The notes beneath the pieces were generated by a model. It was not told the origin of the DNA. It did no database searches and saw only the letters and a list, made by a program, of their open reading frames with translations. Position numbers and translations under genes: made by a program. Of a DNA stretch of 64,000 nucleotides, positions 1 to 64,000 are shown piece by piece (the first letter of the stretch is position 1; every line of letters begins with the position of its first letter). Source of the stretch: Fidelibacterota bacterium (GTDB taxonomy: Bacteria > Fidelibacterota > UBA8477 > JABMPR01); assembly GCA_021734325.1 (NCBI GenBank), contig JAIPJF010000019.1:1-64000 (forward strand), in the 5' to 3' direction.

Positions 1-141
1 CAGTGCAGATGCATGCACAAAAGAGGATGACAATCAAAACATGGCGAAATGGAAAAGCCCCACGAAATCGGGTGATCTCGTGAGGCTTTTTACTGTATCT
101 TCTCGCCTGAAACCTGTCAACCTATATCAGGACGAGACAGT

Positions 142-280
142 GTGGCCAGGGACCAGCCTGCGCTCGTTGAGCTTCGGCTTGGCAGGCGGAATTGCCAGCG
201 GGCTTCGCCCGTGGCTCTACTCAGAGACCTGCTTCTAGCAGCTCTCTTCGTGGTGAACCGCCTCCTCGCTAGTGCTCGGG
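142..280 (-). pseudogene. Decayed tRNA-Phe-like copy with two palindromic inserts (copy 1)
   Basis: Read on the minus strand, tRNA-Phe pieces occur in correct order: GGCGGTTC (262-255), AATTCC (193-188) and GTCCCTGGCCACA (153-141). They are identical to the intact gene at 513-585 but are separated by a 61-nt insert at 194-254 and a 34-nt insert at 154-187. Both inserts fold: gcctgc/gcaggc arms close the 34-nt one, and the 61-nt one contains two hairpins. The 5' half of the tRNA is degraded. It cannot encode a functional tRNA as it stands. Confidence 0.6.
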
Positions 281-312
281 AAGACGATTAAATCCACCAT
301 CCGCATAAAAAC

Positions 313-338
313 AAAAAACCCGCAGAAGCGGGCTTTTT
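313..338 (-). terminator. Intrinsic terminator downstream of the interrupted tRNA copy
   Basis: A cccgc/gcggg stem (319-323 with 328-332) with an AGAA loop is flanked by A-rich sequence on one side and T-rich sequence on the other, so it can terminate in both directions. On the minus strand it follows the tRNA-like copy whose 3' end is at 344. Confidence 0.7.
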
Positions 339-343
339 ATTTT

Positions 344-450
344 TGTGGCCAGGGACGGAATTCCCGCCTGCTGACTGCGTTAGCAGTCGGGCAGGCCAGT
401 CCGACAGTCGTCAGACTGGCGGGGAACCGCGCTCGATTCTCTGCTAGCTA
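344..450 (-). pseudogene. Decayed tRNA-Phe-like copy with a 61-nt palindromic insert (copy 2)
   Basis: On the minus strand GCGGTTC (430-424) and AATTCCGTCCCTGGCCACA (362-344) match the T-arm and acceptor end of the intact tRNA-Phe. They are split by a 61-nt insert at 363-423 whose ends are cccgcc and ggcggg and whose interior forms two hairpins. Short matches to the D-arm (TAGCT, AGCAG) remain near 436-450, with the anticodon arm largely lost. Position and insert length are the same as in copy 1, although the insert sequences differ. Confidence 0.65.
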
Positions 451-477
451 GATAAAATCGCACCAACCTATAGAAAC

Positions 478-506
478 AAAAAAACCCACTGATGTGGGTT
501 TCTTTA
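478..506 (-). terminator. Intrinsic terminator of tRNA-Phe
   Basis: An acccac/gtgggt stem (484-489 with 494-499) with a TGAT loop is followed on the minus strand by a T-run. It lies a few bases after the 3' end of the intact tRNA-Phe. Confidence 0.75.
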
Positions 507-512
507 TTTCTG

Positions 513-585
513 TGGCCAGGGACGGAATTGAACCGCCGACACGGGGATTTTCAGTCCCCTGCTCTACCGACTGAGCTACCTGGCC
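513..585 (-). tRNA. tRNA-Phe (anticodon GAA)
   Basis: The 73-nt cloverleaf has a 7-bp acceptor stem (GGCCAGG/CCTGGCC), a D-arm GCTC..GAGC, an anticodon stem GGGGA/TCCCC with loop CTGAAAA (GAA at 552-550), a T-arm GGCGG-TTCAATT-CCGTC and discriminator A. The 3' CCA is not encoded (ACA follows), so it must be added by a CCA-adding enzyme such as the one at 41351. It is the only intact copy in a local array of degraded copies. Confidence 0.95.
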
Positions 586-590
586 TTGTC

Positions 591-624
591 AATTCATAAT
601 TACAAATTAGGAATTACGAATGAC
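591..624. repeat. AT-rich AATTAC-type short repeat
   Basis: The stretch is built from repeated aattac/aaatt words and ends in gaatgac. From memory, near-identical tracts are scattered between genes in many unrelated bacterial genomes. It directly borders the tRNA 5' end. Confidence 0.4.
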
Positions 625-659
625 ACTATAAAAAATCTGTCTCTCTGTCAAAATCTCAG

Positions 660-727
660 GTAGCGAAGGAGGAGACTGCCTGTCCCGTCGAAGCGTTTTG
701 CGTAGACGGAAGCTACCTGGCCCTGTC
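660..727 (-). pseudogene. tRNA-Phe 5'-end fragment with palindromic insert (copy 0)
   Basis: Positions 711-727 match 574-590 (tRNA 5' end plus leader) in 16 of 17 bases. On the minus strand the tRNA-like start GGCCAGGTAGCT is followed at once by an inverted repeat (ccgtc 685-689 with gacgg 705-709) and not by the D-loop. No anticodon arm is recognisable. Confidence 0.45.
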
Positions 728-728
728 G

Positions 729-754
729 CGTCGTAGCCTGTTAAGGCGAAGACG
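729..754. repeat. REP-like palindrome
   Basis: The cgtcgtagcct and aaggcgaagacg arms form an imperfect hairpin, similar in style to the 685-709 palindrome just before it. Together they form a small cluster of palindromic elements beside the tRNA array. Confidence 0.4.
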
Positions 755-831
755 GACAAAATTTTATCAAATCACCACGACACTGCGGTTATCTAGCCCG
801 TCTCCACCCGACTTGGCGGGTTTCGCCGTGG

Positions 832-855
832 TAATTTCTCCAATTGGAGAAATTA
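832..855. repeat. Perfect 24-bp palindrome
   Basis: Arms taatttctcc and ggagaaatta surround AATT, giving a perfect palindrome. It lies 40 bp beyond the stop of the minus-strand peptidase gene and could act as a transcript-end hairpin, although no T-run follows it. The 586-895 interval otherwise holds only repeat material. Confidence 0.5.
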
Positions 856-895
856 AGCGCGCAATAATAAGCTGTGGCCCCACAACTGACAATAC

Positions 896-1723
896 CTAAT
901 TTAATGAGAACTTCTGGATTGCCTCCCAGGGGATCTCAGTCATCCAGAATATGTACTGCCAGCCTAGTAGATTCCGCTGGCGACCAATGGAATTAAAGAT
1001 CCCAACTAATTTCCCTTCACTATTATAAACGGGAGCGCCGCTGATCCCATTGATGGGTACAGCGCCGGCAAAAGGGTATAAAGTATGCTCATCGAAAAGC
1101 TTCTGCTCGCAAACCAGACCCAGGGGATATCTAATGCCAGACAACCTTTCCTGAACCCTGATCACCTGATCATCCTCAGTAACTCCCAAACCCCCAGGGT
1201 ATCCGAGAACCAGAACCTTATTCCCTGTATCTGCCAGTGATAACGGTTCGGGAGAAAGATGCTCAATTGCAATGATGGGTTTCAGAATGGCCCAGTCCTC
1301 AGGCGCAGACTTTTTCTTGTCAACGGCAAACCCCATCACATCCACGACTCTTTCGATATTTGCGACTGTCCGAATGCGAACCTGGGTGATTTTACCGTCA
1401 TCAATCACAAAACCATGACCTGCCGTAAGAATGAGTGAAGCATCATGAAGCAGTATCCCAGACTGCTGGGCTTGTTCCTTTTCACCATCATCCCACTCAA
1501 TATCAATAAAGACCATCACAACTTCTTCACGTCGGGAGCCCCAGATCTTATTCAATGATGAATCCTGCTCAACAGTTGCTAAAAATTGGGTGTGCCCGGT
1601 CTGAAACAGATCGGTAAAATCAACCAGATGCGACGATTTTGCTTCGACGGGGAGAGATGCAAGGGGTGAGCTGCAGCTAGATAGCAATACGATCATGAGT
1701 GGGTATATGAATATTTTTATCAA
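896..1723 (-). CDS. Exported trypsin-like serine peptidase, probable lipoprotein
   Basis: This is a chymotrypsin/V8-fold peptidase likely to act on the periplasmic side. The triad is visible as LTAGHG (His), EDWAIL (Asp) and GISGAPV (Ser in a G-x-S-G context). The preferred start is TTG at 1723, preceded by GGGGA. From there the protein begins with a hydrophobic segment ending in LLSSC, a lipobox, giving about 275 residues. The longer reading frame to 1873 would run into the divergent rlmN gene and put a long non-signal extension before the signal peptide. Substrate is unknown. A single peptidase domain is seen, with no PDZ domain, which separates it from DegP-type proteases. Confidence 0.75.
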   Translation of the reverse strand: MIKIFIYPLMIVLLSSCSSPLASLPVEAKSSHLVDFTDLFQTGHTQFLATVEQDSSLNKIWGSRREEVVMVFIDIEWDDGEKEQAQQSGILLHDASLILTAGHGFVIDDGKITQVRIRTVANIERVVDVMGFAVDKKKSAPEDWAILKPIIAIEHLSPEPLSLADTGNKVLVLGYPGGLGVTEDDQVIRVQERLSGIRYPLGLVCEQKLFDEHTLYPFAGAVPINGISGAPVYNSEGKLVGIFNSIGRQRNLLGWQYIFWMTEIPWEAIQKFSLN

Positions 1724-1811
1724 GCGTGTCCCCTTGTCTGACTTAAAATAGCTCAGCACCAGCCAATAAAAGAAGATGTTTTTCTCCACGCGCTCGTGTG
1801 TATTTTCAGAC

Positions 1812-2852
1812 ATGAGTCCTGAAAAGATCCAGCTTAAGAATTTCACGCTCCCAGAAATGGAAAAGTGGGTCACGTCCCTGGGCGAACCGGCATTTCGTGG
1901 TCGTCAGCTTTTTCAGTGGATCTGGGAAAAGGGAGCCCGGGATTTCTCGGAGATGACCAATCTACCCAAACCTCTCATCAGTCAACTGGAAAAAACCTGC
2001 GAACTGAATCTCACGACTATCCATCAGATCCAGAAATCTGAACTCCAGGGAACTTCAAAGTTCCTCATTCGACTAGGGGATGGTAAATTTGTTGAAACCG
2101 TCCTCATTCCTGAAGAAAAGCGCGTCACAGTCTGTTTGTCATCACAAGTTGGCTGTGCCCTGGATTGCGATTTCTGTGCCACCGGAAAAATGGGACTCCT
2201 GCGAAATCTGACCAGCGGGGAGATCGCAGATCAACTCCTCCATGTTCGCCAGGTAAGTGAGCGACCCATAACAAACATTGTCTTTATGGGGATGGGAGAA
2301 CCCTTCCATAATTATGAGCAGGTGATTCGGGCTGCAAACATGTTGAATGATGATCTGGGATTTTCCCATGGCGCCAGGAAAATCACGATCTCTACCAGTG
2401 GGTTGGTTCCACAAATCAGACGCTTCGCAGATGAGGGACATCGTTTCAAACTCGCAGTGAGTCTGAACGCCAGTGATAACGATACACGATCAAGTATCAT
2501 GCCCGTGAATAAGAGATGGGATATATCAGACCTGGTCAAAGCCTGTCAGTATTACACAAAAGCATCCAAAAACATGATCACCTTTGAATATGTTCTTTTG
2601 GATAATATCAATGATTCCATTCAGGATGCCAAACGTCTGCAAATGATCGCCAATCAGGTTTTCTGTAAAGTGAACGTGATACCATACAACGAAGTGGCTG
2701 AGGGTTATGCCAGACCATCCAAGAAACGCATAAGCCGGTTTGTGGAAGCCCTGGAGGGCTCTCAATTTCCAGTGACGATCCGATGGAGCCAGGGCGATGA
2801 TATTGATGCGGCCTGCGGTCAACTGAGTACGGCAGCCCAAGGGGAGAGCTAA
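1812..2852 (+). CDS. rlmN: Dual-specificity 23S rRNA/tRNA adenine-C2 methyltransferase RlmN
   Basis: RlmN is a radical-SAM enzyme that methylates C2 of A2503 in 23S rRNA and of A37 in some tRNAs. The 346-residue protein carries CALDCDFC, with the [4Fe-4S] cysteines at 115, 119 and 122. Cys108 and Cys335 (in AACGQL) sit where the family has its resolving and methyl-carrier cysteines. GMGEPF and the SLNA segment of the family are also present. The start MSPEKIQ at 1812 is chosen over an in-frame ATG at 1776 because the upstream residues are not family-like and would extend into the divergent peptidase gene. The downstream phosphorylase follows within 26 bp. Confidence 0.95.
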   Translation: MSPEKIQLKNFTLPEMEKWVTSLGEPAFRGRQLFQWIWEKGARDFSEMTNLPKPLISQLEKTCELNLTTIHQIQKSELQGTSKFLIRLGDGKFVETVLIPEEKRVTVCLSSQVGCALDCDFCATGKMGLLRNLTSGEIADQLLHVRQVSERPITNIVFMGMGEPFHNYEQVIRAANMLNDDLGFSHGARKITISTSGLVPQIRRFADEGHRFKLAVSLNASDNDTRSSIMPVNKRWDISDLVKACQYYTKASKNMITFEYVLLDNINDSIQDAKRLQMIANQVFCKVNVIPYNEVAEGYARPSKKRISRFVEALEGSQFPVTIRWSQGDDIDAACGQLSTAAQGES

Positions 2853-2878
2853 ATGAGTTTACTGGGTGCAATTCAGAA

Positions 2879-3661
2879 ATGATTAATAGGGCAATCACAG
2901 CAATTCATAAAAAAGGCGAATTCAAAGCCAAAATCGCCCTGGTCCTGGGGTCTGGTCTGGGAAATTTTGTTGAATCCCTTTCGAACCCTACTTCCATACC
3001 ATTTTCAGAGATACCTGGTTTCCCTATCTCCACAGTCGAGGGTCATTCCGGGGAAATGGTACACGGGTACCTGGATGATATCCCTGTCCTGGTCAATTCC
3101 GGCAGGGTGCATTTTTATGAGGGCTATTCCCTCGCTGAAGTGGTCTACCCCATTCGCATTCTCAAAGCCCTGGGTGCTGAATCCATTGTGCTCACCAACG
3201 CAGCTGGCAGTATCCGAAAAGATTATATCCCAGGCGATCTGATGCTTATTGACAGACTGCTTAATCTGACAGGTCGCTCAGTTTACAAAGGAGGAAAAGA
3301 GCCGGATTCAATATTTGATAATGAAATACTTGATAACATTCGACTGATCGCTAAGAGAGCTGGAATCAATTTAAAGCTTGGGTCTTATGCCGGATTAAAT
3401 GGTCCCTCCTATGAAACTCCTGCTGAAATCCGATTCCTCAGATTAAAGAAAGCAGATGCTGTCGGCATGTCTACGGTGCATGAAAGCATGGCTGCTTTTC
3501 AAGCAGGATTGAAAGTTGTGGGACTTAGCTGTCTTACCAATTATGCAGCTGGTATTTTAGATCAAGCACTGAACCATGCAGAAGTCATGGAAACGGGACT
3601 TCGTGTACGTGACGATTTTGCCCGTTTGCTCAGTGAGCTAATTCGGTCTCAAGCCTTTTAA
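2879..3661 (+). CDS. Purine nucleoside phosphorylase (trimeric PNP/MTAP family)
   Basis: The predicted reaction is phosphorolysis of purine nucleosides to base and ribose-1-phosphate in the salvage pathway. The 260-residue protein shows VLGSGLGNF, EGHSGEM, RVHFYEGYS, LTNAAGSI, GPSYETPAEIRF, VGMSTV and CLTNYAAG in family order. Asn in TNYAAG favours 6-oxopurine nucleosides over methylthioadenosine, where the family usually has Asp. One departure is VHESMAA after GMST, where VPE is usual. The gene overlaps the stop of a nine-codon open frame (2853-2882) lying between it and rlmN, so translation may be coupled to rlmN. Confidence 0.9.
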   Translation: MINRAITAIHKKGEFKAKIALVLGSGLGNFVESLSNPTSIPFSEIPGFPISTVEGHSGEMVHGYLDDIPVLVNSGRVHFYEGYSLAEVVYPIRILKALGAESIVLTNAAGSIRKDYIPGDLMLIDRLLNLTGRSVYKGGKEPDSIFDNEILDNIRLIAKRAGINLKLGSYAGLNGPSYETPAEIRFLRLKKADAVGMSTVHESMAAFQAGLKVVGLSCLTNYAAGILDQALNHAEVMETGLRVRDDFARLLSELIRSQAF

Positions 3662-3716
3662 ACAAAGGCTTTCCCTAAAATTCAATCGAACTCATTTTCA
3701 GTTATTTTTTTAATAT

Positions 3717-3748
3717 ATCAAACTGATATGGCACTATATCAGTTTGAT
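3717..3748. promoter_or_regulatory. Perfect 13-bp inverted repeat, possible operator or hairpin
   Basis: Arms atcaaactgatat and atatcagtttgat are separated by six bases. It lies 56 bp after the phosphorylase stop and about 180 bp before the PDZ protein. No T-run follows closely, so an operator is as likely as a terminator. The rest of 3662-3928 is AT-rich with no other clear element. Confidence 0.5.
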
Positions 3749-3928
3749 GCTAAATTAGAGAGCTTTTTGTAAATGAATGACAGTGATTATATGTCATTAT
3801 ACTAATATATAACAATATGTTAGCATGGTTTCCTTTCATTGTGGCATGGCTATTGTCCTAATACTGGGCAAATGAATCGAACTAAAACAATGAAAACGGA
3901 AAACAATAGATTGGAAAGGAACCCGAAC

Positions 3929-5290
3929 ATGAAGAACAAAACGCAGCAATATCCGATGTTGAGCACATTCTCAGCAGCATTGATGGCCATCGCAAATGGT
4001 GGTGCACTGGTGAGTGTGATTGTTTTGACCGTATCGTTCTTATTGGCGACACCTGTGAATGCACAGGACAGCAAGACTGTACGAGATGTCAAACTTGAAA
4101 TGAACAAACTAGATAAAGAAATTGCCCAGGCGGCGGTGGAAATTCAAGAGGCACTGGACGAGGTTGGCATCGAAACAGGCATCAAGATTCATATCGATGA
4201 AGACGATGAAGATTCACGCCCAAAACTTGGTGTCTATCTTAGTGATATGGATTTTGAGGATGCCTATAAAATGCGCTATCCCTTCGCCCATGGTGTACTG
4301 GTAGACGGTGTCACAAATAATGGCAATGCCGATCGCGCCGGACTTATCGAAGATGATATCATCATGTATTTCGATGGAACAAAAGTTCTTTATGAGGACC
4401 ACCTGGTACGCCTGATCAGAAGTAGAAATTTTGGTGACAAGGTTGAACTCGTCTACTGGCGGGATGAAGCCAGGGATACAACCTGGGTGACTTTTCAAGC
4501 ACCTGTTAAAAAGGAAAAAACCGACACTCAGTTGACCATTGTCGATGAGAAGAAAAAGGACAAAAAGCACAAAAATTCCCGTGGTTGGGGTGGTGGTGGA
4601 TTCACACCGATGCTGGTCCAGGACGAGGGAAATACTTTTGCTGATGTTGAGGCGATCATGACTGAATTAGGTCTTGCCTCAAGTCCTTTCCGCTCTGAAG
4701 GAATTGTTCTCTGGGGTGGATCAGGTCAGGGATATGTCGGTAATGGCTGGTTTCTTGGAGGTTTCGGAAACGGCGGTGGTGTATCCAACAAAGTTACAGC
4801 AGTTCACAGCAATGATGGTAGCGCCTTGGCTGGTACTACAGTTGAACGAGAGATCAGCTTTAAAATGGGTTTTGGTGGGCTGACGATTGAAAAACGCCTG
4901 GCACCATTCTCATGGGCGGTCATTGGTGGCGGTACCGGTATCGGTCTTGGTGGGATTGATCTCAATGTGACTCAGGATGATGGAAAATTTACCTGGACCA
5001 ATCTGAACGATGAACTGATCGAAACAAAGAGCACCTCAGTTAATTTCTCAAAGAACTATTTCATCCTTCACCCAAGAGCCAATGTGATGATCAGATTAAC
5101 CTCATGGATGAGGCTGAAAGCTGAATACGGATATCTATATGGCTATGGCTTCAATGATGGTTGGAAAACAACCCTGGGTAATAACGCCCTTGATTCAAAA
5201 CCCGACACCTATGAACTGGTAGGCAGTCAGGGCAAACTATCTGAACTGGGAACGACCACCCTTTCACTGGGTCTCTGGTTCGGATTCTAA
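3929..5290 (+). CDS. Exported PDZ-domain protein with C-terminal barrel-like region
   Basis: I do not recognise the family as a whole. The ATG at 3929 is preceded by GGAAAGGA with 8-nt spacing and opens a signal peptide ending near VNAQ, giving about 453 residues. After a short coiled-coil-like acidic stretch, a PDZ domain spans roughly residues 100-185 (LGVYL..HGVLVDGV..ADRAGLIEDDIIMYFDG). A Lys-rich and Gly-rich linker follows. The C-terminal 230 residues alternate in a way typical of outer-membrane beta strands and end in LGLWFGF, with a terminal Phe. No protease triad is visible. It may be an outer-membrane protein with a periplasmic PDZ sensor. A monocistronic unit is likely. Confidence 0.65.
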   Translation: MKNKTQQYPMLSTFSAALMAIANGGALVSVIVLTVSFLLATPVNAQDSKTVRDVKLEMNKLDKEIAQAAVEIQEALDEVGIETGIKIHIDEDDEDSRPKLGVYLSDMDFEDAYKMRYPFAHGVLVDGVTNNGNADRAGLIEDDIIMYFDGTKVLYEDHLVRLIRSRNFGDKVELVYWRDEARDTTWVTFQAPVKKEKTDTQLTIVDEKKKDKKHKNSRGWGGGGFTPMLVQDEGNTFADVEAIMTELGLASSPFRSEGIVLWGGSGQGYVGNGWFLGGFGNGGGVSNKVTAVHSNDGSALAGTTVEREISFKMGFGGLTIEKRLAPFSWAVIGGGTGIGLGGIDLNVTQDDGKFTWTNLNDELIETKSTSVNFSKNYFILHPRANVMIRLTSWMRLKAEYGYLYGYGFNDGWKTTLGNNALDSKPDTYELVGSQGKLSELGTTTLSLGLWFGF

Positions 5291-5317
5291 GCCAGGTTTT
5301 TAGTCACGAACCTTGAG

Positions 5318-5351
5318 CATGATGCCGGTATCTACAGATACCGGCATCATG
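5318..5351 (+). terminator. Strong 16-bp hairpin after the PDZ protein
   Basis: Arms catgatgccggtatct and agataccggcatcatg are perfectly complementary with only two bases between them. The stop codon is 28 bp upstream. There is no T-run, so it may stabilise the mRNA end or work with a factor. Confidence 0.5.
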
Positions 5352-5527
5352 ATTATAAACCAAGATACGATGATGGACTTCCAGTACAGCGAAAGACACG
5401 CATCGAACAGCAAGAATGAGAAACAGATCAAAGACTAGTAATTTTAAATAGATAGAATCCTGAATAGGTAACATCAGACTATGACACTCACGATGTACCA
5501 AGGTAAACATGATCGAAAGAGCTGCTA

Positions 5528-6100
5528 GTGTTCCAGTTTCTGGCTGACAAGCTGGGTGCAGGAGCCCTGATTGTATCCCAACTACTGCTAACCGCTGTTG
5601 TTGGGACGGATCCATATTTCCAGGAAGTTGAGCTGGAGGTGAGCGGAGATCGTCTATACTGCTCAGCACGCCTGGTTGAGAGTTTTACTCCCGATCTGGA
5701 TATGCTCCTTCAGTCAGGCGATACCGTGACGATACACTTTGAGGTGGACTTGCTGAATTCCCAGACTGATTCTATTGTTGCTCTGTCTGATTGGAATCAT
5801 CAGTTTCAATATTCCATTCTGGAAGATGATTACACTGTTTATCGCGCAGAAGATGACCATACCGTTCGCACCACTGATTTTGAGGAAGCTCGACAGGAAT
5901 GGGTGAAAATTGATCGGTCCCTGTTTTGCAGAATGAGAGTGATGGAAGATCATCAAAAGTATTATCTGCGCATCTCTGCCTATATGGAAGAGATGGAAAT
6001 GCCCGGTGTTACCAAGAAGGTTAACCTCATGTCCTACTGGAACCGGATCAGGCCGGTTCACATCTCTGAACCTTTCATGAAAAGGCAGTTGGCTCAATGA
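5528..6100 (+). CDS. DUF4390-like exported protein preceding NtrY/NtrX
   Basis: The 190-residue protein begins with a hydrophobic segment and is followed by a beta-rich domain (YFQEVELEVSGDRLYCSARL onward). Gene order is the main support: in many proteobacteria DUF4390 proteins lie directly before an NtrY-like kinase and NtrX-like regulator, as here. The GTG start at 5528 is the best available, since a stop lies in frame at 5510. It overlaps the kinase gene by four bases (ATGA), so the two are translationally coupled. The biochemical role is unknown; a periplasmic input for the kinase is an inference. No catalytic motif is seen. Confidence 0.6.
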   Translation: MFQFLADKLGAGALIVSQLLLTAVVGTDPYFQEVELEVSGDRLYCSARLVESFTPDLDMLLQSGDTVTIHFEVDLLNSQTDSIVALSDWNHQFQYSILEDDYTVYRAEDDHTVRTTDFEEARQEWVKIDRSLFCRMRVMEDHQKYYLRISAYMEEMEMPGVTKKVNLMSYWNRIRPVHISEPFMKRQLAQ

Positions 6101-7311
6101 GAATCAGATTACCCTCATTTAGATTTCAGATCATTTTATTGGTCAGTTTGATCACTCTGATTGCGTCCCTGCTCATGCGCTCATTCTTTATCAACAATCT
6201 TTCTGAATATCAGGATCAGATCACCAATCTGTCCACAAAGGAGAAGGCCAGAGACCTGTATAAAAATTACAGCCACACTCTGGATTCCACAAATGTTGAG
6301 GGATTCAGTCGGGAGATTGAAGGGATCTTGAGAGATTTACAGAAGATTGAAATAGCTGGAGATTTCTATGGTCGGGACATCGAGCGATATTCGATCGGGA
6401 TCGTTATTCTAATGGTCATTTTTACAGGCGGTATATTTTTGCTCTTATTTATGATGATCACACGTCCCCTTGCCCGACTGACGGCAGCGACTGAGCAATT
6501 AAAACGAGGTGATTTTGAAATTCACGTCAAAGAGAGCACGTTTTCTCCCTTGAATAATCTTATTCTCGCTTTCAACAACATGGTTGCTGAATTGAACCAG
6601 AGTCGGGAACGTCTGATTGAAGCAGAGCGACAGACCATCTGGCGGGAAATGGCCCGTGCCATGGCCCATGAGATTAAAAATCCGCTCACCCCAATTCGCC
6701 TGGCAACCCAGCGCCTTGAGATGAAATATCATGAGAAAGCCGAGGACCTACCCAAGGTCCTGGAGAAAACCATGGGCGTGATCAATGAGGAAGTGGATAA
6801 TCTTCAAGCCCTGGTGAATTCATTCTCAGGTTTCGCAAAAATGCCAGAAGCCAAACTCGAGAATTATAACTTGAATAAGCAACTTCAGGATATCAGCGAT
6901 CAATACTCCGATGATGCCAAGGTTGAAATACATCTGGATGACCGATTGGAAAACATCACTGCTGACATAATGCAAATGAAACAGGTTCTTGTAAATCTGA
7001 TCCAAAATGCCATTCAAGCCTGCCCTGATGAGCCACATATCATAATCGAAACAAAAGTAGTGGATCAAAGTTGCAGAATAAGCATTACGGATCATGGACA
7101 GGGCATCGAGGCTGAGTATCTCACCAAGATTTTTGAACCTTACTATACTACGAAGAAAAAGGGTACAGGTCTTGGCCTGGCAATTGTACGCAGGATCATT
7201 CGCCAGCATGGGGGCGATATCCAGGTGTTTAGTGAAGTGGGAGAAGGGTCGACCTTTCAGATCAGTCTTCCCTGCAATCGAGAGATAAAAAGCACGAAAG
7301 AAAACGAATAG
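6097..7311 (+). CDS. NtrY-like membrane sensor histidine kinase
   Basis: The 404-residue kinase has a transmembrane helix at about 9-27, a short extracytoplasmic loop, a second helix at about 105-125, a HAMP region, then HisKA with phospho-acceptor His191 in AMAHEIKNP. HATPase_c follows with NLIQNAIQA, DHGQGI, FEPYYTTKKKGTGLGLAI. It would sense an envelope signal and phosphorylate the response regulator encoded 9 bp downstream. The helix spacing and the HEIKNPLTPI sequence are typical of the NtrY group. It starts inside the preceding DUF4390 gene. Confidence 0.9.
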   Translation: MRIRLPSFRFQIILLVSLITLIASLLMRSFFINNLSEYQDQITNLSTKEKARDLYKNYSHTLDSTNVEGFSREIEGILRDLQKIEIAGDFYGRDIERYSIGIVILMVIFTGGIFLLLFMMITRPLARLTAATEQLKRGDFEIHVKESTFSPLNNLILAFNNMVAELNQSRERLIEAERQTIWREMARAMAHEIKNPLTPIRLATQRLEMKYHEKAEDLPKVLEKTMGVINEEVDNLQALVNSFSGFAKMPEAKLENYNLNKQLQDISDQYSDDAKVEIHLDDRLENITADIMQMKQVLVNLIQNAIQACPDEPHIIIETKVVDQSCRISITDHGQGIEAEYLTKIFEPYYTTKKKGTGLGLAIVRRIIRQHGGDIQVFSEVGEGSTFQISLPCNREIKSTKENE

Positions 7312-7320
7312 GGTAAAATT

Positions 7321-8691
7321 ATGGCTGAGCATAAGATCAAGATTTTGATTATAGATGACGAAAAGAATATTCGTCTCACCTTGAGAGACATTCTGGAGGA
7401 TGATGGCCACCATGTTTTGGAAGCCGGAAGCGGTGAAGATGGGTTGGACCTGTTAAAAAAGGAGAATGTTGATCTAGTCCTCCTGGATGTTCGTCTTCCT
7501 GGAATGGATGGCATAGAGGTCCTAAAGGGAATCAAGGGAATTGATGAAAGTCTTGATGTAATCATGATCTCGGGTCATGCCACAGTTGGAACCGCCGTTG
7601 ATGCCCTGCGTATTGGGGCTTACGACTTTTTGGAAAAACCCCTTTCCCTGGCGCGGGTAAAATTAGCAATCAGGAATTTATCTGAAAAACAATCCTTGAG
7701 TAAAAGAACGGCTGTTATCGAACAGACTCAAAAGGATAAGTACAGGCTTGTGGGACAATCACCGCAGATGGAGCAGGTCCTGGATACTGCTCGACGCGTT
7801 GGTCCAACCCAGGCCAAGGTGCTGATCCGTGGTGAAAGTGGAACAGGCAAGGAGCTGGTTGCCCACGCCATCCATGCCGCCAGTTCCCGCGCCTCAGAAC
7901 CCTTTGTCAAATTTAATGCCGCGGCAATCCCATCTGAATTGGTTGAAAGCGAGCTGTTTGGTCACGAAAAGGGCGCGTTTACCGGCGCAGTGGGACAGAA
8001 GAAGGGTAAGATTGAGATGGCCAATAGCGGAACACTCTTCCTGGATGAAATAGGTGATATGAGTCTGTCTGCTCAGGCAAAAATTCTACGTGTTCTGGAA
8101 GATGGTAAATTTGAACGGGTGGGAGGGACACAAACTCAATCTGTGGATATTCGACTTCTGGCAGCAACCAATAAGCCCCTGGAAGAAATGGTCAAAGCCG
8201 GTCAATTCCGTGAAGATCTGTTCTACCGTCTGAATGTCGTGCCAATCAATCTTCCCCCCCTGAGAGAACGGGAGGGAGATATTAAGTCCTTGCTCACTCA
8301 CTTTCTCGCCCATTATGCTGCTGAACTGAGTCTGATCCCAAAGCATTTTTCCCGTGATGCACTTAAAATGCTTATCGATTATTCATTTCCAGGTAACATT
8401 AGAGAACTTCGGAACCTGGTAGAAAGATTATATATACTAAGCCCCAATACTGAAATCGATATAGCCGAAGTCAAACCGCATTTGAATCAGGTCGCCGCTT
8501 CTGAGGGTGAAGCCGCCATTTTCACTGAAACAAGATCCTTTGCTGACGCAAAACGAATTTTCGAAGAGCGTTATCTTGAATCACAATTACGCCAACATGC
8601 AGGGAATATTAGTCGTACTGCCAAAAGTTTGGGTATGCAGCAATCAAATCTATCGAGGAAACTAAAAGAGTTGGGTTTAGGAAAACCCTGA
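7321..8691 (+). CDS. Sigma-54-dependent response regulator, NtrC/NtrX family
   Basis: The 456-residue protein has a receiver domain with acidic pocket Asp12/Asp13 and phospho-acceptor Asp56, and an AAA+ domain with Walker A GESGTGKE (171-178). The sigma-54 contact loop GAFTGA is at 218-223. A C-terminal Fis-type helix-turn-helix lies at about 425-450 (ISRTAKSLGMQQSNLSRKL). It activates transcription at sigma-54 promoters when phosphorylated by the adjacent kinase. The set 5528-8691 forms one three-gene operon. Regulated targets cannot be told from the window. Confidence 0.93.
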   Translation: MAEHKIKILIIDDEKNIRLTLRDILEDDGHHVLEAGSGEDGLDLLKKENVDLVLLDVRLPGMDGIEVLKGIKGIDESLDVIMISGHATVGTAVDALRIGAYDFLEKPLSLARVKLAIRNLSEKQSLSKRTAVIEQTQKDKYRLVGQSPQMEQVLDTARRVGPTQAKVLIRGESGTGKELVAHAIHAASSRASEPFVKFNAAAIPSELVESELFGHEKGAFTGAVGQKKGKIEMANSGTLFLDEIGDMSLSAQAKILRVLEDGKFERVGGTQTQSVDIRLLAATNKPLEEMVKAGQFREDLFYRLNVVPINLPPLREREGDIKSLLTHFLAHYAAELSLIPKHFSRDALKMLIDYSFPGNIRELRNLVERLYILSPNTEIDIAEVKPHLNQVAASEGEAAIFTETRSFADAKRIFEERYLESQLRQHAGNISRTAKSLGMQQSNLSRKLKELGLGKP

Positions 8692-8729
8692 TTAAATCTA
8701 TCGCGTAAAAAAATTATTGAAAGTACCCA

Positions 8730-11174
8730 ATGAGATTTATTTATATTTTCTTATTCCTTTTGATGCTTTTTTCCACAATTGTGGCTGAAAGCACTAAAAA
8801 AAAAATAGCCACACTCAGAACTGAAAAAGCACCACTCATAGACGGTGTTGTTGATGATGCTGTTTGGAGTAAGGTTTCACCCGCTACAGATTTCTTCCGC
8901 TATGAGCCGGAAAGCGGGGGTCATGCACCTGTTAAAACAGAGGTCAGGTTCCTGTATGACGATGTCGCACTTTATGTCGCAGCAACCATGTATGATCCAG
9001 ATCCCTCAAGTATCCCCAGACAACTGGGGAAAAGAGATGACGATGATGCCCTTGCTGATTGGCTGGGGCTTTGGATAAACCCTTTTAATGATGGCGCCAA
9101 TGAAATTGGATTTCTGGTTACTGCTGCCGGAGTTCAGGTCGACGCTAAATACAGCCCTGATGGCGATGATTCCGACTGGAATCCAGTCTGGTCCAGTGAA
9201 GTTGCCATTCACGATCAAGGCTGGTCCGTGGAAATGGCAATCCCTTTCAGCCAGATCCGATTTCCGGCCAAAGACATTCAAACCTGGGGATTGAATATTG
9301 CGCGTCGCAGAGCCAATTTAAGAGAAATTTATACCTGGACAGAACTCGACAAAGCCCAGAATAATTCTGCACAACAAGCTGGTCTCTTATTGGGTATCGA
9401 GAGGATTGAGTCTCCGCTTCGCTTATCCTTCACACCCTATGCTGCCGTGTCTGCAGAGCATTATCCCTTTAACGAGGCTGGGAATAGTAACTTTTCATCC
9501 AGTTATAGGGGAGGGATGGATCTCAAGTATGGGATCAATGAAAGTTTTACGCTTGACATGACCTTGATCCCGGATTTTGGTCAGGTTCAGTCAGACAACG
9601 CTGTGTTGAATCTGTCCCCATTTGAAATTCGCTACGATGAACACCGCCCCTTTTTTACAGAGGGAACAGAATTACTGAGTAAGGCTGGACTCTTTTACTC
9701 ACGTCGTGTCGGAGCCCATCCCATTCGATATTATCAGGTCGCTGATGAAGAAATCCTCCAAGATGGTGAGGCAGTGATCAGTAATCCTGAAGAAACACAG
9801 ATGATCAATGCCACAAAGGTAACTGGTCAGACCAATAATGGGGTTTCCCTTGGCTTCTTTAATGCGATTACGGCAGCTACCCATGCGAGTATCGCCGATT
9901 CTCTGGGGAATGAACGGGAATTTTTGACCAACCCCTTGAGCAACTACAATCTTGTTGTCATTGGTAAAAACATGAATAACGGCTCAGAAGTCAACCTTAT
10001 TAATACCAATGTACAAAGATTTGCTGCAGATGATACCAGCAACGATTTCAGGGATGCCAACGTGATTGGCTATTCAACACGATTGGTTTCAAGGGATTCA
10101 AAATGGGTGCTTTCATCCAGCGGGGGATATGATCAGCTTTATTATCCTGATAGTATATCCTCTGGATATCGCTATAGTTTGGAAATTGAGGAAAACCAGG
10201 GTGTCTTTCAATATGGCCTGGGACACAGTGTTGAGAGTGAATACTACAATCCCAATGACATGGGATACCTTCGTCAACCCAATGAATTCTCCCAGTTTGG
10301 GTGGATAAGCCTCCGCACGCTTGACCCAGTCTGGAAAATCAACTATGCTCATCTGAGTGCTCAGCTGGTTTACTCAAGTCTGTTCAATCCGAGAGTCTAT
10401 ACCAGTTATGATTTCAATATGAACTACAATGTGACATTTAAGAATTATTTTTCAATAGGTGGCGGCATGTCGGGGAGGCCTCGGGAAGGTCATGACTACT
10501 ACGAACCCAGGGTTGAAGACCGCTACTATACGACGACACGATGGTTTGATTCCTGGTTCTGGATTTCCAGCAATTATAACAAACCTTTTTCTGCTGATAT
10601 CTGGGTGGGAAGATCTGCCGTTTCAAGGAGAGGTGCCTTGTGGTGGGGTGGGGGATTCAATCCACGCTGGCGGGTTAACGATCAGCTCTACCTAAGCTAT
10701 AATCTTGAAACGAATCAGGCAACGGATGGTCATGGCTTTGCAGACCTGGATAGTCTGGATAACCCGGTTTTTGGACGTCGCGATCAAACCACCATCACCA
10801 ACAGCCTGTATTCAACTTTTATTTTTAGCCGCAATCTTGAATCAGAGCTCAGGGTGAGATATTACAGATCCGCACTCAAATATCATGACTTTTATGATCT
10901 TACCGACGAAGGTGAACTGACACCCCGAAATTATGATGCAGACCTAAATACAGTATTTGGAGCCTTTACCGTGGATGCTGTCATAACCTGGCGCTTCCTT
11001 CCGGGGAGTGAAATAAATATTACCTGGAAGAATGCAATTTATGCTGATGGATCCGATCCCGATGTTCCCTATCTGGAAGATCTAAAGGCCTTGCCAGATC
11101 TGGAGCAGAGCAATTCCATATCCATGAAGCTCCTTTACTATGTTGATGTCTGGTCTTTGAAACACAGATTGTAA
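8730..11174 (+). CDS. DUF5916 protein with N-terminal CBM9-like domain
   Basis: The 814-residue exported protein has a signal peptide ending near IVAES. A CBM9-like fold covers about residues 25-225 (APLIDGVVDDAVWSKV..VEMAIPFSQIRF). A long aromatic-rich, beta-strand-rich region follows, as in DUF5916 proteins of Bacteroidota and relatives, where the C-terminus is thought to form an outer-membrane barrel. Related proteins are often next to hydrolases or secretion genes; here no such neighbour is present. Function is not established. It could bind glycans or peptides at the cell surface. The gene is preceded by a 38-bp gap after the regulator and could be read from its own promoter. Confidence 0.8.
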   Translation: MRFIYIFLFLLMLFSTIVAESTKKKIATLRTEKAPLIDGVVDDAVWSKVSPATDFFRYEPESGGHAPVKTEVRFLYDDVALYVAATMYDPDPSSIPRQLGKRDDDDALADWLGLWINPFNDGANEIGFLVTAAGVQVDAKYSPDGDDSDWNPVWSSEVAIHDQGWSVEMAIPFSQIRFPAKDIQTWGLNIARRRANLREIYTWTELDKAQNNSAQQAGLLLGIERIESPLRLSFTPYAAVSAEHYPFNEAGNSNFSSSYRGGMDLKYGINESFTLDMTLIPDFGQVQSDNAVLNLSPFEIRYDEHRPFFTEGTELLSKAGLFYSRRVGAHPIRYYQVADEEILQDGEAVISNPEETQMINATKVTGQTNNGVSLGFFNAITAATHASIADSLGNEREFLTNPLSNYNLVVIGKNMNNGSEVNLINTNVQRFAADDTSNDFRDANVIGYSTRLVSRDSKWVLSSSGGYDQLYYPDSISSGYRYSLEIEENQGVFQYGLGHSVESEYYNPNDMGYLRQPNEFSQFGWISLRTLDPVWKINYAHLSAQLVYSSLFNPRVYTSYDFNMNYNVTFKNYFSIGGGMSGRPREGHDYYEPRVEDRYYTTTRWFDSWFWISSNYNKPFSADIWVGRSAVSRRGALWWGGGFNPRWRVNDQLYLSYNLETNQATDGHGFADLDSLDNPVFGRRDQTTITNSLYSTFIFSRNLESELRVRYYRSALKYHDFYDLTDEGELTPRNYDADLNTVFGAFTVDAVITWRFLPGSEINITWKNAIYADGSDPDVPYLEDLKALPDLEQSNSISMKLLYYVDVWSLKHRL

Positions 11175-11191
11175 GCAGGGGATAGAAAACA

Positions 11192-11566
11192 ATGGAATCA
11201 CGACAGATTGTCGAGAGATGGGTCGAGCTCTTTAACGCTGCAGATGCTGAAGGGATTTCACAACTTTACGCTGAAGATGCAGTCAATGATCAAGTCGTTT
11301 TTGATAAACCTGTTGTTGGTCGTCAAGCCATCAGGGAGATGTTTCAAGCAGAATTTCTCCGTGCGCCAATGGTTTGCAGAAAAGAGAATCTTCTCGAATC
11401 GGGAGATTGGGTCGTCCTTGAGTGGAGTGATCCTGTTGGTCTGAGAGGCTGTGGTTTTTTCAAGATCAAAAATGGAAAAATTGTGCTCCAACGGGGATAT
11501 TTTGACCAGTTGACCTTTTTCAAACACCAAAACATACCCATCCCTGTCACCTATCTCGAGATATAA
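11192..11566 (+). CDS. SnoaL-like / NTF2-fold small protein
   Basis: The 124-residue protein starts ESRQIVERWVELFNAADAEGISQLYAEDAVND, the standard opening of SnoaL-like NTF2-fold domains, and continues with IREMF, WVVLEW and GCGFFKIKNGKI. Such domains form a cone-shaped pocket and serve as hydrolases, isomerases or binding proteins for small molecules. The substrate is not predictable. An AGGGGAT ribosome-binding site precedes the ATG. It lies 17 bp after the DUF5916 gene and may share its transcript. Confidence 0.8.
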   Translation: MESRQIVERWVELFNAADAEGISQLYAEDAVNDQVVFDKPVVGRQAIREMFQAEFLRAPMVCRKENLLESGDWVVLEWSDPVGLRGCGFFKIKNGKIVLQRGYFDQLTFFKHQNIPIPVTYLEI

Positions 11567-11674
11567 ATATCCTCCATATTTCAAATGCAAGAATGAGGTG
11601 CTGACAAGCGTCTTATTAATCCAATTTATGGCATAGTCCTTGCCTAAATCAATTACTTGGAAGAGGAGAATATT

Positions 11675-12541
11675 TTGTACAAAATATTAAAAGCAGAATT
11701 TATTGCACCCAATGTTAAAAGCTTCATTATCGAAGCTCCCCACATTGCAAAAAAAAGACAAGCAGGGCAGTTCATCATTTTAAGAGTTCACGAAAAAGGT
11801 GAGCGTATCCCTATCACGATTGCCGACTCGAGTCCTGAAGAGGGCTGGATTAATATCATCGTTCAAGGGCTTGGAAAAACCAGTGCCCATCTTAATACGC
11901 TTGAATCTGGAGACCATTTACAGGATCTGGTTGGGCCACTTGGTCTGCCAACCCACATCGAGAATTGGGGAACGCTGGTCTGCATCAGTGGGGGGGTTGG
12001 TACAGCAGAATCGCTTCCTATAGCAGCTGCAGGTAAAGCAGCCGGGAACCGGGTTATCTCGATTATTGGTGCACGTCACAAAGACCTGCTTATTGCTGAA
12101 AGTCAGATGGCCGAAGTGGTGGATGAAGTAAGAATCTCCACAGACGATGGATCTGCGGGACGGCACGGACTGGTAACGGATGTACTCCAGGATCTTATGG
12201 ATGAAGGGGTAAAGCCGGATATGATCGTCGCCATTGGTCCCCTTCCCATGATGGCAGCAGTCTCGAACCAGACCAAAGCAATTGGAATTCCAACCATGGT
12301 TAGCTTGAATGCGATCATGGTGGACGGTACAGGGATGTGTGGTGCCTGCCGGGCAACCGTAGGTGGCAAAACGGTCTTTGTTTGCGTGGAAGGTCCTGAA
12401 TTCGACGGGCATCAAGTTGATTTTAAGGAATTGGGCATGCGTCAAAAGATGTACAAAAAGCAAGAAGAAGAATCCCATAAATGCTTCCTTGAGAAACAGA
12501 TGAGAAAAATAAAAGCCGAGCAAGTTGCAGAGGAAGTATAG
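11675..12541 (+). CDS. nfnA: NADH-dependent ferredoxin:NADP oxidoreductase small subunit NfnA (SudB-like)
   Basis: This is a ferredoxin-NADP reductase-fold subunit with FAD and one [2Fe-2S] cluster. With NfnB it couples ferredoxin and NADH oxidation to NADP reduction by flavin-based bifurcation, or works as a sulfide dehydrogenase in some organisms. Visible features are RIPITIAD (FAD), GGVGTAE (NAD site) and the cluster motif MCGAC followed by a third Cys twelve residues later. The TTG at 11675 is preferred to TTG 11657, because GGAAGAGGAG (11659-11668) then sits at proper distance; this gives 288 residues. nfnB follows after three bases. Confidence 0.87.
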   Translation: MYKILKAEFIAPNVKSFIIEAPHIAKKRQAGQFIILRVHEKGERIPITIADSSPEEGWINIIVQGLGKTSAHLNTLESGDHLQDLVGPLGLPTHIENWGTLVCISGGVGTAESLPIAAAGKAAGNRVISIIGARHKDLLIAESQMAEVVDEVRISTDDGSAGRHGLVTDVLQDLMDEGVKPDMIVAIGPLPMMAAVSNQTKAIGIPTMVSLNAIMVDGTGMCGACRATVGGKTVFVCVEGPEFDGHQVDFKELGMRQKMYKKQEEESHKCFLEKQMRKIKAEQVAEEV

Positions 12542-12544
12542 GTT

Positions 12545-14002
12545 ATGAAAAGAGAACAACCCCAGTCATTTAACACTATTTCAGTCAAAGAACGGCTCAT
12601 CATACCTCGTCAGGTCATGCCTGAACAGGATCCTCTTCTACGCAGTGGCAACTTCCTTGAAGTAAATCTGGGGCTTTCAGCTGAGCAGGCAGTCATCGAG
12701 GCTCAGCGCTGTATCGAATGCAAAAGTCCAAGTTGTATGGATGGTTGCCCGGTGAGCATCAAGATACCCGATTTTATTCAATTGATCTGTAACAAAGATT
12801 TCCTTGGTGCTGCCGATAAAATCAAGGAGGATAGCTCCCTTCCCGCTGTTTGCGGCCGCGTTTGCCCACAGGAGACCCAGTGCGAAGAGGTTTGTGTTGT
12901 AGGTAAAAGATTTGAACCGGTCGCCATCGGTCGCCTTGAACGATTCGTGGCTGATTATGCCATGCTCCACAGCAATGGCTCGCCGGTGACTCCGGATAAA
13001 CCGCAACCCTCAGGACAAAAAGTTGCCATCGTTGGTTCAGGTCCGGCAGGGCTGGCAGCCGCCAGCGATTTGATCAAGGAAGGTCATGAGGTCACGGTTT
13101 TCGAGGCTTTGCACGAATTTGGTGGTGTCTTGGTCTATGGTATCCCTGAATTTCGACTACCTAAAAAGATTCTGCGTCAAGAGGTGGCAAATCTGGAAGC
13201 CATGGGGGTCAAATTTGTTAAGAATTTTATTGTCGGTCGCAGCATGACCATACAGGAGCTCATGGAGGAGGAAGGCTACGATGCCATGTTTTTAGGTCTT
13301 GGAGCCGGTCTGCCGCGTTTTATGAATATCCCGGGAGAAAATTTAAACGGGGTGTATTCGGCCAATGAATTCCTCACCCGTTCCAACCTGATGCGTGCTT
13401 ATGAATTTCCAGAATGGGACACACCCCTCTACCGGGCAAAGCACGCGATAATAGTTGGTGGTGGCAATACAGCCATGGATGCTGTCAGAACTGCCAAGCG
13501 ATTGGGGGCAGAAGAGGCCAGCATCGTCTATCGTCGCTCTGAAGAAGAGATGCCTGCTCGGAATGAAGAGATCCATCACGCCAAGGAAGAAGGGGTGAAG
13601 TTTATGAATCTCGTCAACCCCATTGAGTTCATCGGAGATGAGCAGGGAAGTGTGGTTGCTGCCAAATGTTTGCGCATGAAGCTGGGTGAACCAGATGAAT
13701 CGGGACGCAGGCGTCCCGTACCCATGGAGGGATCGGAATTTACCATGGATATCGACATGGTTGTCATCGCCGTAGGTAACGGATCCAATCCGCTTATCTC
13801 TCAAACCACACCAGCTATTAAAACCAACAAGTGGGGAAATATTATCGCCGATGAAGACGGACGGACTTCAATGGAAGGCGTTTTTGCCGGCGGAGATATT
13901 GTCAGTGGAGGTGCCACAGTGATTCTGGCGATGGGGGCAGGACGGAAGTCTGCCATTGCCATCAACGAGTACCTGAAAACAAAAGTATGGAGTGTCGTAT
14001 GA
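12545..14002 (+). CDS. nfnB: NADH-dependent ferredoxin:NADP oxidoreductase large subunit NfnB (SudA/GltD-like)
   Basis: The 485-residue flavoprotein belongs to the glutamate-synthase small-subunit family. N-terminal cysteine motifs CIECKSPSCMDGCPV and CGRVCPQETQCEEVC bind [4Fe-4S] clusters. GSGPAGLAAA (about residue 165) binds FAD and VGGGNTAMDA (about 305) binds the second dinucleotide. Automatic pipelines often name such genes gltD, but the directly adjacent nfnA and the absence of a large glutamate synthase subunit favour NfnB. It overlaps the next gene by four bases. Confidence 0.88.
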   Translation: MKREQPQSFNTISVKERLIIPRQVMPEQDPLLRSGNFLEVNLGLSAEQAVIEAQRCIECKSPSCMDGCPVSIKIPDFIQLICNKDFLGAADKIKEDSSLPAVCGRVCPQETQCEEVCVVGKRFEPVAIGRLERFVADYAMLHSNGSPVTPDKPQPSGQKVAIVGSGPAGLAAASDLIKEGHEVTVFEALHEFGGVLVYGIPEFRLPKKILRQEVANLEAMGVKFVKNFIVGRSMTIQELMEEEGYDAMFLGLGAGLPRFMNIPGENLNGVYSANEFLTRSNLMRAYEFPEWDTPLYRAKHAIIVGGGNTAMDAVRTAKRLGAEEASIVYRRSEEEMPARNEEIHHAKEEGVKFMNLVNPIEFIGDEQGSVVAAKCLRMKLGEPDESGRRRPVPMEGSEFTMDIDMVVIAVGNGSNPLISQTTPAIKTNKWGNIIADEDGRTSMEGVFAGGDIVSGGATVILAMGAGRKSAIAINEYLKTKVWSVV

Positions 14003-14463
14003 GTCTAAAACAGCAGATCGATTCAATGAATATGAATGAGATTGTTGATCTCTGTATCGATCAGGAACAGCAGGCAATACACCTCTATACCATGGCGCGG
14101 GATCAGGCAAAAGATGAGCATGCCGCAATTAAATTCCAGGAGCTCGTGGATATGGAGACTGCGCATAAGGTCGCATTGCAAAAATTTGAACTTGAGAATT
14201 ATCTGGATCTTCCTCCGGCTGATCTGAAGGTAACCGATTATCTCATGGAGCCAGTCTTTAATGAGAATCTAAGTACCCAGGAAATTTTGATCCTGGCAGC
14301 AAAACGCGAGGATAAGACCGCCAAAATGTATCAGGATTTGGCCAATCACTTCACGTCAGATAAGAAACTGAACACCTTTTTTCAGATGATGGCAGACGAG
14401 GAACTTCGTCATAAGCACAATCTGGAAACAGAATACGAGAAAGAGTTTCTTCAAGAAGGCTAA
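13999..14463 (+). CDS. Ferritin-like di-iron (rubrerythrin-type) protein
   Basis: The 154-residue helical protein carries Glu23, Glu53-x-x-His56 and a second set (KREDKTAKMY and EELRH) spaced like the di-iron ligands of rubrerythrin-type four-helix bundles. No rubredoxin domain is present. The ATG at 13999 overlaps the nfnB stop and is preceded by GGAG; an in-frame ATG at 13987 would lie deeper in nfnB. Position in the nfnAB operon suggests peroxide or oxygen scavenging with reductant from this pathway, which is an inference. Confidence 0.75.
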   Translation: MSLKQQIDSMNMNEIVDLCIDQEQQAIHLYTMARDQAKDEHAAIKFQELVDMETAHKVALQKFELENYLDLPPADLKVTDYLMEPVFNENLSTQEILILAAKREDKTAKMYQDLANHFTSDKKLNTFFQMMADEELRHKHNLETEYEKEFLQEG

Positions 14464-14523
14464 AATCTAGCGTTGTAGTAGAGATCGTTAAAACGCTTGT
14501 AATTCCAGCACGAATCTTCAAGT

Positions 14524-14581
14524 ACCCAACTAAAGTTGGGTGGCAACGAAAATCTCAACAACACCTGACTTTACACAGGTG
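14524..14581. terminator. Two hairpins between convergent operons
   Basis: acccaac/gttgggt (14524-14541) and cacctg/caggtg (14562-14581) lie between the convergent ferritin-like gene and argS. Neither has a strong T-run, so their role as terminators is only suggested by position. Confidence 0.4.
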
Positions 14582-14605
14582 AGGAATTTAAGTTTGAACC
14601 GGGAT

Positions 14606-16237
14606 TTACATCTGTACGGGTGCACTGATTCCAAGAATTCTCAATCCATTCCGCAGCGTAATTTGAATCGCTTCCAGCAAGGCTAATCTGGCCTGTGAAA
14701 GTGCAGGCTGCTCAAGATCAATCACCTTGTATTCAGTGTAAAACTTGTGGAGTGCAGTTGCCAGTTCGGATAGATATCCAGGCAGGTGGTGAACTTCCAA
14801 CGAACGACGGCAGTGATCTACAACCTCGGGAAATTCAAGCGCTTTGTTGATCAGCGCGACTGTATATTCTTCATCCAGAAGCGATAGATCAGCGTGGGAC
14901 AGGTCTTTTTCCAGTCCCCGTTCCTTGGCTCGCCTGAAAATACTGGAAATTCTGGCGTGGGCGTATTGGAGGTAAAAGACCGGATTCTCTTCGGTCTGAC
15001 GCTTTGCGAGATCCAGGTCAAAATTAAGATGGCTGGAGGCGCTGCGCATGATATAGAAATAGCGGACCACGTCTGCACCCACTTCATCGATGAGCTCATC
15101 CAGAGTAACAAAATTTGCTTTCCGCGTTGACATTTTAACCACCTCACCGGAGCGGAGAAGGGTAACGAATTGATGAATAACCACATTTATATGCTCATAT
15201 TTCAAGCCCATTACCTTTAAAGCAGACAGAACATCTGGATAGGCATCAATATGATCTGCTCCAAAAATATCAACAACCAGATCGAAGCCACGGGCTATTT
15301 TTTCACGGTGATAGGCAATGTCAGGAAGACGATAGGTGGGTTCACCACTGGATTTAACAAGGACGCGATCCTGTTCAATTCCAAGCTCACTTGTTTTAAA
15401 CCAGGTGGCCCCATCCTTCTCATAGAGCAGGCCTTTGTCGCGAAGCAGGGAAAGCACTTCGTCAATTTTTCCGTCATCATACAGGGAACGTTCGTTGTAG
15501 AACACATCATGGATGACACCGATACGCTCTAAACTGGTCTTTATAATCGCAAAAATAGATTTTTCAGCGTACTCTTTGTACACATTTATATCAGTATCAT
15601 TGTCAAGATCTGGGCTCTTATCAAGGAGGTCTTGTGCAATATCAATCAGATATTCACCCTCATATCCCCCGTCTGGAAGAGCGATGGACTGCCCTTTCAA
15701 TTCCATATACCGGGCTTTTAGGGATTCACCTAATAGACGCATTTGTCGACCGGCGTTATTAAAATAATACTCACGGGTCACAGCATAACCTGACCAGCTG
15801 AGAATGTTGGCTATTGTATCACCTAAAACGGTCTGACGTCCATGTCCTACTGTGAGGGGTCCCGTCGGGTTTGCGCTGACAAATTCTACCTGGGCAGTTA
15901 GTCCTTTACCGGTATCATTTTGCCCAAAGGTGTCACCTGTGTCCAGAATCAATTTGAGTTGGCTTTTCAGGTAGTTTGTCGATTGAAAGAAATTGATAAA
16001 TCCAGGGTTGACGATCTCGAATTTCTCAACGATGTCAGTATCCAGCTCCATTCCATCCATCATTTCCTGGGCAATCTGATTCGGTGCTCGCTTCAGGTCT
16101 CTGGCCAGAACCATAGCAATATTTGTGGACCAATCACCGTTTTCAGTGCTTTTAGGGCGAGATAGTTGCAATCTCTCTGCTGGCCATCCGAGCTGATCCA
16201 GACGGGTGGTGATCAGTTTTACTAGATATTCATTCAT
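14606..16237 (-). CDS. argS: Arginyl-tRNA synthetase
   Basis: This class I synthetase charges tRNA-Arg. The 543-residue protein has the signature SANPTGPLTVGHGR (HIGH-type), the KMSTRK loop in place of KMSKS, and a C-terminal DALR anticodon-binding domain ending in LRNGLRILGISAPVQM. It is the last gene of a minus-strand operon that begins with the cysteine desulfurase at 20855. The gap to rsfS upstream is 19 bp. Confidence 0.96.
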   Translation of the reverse strand: MNEYLVKLITTRLDQLGWPAERLQLSRPKSTENGDWSTNIAMVLARDLKRAPNQIAQEMMDGMELDTDIVEKFEIVNPGFINFFQSTNYLKSQLKLILDTGDTFGQNDTGKGLTAQVEFVSANPTGPLTVGHGRQTVLGDTIANILSWSGYAVTREYYFNNAGRQMRLLGESLKARYMELKGQSIALPDGGYEGEYLIDIAQDLLDKSPDLDNDTDINVYKEYAEKSIFAIIKTSLERIGVIHDVFYNERSLYDDGKIDEVLSLLRDKGLLYEKDGATWFKTSELGIEQDRVLVKSSGEPTYRLPDIAYHREKIARGFDLVVDIFGADHIDAYPDVLSALKVMGLKYEHINVVIHQFVTLLRSGEVVKMSTRKANFVTLDELIDEVGADVVRYFYIMRSASSHLNFDLDLAKRQTEENPVFYLQYAHARISSIFRRAKERGLEKDLSHADLSLLDEEYTVALINKALEFPEVVDHCRRSLEVHHLPGYLSELATALHKFYTEYKVIDLEQPALSQARLALLEAIQITLRNGLRILGISAPVQM

Positions 16238-16256
16238 AAGTTTCTAAAGGTGAGTA

Positions 16257-16658
16257 TTAAAGATCATCGAACAGGGGTGCCATGGCATCAGCAGCTTGAT
16301 CGTCATCGATCAGCTCGATGGTCTCAGCATCAATCCAAAGTCTTTCAAGATCATAGTAATCTCTAGAGGCTTCGTGGAAAACATGGACCACAACATTGAT
16401 GTAATCTAACAGGATCCATTCACGTGTATCGTATCCCTCACGATTGAAGGGGCGCTCGATGGCGGCTATCTCGTCCACAATATGATCAACAATAGCTTTT
16501 ACCTGTACATCAGAATTCCCGGAACAGATCACAAAAAAATCAGTCATAGATGTAATTTTATGAACATCAAGGATCTTTACACGATTGGCTTTTTTCTCGA
16601 GAGCGAGCTCACCGATTTCAAGAGCAAGTTTTTTTGAATCTGAATAGTTATTTGGCAT
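16257..16658 (-). CDS. rsfS: Ribosomal silencing factor RsfS
   Basis: RsfS binds ribosomal protein uL14 on free 50S subunits and blocks joining with 30S under starvation. The 133-residue protein matches the family from start to end: LDVHKITSMTDFFVICSGNSDVQVKAI, then REGYDTREWILLDYINVVVHVF and YYDLERLW. A short acidic C-terminal tail (IDDDQAADAMAPLFDDL) extends past the conserved domain. It lies between LytR_C and argS in the same operon. Confidence 0.93.
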   Translation of the reverse strand: MPNNYSDSKKLALEIGELALEKKANRVKILDVHKITSMTDFFVICSGNSDVQVKAIVDHIVDEIAAIERPFNREGYDTREWILLDYINVVVHVFHEASRDYYDLERLWIDAETIELIDDDQAADAMAPLFDDL

Positions 16659-16715
16659 GGAGGTTCAATTAGTTTCTTGTATGATAAAATAAGTCAAAAG
16701 ACAGGGGGCGAGAGC

Positions 16716-17282
16716 TTAAGACTTTTTCTGTTGATAGGCAGGAATTGTTTTATAGTCATGCCCGATGATCATGGTGACATCTACGGCTAGACTCAGGTCC
16801 TTTTCGATACTGACCCGGTCTCTGTTGAGCCCCAATTCTCTTGCCAGTTGAAAGGCAGCATCAGTATTGTCAGTCCGGGCAATGATAATGGTATTGTCAT
16901 ACCGGAAATGGGCTGCGTTTTCAGTATTCAGCACATCAAAGGTTTTCTCGTGAACGATGTCTTTAAAAAGCGCCGCCACCCCACTTACCCCGCATCCATT
17001 AAGGATTTCAACACTGACATTTGGGTATTTTTTATTGGCAATCAGAGTTTCCGGCGTGACCTCCTCAGGAATTTCAGCATAATACCGCATCTCTTCGGCA
17101 ACAGTCCTGTTGTTCGTGTGACGATTCCAAAATGACCAGACAAAGGTGAGCACCAGCACTGAAAGTGCCAGCATCAGGAAATTCACCAGCATATCAGCTG
17201 ATTCAGCAGGTCGTTTTTTACGATTCTTTTTGGTTGCGCGGCGAGATTGTTTGGAGGATTTACTATTCAAGACTTTTGCCAT
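16716..17282 (-). CDS. Membrane-anchored LytR C-terminal (LytR_C) domain protein
   Basis: The 188-residue protein has a basic cytoplasmic N-terminus (Lys/Arg-rich to about residue 25), one transmembrane helix at about 31-50 and a LytR_C domain at about 78-180 (VSVEILNGCGVSGVA..DVTMIIGHDY). The LCP catalytic domain of LytR-CpsA-Psr enzymes is absent, so it is not a ligase itself. In related phyla this small form is regularly linked with rsfS, as here. A role at the cell wall is likely, but no activity is known. Confidence 0.8.
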   Translation of the reverse strand: MAKVLNSKSSKQSRRATKKNRKKRPAESADMLVNFLMLALSVLVLTFVWSFWNRHTNNRTVAEEMRYYAEIPEEVTPETLIANKKYPNVSVEILNGCGVSGVAALFKDIVHEKTFDVLNTENAAHFRYDNTIIIARTDNTDAAFQLARELGLNRDRVSIEKDLSLAVDVTMIIGHDYKTIPAYQQKKS

Positions 17283-17288
17283 AAAGGA

Positions 17289-17786
17289 TCAATTTCCTCG
17301 CGGTGTATAGGAGTAAGGTGAATATAATTGTCTGTATGCATTTACAGGAATTCGATTAATCCCAATATGGAGGGTAACGTTTTCCTTTGGGCGATATGTG
17401 ATCTCTCCGCCATACATGATATTGTCTTTGTTGATACCATTAACAAATGATGACTGCTGATCGCCTGATCCAAGACTTGAAAAGGGTGAGTTTAGCAGTC
17501 CAACATAGCCCCGAACAGTGACCTGGGGATTAATCATATAATCAAAGCTCGACTTGAGCAGACCCATGGCCACGGTATTGCCAGCGTATGACCCAACCTC
17601 CATCGAATAGCTATTGTGAAATTCAATCTTTGAGAGATCTATGCCAAAAATGCTTGTTGGACCTGATGTGCTGCTTGCCCTGAGCCCTGGGATCGAAGGA
17701 AGCTCTGATTTATACTGTGCCTGTAAGATTACAGGTACGATTAAAAATATTGCGATTGCAAAATTTCTGATTTTCCGGGTTTTCAT
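17289..17786 (-). CDS. Small exported protein of unknown function
   Basis: I do not recognise the family. The 165-residue protein has a clear signal peptide (basic MKTRKIRN, hydrophobic core, cleavage near LQAQ). A mature domain with alternating beta-strand pattern follows (VTVRGYVGLLNSPF, MYGGEITYRP, VTLHIGINRIPV). It could be a short outer-membrane or periplasmic beta protein. It starts inside the stop of the upstream nucleotidyltransferase gene (four-base overlap) and ends six bases before LytR_C, so it is an integral member of the operon. Confidence 0.65.
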   Translation of the reverse strand: MKTRKIRNFAIAIFLIVPVILQAQYKSELPSIPGLRASSTSGPTSIFGIDLSKIEFHNSYSMEVGSYAGNTVAMGLLKSSFDYMINPQVTVRGYVGLLNSPFSSLGSGDQQSSFVNGINKDNIMYGGEITYRPKENVTLHIGINRIPVNAYRQLYSPYSYTPRGN

Positions 17787-18535
17787 ACGCCCTCCAGTGA
17801 GGCTAAAATCTTCTCTTCTACTGTCTTTAATTCATCTACAGTATTGATACCCTGAATTTCAGAAAAAGTTTCGCAAATTTCAACACCTACCTTTGCTCCG
17901 GCATTTTTAAATAAAGGGAGTACATCCGGTAGATAATATTCTCCCTGAGCGTTGCTGTTGCTCACCTCAGGTAGCTTATTGAAGAGCATCTCGCTGTTAA
18001 AAACGTAGATCCCGGAGTTGATCTCTTTAATTTTAAGCTGTGCTTCTGTTGCATCCTTGTGTTCCACCACCCGGTCAAACAGATTGTCTTCCGTCCTTAA
18101 TACGCGACCATATCCTTTCGGATCATCAGTAATCGCAGTGAGAACTGTCGCTGAATATTTTTCTTGACGGTGCTTGTTAAGCAGTGAGATAAGGGTGCTG
18201 CTTTTCAGCAAGGGAACATCTCCAGAGAGAACGATAACGTCACCGCAGAAATTTTTGAGTAAAGGAGCCGTTTGCTGAACCGCATGACCCGTCCCCAATT
18301 GTTCAGTCTGTTCTGCGAAGAGGACGGACTCGTGCTTTAAGCTTTTACGTACGACTTCCTGCTGGTGTCCGACGATACAGATGATTTTTGAGGGAGATAG
18401 TCCCTTTGCCTGGTCCACAACATATTGGATTAAAGGTTTACCCAGAACCAGATTACAAACTTTTGGAATGTCATCACGCTTCATGCGGGTGCCTTTTCCC
18501 GCGGCCATGATGACCACTGCTAACGCTGAACTCAT
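17783..18535 (-). CDS. GlmU-type nucleotidyltransferase, uridylyltransferase domain only
   Basis: The 250-residue protein matches the N-terminal pyrophosphorylase half of GlmU: MAAGKGTRMKRDDIPKV, EQTEQLGTGHAV, LSGDVPLL, GYGRVLR, EINSGIYVF, NAQGEYYLPD. It would make UDP-GlcNAc from GlcNAc-1-phosphate and UTP. The left-handed beta-helix acetyltransferase half (another 200 residues in full GlmU) is absent and the gene ends cleanly, overlapping its neighbour. Either another enzyme supplies GlcNAc-1-P, or the sugar specificity differs. Confidence 0.82.
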   Translation of the reverse strand: MSSALAVVIMAAGKGTRMKRDDIPKVCNLVLGKPLIQYVVDQAKGLSPSKIICIVGHQQEVVRKSLKHESVLFAEQTEQLGTGHAVQQTAPLLKNFCGDVIVLSGDVPLLKSSTLISLLNKHRQEKYSATVLTAITDDPKGYGRVLRTEDNLFDRVVEHKDATEAQLKIKEINSGIYVFNSEMLFNKLPEVSNSNAQGEYYLPDVLPLFKNAGAKVGVEICETFSEIQGINTVDELKTVEEKILASLEGV

Positions 18536-18597
18536 ACAATCCTCATTTCTGGCATCAATTTAAACAGCATCAATCAGAAGAGTATGGATTTCCATCG

Positions 18598-19701
18598 TCA
18601 TACAGATTTGATGATTCCTCCACCAATAACCTGATCACCCTCGAAAAAGACAGCCGATTGCCCTGGGGTGATAGCACTTTCGGGGTTTTCAAAAACCACC
18701 TTGATCTCTTCATCGGATATGCGGTTAATGACAGCAGGTTTTGCATCATGATTATAACGGATCTGCACCTTTAGAGGTCGATCCAGAATTAGGGATTCTG
18801 GAACCAGCCAGTTGCACGAGTTAACAATAAAACTGTGGGCTTCTGTCTCCTTTTTGTCGCCAATATGGATCACATTGTTCTCCACATCGATCTTATTGAT
18901 GAAAACCCGTTCTCCTGTTGCCAATCCCAGACCTTTTCTTTGTCCAACAGTATAATTGAAAACACCCTGATGTTGACCGATCACCTCACCTTTTGAGTTT
19001 ACAAAATCTCCCTTTGGGGATGATTCAACCACCTCAGGATACTGTTGGTTTAAAAAGCGACGGTAGTCATTATCTGGGACAAAGCATATTTCCATCGATT
19101 CCGGTGTATCCGCCGTTCTCATATCGGCCGCGGCGGCCAATTTTCTGACTTCTTGCTTGGAAAGATCTCCCAGGGGAAACAAAGTACGATCAAGATCCTC
19201 TGATCGAATACCCCACAAAACGTATGATTGATCTTTTTTTCGATCCTCGCCTCGACCAATGACCCAATTTCCTGATCTCTCATGTTTCACCCGACGGGCA
19301 TAATGCCCGGTTGCCAGAAAATCAACACCCAGGTCATCCAGCTTGTTTAGGAGTCCGTGCCACTTGATCTCTGTATTGCATACGATGCAGGGATTGGGCG
19401 TACGACCGGCTTTGTACTCGGATACAAAATTATCCATGACGATCTGTTTGAATTCTGCAGACATGTCCAAAGTATAGTGAGGTATGCCTAATAAGGCACA
19501 CTCTGCCTTTGCATTATTGATGTCATCCAGTGAGCAACAGTTGCTATCATGGGTCGGACGTCCGCCTGTGTCCAGGTATCCCCAGAGTTTCATGGTGATG
19601 CCTGTGACATCATAACCCTGTTCCACCAGCAAACGTGCCGCCAGAGAGCTGTCAACGCCACCGCTCATGGCGATGACGACCTTTTTTGGGGAGCTGTTCA
19701 T
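18598..19701 (-). CDS. mnmA: tRNA-specific 2-thiouridylase MnmA
   Basis: MnmA makes 2-thiouridine at the wobble position of Lys, Glu and Gln tRNAs using sulfur relayed from a cysteine desulfurase. PP-loop motif SGGVDSS lies at residues 13-19 (ATG at 19701). Catalytic cysteines are in NPCIVCN and MEICFVPD. The gene starts on the last base of the cysteine desulfurase stop codon, so the sulfur donor and acceptor enzymes are translationally coupled. A TTG three bases earlier is an alternative start. Confidence 0.95.
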   Translation of the reverse strand: MNSSPKKVVIAMSGGVDSSLAARLLVEQGYDVTGITMKLWGYLDTGGRPTHDSNCCSLDDINNAKAECALLGIPHYTLDMSAEFKQIVMDNFVSEYKAGRTPNPCIVCNTEIKWHGLLNKLDDLGVDFLATGHYARRVKHERSGNWVIGRGEDRKKDQSYVLWGIRSEDLDRTLFPLGDLSKQEVRKLAAAADMRTADTPESMEICFVPDNDYRRFLNQQYPEVVESSPKGDFVNSKGEVIGQHQGVFNYTVGQRKGLGLATGERVFINKIDVENNVIHIGDKKETEAHSFIVNSCNWLVPESLILDRPLKVQIRYNHDAKPAVINRISDEEIKVVFENPESAITPGQSAVFFEGDQVIGGGIIKSV

Positions 19702-20855
19702 CAAGGATTTCCTCGCTGTAGTGAATGAACAATGTATTCGAGCTCGTGGCAGAACTTGTCGATTTCATCCTCGCTGGTTTCCAGCCCCAGAGAAATGCGC
19801 AGGCTGGCCTGAGATAGTTTTTCGTCAAGACCCATTGCCGTTAATACATGGGAAGGTTTTTGAGAACCTGAACTGCAGGCAGCCCCATTTGACACCGAGA
19901 TATTTTTCATATCCAGTCTTATAAAGAGAGCTTCTCCATCAATGTTCTGAAAAGAACAATTCACTATATGGGGGCTATACTCTCCTGTATCCCGGTTGAT
20001 TTGAATTCCAGGAATATTAGAGAGTTGATTCTGCAATTGGTCCATCAGGGTCCTGTAGTGCCCATGATGCTCCTGAATATGATCAACCTGGTATCGAATG
20101 GCTTTGGCGAATGCGGTGGCTCCGATAAGATTTTGAGTCCCCGCTCTCAGATTACCCTCCTGGGCTCCGCCGTGGAGTTGACGACTCAAAACAGTCCCCT
20201 TGCGCAGATATAGAACACCCAGACCACTGGGCGCGCCTATCTTATGTGAGGAAAATGTCATTGCATCCACACCGAGATTCTTGATCTGGATCGGTAAATG
20301 GCCAAGGACCTGGGCTGCGTCACAGTGGAATTTGACATTCCTGATCCTTGCAAGATCGGCAATGTCTTTGACAGGATGGATCAGACCGGTCTCATTGTTC
20401 ACCCACATCAGGGATATCAGAATAGTATCATCAGTGATGCTGGCTCTGAGCTCATTGAGATCAATACGGCCAAAGGAATTAGTGTTGAGATAGGTAACCG
20501 AGAATCCTTCCGACTCCAGTTGCTTGCAGCTCTCAAGCACGGATGGGTGCTCTGTGCGACAGGTAATGATATGTCGCCCCTGCTTCTTTAGACCTTTTGC
20601 TATCCCACCCAGGGCAAGATTATTTGCTTCTGTTCCCCCCGACGTGAAGATAATCTCACCTGACATACACCCGATGGACGATGCCACTTCTTGACGTGAC
20701 TTATCCAGAGAGGCTGACGCAAGGCGCCCAACTCCGTGAATGCTGGAGGGATTTCCAGTCTTTTTATAGACCTGAGAAGCGATATAATCCTGAACAATCG
20801 GGAGTAGAAATGTACCAGCTGCGTGGTCGAGATATATACTGTTTGCTTGCTTCAT
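19701..20855 (-). CDS. Cysteine desulfurase (NifS/IscS family)
   Basis: This PLP enzyme removes sulfur from cysteine and passes it on as a persulfide. The 384-residue protein has the PLP lysine at 205 in SSHKIGAP and the sulfur-accepting Cys327 in GAACSSGS, on the long flexible loop typical of the IscS/NifS group. DHAAGT near the N-terminus and GGTEANN are also family motifs. No iscU or other Fe-S scaffold gene is adjacent; coupling to mnmA suggests that tRNA thiolation is at least one role. Confidence 0.92.
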   Translation of the reverse strand: MKQANSIYLDHAAGTFLLPIVQDYIASQVYKKTGNPSSIHGVGRLASASLDKSRQEVASSIGCMSGEIIFTSGGTEANNLALGGIAKGLKKQGRHIITCRTEHPSVLESCKQLESEGFSVTYLNTNSFGRIDLNELRASITDDTILISLMWVNNETGLIHPVKDIADLARIRNVKFHCDAAQVLGHLPIQIKNLGVDAMTFSSHKIGAPSGLGVLYLRKGTVLSRQLHGGAQEGNLRAGTQNLIGATAFAKAIRYQVDHIQEHHGHYRTLMDQLQNQLSNIPGIQINRDTGEYSPHIVNCSFQNIDGEALFIRLDMKNISVSNGAACSSGSQKPSHVLTAMGLDEKLSQASLRISLGLETSEDEIDKFCHELEYIVHSLQRGNP

Positions 20856-20998
20856 CGCCGGAACATAGTTGAAACTGGCACCCGAGGGAATAGAGAATCG
20901 CGATTTGCTGAGCTGGACAGAGATCTCCTGTTGGAGTGAAAGCGGCTCCTTTTCATCCTTCTTTCTTAACTAATCCCGCTTAATTTCAATGCCAGCTT

Positions 20999-22372
20999 AT
21001 GAAAGATCTACATCTACATATTGACACCGTACGACGTCTTTTGCGACGTCATGCCAAGAGCAATCTGGAAAACATGCTGGCCAAGTTGCATCCGGCAGAC
21101 CTGGCTCTGATTTTCCGTCATATTACCAGTGAAGAGCGTATCCAGGCATTTTTGACGATTTCATCAGTGGATCACGCCGCAGAGGTTGTTTCTGAATTAG
21201 ACGAGCATCTTGTCCAGGAACTAATTTCGGAGTTACCCATCGAGAAAACGGTGAAGTTGATGAAGGCAATGTCACCAGATGATGAAGCCGATATTCTTCA
21301 ATTTCTGCCTGAAGAAATCGCCGAGGAGATTCTAAATCGTCTCAAATCCAGCGAATCCGAAGAGATGGAAACCCTCATGGCCTACCCGGAGAACTCTGCC
21401 GGTGGATTGATGATTCCTGATGTCTTTGCTCTCCACGAAGAAACAACGGTGGCTGAGGCCATTGCCTCCATCCAGAACCAGGATGAACAGGAAATGGTAT
21501 TCTATCTGTATGTCATCGATGATAGACAGCACCTGGTCGGTGTCATTTCATTGAGAGACCTGATTACCTCAAAACCGAGCAAAAAACTTAGCCAGATGAT
21601 GACCACTAACGTTCATGCTGTGCAGCCTCTGACAGATCAGGAGGAAGTGGCCCAAATCGTCTCAAGGTACAACATTTTAGCAGTCCCCGTCATTGATGAG
21701 GCTAATAAATTAATGGGTATTATCACGGTAGATGATATTATCGATGTCATCCGTGAGGAAGCCACTGAGGATTTTCTGCAGATGGCTGGAGCTGGACGTG
21801 ATCGGGACATCTTGATGAAAAGTACCTTCTCAAATGTCAGGACAAGGGTCCCCTGGTTATCGGCAAGTTGGATCGGTGGAATGCTGGTCGCCAGCATTAT
21901 CACCAGTTATGAAGACACGCTTGGACAAGTTCTGGCACTCATGGCCTTTCTACCGATCATTATTGGAATGGCCGGAAATGTCGGCACCCAAACAGCAACC
22001 ATCATTGTCCGTGGTATTGCCACAGGAAGAGTCGCGACTGCCACAGCTTTTCACATCGTGTTTAAAGAGCTTCAAGTCGGTTTAATGCTGGGTCTTATTT
22101 ATGGCTCACTACTTGGGGTCGTTGGCTGGGCCCTAGGACAAACCGGGTATGTTGAAATAGGTGTAATAACATCAATGGAACTAGGTATTACCGTCGGGAT
22201 TGGTATTATCCTGGCGATGACCTCAGCCGCATTCATGGGTGCTCTGGTCCCGGTAGTCCTGGATCGAATGAATTTAGATCCGGCTGTTGCAACAGGACCC
22301 TTTGTCACAACCAGCGTTGACCTTTTGGGTGTCCTGGTTTACTTCCTGGTAGCCAGTTTTTTTATTCTATAG
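20999..22372 (+). CDS. mgtE: Magnesium transporter MgtE
   Basis: MgtE is a Mg2+-gated channel. The 457-residue protein has the helical MgtE_N domain (to about 125), two CBS domains (about 130-255) with VIDDRQHLVGVISLRDL and VIDEANKLMGIITVDDI, and a five-helix membrane domain. The pore signature AGNVGTQTATIIVRGIATG is conserved. No M-box riboswitch was recognised in the 143-bp leader. The following glycosyltransferase starts three bases after its stop. Confidence 0.94.
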   Translation: MKDLHLHIDTVRRLLRRHAKSNLENMLAKLHPADLALIFRHITSEERIQAFLTISSVDHAAEVVSELDEHLVQELISELPIEKTVKLMKAMSPDDEADILQFLPEEIAEEILNRLKSSESEEMETLMAYPENSAGGLMIPDVFALHEETTVAEAIASIQNQDEQEMVFYLYVIDDRQHLVGVISLRDLITSKPSKKLSQMMTTNVHAVQPLTDQEEVAQIVSRYNILAVPVIDEANKLMGIITVDDIIDVIREEATEDFLQMAGAGRDRDILMKSTFSNVRTRVPWLSASWIGGMLVASIITSYEDTLGQVLALMAFLPIIIGMAGNVGTQTATIIVRGIATGRVATATAFHIVFKELQVGLMLGLIYGSLLGVVGWALGQTGYVEIGVITSMELGITVGIGIILAMTSAAFMGALVPVVLDRMNLDPAVATGPFVTTSVDLLGVLVYFLVASFFIL

Positions 22373-22375
22373 AGA

Positions 22376-23479
22376 ATGACCATCTTCATTATAAGTGTTC
22401 TTGGATTAGCCACTCTGAGCTATGGAATTTTCGCCTTTATCATTTCCAGGGGACTCATCCTGAAGCAGCGTGTTCCAACCAATTCTTCCAAACCTGATGT
22501 CGCTGTGATAATTGCCGCACGCAATGAGGAAAAAAACCTCCCGGGTCTGCTTTCAGACCTGGCCGATCAAGACTACCCTGGCCGGCTCGATATATATATT
22601 GCAGATGATCGTTCAAGTGATTCCACCTGGTCCATATTGGATGCTTTTGCAAAGAAGCATGCACAATTTCACCCCCTCAGGATTCATGAACGTTCAGAAC
22701 GTATGACCCCCAAAAAAAATGCATTGACCCAATGCATGAAGCAAACGACAGCAGAATTCATCCTAAGTACCGACGCGGATTGCAGACTGGGTCCAGGCTG
22801 GGTCAGCAGTGCCATAGCCAGCTTTGACGAAGAAGTGGGGATACTGGTTGGGTACTCCCAGGTAGAGACCACGAATCTTTTTTCAAAATACCAGGCTCTC
22901 GATTTTATAGCAGTAATGGTAGCCAATGCCGGGATGATGCTTCAAGGCTTTGTCTGGAGTGGGTCTGGCCAGAACCTGGCCTATCGTCGGTCAGCGTTTA
23001 CGGCTATTGGTGGTTTTAATCCTGTTTCTCACAAGATCTCCGGGGATGATGTCTATTTGGTTCAGACCATTCCAAGAAAAACGGGATTGAAGGCAAAATT
23101 TGTTACCGATAAAGCCCATTTTGTAAAAACCTCGGCTATGAATTCCATCGGGGAGTTTATCAATCAAAGAATCCGCTGGTCGTCCAACTCAAAGGGACTG
23201 GAGAGGAGCGATCCACTTTTCTTTGGGTTTCTGTTAAGTGCATTTCTCACGAATATCCTCTTGTTGGCTCTCTTTGTTTCTGGAGTATGGGCAATAGGGT
23301 TTTGGCTTCTGCTTGGGACAAAATTTCTTTACGAAGCCACGGTCCTTGTGCTCGGGGCAAGAAAATTTGGGTATTGGTCCCTCTTAAAATGGTATCCACT
23401 CTGGTTTGTCATTCAACCCGTTTACATAAGCTATGTCGGTCTCATGGGATTACTTGGCAAATTCACCTGGAAACCATGA
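22376..23479 (+). CDS. Membrane glycosyltransferase family 2
   Basis: The 367-residue protein has an N-terminal transmembrane helix, a GT-A catalytic domain (VAVIIAARNEEKNL, YIADDRSSDST, STDADCRL as the DxD, QRIRWSSNSKG as the Q-x-x-RW motif) and three or four C-terminal helices. This topology is that of processive or lipid-linked GT2 enzymes. The acceptor is unknown. It is three bases after mgtE and is followed by a DUF3108 gene, so the three may be co-transcribed. Confidence 0.88.
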   Translation: MTIFIISVLGLATLSYGIFAFIISRGLILKQRVPTNSSKPDVAVIIAARNEEKNLPGLLSDLADQDYPGRLDIYIADDRSSDSTWSILDAFAKKHAQFHPLRIHERSERMTPKKNALTQCMKQTTAEFILSTDADCRLGPGWVSSAIASFDEEVGILVGYSQVETTNLFSKYQALDFIAVMVANAGMMLQGFVWSGSGQNLAYRRSAFTAIGGFNPVSHKISGDDVYLVQTIPRKTGLKAKFVTDKAHFVKTSAMNSIGEFINQRIRWSSNSKGLERSDPLFFGFLLSAFLTNILLLALFVSGVWAIGFWLLLGTKFLYEATVLVLGARKFGYWSLLKWYPLWFVIQPVYISYVGLMGLLGKFTWKP

Positions 23480-23489
23480 GTTGAATCAA

Positions 23490-24215
23490 ATGAAATATAA
23501 AATATTGTTTTATTTGATGATAGCCATGACCCCTCTGTTAGGGAAAACCCATGAAGAAATCATTAATTATGAAATCTCCTATCTGAGTATACCCCTATTA
23601 AATATGACTCTAACCTGGACTGAAACAGATAGCAGTGTTCATATTTCTTATGACAACCAGCTCAAGCCCTTCATCGCTTTTTTTCACCCGATCCACAATA
23701 TTTATCGAGTTCATTTCAGGCTGGACGATTTTTACCCCTTTAGTTGGTCAAAAACCATTTCTGAAGGAAATATGCATTTTGAATCTATTGCAAAGCGATC
23801 AGCAGACGGAAAGGGGGTTCACTTCTCAAATGGTGTAGTAAGAGAGTTTCCCAATGAAGGCTTCACTATCTTTTCAGCAACCCATTTTCTTGCGTCCAGG
23901 GCTAATGATCCGACATTTTTTCCTGCACGCATTCCCGTTTTTATAGATGGTGAAATATGGGAGGCACTTGCCACTCGATATGATTCCACAACTCCCCATC
24001 CGGACCATGTGCTGGCACCGGGAGAAGTATTGATCGAGACCAAATTACACTACCTCAGCGGTCAATCAGTGATCCAAAAGAATGACGTTCTTACCTCTGT
24101 TATCGCTACCGAAGGCACCCAGTTTTTTCTTTGGGTTGCTCCCGATGGTTCGTACACCAGAGCACAGTTTGGTAAATTTCCCAAAGCTGTGGTACTGAAG
24201 CGTGTGGTAAATTAG
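23490..24215 (+). CDS. DUF3108-like exported protein
   Basis: With the ATG at 23490 the protein is 241 residues and starts with MKYKILFYLMIAMTPLLG, a short signal peptide. The body (YEISYLSIPLLNMTLTW..YRVHFRLDDFYPFSWSKTISEGNMH) resembles DUF3108 periplasmic proteins, whose role is unknown. An in-frame start at 23433 inside the glycosyltransferase gene is rejected because it places a hydrophilic leader before the signal peptide. It sits 10 bp after the glycosyltransferase, so a role in the same envelope pathway is plausible. Confidence 0.65.
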   Translation: MKYKILFYLMIAMTPLLGKTHEEIINYEISYLSIPLLNMTLTWTETDSSVHISYDNQLKPFIAFFHPIHNIYRVHFRLDDFYPFSWSKTISEGNMHFESIAKRSADGKGVHFSNGVVREFPNEGFTIFSATHFLASRANDPTFFPARIPVFIDGEIWEALATRYDSTTPHPDHVLAPGEVLIETKLHYLSGQSVIQKNDVLTSVIATEGTQFFLWVAPDGSYTRAQFGKFPKAVVLKRVVN

Positions 24216-24256
24216 ATGAAACTATTGATCAGAAGATTAGTTTTCTGGAGGTGGTC

Positions 24257-24637
24257 ATGTTTGAGCGTACGCGGAATATACTTGTAGAATATCGTATCAC
24301 CTTTGTCTTCCTCGTCGTAGCCGGGATATTCATATTTGTCGGACTTCATTTTGAATGGGATAAAGAGATCATGGCTAGTCTGGTGGTCCTCTTTGGTATT
24401 ATTTCACATGCCTTTGCCGGGCTGGTTGGTTTGGTTGCCCTGATCCCTTTTATTGGTCCCCTAATCATTAAAGTGCTGTCAATCCCTGTGTTCTGGCTTC
24501 TAAATGCAGGTGGTTACTTCGTATCGATTCTTTTTGTCCGGAAGGGATTTGGTTCAAGCGTTGTACAGGGACGGGTCTTGACGATCGTTCTGCTGGTGGG
24601 TGTGGTAATCGGGTTTATTTTAGGAAAAATTATCTAG
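24257..24637 (+). CDS. Small polytopic membrane protein of unknown function
   Basis: About 126 residues with three to four predicted transmembrane helices (FVFLVVAGIFIFVGL, LVVLFGIISHAFAGLVGLVALIPFIGPLI, IPVFWLLNAGGYFVSILF, VLTIVLLVGVVIGFILG). The ATG at 24257 follows GGAGGTGG closely; an upstream GTG at 24251 would overlap that site. I do not recognise a family. It is separate from the preceding DUF3108 gene by 41 bp. Confidence 0.6.
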   Translation: MFERTRNILVEYRITFVFLVVAGIFIFVGLHFEWDKEIMASLVVLFGIISHAFAGLVGLVALIPFIGPLIIKVLSIPVFWLLNAGGYFVSILFVRKGFGSSVVQGRVLTIVLLVGVVIGFILGKII

Positions 24638-24708
24638 ACTGAGGTTTGATTTTTTTTCAAGGATGAGACTTCATCAATTATTTTGAAATCATGAAGCCGT
24701 CAGTTAAC

Positions 24709-24737
24709 TTGAATTTCAAGCAATAATGAAGTATAAC
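24709..24737 (+). promoter_or_regulatory. Sigma-70-type promoter for the cNMP-binding / AI-2E pair
   Basis: TTGAAT (24709-24714) and TATAAC (24732-24737) are separated by 17 bp and lie 24 bp before the start at 24761. Matches to the -35 and -10 consensus are good. Confidence 0.5.
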
Positions 24738-24760
24738 AAATCTTGACCAGGATGGATCTA

Positions 24761-25315
24761 ATGAGTGAAAAATCAAAAATATCGTATCCCTTATTCGAGA
24801 GCTTCAAAGACAAATTAAAACCAAAACGCAGCCAGGCTCAAATGGCTCTCTCCCAGGTAAATATTTTTGGCCGCCTTTCCTGGCAGGAAATAAAAATCGT
24901 CGAGAGTGCTGTTCATATCCGAACCTTTGCCCCGAATGAAGCAATCTTTAGGCAGGGTGATCCAGGTAGTGGCATGTATATCATTATCGAAGGCAGGGTC
25001 GGCATCTTTTTGGATATTCCCCTGCAGGGGCCCAAAAAACTATCGGAGCTGGGGGAAGGTGATTTTTTTGGAGAAATTGCTCTGTTGGATGAGTCTCCCA
25101 GGACTGCTTCTGCAACGGCTCTTGAAAGCTGTACCATCATCGGTTTTTACCGTCCTGATCTGATGGATATTCTCAAAATAAAGCCGGCAATTGGAGGGAA
25201 GATTATTTTATCCCTGTCTGAAGTCCTGGCCACGCGCTTAAGATTTACTAACAGTGAATTGGTCAAGGTATCTCACCAGCTTGAAGAAATGATCGAGACT
25301 CAAGACCATGAGTAG
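24761..25315 (+). CDS. Cyclic-nucleotide-binding domain protein without effector domain
   Basis: The 184-residue protein has one cNMP-binding fold (about residues 30-155): FRQGDPGSGMYIIIEGRVGIF, LGEGDFFGEIALLDESPRTASATA. Pro-Arg-Thr-Ala in the phosphate-binding cassette matches active Crp-like pockets. There is no helix-turn-helix; a C-terminal helix ends the protein. It overlaps the AI-2E-family transporter gene by eight bases, so it could be a soluble regulator of that membrane protein. The ligand is unknown. Confidence 0.78.
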   Translation: MSEKSKISYPLFESFKDKLKPKRSQAQMALSQVNIFGRLSWQEIKIVESAVHIRTFAPNEAIFRQGDPGSGMYIIIEGRVGIFLDIPLQGPKKLSELGEGDFFGEIALLDESPRTASATALESCTIIGFYRPDLMDILKIKPAIGGKIILSLSEVLATRLRFTNSELVKVSHQLEEMIETQDHE

Positions 25316-26432
25316 CAGAGATCCTGTACAGATAGCACCGCAGTCGGTACGGCTTTTCCACCAGAGTCTGTTAAAGACCCTTATCTATTTCTTCTCGTTG
25401 ATTGTGATTTTAGCGGCGGCCTATAAAGCCCTGCCACTGGTCATGGACGCACTATTTTTGCTGGTGATCGCTTCGATTCTCACTGCGATATTGAACCCTC
25501 TTGTTGATCGTCTGGAATCCTCCGGCATCAAACGTATTTGGGGAGCATTGATGGTCTTTGGTGGGATCTTTGCCCTTCTGGGCACAGGTATAGTAAGAGG
25601 AATCCCAACACTTTTGACTGAAATATCCAGGATCAAGGATATGATCCAGCAGCAATCGGCTACTGATTCTCTCAACTCAATGATCACCGATATTAATTTA
25701 AAAATAGCCCAGTATGTCCCGAGCTTCAAACTCGATACAGAAACACTCTCAAATCTAAGCTCACAGTTTTTTGGTCAGTTGGGATCCATTCTTGCCAGTG
25801 CTCTGGACACCTTGACAACAATCGTCTTTATTTTAATCATCACCATGTTTTTCCTGGTCGACGGTGCCAGGATGATGAAAGGGCTGATTGGCATGGTTCC
25901 CAATCGATATTTTGAGATGTCCTTGAATATCAGTTACAAGACCAAGAAGCAGCTCACGAATTTTTTAAGAGGTCAATTGCTGGCTGCCCTCGGGGTGGGA
26001 ATACAATCCATCATTGGTCTAAGTCTTCTGAACTGGATTTTTGATGCCAATATTTCAGGTGTTTTTCTGATCGGATCGATTGCTGGCATGGCCAACATGA
26101 TACCCTTTATCGGACCTTTTATGGGTATGGCACCAGCCATCGTTGTCAGTCTCTTTAACAATCTGGGAGATCCTGTGGCAGCATCAAATTTTTATTATAT
26201 TTTCCATATTATCGGAATGTTCTTTATTGTTCAGATGATTGACAATAACGTGATTTCCCCCATTGTCGTTTCTGGATCCATGGAAATGCATCCACTGACA
26301 GTAATCCTGCTCATCCTGATTGGTTCACAACTTGGTGTGTTGGGAATGTTTTTAGCTGTGCCGGCCTGGGGGATATCAAAGGTGATTGTCCATGAAGTCT
26401 ACCAGGGTTTAAAAGGACATCACCTGATCTGA
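25308..26432 (+). CDS. AI-2E family transporter (PerM/YdiK-type)
   Basis: The 374-residue membrane protein matches the PF01594 family, with about seven helices, a central amphipathic segment (about residues 95-150) and the conserved IPFIGPFMGMAPAIVVSL and NNVISPIVVSGSMEMHPLTVILLIL motifs. Members export quorum signals or act as sodium/proton antiporters; the substrate cannot be told from sequence. Its start lies inside the cNMP-binding gene. Confidence 0.88.
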   Translation: MSSRDPVQIAPQSVRLFHQSLLKTLIYFFSLIVILAAAYKALPLVMDALFLLVIASILTAILNPLVDRLESSGIKRIWGALMVFGGIFALLGTGIVRGIPTLLTEISRIKDMIQQQSATDSLNSMITDINLKIAQYVPSFKLDTETLSNLSSQFFGQLGSILASALDTLTTIVFILIITMFFLVDGARMMKGLIGMVPNRYFEMSLNISYKTKKQLTNFLRGQLLAALGVGIQSIIGLSLLNWIFDANISGVFLIGSIAGMANMIPFIGPFMGMAPAIVVSLFNNLGDPVAASNFYYIFHIIGMFFIVQMIDNNVISPIVVSGSMEMHPLTVILLILIGSQLGVLGMFLAVPAWGISKVIVHEVYQGLKGHHLI

Positions 26433-26444
26433 TTTGGAGCAGTC

Positions 26445-28889
26445 TTAGGGCTTAAACTCAACCTTCTCAATGATTCCATCACGGAGATATAGCCACAGTT
26501 CCAAACCGTTATCCCTGGGATATGTCCAAAGTTCGTATTCGCCTTCCTTGAAGCGGCGAGTTGGTTCACCGACATAATTGGCAAGGACCGATCCCTGCAT
26601 CCCTGCGCTAGGTACAAAGTTTTTGGGATCCAGATCTGAGATGTCATCGAGGAGGTTGTCGAGGGCCATTCTTTTCAATGATGTGATTTTCTCATCGAGC
26701 TCATATTCGATTGCCTCTTCCAGGCTTTTAAGATGTTCATCAACAACATCACTCAAGATTGGTTTAAGAGCTTTGGCGTCTTGCATCGATTGGTACACCA
26801 TTTCCTTGTCTTTGCGGAGTATGCCCTCATTGGCGTCATCCAATCTTCCCTCTCCGATCTTTTGGCGCAAATCAGCGGTCATGAGATTGTAGCGATCCGT
26901 AAGACCATCCGCCTGTTTTAACCAATAAAGCGCCCTGTCATATGTCTTTGTCTGGTAAAGAATGGAAGCCCTGATGATATATGAACGTGAGAGTAGGACC
27001 TTAGCAATTGGCAATGAGGTGGGATCACTTTTTAGTGCAAGCAGGATCATTTCTTCTGCATATGCATAGTCCAGGTTTTTTAATGCTTTGGCTGCTGCTT
27101 CGAGAGCCTTGTCAGAGATGCTTACCTTCATCCCCTTGACAGCCTTTGCCACACCTTCTGTGGGAGGGCGCTGGCCCCGAGTGAGCATTGAATATGCATT
27201 CCTGAGTTTCCCCTCCGCTAATACCTCATGTGCCTCACGGTAGTAATTCGTAATCAAGGTGTCCTCAATCATATGTTTTTCAATCAGGAGGGCTGCGCGG
27301 TTATGGTGATCAGGGAATGAATTCAATAGCTCAGTCTGGATCTCCAGCGCTTTTGAGAAATCTTTATCAACAAAGGCTTGATGAGCCCTCTGTGCGTCAT
27401 TGGATTTCCCACCAAAAATTAAACCGATGTCTATGGAGATCACAGCCTGACTCAGATCAAGATGATTTATCGGGATGATTTCCAGAGGATTGACGGCTGT
27501 GATGTCTGAATTCTGATCAAAATCAAACGCTTGATGGTAATAAGCTGCGCTTAGACCAAGGGCTACCAGGGAACTGCCGTCTCCCTGGAAAGTAAATCCC
27601 AGTCCTGCTCCCAGATGCCAGGTCAGGGCAGAGGATTTGATCAATTTCTGCTGCTTAATATTTTCATAAAGTGTCATGATTGCATAGCCATTCCCTGCAT
27701 TTACCGTGGCTTGAAATTTACGGCCAAGGGGGTAAATGATTTCATGCTCCAGATAGTAGTCGAGCACTTTGGGAGAGAATTTCATGCCTTGATATGACGT
27801 ACTTCCTTCCATGATCTGACGAGCCCAGCCAGGGGGCAGGGTTGTTTGTTTGGAAGTTCTCCAATATCTTGCTCCAGCTCCACTGAAAACATCAATATTT
27901 GCCTGTTTGATAAACAGGAAGGGCCAGTTGTACTTGAAGATTTGAAGATCATAATTTTGAGATATCCGAGCAGTGATGGGCAGGCTAATGGCAATCCCTG
28001 TCGTGTCATATTGAATACTGGTGCCTTCCTGCAAACTGATCAACCCGATGCCACTACTCAGGTTAAGCAGCCCAAGTTTATAGGGCTCTCTGTAAGGTGA
28101 ATTTGCAGCATAAAACATTTCACCGAGCTCAAAACTCACTTTGAGTTCAGGCGTATTCAATGAGATGGATTTAATAGGTGAGATCGATCCAACAGTCCCA
28201 TCACTTAGCCTTACATTTTCATCTTGATTGCCAATATCAAAATTGCGAAGGGTGTATCCCAGATCGATACCAAAGCGAATTCTTTCCCCTGGTCTGCCCA
28301 TCAAGGTCATTTTCCAGCCAAGCCCAAAATGAAAGGCCAACCCATTTGCAGTCAATAACCGGATACCATCACCATTCTTGTATAGCTTTAATGAAGTGAG
28401 ACCGAATCCAAGATTCCCGTGCAGATCACCTCGATGGGTGTATTTGTATACAAAACGATTGTCCAGATAAAATTCCCTGACCAGAAAATTCATGGCAAAA
28501 CCGGAAAACTTCCTGTGACTGATTTCGAATGAGGAAGGGTAGCTGGATGGGAGGGATATTGACCCCAACTGCGTCAATATCGAGTATCCCAGACTGGAGT
28601 AGGCGTCATACCGGGAGTTATTTATAAATTGATCCCCCCAACGAAAACGCATGAGTTCGAAATCCAGATTTGCTGCAAAGACTCGAAAGGTATCCTTTAC
28701 TGTCCAGCCACTGGTACCTGAGGCAAGCTGTATGTTCTGCGTGGGGACAAGAGAAAGATAGGAAAGTCCACCATTTAGCGCTGAAAGGGGGAGTAAATGT
28801 GGTTCAAAGATCGGGATCTTCTGAGAAATGCCAGATACACCGACCAGCAGTCCAATCGCTAATATTCCTTTACGCAGTTGATTCAACAT
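26445..28889 (-). CDS. Large exported beta-rich protein with C-terminal helical repeats
   Basis: I do not recognise the full-length family. The 814-residue protein from ATG 28889 starts with MLNQLRKGILAIGLLVGVSGISQ, a signal peptide. Residues about 25-500 read as repeated amphipathic strands rich in Gly and aromatics, resembling PorV-like outer-membrane barrels. About 515-770 is helical, with TPR-like stretches (FSKALEIQTELLNSFPDH, YAEEMILLALKSDPTSLPIAKVLL). The last 50 residues (NYVGEPTRRFKEGEYELWTYPRDN) resemble the SmpA/OmlA-type strand pair. An in-frame ATG at 28931 is possible but gives a worse signal sequence. Convergent with the AI-2E gene. Confidence 0.6.
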   Translation of the reverse strand: MLNQLRKGILAIGLLVGVSGISQKIPIFEPHLLPLSALNGGLSYLSLVPTQNIQLASGTSGWTVKDTFRVFAANLDFELMRFRWGDQFINNSRYDAYSSLGYSILTQLGSISLPSSYPSSFEISHRKFSGFAMNFLVREFYLDNRFVYKYTHRGDLHGNLGFGLTSLKLYKNGDGIRLLTANGLAFHFGLGWKMTLMGRPGERIRFGIDLGYTLRNFDIGNQDENVRLSDGTVGSISPIKSISLNTPELKVSFELGEMFYAANSPYREPYKLGLLNLSSGIGLISLQEGTSIQYDTTGIAISLPITARISQNYDLQIFKYNWPFLFIKQANIDVFSGAGARYWRTSKQTTLPPGWARQIMEGSTSYQGMKFSPKVLDYYLEHEIIYPLGRKFQATVNAGNGYAIMTLYENIKQQKLIKSSALTWHLGAGLGFTFQGDGSSLVALGLSAAYYHQAFDFDQNSDITAVNPLEIIPINHLDLSQAVISIDIGLIFGGKSNDAQRAHQAFVDKDFSKALEIQTELLNSFPDHHNRAALLIEKHMIEDTLITNYYREAHEVLAEGKLRNAYSMLTRGQRPPTEGVAKAVKGMKVSISDKALEAAAKALKNLDYAYAEEMILLALKSDPTSLPIAKVLLSRSYIIRASILYQTKTYDRALYWLKQADGLTDRYNLMTADLRQKIGEGRLDDANEGILRKDKEMVYQSMQDAKALKPILSDVVDEHLKSLEEAIEYELDEKITSLKRMALDNLLDDISDLDPKNFVPSAGMQGSVLANYVGEPTRRFKEGEYELWTYPRDNGLELWLYLRDGIIEKVEFKP

Positions 28890-28997
28890 ATCATGGAAAA
28901 TAGTGTGAGTTGTTGAAGCGAGAAAGCTCAATCATGAAGTAAATCACCACAGGCTCCCCCTGCCATGCCGATCATCCGGCTTTCATCCATGTGGCCC

Positions 28998-29570
28998 TTA
29001 TTTTTTATCAGGTTGGGTCTGGATGGTTCGGGTATAGATGAAATCTCCAGTCTTTTTATCATTCCCGTTTGCTGCGTTGAGAGCAAAATAAAATGCTGGT
29101 CTCCGGCTGGAATCAGTTGGGGCTTCCCATTGCATTTTCCATACAGGAGATATTCCTTTTTTGGGACCTTCGGATCCGGCTTGGGTGTGGGTTAAATACT
29201 GTCTACCTGTCTGCGACTGATAGCGGGATTTATCAAGAATTTGAGTGTTTTGTCCATCAGTTGATATCAGTTTGCCGATGGCATTCCCATCCTTATCAGC
29301 AACGGTGGTCTGGAAACCCCATTTTTTCATACCGGGCTGTTCCAGATGAATCGAAATATCATATACTTTCCCAGGGATAAATTTCTCAGGAACGCCTTTA
29401 ATAACGATCGTTGCCAGCATACTGTTTAAATCCCCTCCGGCATGACATTTACCTGACTGACAGGTCCTGTCTCCTGGAGCGCCGGATGACATGGGTGGAG
29501 CGCCTTTTTTCTTGGCAAAGATGCTCGTTGTTAAAATGAGACATAGAAATAAAACAATTATGTTACGCAT
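28998..29570 (-). CDS. Secreted choice-of-anchor-V / reeler-like protein with Cys-His motif
   Basis: The 190-residue protein has a signal peptide ending at IFAK. Then comes GAPPMSSGAPGDRTCQSGKCHAG, close to the GAPG..CxxCH opening of choice-of-anchor-V domain proteins, followed by a beta-sandwich (VPEKFIPGKVYDISIHLEQPGMKKWGFQ). Here the cysteines are four residues apart (CQSGKCH), not two, so canonical c-type heme attachment is doubtful. It is probably extracellular or periplasmic. No sorting domain is seen at the C-terminus. Confidence 0.7.
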   Translation of the reverse strand: MRNIIVLFLCLILTTSIFAKKKGAPPMSSGAPGDRTCQSGKCHAGGDLNSMLATIVIKGVPEKFIPGKVYDISIHLEQPGMKKWGFQTTVADKDGNAIGKLISTDGQNTQILDKSRYQSQTGRQYLTHTQAGSEGPKKGISPVWKMQWEAPTDSSRRPAFYFALNAANGNDKKTGDFIYTRTIQTQPDKK

Positions 29571-29621
29571 AGTCAGGTCCTTTCATATGAAAAATGAAAA
29601 TAAAGAAGGAACGGGCAGATA

Positions 29622-29656
29622 AAACAAAAAACCCCGCCAAACGGCGGGGTTTTTTA
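29622..29656 (-). terminator. Bidirectional intrinsic terminator
   Basis: accccgcc/ggcggggt (29631-29638 with 29643-29650) has a T-run on each side. It ends the TPR lipoprotein gene transcribed from 30727 and lies 61 bp before the start of the choice-of-anchor-V gene. Confidence 0.85.
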
Positions 29657-29677
29657 AAATGCATTTTCCGGAGGTAT

Positions 29678-30727
29678 TTACTTAAGGGATTTTTCCACCT
29701 TTTCGATACGCTTGAATTTTTCATTGTTCGTACCATAGTTATGGTAATATGCCATCTTTAATTCGTGGACAACATCTAAGCTCTCAGGCGTAAGTTCGTA
29801 GGCTAACTCAAGATACTTCTCAGCGTTCTTGTAATCCTTCAGTCGGCCAAATGCCAGGCCTGCATTGAACAATCCATCAACCTCGGTCGGGTTTAATTCA
29901 GATACTTTAATGAACTCATCTGCAGCAATTTTGAATTTTTCCTGCTGGAAGTAGAGTACGCCAAGATTGTAATGCAGATCAGTATTCTCTGGATCAACTG
30001 AAATGGCGTTCAAATAGGCCTGGGAGGCTTTATCCTTCTCTCCCTTTGCGTCATACACAAATGCGATCTGCTTGATGGCATTCAGGTTTGAAGGATCTAC
30101 GTCCATGGCTCTTTGCAGGAAGATCAATGCGTTATCATAGTCTTTATCCCTGAAATATACGTTACCAAGGTTTACCAGTGATGTGATATCCATTGGATTT
30201 TTCTCAACGGACTGGATCATGTATTCCTTGCCCTTTTGAAAATCTCCATTAAAAAGATAGACCTGGGCAAGCGTTCCATAGGTTTCAGGTTTTTCAGGAT
30301 TCAGAAGGATACAGTTCTCAAATGAAGCAACAGTCTCTGTAAAAAGCTTTTCTTTGTCCTCAGCTTCCCCTTTGATCATAGCATTATAGCCATTGGCGCC
30401 CTGGTTGAAGTTATCCACCCAGTATTTTTCTCGGGCGAGTTTAATCTTCTCTACGAAATTTGAGCCGATTGCTTCAGACTTATTAAGATAATCAGCAACT
30501 TTGTCCCAGGATTTACTCCGGGAGTAAACTTCCACTGCTAACAAATACGCTGGTTCAGGATTAAGCGGCTCTTTATCAAAAGCCAGAAGCAGCATTTCTT
30601 CTGCTTTCTCATAGTTCTTCTGTTGCAGGTACACTTTAGCTGAAGTCATGTCTGTGGAATCACACCCCAGTACAGTAAGCAGCAAGAGTCCGACCACCCA
30701 AAGCAACAAGTTTCTTGACTGTTTCAT
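29678..30727 (-). CDS. TPR-repeat lipoprotein
   Basis: The ATG at 30727 follows AGGAG and begins MKQSRNLLLWVVGLLLLTVLGC, a lipoprotein signal with the lipobox cysteine at residue 22. The remaining 325 residues are tandem tetratricopeptide repeats: PEKPETYGTLAQVYLFNGDF, DITSLVNLGNVYFRDKDYDNAL, LNAIKQIAFVYDAKGEKDKA, TDLHYNLGVLYFQQEKFKIA. Such proteins scaffold envelope complexes. The longer frame to 30808 is rejected since it would add a non-signal extension. It shares a promoter region with the divergent phosphoesterase. Confidence 0.82.
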   Translation of the reverse strand: MKQSRNLLLWVVGLLLLTVLGCDSTDMTSAKVYLQQKNYEKAEEMLLLAFDKEPLNPEPAYLLAVEVYSRSKSWDKVADYLNKSEAIGSNFVEKIKLAREKYWVDNFNQGANGYNAMIKGEAEDKEKLFTETVASFENCILLNPEKPETYGTLAQVYLFNGDFQKGKEYMIQSVEKNPMDITSLVNLGNVYFRDKDYDNALIFLQRAMDVDPSNLNAIKQIAFVYDAKGEKDKASQAYLNAISVDPENTDLHYNLGVLYFQQEKFKIAADEFIKVSELNPTEVDGLFNAGLAFGRLKDYKNAEKYLELAYELTPESLDVVHELKMAYYHNYGTNNEKFKRIEKVEKSLK

Positions 30728-30841
30728 TGAATCTCCTCTTATCAATTTATTCATATAAATAGGTGTCATATTCATGCAGGCGCAAATATATCCGACCACC
30801 CCCATCAAGGCAACCTTTTCAGCATTAATAGAATAGCATAT

Positions 30842-30862
30842 ATGACATATGTCTTATGTCAT
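30842..30862. promoter_or_regulatory. Inverted-repeat operator candidate between divergent genes
   Basis: atgacata and tatgtcat arms are separated by five bases, and gacatatgtc inside it is itself a palindrome. The core GACATAT-N4-TATGT recurs at 38370-38385 in the yaaA/degP divergent region. It lies 115 bp before the TPR lipoprotein start and 121 bp before the phosphoesterase start. Confidence 0.45.
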
Positions 30863-30982
30863 TTAAATTTATTGGATTTAACAAGCAATAATGAGATATT
30901 TATCGCCCATCAAAAGCAGAAATATTTTTTGATCACAAGATAAGTATGGGTAAATCCCATAATTAATAACAGGGACTAGACA

Positions 30983-31756
30983 GTGAGATACGCAATTATT
31001 ACAGACATACATGGGAATATTTTCGCCCTTGAAAGGGCTCTAGGCATAGTGCAAAACACCCCGGATGTAGATAAAATCATCTGCCTTGGGGATAATTTTT
31101 CTCTGGGATCAGCTCCGCTGGAGGTCCTGAACAGGTTACAGCAACTCAATAATGCTGTTTTTATTCGTGGGAATCATGATCGCTACCTGGTCGAAAATAT
31201 TTGGGAATATGAAAGACCAACGATCGAGGGGATGGATCCCGATGATCCAGTATGTATCGATATCGTGGCAAATGAAAAATGGACAGCTGAACAAGTGGGT
31301 GAACCCGGTCGACAGTTCATCAAAAAGATGAGAATGAGTTATTTCGAGAATATTGGAAAAACATATATTGAATTTACACATGCCTGGTTTGGACGGGACG
31401 ATTTTCCACCAACCCTCGAGGAAGTAAAAAAATGGCGGGATCATGCCAAAACCAAACATATTGGCTCAAATAATTTTGTGTTTGTCCATGGTCATATCCA
31501 CATTCCCCGAAATGAACAGTTCGGAAACTTGAAATTATTCTGCCCAGGGTCGACGGGCTTGCCTTTTGATGAAAACCAACAGGGTGTTGTGGCCTTTCTC
31601 ACGGTGGAAGGGGATAGCATTAACTGGGATGTGAAACGTTTTGAGTATGATACTGAGGCTGCACTTCAACACTTGGAGGAGATTCGCCCCCCATTTTATC
31701 GCAATCTTTATTCGACCATTAAATATGCCAGTATCCGGAATGATCTGGTTGAGTGA
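30983..31756 (+). CDS. Calcineurin-like metallophosphoesterase (YfcE/ApaH-like)
   Basis: The 257-residue protein has all family metal motifs: DIHGN (Asp8, His10), CLGDN, RGNHDR and FVHGHIH. The start is GTG at 30983, with AGGGAC upstream, and the conserved MRYAIITDIHGN opening supports it. Members hydrolyse phosphodiesters or nucleotides using two metal ions. The C-terminal 70 residues (EYDTEAALQHLEEIRPPFYRNL) fit the bacterial group of unknown substrate. It is single on the plus strand between minus-strand genes. Confidence 0.85.
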   Translation: MRYAIITDIHGNIFALERALGIVQNTPDVDKIICLGDNFSLGSAPLEVLNRLQQLNNAVFIRGNHDRYLVENIWEYERPTIEGMDPDDPVCIDIVANEKWTAEQVGEPGRQFIKKMRMSYFENIGKTYIEFTHAWFGRDDFPPTLEEVKKWRDHAKTKHIGSNNFVFVHGHIHIPRNEQFGNLKLFCPGSTGLPFDENQQGVVAFLTVEGDSINWDVKRFEYDTEAALQHLEEIRPPFYRNLYSTIKYASIRNDLVE

Positions 31757-31768
31757 TGAATTAGAACT

Positions 31769-32611
31769 CTACCCAAATTCCAGCTCCATCTTCTTCTCGT
31801 AAAGCATCTGCTTCTCCCCATAAAGATCGGATATAACCAGATTGCCTCTTTTTGAGGCACCCTCAGAAACAACCCTGCATTTGAAAATCAGCTCCTCCAA
31901 TAAAGCCCGTCTCCAGTTGACAGGCAGTTCCGTGTCCAGCTGCTTCTCCATGGCAGTAATCCTGAATCGATCCATTCCCCAGTATTTTTTGCTCAACTGA
32001 TCATCGTGCCCCCCATGACGCGTTACTAATTTTTTCTTTAAAAATCCAATTTCATACAGGGAGGACACTCTGAGCCAAAGATCATAATCTTCGCAGGCTG
32101 GAAGCTGTGGATCAAAAAGTCCGACACGCTTGAAGACGTCCTCGTGGATGATCACAGCACTCGGACTCACGATACAGAGCGGAAGGCAACTATCAAAAAT
32201 CCAACCACCCTGCTTGGCATGTTTGACCATGGGATTAACCTTGACGCCATTACGAATCCATATTTCATCACATTGACTGATTCGTATACCAGGGTTGTTC
32301 TCATGAAATATTTTTTGTGCATTCAGCTTGTCTGGATTCCAAACATCGTCTGAATCCAGGAAAGCAATCCATTCCCCGGTGGCGGATTCAATTCCAACAT
32401 TCCTGGAATAGGAAACCCCAAAATTCTGTGAATTGCTTATGACAGTGATACGGTCCTCAAATTGTTGAAGGACAACTGCGGTATCATCGTTTGAATGGTC
32501 ATCCACAACGATAAGCTCAGAAGCCGGATAAGTCTGCATTAGAACGGAATCAATCGCTCTTGCTACGAGCTGAGAGCGATTGTAGCAGGGAATAATGACA
32601 GAGATTTTCAT
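31769..32611 (-). CDS. Glycosyltransferase family 2
   Basis: The 280-residue protein starts MKISVIIPCYNRSQLVARAIDSVL and carries VDDHSNDDT and FLDSDDVWNPDKL (DxD-type metal site), then CEDYDLWLR and a C-terminal helical region. It has no transmembrane helix, so it is a soluble GT2 enzyme. The ATG at 32611 is chosen because the conserved domain begins there; the frame open to 32698 runs into the nucleosidase gene upstream. Acceptor unknown; no polysaccharide cluster is present around it. Confidence 0.85.
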   Translation of the reverse strand: MKISVIIPCYNRSQLVARAIDSVLMQTYPASELIVVDDHSNDDTAVVLQQFEDRITVISNSQNFGVSYSRNVGIESATGEWIAFLDSDDVWNPDKLNAQKIFHENNPGIRISQCDEIWIRNGVKVNPMVKHAKQGGWIFDSCLPLCIVSPSAVIIHEDVFKRVGLFDPQLPACEDYDLWLRVSSLYEIGFLKKKLVTRHGGHDDQLSKKYWGMDRFRITAMEKQLDTELPVNWRRALLEELIFKCRVVSEGASKRGNLVISDLYGEKQMLYEKKMELEFG

Positions 32612-32627
32612 GATGGGGTGTACCGGC

Positions 32628-33218
32628 TTAGAAGAGATAATTGATGATGTGTTTCTGCAATTCCCGGGAAGCTGATTTAAAATTCTTTCTAAACTCATCA
32701 GGAGTCGATGCTCCTGCCCGATCTGAAATTATCCTCAGTGACAGCAGGGGTAAATCATGATCCCGGCAAAACTCAGCAATGGCGTAGGACTCCATATCAA
32801 CAGCCTTGGCACCACTGGATGACGCTTCCTCTCTTGAACCTTCATCTGACACGACCTCTTGACTGCTGTAAAACGTTATTGAGCTCACATTTGAGAACAG
32901 AGGTGATTCAATTTCTATTGGATCCTCTCCCTTTGCCATAAAACACCGCCCTTTGATGAGAGTCCGTACCGGCAGTTCGTCTGACAGAGATCCACTGACA
33001 CCAAAGTGAATTACCTGTTCATAATTCCGTGGATCAGGGAGACTGCGAGTTACAGCCCTTGTTCGTTCAAGCCCGATTCCGGTTCTGAGGAGGTCATATT
33101 TTCCATCGGCCTCCAGTAATTCCATTCCAGGCTGTGATAATTTTATGTCTAACTTGGAAAATCGGTCTTTTATAAGACCGGCCTCAGGGTTTAGAGCATA
33201 GACCAATAAGGTTTTCAT
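32628..33218 (-). CDS. Nucleoside phosphorylase/hydrolase family protein (PNP_UDP_1)
   Basis: The 196-residue protein shows the family's VYALNPEAGLI opening, RTGIGLERTRAV, HFGVSGSL and the ribose-site motif AKAVDMESYAIAEFC, followed by LRIISDRAG. This is the pattern of MTA/SAH nucleosidases and futalosine hydrolases. It is shorter than MTA/SAH nucleosidase (about 230), so the exact substrate is open. It precedes the glycosyltransferase by 16 bp and is probably co-transcribed. Confidence 0.75.
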   Translation of the reverse strand: MKTLLVYALNPEAGLIKDRFSKLDIKLSQPGMELLEADGKYDLLRTGIGLERTRAVTRSLPDPRNYEQVIHFGVSGSLSDELPVRTLIKGRCFMAKGEDPIEIESPLFSNVSSITFYSSQEVVSDEGSREEASSSGAKAVDMESYAIAEFCRDHDLPLLSLRIISDRAGASTPDEFRKNFKSASRELQKHIINYLF

Positions 33219-33378
33219 ATGAGGAATCTAGGATAAGATTATCGAAATCCATGAGAAAACTTGGGAATCATTTTTATGTTCTACGCTATGAGTACCTATG
33301 TTGAATTTACTGGCAAATTGGAGCTTGAATCATTTAATTCGACCCTATGGATAAACGTCACTCAGAACTGAGACACGA

Positions 33379-33407
33379 TTGAATTTTATACAATACCCTT
33401 ATATATT
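33379..33407 (+). promoter_or_regulatory. Sigma-70-type promoter of ppdK
   Basis: TTGAAT (33379-33384) and TATATT (33402-33407) are 17 bp apart, 31 bp before the ppdK start. An AAAGGATGA ribosome-binding site follows. Confidence 0.5.
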
Positions 33408-33437
33408 TATTTATTGATTTGAAAGGATGATTTAAAC

Positions 33438-36146
33438 ATGACTAAACGCGTTTACACATTTGGCGGTGGCACAGCCGAGGGAGATGCCTCGCAGAGAAAT
33501 CTTCTCGGAGGTAAAGGAGCCAACCTGGCCGAGATGAGTGGTCTAGGAATTCCTGTTCCTGCCGGATTCACTATCACCACCGAAGTTTGTACAGAATATA
33601 ATAAGGTCGGTCGCGACCAGACTGTTGAGTTGATCAAAGCTGAAGTTGAAGCTGCCGTTAAAGTAGTCGAATCAGTCATGGGAGCCAAATTTTGTGACGA
33701 AGAGAATCCTCTACTCCTCTCGGTTCGTTCCGGTGCTCGCGTTTCCATGCCCGGTATGATGGATACAGTCCTGAATCTGGGTCTTAATGACAACGCTGTT
33801 GAAGCGCTCGCCAAGAAATCCGGTAATGAACGCTTTGCCTGGGACTCATATCGTCGTTTCGTTCAGATGTACGGTGATGTTGTTTTGGGCATGAAACCTG
33901 AATCCAAGGAAGATATCGATCCCTTTGAAGAGATTATGGAAGAGCTGAAAGAGGCCAAGGGATATGAGCTGGATACAGAATTCAAGGTTGAAGATTTAAA
34001 AACCCTGGTTTCAAAATTTAAAGCTGCTGTCACCAAAAAAACCGGTCACAGTTTTCCTGACAATCCCTGGGATCAGCTCTGGGGATCAGTTATGGCAGTA
34101 TTTGACTCATGGGAAACTCCTCGTGCAGTCTATTATCGCATGTTGAACAAAATTCCTGGCGACTGGGGAACTGCTGTGAATGTCCAGGCGATGGTCTTTG
34201 GAAATATGGGTGACAATTCTGGCACCGGTGTGGCCTTTACCCGCGACGCAGGAACGGGTGAAGATATATTTAATGGCGAGTACCTGATCAATGCCCAGGG
34301 TGAGGATGTGGTTGCCGGTGTTCGTACGCCACAGCAGATCACAAAAATTGGTTCTGAAAGATGGGCCGTTCTGGCAGGTATCTCGGAAGAAGAGCGGGCG
34401 AAGACCTACCCTTCACTGGAAGAGCTCATGCCTGAAATCTATCAGGAATTACATGTTATTGAGCAGAGACTTGAAGACCATTATAAGGATATGCAAGATA
34501 TTGAGTTTACCATGCAGGATGGCAAATTGTGGATGCTTCAAACACGCAGTGGGAAGCGAACCGGCTTTGCAATGGTACGTATTGCCATGGAAATGCTGGC
34601 TGCAGGTGAAATTAATGAAAAAGAAGCCCTGATGCGCGTTGAGCCCAATAAGCTGGATGAATTACTCCACCCTGTTTTTGAAAAAGAAGCCATGGCCGCA
34701 GCCCGTGTTCTGACAAAAGGTTTACCAGCATCTCCAGGTGCTGCCACAGGACAGCTTGTATTTCATGCTGATGAAGCCAATAAATATGAAAATTCTATCC
34801 TGGCCAGAATTGAAACTTCACCTGAAGACCTTGAGGGTATGAATATTGCCAACGGTATCCTTACTGCTCGGGGTGGTATGACCTCTCACGCCGCTGTGGT
34901 TGCCCGAGGTATGGGTAAGTGTTGTGTGTCAGGAGCTGGTGCAATAAAAATTAACTATAAAGCCAGAACCCTGACCGTAGATGGCAGTGTCTTTAATGAA
35001 GGAGACTGGGTTTCTCTTAATGGTAGCACGGGTGAAATTTTCGAAGGCAAGATTAAAACCATTGATCCAGAAGTAAGCGGTGCCTTTGGCAAGCTTATGG
35101 ATTTGACCAACAAATATACAAGAATGTATGTACGCACCAATGCGGACACGCCTCGCGAGAGTAAAATCGGAAGAGAATTTGGTGCCAAGGGTATCGGTTT
35201 ATGTCGTACAGAGCACATGTTCTTCGAGGGTGAAAAAATTGTTGCGATGAGAGAGATGATTCTGGCTGAGGATACAGCTGGTCGGGAAGCGGCACTTGAA
35301 AGACTCCTGCCAATCCAGCAGAAAGATTTCGAAGGTATCTTTGAGGCCATGCACGATCTACCTGTGACTGTTAGGCTACTGGATCCACCTTTACATGAAT
35401 TTGTTCCTCATGACGAGAAAGGTCAGCAGGAAATGGCTGATGTCATGGGCGTCGACTTGAAGGTTATATCACAAAAAGTGGACGATCTTGCAGAGTTTAA
35501 CCCCATGCTAGGTCACAGAGGTTGTCGTTTGGGTAACACCTACCCAGAAATCACTGTGATGCAGACAAAAGCCATCATGCGCGCAGCCCTGGCTCTTAAA
35601 GCAAAAGGTATCCACGCCAAACCTGAAATCATGATTCCTCTCACTGGAACCCTGGCTGAGATGGAACTTCAGGAAAAGATCGTTCGCGATACAATCAAGG
35701 AGTTGTTTGCAGAGGTCGGAGATTCAGTGGATCACCTCGTTGGAACGATGATAGAAATTCCTCGTGCTGCTTTGACAGCTGATAAAATTGCCACCAGCGC
35801 TGAATTTTTCTCATTCGGGACCAATGATCTAACTCAGATGACCTTTGGCTATTCTCGTGACGATGCAGGAAAATTTTTGCCTGTTTACCTCGAGAAGGGC
35901 CTCCTGAAAAATGACCCCTTTGAGGTTCTGGATCAGGAAGGCGTGGGCCAACTGATTGAAATGGCCTGTAGGTTGGGAAAACAGACTCGACCTAACATCA
36001 AGCTCGGAATTTGTGGAGAACATGGTGGTGAACCCAGTTCTGTTGAGTTCTGCCATAGAGCAGGTCTTGACTACGTGAGTTGTTCACCATTTAGAGTGCC
36101 TATCGCCAGATTGGCAGCCGCCCAGGCTGCCGTTCGCGAACTCTAA
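33438..36146 (+). CDS. ppdK: Pyruvate, phosphate dikinase
   Basis: PPDK reversibly converts pyruvate, ATP and phosphate to PEP, AMP and pyrophosphate. The 902-residue protein has the N-terminal nucleotide-binding domain (GGKGANLAEMSGLGIPVP, SVRSGARVSMPGMMDT), the phospho-transfer His484 in TARGGMTSHAAVVARGMG and the C-terminal barrel with GTMIEIPRAAL, FSFGTNDLTQM and Cys859 in ICGEHGG. The GMMDTVLNLG segment marks PPDK, as opposed to PEP synthase. In anaerobes it serves pyrophosphate-linked glycolysis or gluconeogenesis; direction cannot be told here. It stands alone, with its own promoter and terminator. Confidence 0.97.
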   Translation: MTKRVYTFGGGTAEGDASQRNLLGGKGANLAEMSGLGIPVPAGFTITTEVCTEYNKVGRDQTVELIKAEVEAAVKVVESVMGAKFCDEENPLLLSVRSGARVSMPGMMDTVLNLGLNDNAVEALAKKSGNERFAWDSYRRFVQMYGDVVLGMKPESKEDIDPFEEIMEELKEAKGYELDTEFKVEDLKTLVSKFKAAVTKKTGHSFPDNPWDQLWGSVMAVFDSWETPRAVYYRMLNKIPGDWGTAVNVQAMVFGNMGDNSGTGVAFTRDAGTGEDIFNGEYLINAQGEDVVAGVRTPQQITKIGSERWAVLAGISEEERAKTYPSLEELMPEIYQELHVIEQRLEDHYKDMQDIEFTMQDGKLWMLQTRSGKRTGFAMVRIAMEMLAAGEINEKEALMRVEPNKLDELLHPVFEKEAMAAARVLTKGLPASPGAATGQLVFHADEANKYENSILARIETSPEDLEGMNIANGILTARGGMTSHAAVVARGMGKCCVSGAGAIKINYKARTLTVDGSVFNEGDWVSLNGSTGEIFEGKIKTIDPEVSGAFGKLMDLTNKYTRMYVRTNADTPRESKIGREFGAKGIGLCRTEHMFFEGEKIVAMREMILAEDTAGREAALERLLPIQQKDFEGIFEAMHDLPVTVRLLDPPLHEFVPHDEKGQQEMADVMGVDLKVISQKVDDLAEFNPMLGHRGCRLGNTYPEITVMQTKAIMRAALALKAKGIHAKPEIMIPLTGTLAEMELQEKIVRDTIKELFAEVGDSVDHLVGTMIEIPRAALTADKIATSAEFFSFGTNDLTQMTFGYSRDDAGKFLPVYLEKGLLKNDPFEVLDQEGVGQLIEMACRLGKQTRPNIKLGICGEHGGEPSSVEFCHRAGLDYVSCSPFRVPIARLAAAQAAVREL

Positions 36147-36175
36147 ATAGTCCAGAAAAATCAGAGCTGTATATT

Positions 36176-36209
36176 AGCCCCGTGAGATTTGATCTTCCGG
36201 GGCTTTTTT
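36176..36209 (+). terminator. Intrinsic terminator of ppdK
   Basis: agccccg/cggggct arms enclose a 14-base loop and are followed by six Ts. It starts 30 bp after the ppdK stop. Confidence 0.85.
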
Positions 36210-36303
36210 CATACAGAATTCCCAGATGTTCATGAGACGTTCAAATGCCTATTTGAATGAGGTTTGAAATGGGATTTTCCATGTTATTTTAAGACCAACT
36301 CCT

Positions 36304-37560
36304 ATGAAACTTCTAAAGAAACCTACTTTTGAATCTCTGAAGAAATTACGAATATTTCAGGATATCCCTGAGGATGAGATGAAACACATCCATGAGAAGA
36401 TAGAATACCGGGAGTATGGCAATGAAGAAACCATCATTCATGAAAACACCATGGGAGACCAGGTCTTTATTCTTAGCTCTGGAAAGGTAAGGATCGTTAA
36501 GCAGATTGGTGAAGATAGAGCAGAGGTTCTGGGATATTATGGTGAACAAGGTGGTCTTTTTGGTGAAATGGCCATTTTGGAGGATATGCCCCGTAGTGCT
36601 GGAATGATCGCCGATTCTGACTGCAAGGTCCTGGCTGTATCAAAAGAGGGATTCTTAGAATTGGTTCAAACAGTACCTCTATTTTCACTCGCTGTTGCAA
36701 AAAACATTTCCCAATTTCTTCGCGAGACCGATGATCGACTCATCAATAAGCTGAAAATAGAGAATGAGGAATTGCGACAGGCCAACAACCTGATCCGTGA
36801 AACTCAGGAGGCCCTGATCAGTAAGGAGCGACTTGCTCTGATCGGACGGATGGCTTCGACAATTCTCCATGATATGAAAAACCCCATGTCCACCATTGGG
36901 GGATATGCCCAACTGATCAAGATGAAAAAGCACACCCATGGTCAGCTCGTTAAATACGCGGACATCATATCCCGACAGGTGATGCAATTCTCCAGTATGG
37001 CCCAGGACCTGCTCACCTTTGCCCAGGGCGGCGAACAGATGCAATTGAGGTCAATTCAAGCGGGTGAGTACCTCAAGGAGTGCGCAGATTCCCTATCCCT
37101 GAAATTTGTTGAGCGTCAGATCCGTATGGAAAAAGACCTGAATTTTGAAGGAACCGTGCGAATCGATACGGGAAGATTCTTTAGAGTGCTGGACAATATT
37201 GCGACCAATGCCCTGGATGTTCTGGGAGACGATGGTGTTTTCCGGATACAGAGTCTTGAGGTTGAAACAGGTCTCAGGATCATTCTGGAAGACAATGGCC
37301 CGGGGATGAGCGATGAAGTGAAGCAAAGCGCCTTCAAGGAATTTTTTACTTCAGGAAAACGCAAGGGCACAGGCTTGGGACTCGCCATTGTGAAACGAAT
37401 TGTGGATGAGCATGATGGTCTGGTAGCGATCGAAAGTACTGAAGGTGAAGGAACAAAATTTATTATTGACCTGCCGGCAGTTGGTTATGATCTATTGCCC
37501 AAATCAAAACACCAGATACCCATTCCGTTTAAGCAAACTGCACTAAATGATAAAAACTAA
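36304..37560 (+). CDS. Cytoplasmic histidine kinase with N-terminal cNMP-binding domain
   Basis: The 418-residue protein joins a cNMP-binding fold (about residues 15-135; ENTMGDQVFILSSGKVRIV, GGLFGEMAILEDMPRSAGMIA) to a coiled-coil linker (IENEELRQANNLIRETQEALI). A HisKA domain with His189 in ILHDMKNP follows, then HATPase_c (DNGPGM, FFTSGKRKGTGLGLAI). No membrane helix is present. It would phosphorylate an unlinked response regulator in response to a nucleotide or other ligand. The ATG at 36304 has no strong Shine-Dalgarno. It is convergent with yaaA. Confidence 0.88.
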   Translation: MKLLKKPTFESLKKLRIFQDIPEDEMKHIHEKIEYREYGNEETIIHENTMGDQVFILSSGKVRIVKQIGEDRAEVLGYYGEQGGLFGEMAILEDMPRSAGMIADSDCKVLAVSKEGFLELVQTVPLFSLAVAKNISQFLRETDDRLINKLKIENEELRQANNLIRETQEALISKERLALIGRMASTILHDMKNPMSTIGGYAQLIKMKKHTHGQLVKYADIISRQVMQFSSMAQDLLTFAQGGEQMQLRSIQAGEYLKECADSLSLKFVERQIRMEKDLNFEGTVRIDTGRFFRVLDNIATNALDVLGDDGVFRIQSLEVETGLRIILEDNGPGMSDEVKQSAFKEFFTSGKRKGTGLGLAIVKRIVDEHDGLVAIESTEGEGTKFIIDLPAVGYDLLPKSKHQIPIPFKQTALNDKN

Positions 37561-37569
37561 TTTCTCTGA

Positions 37570-38346
37570 TCATTTCGGTCGGGGTCTTAAAAAAACCCAG
37601 TGAGACTCGCTGGAGTCTTCCTGCGAATATTGATAATCAGCAACATCAAATGATTTGATATCCTCGGGGTTACTCAAACGATTCTGAATAATAAAGTCTG
37701 CCATCATTCCGCGTGCCCTCTTGGCAAAGATGGTAATAATCTTGGCCTTACCATTTTCAAGTTCCTTGAAATCGATGGAGATGACCGGCGCCTTGATGGC
37801 TTTAAAATTAACAGCCTTTGCGTATTCCTTTGAAGCCAGATTGATCAATACCGGGCTTGGATCTGATTTCAGGTCTTTATTGATGGCAATGGTGATACGA
37901 TCCCCCCAAAACTGGAATAGATTGACCCCCCTCGGGTTTGAAAGTGCGGTTTTCATCTCGAGGCGATATGGCTGAATCAGATCCAGAGGTCGCAAGTATC
38001 CATACAGACCTGACAGTATGCGTAGATTATTCTGAGCAAAGGCCAGCGTTTCAGAGTCATAGGTATTCAGACGCATATGACGAAAAACTTCACCGCTAAA
38101 CGCGAAAAGTGCCTGCTTGGCGTTGTCCAGGTCAAAGGGTGCTTTGAATGATTGATAACGCGCCTTGTTCACTTCTGCAATACCCTCACTTACTGACATG
38201 AGATTCATAATCTCAGTCTTATTCAGTTTTTTCAGGATTCGAATGAGCCGCTGGCTATCAGTAAGAAATGTGGGGATGGTAAATATAGCACTTGGTGCCG
38301 GCTCCTCAAAGTTGATGCTTTTTGCCGGTGAGAGAATCGTAATCAT
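37570..38346 (-). CDS. yaaA: Peroxide stress protein YaaA (DUF328)
   Basis: YaaA lowers free intracellular iron during peroxide stress and binds DNA with an unusual helical fold. The 258-residue protein matches along its full length: LSPAKSINFEEPAP at the start, LYGYLRPLDLIQPYRLEM in the middle, KRARGMMADFII and DVADYQYSQEDSS near the end. It is divergent from the DegP gene, and the 165-bp region between them holds a repeat also found at 30844. Confidence 0.93.
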   Translation of the reverse strand: MITILSPAKSINFEEPAPSAIFTIPTFLTDSQRLIRILKKLNKTEIMNLMSVSEGIAEVNKARYQSFKAPFDLDNAKQALFAFSGEVFRHMRLNTYDSETLAFAQNNLRILSGLYGYLRPLDLIQPYRLEMKTALSNPRGVNLFQFWGDRITIAINKDLKSDPSPVLINLASKEYAKAVNFKAIKAPVISIDFKELENGKAKIITIFAKRARGMMADFIIQNRLSNPEDIKSFDVADYQYSQEDSSESHWVFLRPRPK

Positions 38347-38369
38347 GATTGGTTCCGTATGTTATAAAA

Positions 38370-38385
38370 GACATATTTCCTATGT
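38370..38385. promoter_or_regulatory. Operator candidate shared with 30844
   Basis: GACATAT-TTCC-TATGT matches the GACATAT-GTCT-TATGT element at 30844-30859 in 14 of 16 positions, with the same half-site spacing. It lies 24 bp upstream of yaaA and 127 bp upstream of the DegP gene. Confidence 0.4.
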
Positions 38386-38511
38386 TTGTCTCTTTGTTAA
38401 GATATCTTTTCATCGGGAAAATGAGAGAAAAATTATTACAAATATTTTTAATGATTGAAACCTTTCCCAAGATGCAGCATTGAAAGCTGTGTAAAAAATG
38501 GAGAAAATTTT

Positions 38512-39945
38512 ATGAAAAGAAATAAGCTACTAGCAATCCCAGTCCTACTCATATTATTCGTAGTGCCAGGCTATATCAATGCCACAGATATAAGCGTTGC
38601 GAAATCGCTCAGTAATGCCTTTGCGGATATTGCTGAAGATGTCTCACCTTCAGTGGTAACCATCACAAGTGAGCATGTTTTTAAACATCCAGCGATGGAA
38701 CAGTTCAAAGATTTTCAAGAAATGTTGCCACGACAATTCTGGCCCTTTTTCCCCGACGGAGATCGTGAAATGAGGAGTACCTCTCTGGGTTCGGGAATCA
38801 TCATCAGCGAAGATGGATATATCATCACCAACAACCATGTGATTGAACAGGGTGAAAACATTAAGGTCCAGTTTTCCAATCAACAGGAACTCGATGCGGA
38901 AATTATTGGAAGTGACGACAAGACTGATGTAGCCTTGATCAAGGTGAAAGGTAAAAATTTGACACCGATTAAAATGGGGAATTCAGACAAGATCAGAGTT
39001 GGAGAATGGGTGCTGGCAATTGGAAGCCCCTTTTCCGGCAGCCTGTCTCAAACTGTCACCCAGGGTATCATCAGTGCGACAGGGAGATCCTCTGTAGGGT
39101 TGATCGATTATGAAAATTTTATTCAAACCGATGCAGCCATCAATCCTGGAAATTCAGGAGGTCCCCTGGTAGATCTGGATGGGATGCTGATCGGGATGAA
39201 CTCAGCCATCGCCTCACGAACCGGCGGGTATGAAGGTATTGGCTTCGCAATTCCGATCAATCTGGTGAATCGTGTTATCGAAGATCTCCGAGCGAATGGT
39301 CATGTTACTCGTGCCTGGTTAGGGGTGTACATTCAACCCGTCGATGCGGATATCGTAAAAGCTTTTGGTCTGGACAACGCCAAGGGTGCACTGGTCGGGG
39401 ACGTTATTGAAGACAGCCCGGCTGAGGATGCCGGGATCAGGCGAGGCGATGTCATTCTGGCTGTTGGGGAATACGAGATTGAGAGCTCCAGACAGTTGAG
39501 CACCATTGTTTCAACCCAAAGACCAAATGAAAAGAAGAAAATAAAATTACTCCGGGATGGGAAGCCTCTGACCCTGAATGTAAAGCTTGGTGAGATGCCA
39601 GAAGAAGTTGCGGCCGTCGGAATCACCGAGCATTCAAAAGCGGATATCGGGTTTACTGTTGAAAACCTGACAACCGAAAAGCTGCGTGCCTTCGATTTCT
39701 CCACCGGGGTGGAAGGGGTGATGATCAATTCGGTAGATAAATCCAGTGAGGCATATCGCAAAAATATTCGCGAAGGTCAGGTGATTCAGAAAATGGGTCC
39801 CGATGTTCGTCATTTGGAAGAGGTCGGATCCAAGAGGGAGTTCCAACAGGTCCTATCCGCTATCAACCCGGGGGAAACAGTCCTGCTGTTGATTCGACGG
39901 GACAACAACAATACCTTTTTTGTCGCGCTGACTGTCCCCAAATAG
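38512..39945 (+). CDS. DegP/HtrA-family periplasmic serine protease
   Basis: The protein is a Do-type protease and chaperone for misfolded envelope proteins. With the ATG at 38512 (GGAGAA upstream) it has 477 residues and a signal peptide ending near INAT. The triad is His109 (TNNHVI), Asp139 (TDVALI) and Ser215 (NPGNSGGPL). Two PDZ domains follow, at about 270-360 and 385-470, the first opening with RAWLGVYIQPVDADIVKAFG. The LA-loop (HVFKHPAMEQFKDFQEML) is short to moderate in length. An earlier in-frame start at 38455 is rejected because it precedes the signal peptide. Confidence 0.94.
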   Translation: MKRNKLLAIPVLLILFVVPGYINATDISVAKSLSNAFADIAEDVSPSVVTITSEHVFKHPAMEQFKDFQEMLPRQFWPFFPDGDREMRSTSLGSGIIISEDGYIITNNHVIEQGENIKVQFSNQQELDAEIIGSDDKTDVALIKVKGKNLTPIKMGNSDKIRVGEWVLAIGSPFSGSLSQTVTQGIISATGRSSVGLIDYENFIQTDAAINPGNSGGPLVDLDGMLIGMNSAIASRTGGYEGIGFAIPINLVNRVIEDLRANGHVTRAWLGVYIQPVDADIVKAFGLDNAKGALVGDVIEDSPAEDAGIRRGDVILAVGEYEIESSRQLSTIVSTQRPNEKKKIKLLRDGKPLTLNVKLGEMPEEVAAVGITEHSKADIGFTVENLTTEKLRAFDFSTGVEGVMINSVDKSSEAYRKNIREGQVIQKMGPDVRHLEEVGSKREFQQVLSAINPGETVLLLIRRDNNNTFFVALTVPK

Positions 39946-39974
39946 CAGATTTCCTCCCTAACGCATAGAAGATT

Positions 39975-40019
39975 CCTGGTCCCCGAACTTGTTCAGCAAG
40001 TGGTGGATCAGGGTCTTTT
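39975..40019 (+). terminator. Terminator after the DegP gene
   Basis: cctggtcccc pairs with ggtggatcagg, and acttg/caagt forms the upper stem. TCTTTTA follows. It overlaps the last bases of the convergent hydrolase gene. Confidence 0.6.
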
Positions 40020-41217
40020 ATTTTGGGGGAATTGGCGCTTTCTCAAGCGGGATAAAAATATATGAATTCGCTTCTTTTTCAGTTTGGATGATCCTTCTCA
40101 AGGGCTCAATACTCGCGCCTTTCAAATAGGCGTCAAAAAAACTGACTGAAGCCGCCCGGATCAAGGCATTGAGTCTCTCAGGATCAGTTGCTGCAGTATA
40201 GCCAATGTATCTTGAGAAGGGGGAGAACAGGGGCATGTCTGTGTAATCAGCGTGACGGGTTTCAGGAATCAGGAGTTTTAAGACCGGGCCAGTACAGTTG
40301 TTCATGAGATGATTCATGCGCTTGTAGTTATACGGGTCAGACCAGTCTTTTTGTCCAAGATGAAAAATTGGTTTATTCATTCCCGCCTCGAGAACAGAAT
40401 CAGGGACCGGGATATACCAGGTATCCAGAGCCAGGGCTGCATCAACCCTTTCATCCACGGCTGCCAGATTAATAATGGCGGCACCACCTAATGAGTGTCC
40501 GAGCACACCAATGTGGTCTGGATCTACAGGGAGATTACGAAGGAAGGGATCTTCAGGGTGTTGATTGAGTTGATCGATGATAAAACTCATGTCCCTAACA
40601 ACAATAGAAAGCTGGCTTAGATCGACCTCTTCCAGTCTTTCTTCTGTGAGGACCCTTCGGGTACCAACACGATATTCAGCGATATTACCGTCAGGAAAGA
40701 TCGTGATATTCGCACCATAGCTATGATCAGCAGCCAGGACTACATATCCCTGGCTTGCCAATTCTTCCATCAGGGATGAATTCTGGAAGCGCATTCCACT
40801 GAGACCGTGTGAAAATAGGATAACAGGAAATGTGTGCTCTGTGCTTTGTCCGTCTTTTACCAGAAACGAATTTGTCTTAACCTTGTCAAAGTGCTTGATC
40901 ACAAAAACCGGGAGTCGCAATTGTTTTGCCAGAGCTGGTAAACGCAAAACAGGATCATCTACATAGTATGTTGAAGGCTCGGATATCTTTTCTTTTGTAG
41001 GATACCAAACCTGGACAACGATTCTTCGCTGATCGATCTCCACCGTGAAGGTCTCATCTCGCGAGCTGTCTGTCCAGGCTGTGCTGCGTGTGGCCACAGA
41101 ATATGGGCCAGTGGGTTTCGGCAAATCCTTAAAGGGTGCTATAACAGGAAAAACCAGGGAGCAGCTTTGAAGAGAATACAGCAGCAGGATAATCAGCGAG
41201 GTGAAAATTCTTTTCAT
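40018..41217 (-). CDS. Alpha/beta hydrolase, PAF-acetylhydrolase-like lipoprotein
   Basis: From the ATG at 41217 (MKRIFTSL) the protein has 399 residues and a lipobox at LYSLQSC. The fold is that of the plasma PAF-acetylhydrolase family: VVQVWYPT near the N-terminus, ILFSHGLSGM forming the oxyanion-hole region, IGVLGHSLGGAAI as the nucleophile elbow, ALDTWYIPV with the acid and ETRHADYTD with the catalytic His. The substrate is probably an ester or short acyl chain of a phospholipid. In-frame starts at 41238 or 41310 are possible. A ribosome-binding site is weak at all of them. Confidence 0.8.
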   Translation of the reverse strand: MKRIFTSLIILLLYSLQSCSLVFPVIAPFKDLPKPTGPYSVATRSTAWTDSSRDETFTVEIDQRRIVVQVWYPTKEKISEPSTYYVDDPVLRLPALAKQLRLPVFVIKHFDKVKTNSFLVKDGQSTEHTFPVILFSHGLSGMRFQNSSLMEELASQGYVVLAADHSYGANITIFPDGNIAEYRVGTRRVLTEERLEEVDLSQLSIVVRDMSFIIDQLNQHPEDPFLRNLPVDPDHIGVLGHSLGGAAIINLAAVDERVDAALALDTWYIPVPDSVLEAGMNKPIFHLGQKDWSDPYNYKRMNHLMNNCTGPVLKLLIPETRHADYTDMPLFSPFSRYIGYTAATDPERLNALIRAASVSFFDAYLKGASIEPLRRIIQTEKEANSYIFIPLEKAPIPPK

Positions 41218-41350
41218 ATTTGACGGGCTTCTCAACATGCTCAGAAAGTAGTCCGGGCCAGTTCTCAGAGAAATAATATTCTCTGGGAACAAAGTAAAAC
41301 CCGGATGCAAAACACTTCACGTGGATTGATTTACGATTATCTTCATCACA

Positions 41351-42751
41351 ATGTTGAAACGTATTCCAAAAAATATCCGAACGGTTCTTGAAGATGCTGG
41401 TCGATTGGCCCAGGAGTCGGGTCTGGCCTGCTATACAGTCGGAGGCTTTGTTCGAGACATTATTCTTAATATTCCCAGCAGGGATGTTGATATCATGGTG
41501 ATTGGCGATGGGGTCGCATTTGCAAGAAAGTTGGGTAAACATTTGGGGGTTCCGGATATTGTGGAATACGGCGACTTTGGAACAGCCCTCATTCCTTATG
41601 GTGAATTCCTGATCGAGGTCGCTTCTGCCAGGACTGAGACCTATGAATCCAGTTCAAGGAAACCGAAGATCGTGTACACCGACCTGAAAGGGGATCTCGG
41701 ACGCCGGGATTTTACGGTCAATGCAATGGCTCTGGATCTGGACCCGGATAACTTTGGCAGGCTGGTTGATGAATATGGCGGTCTACAGGATATTCAGGAC
41801 AAGATTCTGCGTACACCCCTGGATCCCGTGAAGACCTTTGAGGATGATCCCTTAAGAATGATGCGTGCAGCCCGTTTCTCTGCCCAGCTTGAATTTGTTC
41901 TGGTTCCAGAGGCAATGGAGGCCATGAAAGCCCATGTCGAGCGTATAAAAATTGTCTCACAGGAACGTATCACTGACGAGATCACCAAAACCTTAGAGAC
42001 CAGGAAACCGTCAATTGGTTTTTACGTGATGCAGGAAGCCGGTCTCCTGCCCCTGGTTTTTCCTGAAATTGCAGTTTTGGGGGGTGTTGAGGATCGTGAT
42101 GGCCAGAAGCACAAGGATGTTTTTCACCATACCTTGAAAGTGGTGGACAATGCCGCCCAGAGATCGGATAAGATGCGACTTCGCTTTGCTGCACTGGTCC
42201 ATGATATTGGCAAACCGGCTACAAAGAAATTTATTGCTGGAATAGGCTGGAGCTATCACGGACATGAAGAACTGGGTCGTAAAATGCTCAACGAAGTGAG
42301 TCAACGGATGCGCCTTTCCAGGAAACTTACCGCTTATTTGAAACGCATGACCCGCCTGCACCTTAGACCCATTGCCCTTGCTCAGGATGGTGTTACAGAT
42401 TCCGGAATTCGTCGGCTGATTGTGGAAGCCGGAGAAAACCTGGAAGATCTGATGATCATGGTTCGGGCTGATGTGACCTCCAAGGACCCCAAACGCGTGA
42501 AACGCTATTATGGTAATTTTGATCGTGTTATGGATCGGATAGAAGAAGTCGTGGCAAAGGATGCCATGCGGGCTTTTCAATCTCCCCTGCGTGGTGATGA
42601 GATCATCAAATTACTGGGTGTTGAACCTGGACCGATCATTGGGCGTGTCAAAGCTGCCATCGAGGAAGCCATCCTCGAGGGTGAGATTGAAAATGATTAT
42701 GAAGCGGCCAAAGCATATTTTTTTAAGATCAAGGACCAGTTCATAGACTGA
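41351..42751 (+). CDS. cca: CCA-adding tRNA nucleotidyltransferase with HD domain
   Basis: The 466-residue class II nucleotidyltransferase has GGFVRDIIL and RDVDIMVI (catalytic DxD), RRDFTVNAMAL, DPLRMMRAARF and an ERITDEI neck segment. An HD domain follows with HHTLKVVDNA, LVHDIGKP and YHGHEELG. It repairs or adds the 3' CCA of tRNA; the tRNA-Phe at 513 lacks an encoded CCA and would need it. A poly(A) polymerase of the same family is an alternative that sequence alone cannot exclude. Confidence 0.88.
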   Translation: MLKRIPKNIRTVLEDAGRLAQESGLACYTVGGFVRDIILNIPSRDVDIMVIGDGVAFARKLGKHLGVPDIVEYGDFGTALIPYGEFLIEVASARTETYESSSRKPKIVYTDLKGDLGRRDFTVNAMALDLDPDNFGRLVDEYGGLQDIQDKILRTPLDPVKTFEDDPLRMMRAARFSAQLEFVLVPEAMEAMKAHVERIKIVSQERITDEITKTLETRKPSIGFYVMQEAGLLPLVFPEIAVLGGVEDRDGQKHKDVFHHTLKVVDNAAQRSDKMRLRFAALVHDIGKPATKKFIAGIGWSYHGHEELGRKMLNEVSQRMRLSRKLTAYLKRMTRLHLRPIALAQDGVTDSGIRRLIVEAGENLEDLMIMVRADVTSKDPKRVKRYYGNFDRVMDRIEEVVAKDAMRAFQSPLRGDEIIKLLGVEPGPIIGRVKAAIEEAILEGEIENDYEAAKAYFFKIKDQFID

Positions 42752-42973
42752 GATGAATTAGCATTGGAAGATGATATAATGGGTCTGATCCAAATCTTCT
42801 CTGAAACCACTATCTTTTATTTTTCTTTCTGTGGGTTATCTTCACCCGATTATAAATTTGGGATCAAGTGCATTCTGCATTGAACGGGTATACTTTCAAT
42901 AACCCCACGAGGAATGATCACATGATGTGTCCCCGGGGCATATTAACAACGAGCTAGAGGAAGGTAAATCATT

Positions 42974-44734
42974 ATGCTGAGGTCAGAGATACATGATTCA
43001 GTCGATAATTTGATCAACGCTATTAAGGATTGCGATATCATAGATATATTTTCGACGGTGCTGGACAATGAACGAGAGACCAACACACAAGCGGCTCTTC
43101 ATTCCTATAGTAAATTCCTAAAAATTACCCAGAAATATAATACTTTTGAAAATCAACTTTTGGAGATGTTTGACCTTGAGAAGCTAACTGATCCAAATTT
43201 TTGGGCCAGTATCCTGAAACGGGACGACCCTCAGATCTATGATGTAGTTAAGGAAATGTATACATCTACCCGCTTTCTGCTTGATCATCTGCCGAAAATG
43301 CTGGTATTGACTGGTAAGGATACAGACAAAGTATCGGCAGCAGTGGAAGAGGGCCAAAAGAATGGATTTCATTATGTAATATTGTCAGTAGTGGTGGCAG
43401 AAGAGGACGAGTTATCGTCTCCCCAACGCCTGATTCTCCTGTTTGAATCGATCAAGGGTCTCTATGAAGTCGCCGGTCGCAAAAAAAATCTCCCAGTCCA
43501 GAGTTTATCTGTTGCCAGTTGTGATTCAGGTGCGGACAAGAATTTTGATTTTCTGGGTTTATCGGAGATCATCGAGGATGTCCGGAAAATCATCCTGAGC
43601 GTCTGGGATGGCGTGGTCTATTATCGTGAGGATAAAACTGGCAGGCAACTTGATCTGATAACCAAATCCTTGGCTATTCTGGAGGAGATCAACAAGCTGG
43701 AGCAATCTGGCAAGTTTGAGAAGGAAGAAGCTGAGATCCTGAGACGATTGGCTGTCTCCTCGGTTAAGAAGTTTGCCCAGGCTGGTGTAACCATATCAGA
43801 AATGGAAGATGTTACCCGATTTGATCCCAGGGAACTGATGCGACCGGACCGAAAACTCCTCGTGGCCCCAGGTGAGGCTGAGCCACCCAAGGGACCGGAT
43901 TCGGGGATGGTTGTTGTAGAGGATGAGGAAGAAGAGGATGAATATTCTGAACCGGAATCCTTTGAAGCAGAACCAGAGGTCGAAGATCAAGTCGAAGAGC
44001 CAGAGCTGAGTGAGGAGGCAGTTGTTGATCCTGAGACAACTGATGACCTTGATCAGTTCATCAAAACCAATTCAGAAACTGAGTCAGATCCCTTTGCTGA
44101 AGTTTTTGCTGAAACAGTAGCCGAAGTGGCAGCAGAACCTGAATCGTCCACCGCAGAACCGACTGTGGAAGCTCCTGATGATGACTCGGAACCAGAATCA
44201 TTTACAGAACCTGCCATGGAGGAACCAGAAACAACAAGTGCTGTGGACGACTCATCTGAGCCCTTTGAAGACATCGAGACCTTTACTGAAAGGGAGGCGG
44301 CTGCAGCCCCGGAACAAGCTCCTGAACCCAATCCTTTTGATGATACAGCCGATATACCGGAAATTGAGATCGAAGCGGCGGCTCCTTTGGATGAGCTGAT
44401 CAAATCAAAGGCCTTCGCAGCTTCTGTGGAAGATGCGACTTCTGACTCTGAGCTTGAAGATGACCCCTTTGGCGTTAGCCCCGAAGATGGATTGCCTGTA
44501 CCTGAGCTTGAGACGGACCTTGACGATATTCCAGAGCATGTGATCGACCTTGATGACCTGCCAGGTGTCAAGACGGAAGCTGAAGCACCGGAAGAGGCGG
44601 GGCCAAAATCCAAGACCGAGGCTGCAGAAGAGGCTGATGCCAGCATGGATAATTATTTTGAACGCATTGCTGCTGGTTACCTGAAGATGAAGCAGAAACA
44701 GGAAGCGAAAAAAGATAAGGGGAGCCTCGAGTAG
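42974..44734 (+). CDS. Large unrecognised protein with acidic low-complexity C-terminal half
   Basis: I do not recognise a family. The 586-residue protein has an all-helical soluble N-terminal region (about 1-300: LINAIKDCDIIDIFSTVLDN, LLEMFDLEKLTDPNFWASIL). A DPREL segment follows, then about 250 residues very rich in Glu, Asp, Pro, Ser and Ala with repeated PE and EPE units. The last 30 residues are basic and helical (YFERIAAGYLKMKQKQEAKK). There is no signal peptide or membrane helix. AGAGGAAGG precedes the ATG. The layout resembles cytoplasmic scaffold or adaptor proteins. It stands alone between 222- and 347-bp gaps. Confidence 0.6.
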   Translation: MLRSEIHDSVDNLINAIKDCDIIDIFSTVLDNERETNTQAALHSYSKFLKITQKYNTFENQLLEMFDLEKLTDPNFWASILKRDDPQIYDVVKEMYTSTRFLLDHLPKMLVLTGKDTDKVSAAVEEGQKNGFHYVILSVVVAEEDELSSPQRLILLFESIKGLYEVAGRKKNLPVQSLSVASCDSGADKNFDFLGLSEIIEDVRKIILSVWDGVVYYREDKTGRQLDLITKSLAILEEINKLEQSGKFEKEEAEILRRLAVSSVKKFAQAGVTISEMEDVTRFDPRELMRPDRKLLVAPGEAEPPKGPDSGMVVVEDEEEEDEYSEPESFEAEPEVEDQVEEPELSEEAVVDPETTDDLDQFIKTNSETESDPFAEVFAETVAEVAAEPESSTAEPTVEAPDDDSEPESFTEPAMEEPETTSAVDDSSEPFEDIETFTEREAAAAPEQAPEPNPFDDTADIPEIEIEAAAPLDELIKSKAFAASVEDATSDSELEDDPFGVSPEDGLPVPELETDLDDIPEHVIDLDDLPGVKTEAEAPEEAGPKSKTEAAEEADASMDNYFERIAAGYLKMKQKQEAKKDKGSLE

Positions 44735-44920
44735 GCATCGGACCAATACTTTTAATTAGCCTGAATAAAAAAGATTGACTTGTAGCCAGATGTATATTGG
44801 TGGCTAACTGATAACCAACACGGCCTTCGAAAACGGTTTAAACGATTTTCAATTTAAAAGATATTTCTGATACGCCCGACTCCGGTCTTTGTCCTGACTT
44901 TGTGGTTAGGAAGAATTGAG

Positions 44921-44945
44921 ACCCTTCGACTCCGCTCAGGGTGAC
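44921..44945. repeat. CCTTCGACTCCGCTCAGGG-type interspersed repeat
   Basis: accct...agggt arms bound the sequence CTTCGACTCCGCTCAGGGTG. From memory the same word is found between genes in many unrelated bacterial genomes. It sits in the 347-bp gap before the GntR gene. Confidence 0.6.
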
Positions 44946-44970
44946 GAGGTGGGTTTCTCTTATTAAATTC

Positions 44971-45003
44971 CCTTTGCGCTCTCTGCGTGCTGTGCGGTAA
45001 AAA
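44971..45003. repeat. CCTTTGCGCTCTCTGCG-type interspersed repeat
   Basis: The stretch cctttgcgctctctgcgtg followed by ctgtgcggtaaaa resembles another short repeat family scattered through many bacterial genomes. Together with 44921-44945 it accounts for most of the gap; the rest is AT-rich and carries the promoter of the next operon. Confidence 0.45.
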
Positions 45004-45020
45004 TATTTCTTAAATAGTTC

Positions 45021-45063
45021 TTGCATTCTCTGTTGTATTGGTGTTATAGTAATGTAGAACACC
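45021..45063 (+). promoter_or_regulatory. Promoter and overlapping GntR operator candidate
   Basis: TTGCAT (45021-45026) and TATAGT (45045-45050) are 18 bp apart. An inverted repeat ggtgtt...aacacc (45040-45045 with 45058-45063) overlaps the -10 box, 18 bp before the start of the GntR gene. This placement fits autorepression. Confidence 0.6.
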
Positions 45064-45081
45064 AAAAGAGGTGAAAGAACT

Positions 45082-45450
45082 ATGAACTTTGATCAAAAAA
45101 CACCGATCTATCAACAACTGGCTGAGTCCATCCGCCAGGATATACTGAGCGGAGCTTTTAAAGAGGAGAATGCCATTCCCTCTGTTCGTCAGATCTCCGT
45201 TGAGTACGGTCTGAATCCACAAACCGTGTTGAATGCCACCCAATTATTAATTCAGGAGGGTCTCTTGGAAAAACGTAGAGGACTGGGTCTGTTCGTCCAA
45301 AAACAAGCCCGTAGACAGCTTAACCAAAGTGCCAGCGAACGCTTCAAGAATGAAACCATTCAGGCGCTGGTACAGGAAGCGCAAATGCTTTCCATATCCA
45401 GAAGTGACCTGATCGAACTCATTCAAAAGCAATATGGGGAGGAAGTCTGA
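45082..45450 (+). CDS. GntR-family repressor, YtrA subfamily
   Basis: The 122-residue protein is a short GntR regulator: winged helix at residues 1-70 (PIYQQLAESIRQDILSGAF, NAIPSVRQISVEYGLNPQTVLNATQLL, EGLLEKRRGLGLFV) and a short helical dimer tail. YtrA-type regulators usually repress an ABC transporter encoded directly downstream, as found here. AGAGGTG lies eight bases before the ATG. Its stop codon overlaps the start of the ATPase gene. Confidence 0.92.
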   Translation: MNFDQKTPIYQQLAESIRQDILSGAFKEENAIPSVRQISVEYGLNPQTVLNATQLLIQEGLLEKRRGLGLFVQKQARRQLNQSASERFKNETIQALVQEAQMLSISRSDLIELIQKQYGEEV

Positions 45451-46307
45451 TGTCAGGCCTGATCGAACTAAAAAATGTTTCAAAAAATTATGGTGATCTC
45501 AGGGCCCTGGATTCCATAAGTCTGGATATCCCAGCAGGGAAAATTGTCGGTCTCGTTGGTCCCAACGGCGCCGGAAAGACAACCCTGCTCAGAGCCCTAA
45601 CCGGTGAATTGGACTATCAGGGTGAAGCCAGGGTCCTCGGCCTTGAACCCAGAACAAAGCGGGCTCAGCTCATGCTCAAAACAGGCGTTATTCATGATAT
45701 AGCCGTTCTGCCTTCCTGGATGAAGGTGAAGGATCTGCTCACGTTTCTGGACGGAATTCATCCTGGTTTTGGGCGCGAAAAGGCTGAATCCTTTCTCGCG
45801 ACAACGACCATTCCCATGGGTAGCAGGATCAAAACATTGAGCAAGGGAATGAAAACACAGCTCCATCTCGCAGTCACGCTAGCCTGTGATACCAATTTGA
45901 TGATCCTGGATGAACCAACCCACGGTCTGGATATTCTGTTCAGGAAACAGCTCTATACCAGTGTCCTGGAGGATTATTTTGACGAACAGAAAACGCTGCT
46001 CATCTCCACCCATCAAATCGAAGAGGTGGAACACATCCTCAGTGATGTCATCTTCATCAACAAGGGTAAAATACTCCTGTATGCAAGTATTGAGGAGCTG
46101 GGGAAGCGCTTTGCCCAGCTTACCATCCCGGCAGATCAGGCAGATACACTGCGTAAGGAACTTAAACCGATCAGCGAATACGGGCTTCTGGGTCGAAAGG
46201 TCTTCCTGCTTGAGAATCCTGACACAAAAGCTCTGATGACAATCGGAGATGTGCAGACACCCTCTGTCGCCGATATTTTCGTTGCCCTCATGGGAGGTGA
46301 AGCATGA
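45450..46307 (+). CDS. ABC transporter ATP-binding protein (YtrB-like)
   Basis: The 285-residue ATPase has Walker A GPNGAGKTT, a signature LSKGMKTQLHLAVTLA in place of the common LSGGQ, Walker B LMILDEPTHGLD and His-loop STHQ. The C-terminal 70 residues form the extra domain typical of exporters with separate permeases. It overlaps the GntR gene (TGATG) and the permease gene (ATGA), so all three are translated together. The cargo is unknown; YtrA-type systems are often induced by cell-wall antibiotics. Confidence 0.92.
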   Translation: MSGLIELKNVSKNYGDLRALDSISLDIPAGKIVGLVGPNGAGKTTLLRALTGELDYQGEARVLGLEPRTKRAQLMLKTGVIHDIAVLPSWMKVKDLLTFLDGIHPGFGREKAESFLATTTIPMGSRIKTLSKGMKTQLHLAVTLACDTNLMILDEPTHGLDILFRKQLYTSVLEDYFDEQKTLLISTHQIEEVEHILSDVIFINKGKILLYASIEELGKRFAQLTIPADQADTLRKELKPISEYGLLGRKVFLLENPDTKALMTIGDVQTPSVADIFVALMGGEA

Positions 46308-47302
46308 AACCCTTAATGGTTTTACTGAAACGTGAATGGCTGGAATGGCAAAAAGTGGTCATCGGAACGATTCTGGTCGTTACTTTTCTCAATCTGCTTG
46401 CCCTGCTCTCTGTCGCAAGAGGGTCTTCGTGGTTCCATGATAAACTGGAACGTGAAGGTCATATCAATATGCAGGATATTCAGATAAATGATGGAGATGC
46501 ATTTGATCTCGACATTCGCATGCATGGAGATGATGTGGAATTTTACCTCGAGGGTGAAGACGCTGATAATGATATCAATGTTGCCCTCGATAAGGCGAGC
46601 AGACCATTGGCTTTTGGCCTGCGTTTTGGAATGCAGGGCATTTTCCTTTTTGTGCTTTTTCTGAGCCTGTTCTATTTCTCCGATGCGATCTATAAAGAGC
46701 GGGCTGATAACAGCACACTTTTTTATCGTAGTCTGCCAATCAGTGATCACTATTTACTGGGCTCCAAGATAGGTGCTGGTTTGATAGGCGTGATCGGACT
46801 TACCCTGTTTTTGTCCCTTGAATATTTGCTCTTCCTCAGAATCGCTGTCCTGGTTTGGGGCGCTCCCCTCAATACAATGGCGGCAGCTGTGTTCAGCCGT
46901 ATTTCCTATGTGAGTTTATTATGGGATTGGTTTTCCTATCTGATCTATGCAGCCATTCGTATGGCACCGTTGGCTCTGTTCCTCATGCTGGTCGGTACTT
47001 ATGTAAAGGGAAGACCACTTCTGATTGGCATCGGAGGCCCTATTCTGCTCTCCATCAGCTGGGCCATCATTTTCAAAAGTGGAGCTCTATTTGTCACCAT
47101 AGGAAAATTCTTCTGGGGTTTTAATCTGGCATTGATCGAGCAATGGGGAATAAAAGATCACGGATTGAACGGAGATGCACTCCAGTATGGTAATCCATGG
47201 GACTACATATTCAATCTGGACACCCTCTTAGCAATCGTGGTATCAGCTTTGCTTTATTACGCCCTATGGCAGGTATACAGAAAAAACATCCCGACAGGAT
47301 AA
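46304..47302 (+). CDS. ABC transporter permease with large extracytoplasmic acidic loop
   Basis: The 332-residue protein has about six transmembrane helices, the first at 18-38. Between helices 1 and 2 there is an Asp/Glu-rich loop (about 45-100, INDGDAFDLDIRMHGDDVEFYLEGEDADND) predicted to be periplasmic. The later KERADNSTLFYRSLPISD segment is typical of ABC-2-type permeases. It pairs with the ATPase encoded just before it. Negative charges in the loop could bind a cation or a basic peptide; this is inference. Confidence 0.8.
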   Translation: MKPLMVLLKREWLEWQKVVIGTILVVTFLNLLALLSVARGSSWFHDKLEREGHINMQDIQINDGDAFDLDIRMHGDDVEFYLEGEDADNDINVALDKASRPLAFGLRFGMQGIFLFVLFLSLFYFSDAIYKERADNSTLFYRSLPISDHYLLGSKIGAGLIGVIGLTLFLSLEYLLFLRIAVLVWGAPLNTMAAAVFSRISYVSLLWDWFSYLIYAAIRMAPLALFLMLVGTYVKGRPLLIGIGGPILLSISWAIIFKSGALFVTIGKFFWGFNLALIEQWGIKDHGLNGDALQYGNPWDYIFNLDTLLAIVVSALLYYALWQVYRKNIPTG

Positions 47303-47332
47303 ACTGTAAAATTACTTAAGAAGGATAGATTT

Positions 47333-48157
47333 ATGAAAACGAGAACTGTATTGATTGCTGCTGTTATTTTAGGTGTGTTCACCTATAGTCTGCCCCTTTA
47401 TGCAGACAATAACAGTGAATATCATCTATTCGAAAAAACAGTCGTGGAGATTCCTGTAATAGGAAAAATTACTGCGCTCACAACCAGCTATCTCGCAGGA
47501 TGCAAGCTCAAGGAAAATACAACCATCAAAATGCATAATGCCCTGCTCAAAGCGATGGCAGATTCTGATGGGCGTAAAGATGAAATGGTACTCTCAGATC
47601 TTTGTGAAAAAATGCAATGGACATACAATGAGGGAGAGGGGAGTTATCGAGGTGTTTCATTTGATGATCTCAGACAAAGAGATGAGAAACTTGTTGAAGA
47701 GGATGATGTTCAGATTGATATGGAGTCAGATCAAAATGATATAGATAAATTACCCAAAATGACGCATAAAATTCTTCCCGGCAAAAAAAATATCAACGGA
47801 TTTCAAGCCCGGGAAGTCGTTACCCAGGTATTTCCGGAGAAAATGGAAAGACCAATCATCATTAAGGAGTATTACACAACAGATGCCAAAGCCCTCACCA
47901 AAATCGCCAAGGCTCGTGAAGTATTAGCAGAGGAACTTGGATATGGGGAGGACCACACTGAAGGTGTGCCAGACCTCATCAAACTGGCTTATGAGCAGAT
48001 TCGAAAGGATCAGGAATGGGAGCGACCGGAAGGTGAAGTGATCCGTTTCGTAATAAAAATGATGGACGCTGACAACGATCCCCTCTTCGTCACGAATTAT
48101 GATGTGATGAAGGCAGAGGTGATCGATTATCAGGCGGATCATTTTTCGTTAAAGTGA
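47333..48157 (+). CDS. Exported protein of unknown function in the GntR-ABC operon
   Basis: The 274-residue protein has a signal peptide (MKTRTVLIAAVILGVFTYSL, cleavage near LYAD) and a soluble mature part rich in Glu, Lys and Asp. The segment ILPGKKNINGFQAREVVTQVF recalls DUF4412-type periplasmic proteins, but the match is weak. It begins 30 bp after the permease with AAGAAGGA as ribosome-binding site. It may be a periplasmic partner or target of the transporter. Confidence 0.55.
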   Translation: MKTRTVLIAAVILGVFTYSLPLYADNNSEYHLFEKTVVEIPVIGKITALTTSYLAGCKLKENTTIKMHNALLKAMADSDGRKDEMVLSDLCEKMQWTYNEGEGSYRGVSFDDLRQRDEKLVEEDDVQIDMESDQNDIDKLPKMTHKILPGKKNINGFQAREVVTQVFPEKMERPIIIKEYYTTDAKALTKIAKAREVLAEELGYGEDHTEGVPDLIKLAYEQIRKDQEWERPEGEVIRFVIKMMDADNDPLFVTNYDVMKAEVIDYQADHFSLK

Positions 48158-48320
48158 GTAGGATTATCAATGAGTTTTTTGCTAAAGAAGTTACAGGGAT
48201 AGAGTAAACACATGGCACATTGCTTGCCTTAAATAAAGAGATCGTGGTGATTGGGATCGGTTCACCGTGATTATTAATAATGACACTTATTTCGATCCTA
48301 AAATGAAGAGGGACACTTCA

Positions 48321-49115
48321 ATGGAAAAATCATCATTTTTACAAAGATTTGTCGATCTGTTCTTTACTCCGAGCAAAGCCTTTGACGATCTGCTTGAAGG
48401 AGTCTCCTATAGAGATTGGCTCTATCCACTGATCGTTGTCACTTTGGGAATCATTATTTTACCACTTTTTTTTAGAGATGTGAGCTTCTATGAGGCTGAA
48501 CAGCGTCTGGTGAGGACTGAAAGATCAATTGCGAGCAATCAGGATATCCCGGAGGAAAGCAGAGCTAGAATCGAAGAACGTATGGCAGATACACGTGAGA
48601 AAATCAGTGATTCAAAAGAACACCCCTTTGCGCTGCGCAACATGTGGGGATATTTACTCATTCCGGTCATGCTGTTTATTATGACAGCATTCTTCTCTGC
48701 CATTCTACTCCTGATTGGCAATTTTGGCATGGGGGGTAAGGTCAAATTCTTTCAGGTCTTCACCATGGTCATGATGACATATCTGATCAGTGGCAATGGC
48801 TTTTTTATGAACATGATCCCAGGCGTTGGAACGCTTGAGCTTATCATAAAAACACCCCTTATCGTTATTAAGGAGTCCACTGACCTGCTCTTTAGTCCCG
48901 GCTTGATCTTTGAAGAATTAGACACATTTATTAAACAACTCCTGAATCAACTAGACATTATTCGTCTTTGGGGAGTGGTTGTGATGGGATTTGGCTTTGC
49001 CAGACTCTATAACAGGTCTTCCCTGGCGGGCATGATTGCCGTTGGCATTCCATGGCTGGTCCTGATCTCCATCGGGGCAGCATTGATGAAAGCAAACAGT
49101 CTGGTTTCCGGTTGA
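48321..49115 (+). CDS. Yip1-domain membrane protein
   Basis: The 264-residue protein opens MEKSSFLQRFVDLFFTPSKAFDDLLEGVSYRDWLYPL, the typical start of bacterial Yip1 proteins. Helices lie at about 38-57, 110-140, 145-170 and 215-260. A charged helical loop (EAEQRLVRTERSIASNQ) lies between helices 1 and 2. The ATG at 48321 is preferred over 48303 and 48267. Family members have no clear enzymatic role. It lies 43 bp before the TolC-like gene and is probably part of the efflux operon. Confidence 0.75.
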   Translation: MEKSSFLQRFVDLFFTPSKAFDDLLEGVSYRDWLYPLIVVTLGIIILPLFFRDVSFYEAEQRLVRTERSIASNQDIPEESRARIEERMADTREKISDSKEHPFALRNMWGYLLIPVMLFIMTAFFSAILLLIGNFGMGGKVKFFQVFTMVMMTYLISGNGFFMNMIPGVGTLELIIKTPLIVIKESTDLLFSPGLIFEELDTFIKQLLNQLDIIRLWGVVVMGFGFARLYNRSSLAGMIAVGIPWLVLISIGAALMKANSLVSG

Positions 49116-49158
49116 TCATGAATTTCAACTCATTAATAGACTTACGATAGGAAAATCC

Positions 49159-50523
49159 ATGCAATACAGATTATCAAATGTTCTGTTACTTTTTGTCCTC
49201 ATTTTGCCAGGAATGGCATGGGCGCAGTCAAGCCAGGCTCTCTCTCTCGAGGATTGTATCAATCTAGGGCTCAAACACAATCAGACCCTGATCGTCAACC
49301 GTTTTGAAACAGATCGGAGTACTTCACAAGCGAAAAGTAATATTTCTCTTGTCTTACCTCAAGTAGGTTTTTCTTTGGGCGCCGGGAACACGGGAGAGCA
49401 TTCAGAGGGCATCGGTTTTGGGATAGATACCCTATATACGACTTCTGGACAAGGTGCTATAACTTATATATCACCCTATTTAAATGGAGAATATGGTGAT
49501 TTAGTCTGGAAAGATTCTTACTCGATGTCCTTGAAGGTAAGTCAAAATATTTGGGACGGTGGTCGCTGGTGGAACACTCTTAAATCGGCGAGAATCGCCC
49601 AGGATGCAGCTGATATTCAGCTTTCACTTTATGAACTGAATACTATCTATCAAGTAAAGGTTGCGTTCTACAATTATTTATCAACATTGAAACTTCTGGA
49701 TGTCTATCAGGATAATCTCAATACGAGCAAATACCAGCACCAGCTGACTTTGGAGCGCTTTCGACTAGGTGCCGCTTCTCAAAACGATACTTTAAGAACT
49801 CGAGTAAATATTGAACAATCTCGGTTACAAATTATTGATGGTGAAACCGACCTCCAGGCTAAAACTCGTGACCTAAATGTCATGTTAGGTCGCGACTGGG
49901 ATACACCTCTAACCCTTGAAGTCCCGGTGTGGGAAGCGGTTGAAGTTCCTGACTCAAAAAAAATATTAGCTGAAGTTTTATCTGTTAATCCGCAGCTAAG
50001 ATTCCTAGACCTTAAAAAAGCAGTCTCAGAGTATGATGTGAAAATTGCCAAATCAGACTACATCCCATCAATAGGGTTGAGCGCATCCTATAGCAATTTA
50101 ACAAAAGATGTAGGTGATGTCTTTGATTCAAATACCGCGTCCTTGTCGACGGGAGTGAATCTAAGCTGGAAATTATTCAACGGCACTCTAACAAAGCGTA
50201 GTGTTGAGCAAAGTAAGATCAGTGTCAAAATCGCAGAAGAGAATTATGCTCTTGCCGAACGCAATCTACGGAAGGATTTGGCACAGGCGATTGATCAAAT
50301 GTCATCTTTGAAGGAATCGGTTGATATTTCGCAATTGATTTTGAGTGCTTCTGAACAGGATCTGTTACTTGCACAGGAGCAATATAAAATCGGCTCACTT
50401 TCCATCCTGGATGTTCTTCGAATTACGGCCAGTTACGAAGATGCAAAATCGAGCCTGATAAGAGCCCAATACAAATTGAAAGCTGCAGAAGCTGGTCTTC
50501 ATCAGCTCATGGGAAAACGCTAA
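49159..50523 (+). CDS. TolC-family outer-membrane efflux protein
   Basis: The 454-residue protein has a signal peptide ending at AWAQ, the LSLEDCINLGLKHNQTL opening and two OEP repeats of long helices plus barrel strands. LRTRVNIEQSRLQIIDGETDLQAKTRDLNVMLGR and YKIGSLSILDVLRI close each half. It forms the outer-membrane channel for the adjacent MacA/MacB-like pump; the adaptor gene starts 10 bp downstream. Confidence 0.92.
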   Translation: MQYRLSNVLLLFVLILPGMAWAQSSQALSLEDCINLGLKHNQTLIVNRFETDRSTSQAKSNISLVLPQVGFSLGAGNTGEHSEGIGFGIDTLYTTSGQGAITYISPYLNGEYGDLVWKDSYSMSLKVSQNIWDGGRWWNTLKSARIAQDAADIQLSLYELNTIYQVKVAFYNYLSTLKLLDVYQDNLNTSKYQHQLTLERFRLGAASQNDTLRTRVNIEQSRLQIIDGETDLQAKTRDLNVMLGRDWDTPLTLEVPVWEAVEVPDSKKILAEVLSVNPQLRFLDLKKAVSEYDVKIAKSDYIPSIGLSASYSNLTKDVGDVFDSNTASLSTGVNLSWKLFNGTLTKRSVEQSKISVKIAEENYALAERNLRKDLAQAIDQMSSLKESVDISQLILSASEQDLLLAQEQYKIGSLSILDVLRITASYEDAKSSLIRAQYKLKAAEAGLHQLMGKR

Positions 50524-50532
50524 GAGGAAATC

Positions 50533-51777
50533 ATGTCCAAAAAGAAAATTATCATCATTGTTATTGCTGTTGTTCTCATTGGGATCATTGCATTTTTCGC
50601 AGTTAACAAGGAAAAAGGGAATAGCAAAGACGTTCAATCTGCCAAAGTTGAGCGGGGGGTGGTTGTCCATAAAGTCGCTGCTTCGGGTAGAATCCAGCCC
50701 GTTGTTGAGGTGAACGTTAGTGCCGATGTTGCCGGACGAGTTACTCGAATGGCTGTAAAAGAAGGTGATTGGGTCAGACAAGGTCAGTTCCTGGCACAAT
50801 TGGACGCGACTCGTTATAGTGCCGATGTAGAAAGAGCCAAGGAGGTGTTGGAATCAGCAAAAGCCTCCCTTTCTTTGGCAGAACTGGAAAAGAACCAGCA
50901 GTATGAGCTAGTACAAAAAAAATTGGTCAGCGAACTCGTTTATCAGGGAGCCTTGGTACGGTATCAACAAGCATTATCCTCAATGAAGCAGGCGCAGGCT
51001 GCTCTCACCCAATCTGAGGACAATTATAATAAGACCAAAATGTTTGCTCCCATGTCTGGAACAGTCACCCGTGTGAATAAAGAGGTCGGGGAAATGGCCC
51101 TGGGGTCAGCCTTCAGTCAGGATGTCATCATGGTGATTGCCGATCTGAACGATATGGAAGTCCTGGTCAATGTGAATGAGAATGATGTTGTGGATGTGGC
51201 TTTGGGAGATACGTCTGAGATCGAGATCGATGCTCTCCAGGATACCCTTTTTATGGGAATCGTGACCGAAATCGCCCACAGTGCACAGAACAGCAATATG
51301 GGAAGCCTGGATCAGGTAACCAATTTTGAAGTAAAGATCCGCCTCCTTGATCCACCCGTGGAAATCAGACCTGGCATGTCTGCCGCTGTCGATATACGCA
51401 CAGATGTCCAGAGAGATGTTCTGTATGTTCCCATTCAAAGTGTAACCATGAGAAAACCAAAACAGCTGAATGAAAAGCAGGATTCCGAATTAAGCCTTGC
51501 TGACAGCACCGCTAACAAGGAAGAAGAAGATCTTGAGCCTGTCGAAGTTGTATTTGTCATCATTGACGGGGAAAAGGGTAAGGATAAAATAGTAGTCCAG
51601 CGTGAAGTTGAGACAGGCATTATTGGCGATCGTGAATTCGAAATCCTCTCCGGATTGGAATTGGATGACGAGATTGTGACAGGCCCCTACAAGGAAATAA
51701 GTCGTGGCCTGAATGATGGGGATAATGTGAAGGTCACCAAGCGCAAGAAATTTAATGCCGCAGGTCAGAACGAATAA
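50533..51777 (+). CDS. Periplasmic adaptor (HlyD/MacA family)
   Basis: The 414-residue adaptor has an N-terminal membrane anchor (IIIIVIAVVLIGIIAFFAV). A lipoyl half-domain follows (GRIQPVVEVNVSADVAGRVTRMAVKEGDWVRQGQFLAQLD), then a coiled-coil hairpin (about 95-155), the second lipoyl half (MFAPMSGTVTRVNKEVGEMA) and a beta-barrel and membrane-proximal domain. It bridges the inner-membrane ABC exporter and the TolC-like protein. A Lys/Glu-rich insertion near 300-330 (EKQDSELSLADSTANKEEE) is longer than usual. Confidence 0.92.
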   Translation: MSKKKIIIIVIAVVLIGIIAFFAVNKEKGNSKDVQSAKVERGVVVHKVAASGRIQPVVEVNVSADVAGRVTRMAVKEGDWVRQGQFLAQLDATRYSADVERAKEVLESAKASLSLAELEKNQQYELVQKKLVSELVYQGALVRYQQALSSMKQAQAALTQSEDNYNKTKMFAPMSGTVTRVNKEVGEMALGSAFSQDVIMVIADLNDMEVLVNVNENDVVDVALGDTSEIEIDALQDTLFMGIVTEIAHSAQNSNMGSLDQVTNFEVKIRLLDPPVEIRPGMSAAVDIRTDVQRDVLYVPIQSVTMRKPKQLNEKQDSELSLADSTANKEEEDLEPVEVVFVIIDGEKGKDKIVVQREVETGIIGDREFEILSGLELDDEIVTGPYKEISRGLNDGDNVKVTKRKKFNAAGQNE

Positions 51778-51870
51778 ACAGAATTACCGGAAATAGTCCG
51801 GAGCAATAATAGTCAGAACGAGTGGGATAAAGGAATTAGAATCCCTAAATCAGAAGAGACGGAAACCATT

Positions 51871-52575
51871 ATGCCCCTTATCCAAGTCACCGACCTTTAT
51901 AAAATATATAAAATGGGAAACGCCGAAGTACGTGCCCTGAATGGCGTCTCAATTTCCATTGAGCAGAATGAATATGTCTCCATCATGGGCCCTTCAGGAT
52001 CAGGGAAATCAACCCTGATGAATTTATTGGGCTGCCTGGACACCCCAACGAGTGGTGATTTTTTTATGGACGGAATAAATGTCGCCTCAATGACTGATGA
52101 TGAATTGGCCCATATCCGAAATAAAAAGATCGGCTTTGTCTTTCAGACCTTTAATCTGCTCCCTAAATCCACCAGCCTGAGAAACGTGGAATTACCCCTG
52201 ATATATAATGGTGAGATCAAGGCCGCTGACAGGAAAGCGATGGCAATGAATGCCCTGGAACGGGTTAGCCTGGGGGACAGAGTTAATCACAAGCCCAATG
52301 AATTGTCTGGTGGTCAGCGTCAACGGGTTGCTGTTGCCCGTGCCCTGGTCAATAATCCGGCAATTATCCTTGCAGACGAGCCTACAGGAAACCTTGATTC
52401 AAAAACCGGGGAAGAGATCATGGCTCTTTTTGATGCCCTTCATGAGCAAGGGAATACAATTATCCTCGTAACCCATGAAGAACACATCGCAGTGCATGCA
52501 CAGCGAGTTGTCAGGCTTTTGGATGGAAAGATTGCCGTAGACGAACCAACACGCAGAAAAAAACAAAATAAATGA
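51871..52575 (+). CDS. MacB/LolD-type ABC ATPase
   Basis: The 234-residue ATPase has Walker [11 protein letters not shown]-loop [11 protein letters not shown], signature [15 protein letters not shown], Walker [13 protein letters not shown] and VTHEEH. It belongs to the MacB/LolD/FtsE group, whose ATPases partner with FtsX-type permeases. In this operon the two permeases lie downstream but are separated from the ATPase by a 625-bp segment holding the GxxExxY gene. Confidence 0.93.
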
Positions 52576-52585
52576 ATTATGTGAG

Positions 52586-53184
52586 CCACAAAGACTCCAA
52601 GCCACAAATTTCCATAAAGAAAACCTTGAGCAGGTATATGATCTTTAATGCTATCTCCGTGATTTTGAAATAACACTTATACTATTATGTCTTTACAAAA
52701 TTCATCAAAACAATTTGAACCACTACCCGAGAGAGAGGAATTGATAGCTAAAAAAATCGTGGATGCTGCCTATACCGTGCACAAGCATCTAGGTCCGGGA
52801 CTCCTCGAGAAAGTATACGAAGTATGCTTCTGCCATGAACTAGAAAAACGCGGTCTGCATTTTGAACGCCAACAAAATGTTAATATTAAATATGATGGCA
52901 TGGAGTTTAATGAGGGACTCCGTCTAGATGTGTTTGTGGAAGATACAATTATCTGTGAATTAAAAGCAGTAGAGCAAATGAATCCAGTCTGGAGTGCTCA
53001 AATACTTAGTTACCTGAAAATGATCGATAAGCGACTGGGCTTTTTAATCAACTTTAACGTCCCTGTTATGAAAAAGGGAATAAAAAGGTTCATAATATGA
53101 ATCTACAAAGCCATATCGACCGAGAGGCCAGCGTGGAGCAAACAATCACCGATGGTGAATCTTTGTGTTCTAGTGCCTTTGTGG
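52586..53184 (+). mobile_element. Repeat-bounded GxxExxY unit inserted in the efflux operon
   Basis: The 23-nt sequence at 52586-52608 and the reverse complement of 53162-53184 agree in 17 of 23 positions, with ccacaaag at the outer end and cacaaa at the inner end of both. Between them is a single complete gene for a GxxExxY protein. No transposase is present and no target duplication was visible. The unit divides the ATPase gene from its cognate permeases. Confidence 0.5.
52687..53100 (+). CDS. GxxExxY protein (PD-(D/E)XK nuclease-like fold)
   Basis: The 137-residue protein contains the name-giving motif at 38-44 (GLLEKVY) after VHKHLGPG. A putative nuclease core follows, with Asp81 in RLDVFV and Glu91-x-Lys93 in CELKAVE, matching the D...ExK pattern of the PD-(D/E)XK family (PDDEXK_3). 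The end reads RLGFLINFNVPVMKKGIKRFI, as is usual. The biological role of the family is unknown; it often occurs in several copies per genome beside short repeats. It is in the same direction as the host operon but is not functionally related to efflux. Confidence 0.9.
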   Translation: MSLQNSSKQFEPLPEREELIAKKIVDAAYTVHKHLGPGLLEKVYEVCFCHELEKRGLHFERQQNVNIKYDGMEFNEGLRLDVFVEDTIICELKAVEQMNPVWSAQILSYLKMIDKRLGFLINFNVPVMKKGIKRFII

Positions 53185-53200
53185 TTTTTGGAATATTTGC

Positions 53201-54421
53201 ATGAAAAGTTTTTTCTGGGAAAATTTACGAATTGCCCTTACGGAATTATGGGGCCATAAGACCCGGACCATCTTAACAGGTACGGGTATCGTCATTGGTA
53301 TTATTGCTGTTTCCCTGATGTCCACCCTGATAAGCGGTGTGGATGGCCTGTTTGAAAACAGCATGAAATTCCTGGGCAGGGGTAACCTCTATGTGGAAAA
53401 ATGGCCATGGTTCGGGGATGAGGACTGGTGGACCTTGCGCAACCGACCGCCGATTGAACTCGAAATGGCAGAGGATATTCTGGAGAGATCTGAATACGCC
53501 ATGGTCGTTGCCAGTGAGCGTGGCCGGTCGGCAGATCTCAGCTACAAGGAGTACTCATCTGAAGGTATCTTTATTCATGGTGTGACTGCAAACTATCCTG
53601 AGGTGTCCACTGTAGATGTTGAATATGGAAGATTTTTTACTGAATCAGAGGATAGAACCGGTGCTCCGGTTATTTTGCTTGGATCCGATGTTGCCAAGGC
53701 TCTTTTTCCCCTTGAAGATCCTATTGATAAAATGATTTACGCCGGCCCCACCCGCTTCAGGGTGATTGGCGTTCTGGCAGAAATGGGAAAATTTCTGGGA
53801 TCATTTTCTCAGGATACGCAAGTCATCATCCCACTTGTATCATTTTCCAAGATTTTTGAAGGACCCTGGGGAATGCGCCGAATCACGGTCAAGGTCCCTG
53901 AGATATATGTCGAGGATGCCAAAGAAGAACTCAGGGGTGTGGTTCGTGTTCTGCGAGGACAAAAACCCGGTGAAAAGGACAATTTTGCTATTAATCAGCA
54001 GGAGTCATTCAGGCAAACCTACCAGGGGATAAAAATGGCCATTGGGGGAACGGGACTGGTGATAACCGCCCTGTCTTTGCTGGTGGGGGGGATAGGAATT
54101 GCAAATATCATGTTTGTGTCTGTAAAGGAACGTACAAGGGAAATTGGTGTTCGGAAAGCCCTTGGGGCCACCAGTCGTCAGATTCAGGGTCAATTTCTGA
54201 TAGAAGCCATGGTGATAACTGCGGCTGGAGGTTTGGTAGGATTGATCATTTCAACACTGGCCAGTTTTGGCATCAATAAATTTTTATTCCCTGCAAACAT
54301 GTCATTTGGTGTTGCATTTATGGCTATTGCACTCAGTGCAGGTGTGGGACTATTTGCAGGTCTTGCTCCAGCCAGAAAAGGCGCCAAGCTGGATCCAATT
54401 GAGGCATTGAGATATGAGTAA
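53201..54421 (+). CDS. MacB-like ABC permease 1
   Basis: The 406-residue permease has an N-terminal cytoplasmic stretch and helix 1 (TILTGTGIVIGIIAVSLMSTLISG), a MacB_PCD periplasmic domain (about 45-265) and three C-terminal helices with the FtsX motif VKERTREIGVRKALGATSRQI. It is paralogous to the next gene, and the two probably form a heterodimer served by the ATPase at 51871. The ATG follows TTTTGGAA, which lies just outside the right repeat of the inserted unit. Confidence 0.92.
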   Translation: MKSFFWENLRIALTELWGHKTRTILTGTGIVIGIIAVSLMSTLISGVDGLFENSMKFLGRGNLYVEKWPWFGDEDWWTLRNRPPIELEMAEDILERSEYAMVVASERGRSADLSYKEYSSEGIFIHGVTANYPEVSTVDVEYGRFFTESEDRTGAPVILLGSDVAKALFPLEDPIDKMIYAGPTRFRVIGVLAEMGKFLGSFSQDTQVIIPLVSFSKIFEGPWGMRRITVKVPEIYVEDAKEELRGVVRVLRGQKPGEKDNFAINQQESFRQTYQGIKMAIGGTGLVITALSLLVGGIGIANIMFVSVKERTREIGVRKALGATSRQIQGQFLIEAMVITAAGGLVGLIISTLASFGINKFLFPANMSFGVAFMAIALSAGVGLFAGLAPARKGAKLDPIEALRYE

Positions 54422-54424
54422 TCC

Positions 54425-55681
54425 ATGTATCTAAGAACCACAGTAAAAACGCTGAGTGATGCCTTTTATATGGCTATGGAAGCCATCAGAGACAATCTAT
54501 TACGCTCTATTCTGACGCTCCTGGGGATAGTTATCGGTGTCTTTGCAATCATTGCCGTTATGACAGCCATCAGAACTTTGGAATCATCCATTAATTCAGG
54601 ACTCAATATTTTTGGATCAGACATCATTTTTGTTCAAAAACAACCGGTGCTTCAAGTCGGTGATGGCAATAGTCGAAGAAAATATTGGAGCCGTCCAAAT
54701 ATTACCTATGAAATGGTCCTTGAACTAAGGGAACGTATTGTCGGCGCAGAATTTGTGAGTGCCCAGGATGGGATGGGAGGTAAAACCATCCGCTTCAAAA
54801 AGGAAAAAACGAATCCAAATGTCGCAGTTCAAGGTATGGACGAGTGGGGGCTGGAAGCACTGAACCAGACCCTGGATGTAGGTCGGAACTTTATCACCGA
54901 GGATATTGAATACGGGCGCCGTGTGGTCTTGCTGGGAACAGACGTGATCGATAAGCTGTTCCCATATATCAACCCCGTTGGTCAGACGGTAAGTATTAAC
55001 GGGATTGGGTTTGATGTGATCGGAACCCTTCAGCGAAAGGGAGAAATGTTTGGCCAGAGCCAGGATAATTTTGTCATTGTTCCTATCACGACTTATCTGC
55101 AGTATTTCAGCCAGCGCTGGACCTCGCTGGGAATCTCGATAAAAGCACCGAATGAAGAAAGTTTTGATATAGTCAAAGAAGAAGCAACAGATCAAATGCG
55201 AATTGTGCGTGGACTGAAGCCTGATGAAGAAAATGATTTTGAAGTGACTTCCAATGATGCCCTGATTAAGACATTTGGGGCATTTACAGCGGGCATCAAA
55301 CTATTTGCCGGTGCTGTGAGCGTGATCGCACTGGTTGTCGCTGGTATTGGAATCATGAATATTATGCTGGTCTCAGTAAGTGAGCGTATCAAGGAGATCG
55401 GCGTTCGGAAAGCCATTGGAGCAACGCGCAACAACATCCTTTTTCAGTTTCTGCTAGAGGCTGTTTTTCTGTCCCTGATCGGCGGCGTGATCGGAGTGTT
55501 ATTAGGTATTGGTGTGGGCAACATGATCACCCTGGTGATGAAGAACGTGGCTCCCGTAATCCCACTGGATTGGGCTTTTATCGGATTATTCGTATGCTCA
55601 TTTATCGGGATCGTCTTTGGTATATATCCGGCCTACAAAGCAGCCGGTCTGGATCCCATCGAATCTTTACGCCACGAGTAA
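54425..55681 (+). CDS. MacB-like ABC permease 2
   Basis: The 418-residue permease has the same plan as permease 1: helix 1 (SILTLLGIVIGVFAIIAVMTAI), MacB_PCD and FtsX helices with SERIKEIGVRKAIGATRNNIL. It ends YKAAGLDPIESLRHE, parallel to the ARKGAKLDPIEALRYE end of permease 1. Only three bases separate the two genes. The periplasmic domain would contact the MacA-like adaptor. It is the last gene of the efflux operon and is convergent with proS. Confidence 0.93.
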   Translation: MYLRTTVKTLSDAFYMAMEAIRDNLLRSILTLLGIVIGVFAIIAVMTAIRTLESSINSGLNIFGSDIIFVQKQPVLQVGDGNSRRKYWSRPNITYEMVLELRERIVGAEFVSAQDGMGGKTIRFKKEKTNPNVAVQGMDEWGLEALNQTLDVGRNFITEDIEYGRRVVLLGTDVIDKLFPYINPVGQTVSINGIGFDVIGTLQRKGEMFGQSQDNFVIVPITTYLQYFSQRWTSLGISIKAPNEESFDIVKEEATDQMRIVRGLKPDEENDFEVTSNDALIKTFGAFTAGIKLFAGAVSVIALVVAGIGIMNIMLVSVSERIKEIGVRKAIGATRNNILFQFLLEAVFLSLIGGVIGVLLGIGVGNMITLVMKNVAPVIPLDWAFIGLFVCSFIGIVFGIYPAYKAAGLDPIESLRHE

Positions 55682-55742
55682 AATATTTTTTTTACACGGC
55701 ACGGATTTTACTCCTCGCCGAGTCTATCATAAATATTCCGAA

Positions 55743-57173
55743 TCAATAAGCTTTTGCGAAAATGACCTGCTGAGTGCTTTCTTCACCGGTATAAACACAT
55801 TTTCCTGACTTGGCAGGTTGATCAAATGGAATACAGCGGATCGTTGCTTTGGTCTCATCCTTGATCTTTTCCTCAACTTCGGCAGACCCGTTCCAATAGG
55901 CTTTAATAAATCCACCTTTGGTTTCGAGTACTTCCTTAAAATCCTCCCAATTATCAACCACATGGGTATTTGCCTCACGGAAATCCAGGGCTCGCTGAAA
56001 AAGCTCATCCTGAATTGTCTCAACCTGCTCACTCAGGAACTTCACCAACTCTGAAAATTCTACAAAATGCTTGGTACCTGAATGTCGGATGGCAACAACA
56101 GCCTGCTCCTTTTCAACATCTTTAGGACCGATCTCCACTCTCATGGGGACACCACACATTTCCCATTCATTGAATTTGAAGCCGGGCGAGCTTTTCTCGT
56201 CAGCATCAACATGGACACGAATCTGTGCCTTACTCAGATCTGCAACCAGATCATTGACCTTGTTCATGACCAGATCTCTGGTCTCGTCTCGGAAAATAGG
56301 GATGATTACTACCTGATACGGGGCAACCTTGGGAGGAAGAATGAGTCCCTTATCGTCACCATGTGACATGATAAGTCCCCCTACCAGACGCGTACTTACA
56401 CCCCAGCTGGTAGCGTATACAAATTCTTCTTCATTGTCAGTATTCTGGAAGGTTACCTCAAAGGCTTTGGCAAAGTTTTGACCCAGATAATGACTTGTAC
56501 CAGACTGGAGGGCTCTGGTATCACGCATCATTGCTTCGATGGAATAAGTACTTATAGCACCAGCAAATTTTTCAGATTCAGATTTTTTCCCAGTAATTAC
56601 CGGCATGGCCATGTAATCTTCAGCAAAGCTACGATAAACCTCCAGCATCTTCAGGGTTTCTGCCTGAGCCTCTTCCGCACTGGCATGGGCAGTGTGCCCC
56701 TCCTGCCACAGGAATTCTGAAGTTCTCAGGAATAACCGCGTACGCATCTCCCAGCGCACAACATTTGCCCACTGATTGATGAGCAGGGGTAGATCACGAT
56801 AAGAAGAGATCCATTTTTTGTACATGTGCCAGATAATGGTTTCCGAAGTGGGGCGTACCACAAGCGGTTCATCAAGCTTTTTCCCGCCTGCATGAGTCAC
56901 AACGGCAACTTCAGGGGCAAAGCCTTCAACATGTTCAGCTTCCTTTTGCAGAAAACTTTCCGGGATTAGCATGGGGAAGTAGGCATTAACATGTCCGGTG
57001 TCTTTGAACATTTGATTCAGGATACTCTGAAAATTTTCCCAGATGGCATAGCCATAGGGCCGGATAACCATGGTACCTTTTACTGGACCGTAATCAGCCA
57101 GCTTGGCTTGTCGAACAACATCAGTGTACCATTTTGAAAAATCTTCGCTCTGTTTTGTTACCCCTTTAGACAC
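55743..57173 (-). CDS. proS: Prolyl-tRNA synthetase, archaeal/eukaryote-like type
   Basis: This class II synthetase charges tRNA-Pro. The 476-residue protein lacks the editing insertion of the long bacterial ProS and has the C-terminal zinc-like domain of the short type. Motifs are [63 protein letters not shown] and [16 protein letters not shown]. It ends with VIFAKAY, the C-terminal Tyr typical of this type. It is a single gene on the minus strand. Confidence 0.95.
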
Positions 57174-57241
57174 CAGGCGTATCCTTTCTCTTTGATCCTG
57201 AACCGCTCATTCGGCACAGCGCCACAATCATAACATGTTCA

Positions 57242-57327
57242 CCCCTTCAAGACAATGACGAATGACAAGGAATTGGTTGCATTTCCAAGAGAGTTGAAGG
57301 GGCAATAATCACATCTCGAGTCATTGT
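57242..57327. repeat. Interleaved inverted repeats upstream of proS
   Basis: ccccttcaa (57242-57250) pairs with ttgaagggg (57294-57302), and acaatgac (57252-57259) pairs with gtcattgt (57320-57327). The order is A-B-A'-B', the topology of a pseudoknot. The rest of 57174-57421 has no other evident feature. Confidence 0.4.
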
Positions 57328-57448
57328 GACCTTGCTCAAAGCGTCCTTTCACGTAGGAATCAAACCTTGTGTTGAATAGTAGCAAGTACTACAATATTAG
57401 CTGGCAAAAAGGGGCCCACAGATTAGATATATTATCATCATAATTGAT

Positions 57449-58825
57449 TTGTTAAGCCTGGCAGTCGCGGGTTTATCTTTTCCATCTCAGGAACCTGATA
57501 AGATGGATCGATCCATATTGGGACGACCCTTCGAATTGGATGAGATTCTGGAACAGATTGGGACTGAAAAAACTTCGCCTGCTACCCCGAAATGGGTTCT
57601 CACAGGTGAACTCGAATCAGACACGGTGTACTATGGGATTGGGAAGTCATCTAAATCGCAGGATGAAGCAGATGATGATGCCAGACTGCGTTTTGCCCAA
57701 CATGTAGAGGTGAGTGTCCAGAGCATCGCTGTGGAACAAATAGCGGAAAATAAAGATCGTCTGGATGAGAACTATAGCTATGAATCTCTTGTCTCTACAA
57801 AAATGAATTTGCGCGGTGTCAAAATTGCCGAACGATATGTGGGTTCTGACTCAAGTTTTTATAGCCTCATCAAATATGGAAAATCGGAATATCATGCATT
57901 GGTGACCAGGGAAATTCAGGCATCACTGGAAGCCGATATCAGAAAACAGGAATTGGCACATCAAGCCCAGGAAACCTTGAGAGCAGATTCTCTGAGACAC
58001 AAGATCAGAATGGACAGTCTTGCCTTGGGGAGAAAACAGGCTGTCATAGATTCTCTTGATCGTATCCTTCAGATGGAGCAATCCCGGCAACGGCAGGAGC
58101 AGGAAAGGATCGATCTGATCAAACGACGCCATGCCGATTTTCTAGAAATTGAACCAAGATATGAACTGATTGACGTCCCCAGTGCAAGCATTCCCGATTC
58201 ATGGGTCCATCTGTCCACTCGCTGGAATCCTGAGAGCAGTCATTTTAGACAAATAAAAACCGGTGTTTCCCTCTGGTTGATGAGTCTCGAGACAAATCTC
58301 TGGGCGACAAAATCCGTGATCAACCAAGGGGACATATCATTAAAACTACAAGTCTTGCCCATGCGCGGGGAACTTTATCCAATGAGTTTGGCTCTGGGAT
58401 GGATTAGTTTCATCAGTCAGTTTGATGCTGAAAACGAAATCGATCTGGAGGATGATGGACATTTCAGCTCCTTTTGGGAAAATTTGGATAATGAGATCAA
58501 TGAGCACAACTCGGCGCAATCCTCATTCTTTGTCACTTCGACGCTTGGAATCCCTCAGATAAACAGTCATGCATCATTCTATATCGATAAAAGAAAAATC
58601 TCACTGGCAAATATCTGGTATCCTTTCCCCCGTAATATGGGGGATGCCATCAGCATCATCAATCAATTGGACGTCCTTCGCTCAAAAGCGTATCGCAATC
58701 GTTTTAACGATGCGGTCCAGTGGCAGATCGGATTAAGACTGATTGCTATTGAGAACCGTTTTGCAACCATGATCGCTTATGAGGACCATGAGTTCTGGAT
58801 GCTGAATTTTGAGTTCCAGTACTAA
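57449..58825 (+). CDS. LPP20-like exported protein with coiled coil
   Basis: The frame is open from 57401. The TTG at 57449 is the first conventional start, but a fuller signal peptide (RYIIIIIDLLSLAVAG) lies upstream of it and could begin at ATT 57422, seven bases after AAGGGG. The mature protein has an LPP20-type domain (YYGIGKSSKSQDEADDDARLRFAQHV, then TREIQASLEADI). A Gln/Arg/Glu-rich coiled coil follows at about 170-225, with a C-terminal beta-rich domain of about 210 residues. Function is unknown; LPP20 proteins are outer-membrane or surface lipoproteins, but no lipobox is seen here. Confidence 0.6.
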   Translation: MLSLAVAGLSFPSQEPDKMDRSILGRPFELDEILEQIGTEKTSPATPKWVLTGELESDTVYYGIGKSSKSQDEADDDARLRFAQHVEVSVQSIAVEQIAENKDRLDENYSYESLVSTKMNLRGVKIAERYVGSDSSFYSLIKYGKSEYHALVTREIQASLEADIRKQELAHQAQETLRADSLRHKIRMDSLALGRKQAVIDSLDRILQMEQSRQRQEQERIDLIKRRHADFLEIEPRYELIDVPSASIPDSWVHLSTRWNPESSHFRQIKTGVSLWLMSLETNLWATKSVINQGDISLKLQVLPMRGELYPMSLALGWISFISQFDAENEIDLEDDGHFSSFWENLDNEINEHNSAQSSFFVTSTLGIPQINSHASFYIDKRKISLANIWYPFPRNMGDAISIINQLDVLRSKAYRNRFNDAVQWQIGLRLIAIENRFATMIAYEDHEFWMLNFEFQY

Positions 58826-58858
58826 AGATTCCGCAACTCCCTTGAAATGCTACATATC

Positions 58859-60148
58859 TTAGATCTGAAAACCGAATAGTAAAATGGGAGAAGCATCAAG
58901 TGGGTATCCCTCCAGAAAACCTGCTGACTTATACCCTAATTCTACAACAGCCTTCACTGGGATGGGCTCTGTTGGCAGTTCGAAGTAAGACCTGCATGAA
59001 ACGCCTCCCCCAAAACCACCACCTGTGTCTTCCCAAGAACCACCCAATGTCAACACAGGCTGCTTCCATAGATTTATTGAAACATCCATGGAGAAATCAG
59101 ATTCTCTAAATGGATGGGAAATTTGAGCCCCTAAACCACCCCATCCCGAATGGAAGGTTTCATCTCCCCTGCTAAATACAATTCTGTATAACACTTCATC
59201 AATTATCAAATAGTTCTCCAGGTGTGTTTCAACGCCGAACGGCGTTAAGCCAACATGCATGCTGGGGAGATATTTTACCGGTCCAAATGTGAGCATGGGG
59301 ATGGTGGAAATCGGGTCACCACTCCACAGGTATCTGATAAGTCCATTGTATATGCTGAGAAACAGCATAGGATCAAGAGCATTGCGATTCACGGCATGCT
59401 TCAAGTCATCCAGTGAAAATGGCAGATTCATGAAATCATCGTATCCATTGTACCGGTTGAGGAGATTGATATAGGCCTGAGGATCATTGAAGACTCGCTG
59501 TCCCAGATATAGATCCTCAGTATCCTGTACATAGGTCAAAGCTATTTGAAATGACCAAAAGTATGTCAATGCTTCACGATAATGTTGCTTGCCTAAAAGC
59601 ATCCAGCGCTGACGTAGTGAGCTGTTGAGCATTTGATGGGATTCCAGCCCACCAGTCCAGATGGCTATCTCTTCGTGTCCACTGATAATGCCGGGACCAA
59701 TATTGGTGGATGCCTGTCCGCCCCCGTTTCCGTACGGAGGTGGCAGATCATAGCCATAATCAATGTGTGGGATGTCCAATTCTCGATATCGAGCACCATG
59801 ACCAAAATATTCATGAAGCAGTACAACGGTGAAATAGTCTACGGGTACATCTATCAGGACCATTTTGGAAACCCGACCTGCCAGATCGATGGATTTGCCC
59901 CTGAAGGATTGTTCATCCAACCATCGGGTACCGACAAATCGATCTTCCCACAAAGCAAGGGCAGCATGTGCTGTAAGAATACTTTCTGAACCAGCTCGCA
60001 TATTCAGTTTTGGACTGAGCAACACAATATACGGCATTCCTGTTCCAGTCGAGTCATTTTCAATGGCAAACAATCTGGTCGGATTCCAGACGACAGCCAG
60101 AAAACATAGAAAGTAGATGATAGGTCTAATCAACTCACAAAGCTCCAC
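58859..60148 (-). CDS. Exported protein with HEYFGH motif and barrel-like C-terminus
   Basis: I do not recognise the family. The 429-residue protein has a signal peptide (LIRPIIYFLCFLAVVWNPTRLFA). At about residue 112 there is VVLLHEYFGHGARYRE inside a hydrophobic helix, as in zinc metallopeptidases, but with three residues between the Glu and the second His where HExxH has two. A Gly-rich loop (PPPYGNGGGQASTN) follows. The last 130 residues form amphipathic strands ending in ILLFGFQI. It could be an outer-membrane protein or a divergent peptidase. Confidence 0.55.
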   Translation of the reverse strand: MELCELIRPIIYFLCFLAVVWNPTRLFAIENDSTGTGMPYIVLLSPKLNMRAGSESILTAHAALALWEDRFVGTRWLDEQSFRGKSIDLAGRVSKMVLIDVPVDYFTVVLLHEYFGHGARYRELDIPHIDYGYDLPPPYGNGGGQASTNIGPGIISGHEEIAIWTGGLESHQMLNSSLRQRWMLLGKQHYREALTYFWSFQIALTYVQDTEDLYLGQRVFNDPQAYINLLNRYNGYDDFMNLPFSLDDLKHAVNRNALDPMLFLSIYNGLIRYLWSGDPISTIPMLTFGPVKYLPSMHVGLTPFGVETHLENYLIIDEVLYRIVFSRGDETFHSGWGGLGAQISHPFRESDFSMDVSINLWKQPVLTLGGSWEDTGGGFGGGVSCRSYFELPTEPIPVKAVVELGYKSAGFLEGYPLDASPILLFGFQI

Positions 60149-60220
60149 TCAAATCACAACCACAATGACTCGTCAGGACCATTAGTTCTGAATGCTCAAT
60201 TTTGAGTTTCAGTATTAGGT

Positions 60221-61393
60221 CTAAATTTTGACGAAGATCTTTTTCGAATACAAATACCAGAGAATAGCCAGCCAGAAAAGAATGTTTGTGAGGGCAAAGA
60301 GAAGCGACCCATTTAATTCACCTGCCAAAGGGACATAAAATCCATCATACATGGCCTGTTTGATGGAAATAATCGTTCCATCTTCAGATGTGGTTTGCAG
60401 CATATACATGAGACGACCGATGATACCTGACCCAACAAAAACGACCAGGGCATTGCTGCCAAAAACAATGGCCGGTTTGATCCAGAAATTCAGCTTCTTC
60501 ACATCGATCAGATAGGACGAGAGAACGATCATCATAATGGCCAACCCATCCATGGTGATCACATAGGAAACGGTCCACAATTGTTTGTTGATAGGCTCCA
60601 AAAGGCTCAGTAGGGATCCGGCAAAGAACAGGATAATTCCGACAACACTGAGATTTGTAAGTTTCTCCTGGTGGTCGATCGGTCGACGCAAATATTCACC
60701 GAGCCAGAATCCGCTTAGGAGGGTGACTGCTGCGGGGAGGGTCGAGAGCAAGCCCTCCGGATCGAATGGAATACCAGTTCCTCCATAGATATGGGCTTCA
60801 CCAAATAGGAGAATATCGATGTAACGGACAAAGTTATCCTGCAATTCAAAACTGCCGCCTCCCCAACCATTAACCAGGGGCACGCGCATGAAAAATTCAT
60901 AGATCAGGACCAGAATACCTGCTGCTATAATGCGATCCCTGTTTTTGGGAAGATACAGAACGATAAGACCGCCAATGAGATAAGCAAGTCCGATTCGCTG
61001 CAACACACCGACATAGCGAATGGTTTGAAAGCGTCGAAAGATATCCAGAAACTCAAAATCAGCGGCCATCTGGGCATTCAGGGGAATGTTAAAGGGAAAT
61101 CCGTTCAGGAACAGACCCAAACCAATAATGATCGCTCCCCGTGACCAGACCTTCTTCTTAAGTGCGTTGACATCAGCTCCAGCTTCAACCCGTTTTCCAA
61201 AGCTCAGGGCCATGGCCACTCCTACAATAAACAGGAAAAATGGAAAGACCAGGTCTGTGGGTGTCCATCCGTTCCAATGGGCATGTCGCAAAGGTGGGTA
61301 GATATGTGACCAGCTACCCGGATTATTAACCAGGATCATCAATCCGACTGTAAGTCCACGGAAAACATCCAATGAGATCATTCGCTCTTTCAT
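60221..61393 (-). CDS. HGSNAT/NagX-like membrane acyltransferase (DUF5009)
   Basis: The 390-residue polytopic membrane protein opens MKERMISLDVFRGLTVGLMILVNNPGSW and contains HAHWNGWTPTDLVFPFFLFIVG, the signature region of heparan-alpha-glucosaminide N-acetyltransferase-like proteins. About ten helices follow. Such bacterial proteins are thought to acetylate amino sugars using cytoplasmic acetyl-CoA; the HAHWNGW histidines are candidates for acetyl transfer. No glycosidase is adjacent, so the substrate is open. Confidence 0.87.
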   Translation of the reverse strand: MKERMISLDVFRGLTVGLMILVNNPGSWSHIYPPLRHAHWNGWTPTDLVFPFFLFIVGVAMALSFGKRVEAGADVNALKKKVWSRGAIIIGLGLFLNGFPFNIPLNAQMAADFEFLDIFRRFQTIRYVGVLQRIGLAYLIGGLIVLYLPKNRDRIIAAGILVLIYEFFMRVPLVNGWGGGSFELQDNFVRYIDILLFGEAHIYGGTGIPFDPEGLLSTLPAAVTLLSGFWLGEYLRRPIDHQEKLTNLSVVGIILFFAGSLLSLLEPINKQLWTVSYVITMDGLAIMMIVLSSYLIDVKKLNFWIKPAIVFGSNALVVFVGSGIIGRLMYMLQTTSEDGTIISIKQAMYDGFYVPLAGELNGSLLFALTNILFWLAILWYLYSKKIFVKI

Positions 61394-61482
61394 TCAAGCT
61401 CCTTTGCCAGTTCTGTGTTGCTAAGTGAATAAAATAGAATCAAAGTATCAATTATCCACTTGAATTAAGCTCCTGGTGACAA

Positions 61483-61564
61483 GTCTTTGCGAACCGGAAG
61501 GTGTCGTAATCTCACATTCCGGTAAAATAGAGATTCTTCGTCAGTTGACTCAGAATGACAATCC
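61483..61564. repeat. Two interspersed repeat copies in the gap before frdC
   Basis: gtctttgcga...cgtaatctc (61483-61513) is a degenerate copy of the family represented at 61658-61767. gagattcttcgtc...actcagaatgacaa (61530-61562) is of the GATTCTTCG/CAGAATGACA type. Both look like short repeats scattered among bacterial genomes. Confidence 0.5.
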
Positions 61565-61657
61565 TTGGGCTCCCAAGTGCAGGTGACCGCCGCATGCTGC
61601 AGGGTTCCGGGGTTCCACGATGATGAAAAAGGGGGTTTGTTCGGCTAAACCCTCACC

Positions 61658-61767
61658 ATGTCTTTGCGAGTTCGCAGAACGAAGCAATCTCCAAATGATC
61701 CTTGACCAAGGATCTGGGATCGCCGCGGTCGGCCGGTCGCATGATCGTCTTTCGCTCGCGAAGACAT
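61658..61767. repeat. GTCTTTGCGAG / GAAGCAATCTC repeat element with inverted ends
   Basis: atgtctttgcgag (61658-61670) and ctcgcgaagacat (61755-61767) are inverted copies with one mismatch. The interior has gaagcaatctc and a gatcctt/aaggatc hairpin. The rest of the 61394-62009 gap is AT-rich and probably holds the frd promoter, which I could not place with confidence. Confidence 0.6.
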
Positions 61768-62009
61768 TATAGACGAACGGGCGGAGTAAAAGATATTGAA
61801 TCTGAAAAACATTCGTGAATTCAGTGGAGATGGTTTGGTCTTTGCTTTAAGCAATCATGAATGTTTGGCAGAGAGTGGCCGATATTTGTTGTCATGAATG
61901 GAGTTCACACTTGAAATTTACTTGATGGTGTTGATATTTAGCCGGTGTGCAATCAACGAGCAAGGTGCCCATTCATTTTAGCCTTTAAACATAGATCGGA
62001 GCTAGTATC

Positions 62010-62798
62010 ATGACAGGTATTGATACTGAATTATATCCCAAAGCAGAATCCAGGCATAGTCAGCAAAGTGGCGCTTTTAAAAAGGCCAAGAGAGCTCTCC
62101 TTGATGAGCGTGTCAGTGGTCTCACAGGAGCTTTTCTGGCGCTTTTTATTCTGGGGCATCTGATACTGGAGAGTAGTATCCTGGTGAGTGCACAATTGTA
62201 TGAGGATGTGGCATATTTTATGGAGCATACGGTTCCGATGGCACAACCTCTGATCTTTCTGGTCACCATTGTCTTTTTTGTACATTTTGTATGGGCTGGC
62301 CGGAAAATTCCTGGAAAATTACGGGATCGCAAAAAAATGCTGGAACTTGGGAAAAAGTTAAAAGCCTCACGGAAAGGCTGGCAGCAGGATCCAAATTCAG
62401 ACATCCATTTGCGGAAACACTTCGAAACGACATTATGGATCTGGCAGGTACGTACCGCCATGATCGTTTTGGCGACTGGTGCGTTTCACCTCTTTCTGGT
62501 CATGTGGAATATTTTTACCGACATGGGTGTGGATGGTCAGACTGTTGGTCTGACTGCAGATGTGGCCACATCCAGGGTTGAGAGTGGCTTATGGATTCTA
62601 TATGCTGTACTCATGATCTCCGTTGTAGCTCACATGGCCATCGGTGTTTATCGCCTGATAGTCAAGTGGTTTGCTGACACATGGTTTGTGAGGAATTACG
62701 CGAAAGCATTGTATTATTTTCTGTTTTGGTTCTATACGATTTTAGGGACAGCTACAGTGATTGCTATGGCCGGTCCTTTGGAAGGGATTCTCTCATGA
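62010..62798 (+). CDS. frdC: Fumarate reductase / succinate dehydrogenase di-heme cytochrome b (FrdC, Wolinella type)
   Basis: This 262-residue membrane anchor binds two hemes b and passes electrons between menaquinol and the FrdAB subunits. It aligns along its length with the Wolinella succinogenes FrdC pattern: [49 protein letters not shown] and [14 protein letters not shown]. The four axial heme ligands fall at His50, His92, His160 and His208. Its stop overlaps the frdA start (ATGA). Direction of the reaction (fumarate reduction or succinate oxidation) cannot be decided from sequence. Confidence 0.9.
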
Positions 62799-64000
62799 AG
62801 ATCATAAGCACTGAAGTTCTGGTAATTGGTGCCGGTCTGGCAGGTGAACGGGCTGCGATTGCCAGTGCACAGGCTGGGCTTGATGTGACCATGCTGTCTC
62901 TGGTCCCCCCGCGGAGAAGTCACTCTGCCGCCGCCCAGGGTGGTATGCAGGCTTCCCTAGGGAACTCAGTCAAAGGTGAAGGGGATAACCCAACAATCCA
63001 TTGGCTGGATACTGTAAAAGGTTCTGACTGGGGCGCTGACCAGGAAGTTGCCCGCATATTTGCTGATAATGCCCCCATTGCCATGCGTGAAATGGCACAT
63101 TTTGGGGTCCCCTGGAACCGCGTCGAAGGCGGTCCTCGGGAAGTCTATATCAAAGGCAAGAAAACAACGATTGTTGAAGATCATGCAAAAGAAGGTCTGA
63201 TCACCGCTCGTGATTTTGGCGGGACCGCCAAATGGCGAACCTGCTACACGGCAGATGGTACAGGGCACACAGTTCTTTATGCCATGGATAATTTAGCCGT
63301 CCAGCTGGATATCACCATTCATGACAGAATGGAGGCCATAAGTCTCATTCATGAACATGGTGTGTGTATTGGTGCCATTGTTCGCTCCCTGCGGGATGGT
63401 GAAATTGTAGCCTATCTGGCAAAGGCTACTGCCATTGCCACCGGTGGTTATGGTCGTCTGTATGGCGAATCCACCAATGCAATTATCAATGAAGGAACAG
63501 GATCCTGGCTTGCTCTGCAAACGGGTTTGGTCCCTCTAGGGAACATGGAGGCGGTTCAATTTCACCCAACCGGTATCGTTCCCACAGACATTCTGGTAAC
63601 AGAAGGGTGTCGTGGAGATGGTGGGCTATTACTGGATGTTGACGAATATCGATTCATGCCTGAATATGAACCCGAAAAACAAGAATTAGCCTCCCGGGAT
63701 GTTGTCTCCAGAAGAATGAAACAGCACATGCTCAAGGGTAAGGGTGTCAAATCCTCCTATGGAGAACATCTCTGGTTGGATCTTCGGCATCTGGGTGAGG
63801 AACACCTTACCACAAAATTGCGCGAAGTTTATGATATTTGTATGTATTTCATTGGTGTCAATCCAATCAAGGAATTAATCCCTGTTAGACCCACCCAGCA
63901 TTATTCCATGGGTGGAATTCGTGTGAACAAAGATGGTCATGCCTACGGCCTCAAAGGTCTTTTTGCCCTGGGTGAAGTAGCCAACTGGGACATGCATGGC
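62795..64000 (+). CDS. frdA: Fumarate reductase flavoprotein subunit, 3' end beyond the window
   Basis: The first 402 residues are present; the family length is about 650. The [13 protein letters not shown] motif is at residues 12-21. The flavinylated His43 is in [14 protein letters not shown], followed by [52 protein letters not shown] and QHYSMGGIR. It catalyses fumarate/succinate interconversion at the membrane with FrdC and, presumably, an frdB product encoded after the window. The gene order C-A is that of the Wolinella operon. Confidence 0.95.

Follow-up and report, generated by a model that had tools for sequence, protein, structure and literature searches.

Tandem repeats that begin with the 3' end of a tRNA lie behind the tyrT gene of E. 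coli (RtT RNA), and small palindromes thought to be mobile occur in Rickettsia and, as double-hairpin elements, in fungal mitochondria. To our knowledge, the tyrT repeats carry no hairpin inserts, and we know of no preference of the Rickettsia or fungal mitochondrial elements for tRNA loops. Bacterial REP sequences are palindromes of 20-50 nt with a conserved 5' motif and stem mismatches, occurring singly and as inverted pairs (REPINs) and associated with the transposase TnpA-REP, or RAYT (PMC8266576, PMC3733652). TnpA-REP is described as requiring a tetranucleotide that is conserved and, in E. coli, also a bulge in the stem, and entry as a single strand has been proposed for REPs with TnpA-REP (PMC8266576). 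Integrative elements that attach at tRNA genes leave a regenerated tRNA and a displaced tRNA end (PMC4383910). Partial tRNA copies left by integration are also described as prokaryotic tRNA gene fragments, and the accessible part of that account describes no palindromic inserts in them (PMC9897764). Both tRNA-gene integration and REP-type palindromes are already known; no description of palindromes lodged in bacterial tRNA relics was found in the open-access literature, which is what the search covered (subscription papers lay outside it).

Here we describe such palindromes at a tRNA-Phe locus of a Fidelibacterota bacterium (GenBank assembly GCA_021734325.1, contig JAIPJF010000019.1). The window, meaning the whole stretch of DNA analysed, is the first 64,000 nt of the contig, which belongs to a 2.93-Mb metagenome-assembled genome that is 84% complete. 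R1 denotes a covariance model of the single-hairpin form of the palindromes (4 bp, GNA, 4 bp, loop, 4 bp, GNA, 4 bp). The features of the locus are as follows.

512-585, minus strand: intact tRNA-Phe(GAA) gene (ARAGORN; Rfam tRNA, 71.8 bits at 513-585)
478-511, minus strand: terminator-like hairpin behind tRNA-Phe (fold z -5.1, folded as 478-512)
440-465, minus strand: head of unit 2, whose core GATTTTATCTAGCT resembles the heads of congener units
424-430, minus strand: copy 2, 5' part of the T-arm, GCGGTTC (split alignment)
363-423, minus strand: copy 2, T-loop insert of 61 nt, an inverted hairpin pair around GTCGGACTGGCCTGCCCGAC
344-362, minus strand: copy 2, 3' part of the T-loop to the tRNA 3' end, AATTCCGTCCCTGGCCACA (19/19 identical)
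305-343, minus strand: terminator-like hairpin behind copy 2 (fold z -6.9, folded as 305-345)
255-262, minus strand: copy 3, 5' part of the T-arm, GGCGGTTC (split alignment)
194-254, minus strand: copy 3, T-loop insert of 61 nt with two hairpins, unrelated to the copy-2 insert
188-193, minus strand: copy 3, AATTCC (split alignment)
154-187, minus strand: copy 3, 34-nt hairpin element at the T-stem/acceptor junction, with foot CCTGCC and a GNA/GNA loop (R1 match 155-179, 34.3 bits)
141-153, minus strand: copy 3, acceptor 3' strand, GTCCCTGGCCACA (repeat search; exact 13-nt match)
57-95, minus strand: terminator-like hairpin behind copy 3 (fold z -6.0)
711-727, minus strand: decayed copy of the tRNA-Phe 5' end and flank (17-nt repeat of 574-590, 94%)
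679-710, plus strand: hairpin element at the D-arm point of the 5' copy (between TAGCT and CAG), with a CCTGTC foot and directed away from the tRNA (R1 match 686-708, 19.3 bits)
722-755, plus strand: second hairpin element upstream of tRNA-Phe, its foot overlapping the tRNA flank copy (R1 match 729-754, 25.5 bits)

Outward from the 3' end of tRNA-Phe, the order is thus terminator-like hairpin, copy 2, hairpin, copy 3, hairpin. A sequence-only reading of this DNA had proposed two tRNA-Phe relics beside the intact gene, each interrupted in the T-loop by 61 nt at one and the same point; the coordinates and the split alignment agree with this, with a one-base ambiguity of the point in copy 3. The 34-nt palindrome that it had placed in the far copy is likewise present (187-154) at the T-stem/acceptor junction, and folds weakly as delimited here (DNA z -1.8, RNA z -2.1). 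Copy 3 resembles this core of congener heads by eye only. With up to three mismatches allowed, a longer head motif of cargo-less units is present in seven of the 18 congeners; at that threshold, the copy-2 head gave no match and the own genome none. Beyond the 5' end of the gene, a decayed 5'-end copy with hairpin elements occupies ~661-755, its alignment score being equalled by one of 42 other pairings (intact tRNAs masked).

Positions 1-139 of the window are shared with the first 139 positions of another contig of the same assembly (C37), and the two diverge at base 140. The point of divergence adjoins the outer border of copy 3, and C37 continues into a gene. The shared start may reflect variation between strains or a repeat at the array border.

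The reading that we favour, with a probability of roughly 0.6, is that the units are displaced tRNA ends from integrative elements, colonised by genus-specific REP-like palindromes. Integrative elements attaching at tRNA genes would bring a replacement end, each insertion displacing the old end outward, and tandem rounds of integration would give rows of old tRNA ends. Small palindromic elements, of a family that is almost confined to this genus of Neomarinimicrobiota, would then have colonised these relics, in two forms, a single hairpin of ~32-38 nt and an inverted hairpin pair, as the 61-nt insert of copy 2 is. Within the tRNA outline, the elements lie at a few discrete points (after nt 7, D-arm, T-loop and T-stem/acceptor junction), and probably moved into short targets at those points as single-stranded hairpins, in the fashion of REPs. 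Hairpins may persist in relics because their insertion would destroy a working tRNA.

The tRNA specificity of the copies was assessed by alignments in which long gaps cost little: each tRNA end was set against its own flank and against those of the 42 other tRNA genes. Intact neighbouring tRNAs raised the off-target scores in the unmasked form of this pairing test and are removed in the masked form. In the split alignment, the last 40 nt of tRNA-Phe score 19.8 against their own downstream flank, versus 13.2 for the best of the 42 others (10.5 masked). Across the 43 tRNA genes of the own genome (masked), 3' copies are superior to all 42 other pairings for ten genes (Lys-ttt, Lys-ctt, three Met-type, Phe, Pro-tgg, Pro-ggg, Ala-ggc and Ser-tga), and 5' copies for five (Lys-ttt, Val-tac, Pro-tgg, Ala-ggc and Leu-taa). 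The observed mean pairing score was reached by none of 20,000 permutations on either side (masked).

Splits at the T-loop point, which the sequence-only reading had suggested looking for at other tRNA genes, were assessed with a strict test: 5/43 genes have at least 16 of 18 flank bases, versus 0.02 expected, and in one of the five (Met, locus L092) the left flank is supplied by the unit head. At 14/18 the result is weak (12 versus 3.45 expected), and such cases were therefore left out of the count. The corresponding D-arm split upstream is not significant (1/43 at 16/20, versus 0.36 expected), so that the 5' copies depend on the free split alignment. Plain chance similarity, which had been named as the outcome to guard against, is hardly credible: the short flanks GGTTC and AATTCC are weak by themselves, but the 3' matches of 19 and 13 nt are exact, and copies recur at other tRNAs of the genome and in congeners.

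Some copies elsewhere in the own genome differ in build. Upstream of tRNA-Val(tac) (L091) the first 28 nt of the tRNA are copied (28/28) 72 nt before the intact gene, and upstream of tRNA-Ala(ggc) (L114) the first 26 nt (25/26) 79 nt before it, in both cases without an insert. At tRNA-Pro(ggg) (L109), tandem copies carry the palindrome TCCCGACATGTATGTCGGGA in place of the anticodon arm.

A 44-nt tRNA-Phe pattern has 29 matching stretches, 22 of them from Candidatus Neomarinimicrobiota. Among 20 congener stretches, which were fetched because they matched tRNA-Phe, 14 contain a total of 17 unsplit tRNA-Phe halves running from nt 28-31 to nt 72-75, and in five a second tRNA-Phe end or intact gene is ~2.9-5.1 kb distant. 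Three ORFs picked beside tRNA-Phe, two in congeners (L082 and L071) and one in a relative from the phylum (L018), encode phage-type integrases (PF00589). Judged by their sequence, the congener halves are the displaced-end signature of tRNA-gene integration (PMC4383910, PMC9897764). The Phe copies in the window keep T-arm and acceptor pieces only and lack the anticodon-half boundary; an integrase origin is therefore proposed for them by analogy.

Duplication of the att site had been offered as an alternative explanation of the repeats. It is better seen as the likely source of the copies, given the congener halves ~3-5 kb apart and the integrases, and integration is likely to be a companion to hairpin targeting, not its rival. 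The tRNA-Phe halves and integrases of the relatives resemble known tRNA-gene integrative elements (PMC4383910), whereas the window has cargo-free rows of decayed ends, and integration leaves the hairpin inserts unexplained. In four congener loci (L034, L035, L036 and L038), segments of ~3-5 kb with ORFs of up to 992 aa lie between tRNA-Phe ends; no integrase was recognised by eye in their ORF lists, and the segments look like cassette arrays.

Displaced ends could also be left by GIY-YIG nucleases behind tRNA genes, acting as homing-type elements that cut the tRNA end and carry the hairpins. Six of the eight GIY-YIG domain matches in the own genome lie behind a tRNA gene (five, one being the second of a tandem) or the tmRNA gene (one). 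The small proteins concerned are encoded behind Lys(ttt) (L090, two in tandem), Ala(ggc) (L114), Ser(tga) (L116), Ala(cgc) (L139) and tmRNA (L191); at Lys(ttt) and Ser(tga), the ORF is in turn followed by a copy of that tRNA's own end. These tRNA-adjacent ORFs point to a second kind of tRNA-end element. R1 matches are present in four of the eight GIY-YIG loci, two of which overlap, but this association is confounded, both features lying near tRNA genes. No GIY-YIG match lies near the Phe array, and the putative nucleases are proteins of only ~85-95 aa, known from sequence, which leaves this an unlikely account of the arrays.

Both T-loop inserts outfold their shuffles (RNA z -5.6 for copy 2 and -4.3 for copy 3; DNA z -5.4 and -5.1). 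Each holds two hairpins, and their sequences are unrelated, as the sequence-only reading had stated. Their equal length of 61 nt, which that reading had noted, looks coincidental, because inserts at the same T-loop site in congeners span ~30 to 64 nt. The copy-2 insert consists of a near-palindromic core with a hairpin on either side. Its core GTCGGNNNGGCCNNNCCGAC occurs exactly at four places in the 2.93-Mb own genome, all four within interrupted tRNA copies (the Phe T-loop, two tandem tRNA-Lys copies and a tRNA-Leu D-loop copy), and at none in the 18 congeners. With one mismatch allowed, there is one match in G005, and the reversed control gives 12 matches over 19 genomes, for which reason only exact matches were used. 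The recurrence foreseen for both inserts in the genome and its relatives thus holds for the copy-2 core, at its four places, and not for the copy-3 insert, of which no second full copy was found (own-genome BLAST with window 1-600; 447 kb of loci). BLAST of nine inserts against the 447 kb of loci returned relatives in tRNA-copy contexts and one 14-nt match elsewhere.

The T-loop hairpin motif GATGGAGGCGNAGCCGAACATC occurs with up to two mismatches at eight places in 7 of the 19 genus genomes (reversed control, 0). All eight lie in T-arms, five with Phe-type and three with Ser-type flanks, and the next bases are in every case AATTCC, AATCCC or CATCCC. The motif was derived from T-loop inserts, and six of the eight places were known beforehand, only the two in G005 being new.

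In the single form, of ~32-38 nt, the hairpin contains a symmetric internal loop, GNA/GNA, and is often preceded by a 5' foot CYTGYC. Of 91 unique hairpins, 48 have CYTGY in the 14 nt that precede them, compared with 6, 2 and 6 in three control stretches; the foot is absent from the other 43, and no foot position in the profile exceeds 0.66. A loose scan of the window finds 14 GNA/GNA hairpins, which is within the shuffle range of 10-23, and signal is separated from noise only by stricter settings and by the covariance model. A stricter scan of 231 kb of own-genome DNA (raw, with overlapping loci counted) gives 14 GNA hairpins, eight within 400 nt of a tRNA gene and six elsewhere, compared with two for the reversed motif. 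Covariation statistics of the hairpin alignment were not used because the hairpins were chosen for pairing.

R1 was trained on hairpins from loci fetched mostly for tRNA reasons, including the 34-nt element of copy 3; none of the listed training loci is from G012 or G017. At E<=0.01, R1 matches all 19 genus genomes (own included), with 1-42 copies in each, versus 5 of 41 other genomes. Matches within 300 nt of a tRNA gene number 8/19 in the own genome, 8/31 in G006, 11/30 in G012 and 6/36 in G017, against an expectation of 0.16-0.27 that assumes uniform placement, not placement in intergenic DNA only. More than half of the matches in each of these four genomes lie beyond 300 nt of tRNA genes, some of them in leader-like regions. 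Three leader-like regions of the own genome (L173, L185 and L177) share similar TATCCGCCTTCGC blocks together with GNA hairpins. Rfam reports no family at gathering score in them except a tRNA in L177, and the blocks are possibly an unrecognised structured leader.

Alignments of tRNA copies in the own genome show that the same insertion points are reused in different tRNAs.

After nt 7: Lys-ttt, Met
D-arm, between TAGCT and CAG: Lys-ttt, Met, Phe; shifted in Val-cac
D-loop: Leu-taa
T-loop: among others Phe twice, Pro-tgg, Asn, Ser-tga
T-stem/acceptor junction: Phe copy 3, two Met-type, Pro-ggg, Pro-tgg, Lys-ctt, Ser-tga

The anticodon loop and the variable region also serve as insertion points in congeners. 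In one instance, a hairpin stands in the loop of a copied tRNA-Val terminator (L186, compared with L091). The repeated targeting of T-loops by palindromic elements that the sequence-only reading had suggested therefore stands as a pattern (the core in 4/4 and the motif in 8/8 cases in tRNA copies, and positions reused), with the qualifications that the T-loop is not the sole site and that transposition itself is something we infer. A single filled/empty pair, read by eye, was found upstream of tRNA-Phe: L011 (G006) has a 34-nt hairpin with a CTTGTC foot, in the loop of a small stem, and L012 (G008) is without it. No consistent target duplication was seen.

Hairpins might instead grow in situ, by template switching or quasi-palindrome mutation at the palindromes of the tRNA itself (T-stem, D-stem), with no mobile element. 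Some heads do resemble the reverse complement of their own T-arm, a likeness as high in none of 10,000 permutations over the 43 genes, but Phe shows no such excess, its score being equalled or exceeded by 35 of the 42 other pairings. The same core or motif stands at different tRNAs with different flanks (Phe, Lys and Leu; Phe and Ser), the enriched foot lies outside the hairpin, and L011 and L012 differ by a clean 34 nt, all of which makes growth in place improbable. Reverse-complement copies of the own T-arm are present in some flanks at L091, L092, L094, L098 and L102, where some units are large quasi-palindromes; none was seen for Phe.

Orientation is uneven on the two sides of tRNA genes. 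In the four genomes, all 24 R1 hairpins within 500 nt upstream of a tRNA gene are directed away from the tRNA; within 500 nt downstream, eight are directed away and six towards it, two of the six lying between two tRNAs. This bears on the proposal that the units are functional structured RNAs, composed of a tRNA-like 3' end, hairpins and a terminator, with the inserts as selected structural arms. Such RNAs would account for the terminator-like hairpin that ends both 3' copies in the window, for the RNA folding of the 61-nt inserts (z -5.6 and -4.3), for the placement of hairpins at loops and helix junctions, and for R1-like hairpins in leader-like regions. However, the sequence and length of the inserts are wholly different among copies and species, the GNA strand is antisense in 24/24 upstream cases (<=500 nt) and hence not the strand of a leader RNA, and the only Rfam family at gathering score in window 1-5000 is tRNA. 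We accordingly give this proposal as little weight as growth in situ.

The favoured reading, colonisation of displaced tRNA ends by REP-like palindromes, invites comparison with REPs and REPINs. In their size, their stem mismatches and their occurrence in single and inverted-pair forms the elements recall REPs, and the enriched foot may correspond to the conserved 5' motif. The copy-2 core is near-palindromic with flanking hairpins, which is reminiscent of a REPIN, the REP identity of the single units being putative, and the CYTGYC foot and GNA/GNA loop would be analogues of the substrate features of TnpA-REP. The foot CYTGYC differs from the REP motif, GTAG or, in a second super-family, CGTC; copy number is low (1-42 per genome), a large share of copies is in tRNA-derived sites, and no Y1 gene is linked to the R1 hairpins (30 loci). 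These differences speak against membership of that group, though the hairpins may work like a REP.

Y1 transposase genes are present in 16 of the 19 genus genomes. A RAYT/Y1 driver was considered and rejected: R1 has no match (E<=0.1) at the 30 Y1 loci examined out of 38 Y1 matches, and the palindromes beside the six Y1 genes read look different. At L159 (own genome) and L148 (G017), Y1 genes are flanked by palindromes of the AACCGTT..AACGGTT and ACCCAACT..AGTTGGGT types, which seem to form a REP-like system of their own.

Among the other systems, the E. coli RtT repeats are alike in lying in tandem behind a tRNA gene and beginning with its 3' end; a scan of window 1-5000 gave no RtT match at E<=1. 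The Rickettsia and fungal mitochondrial elements differ in host and in sequence.

A more specific proposal, which we put forward tentatively and hold well below even odds, is a genus-specific element that inserts hairpin into hairpin. It would enter stem-loops that are already present, at a loop or junction (in the T-loop, D-arm, acceptor junction or terminator loop), and its mover would be an enzyme without a known link to palindromes; landing would take place at tRNA genes, and displaced ends would offer a refuge.

If the preference for loops and junctions is real, displaced tRNA ends would be a record of repeated insertions, orientation and target included, and the choice of site by REP-like hairpins would become directly testable. 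The 'junk' that flanks tRNA genes in uncultured marine bacteria can be structured, recurrent DNA.
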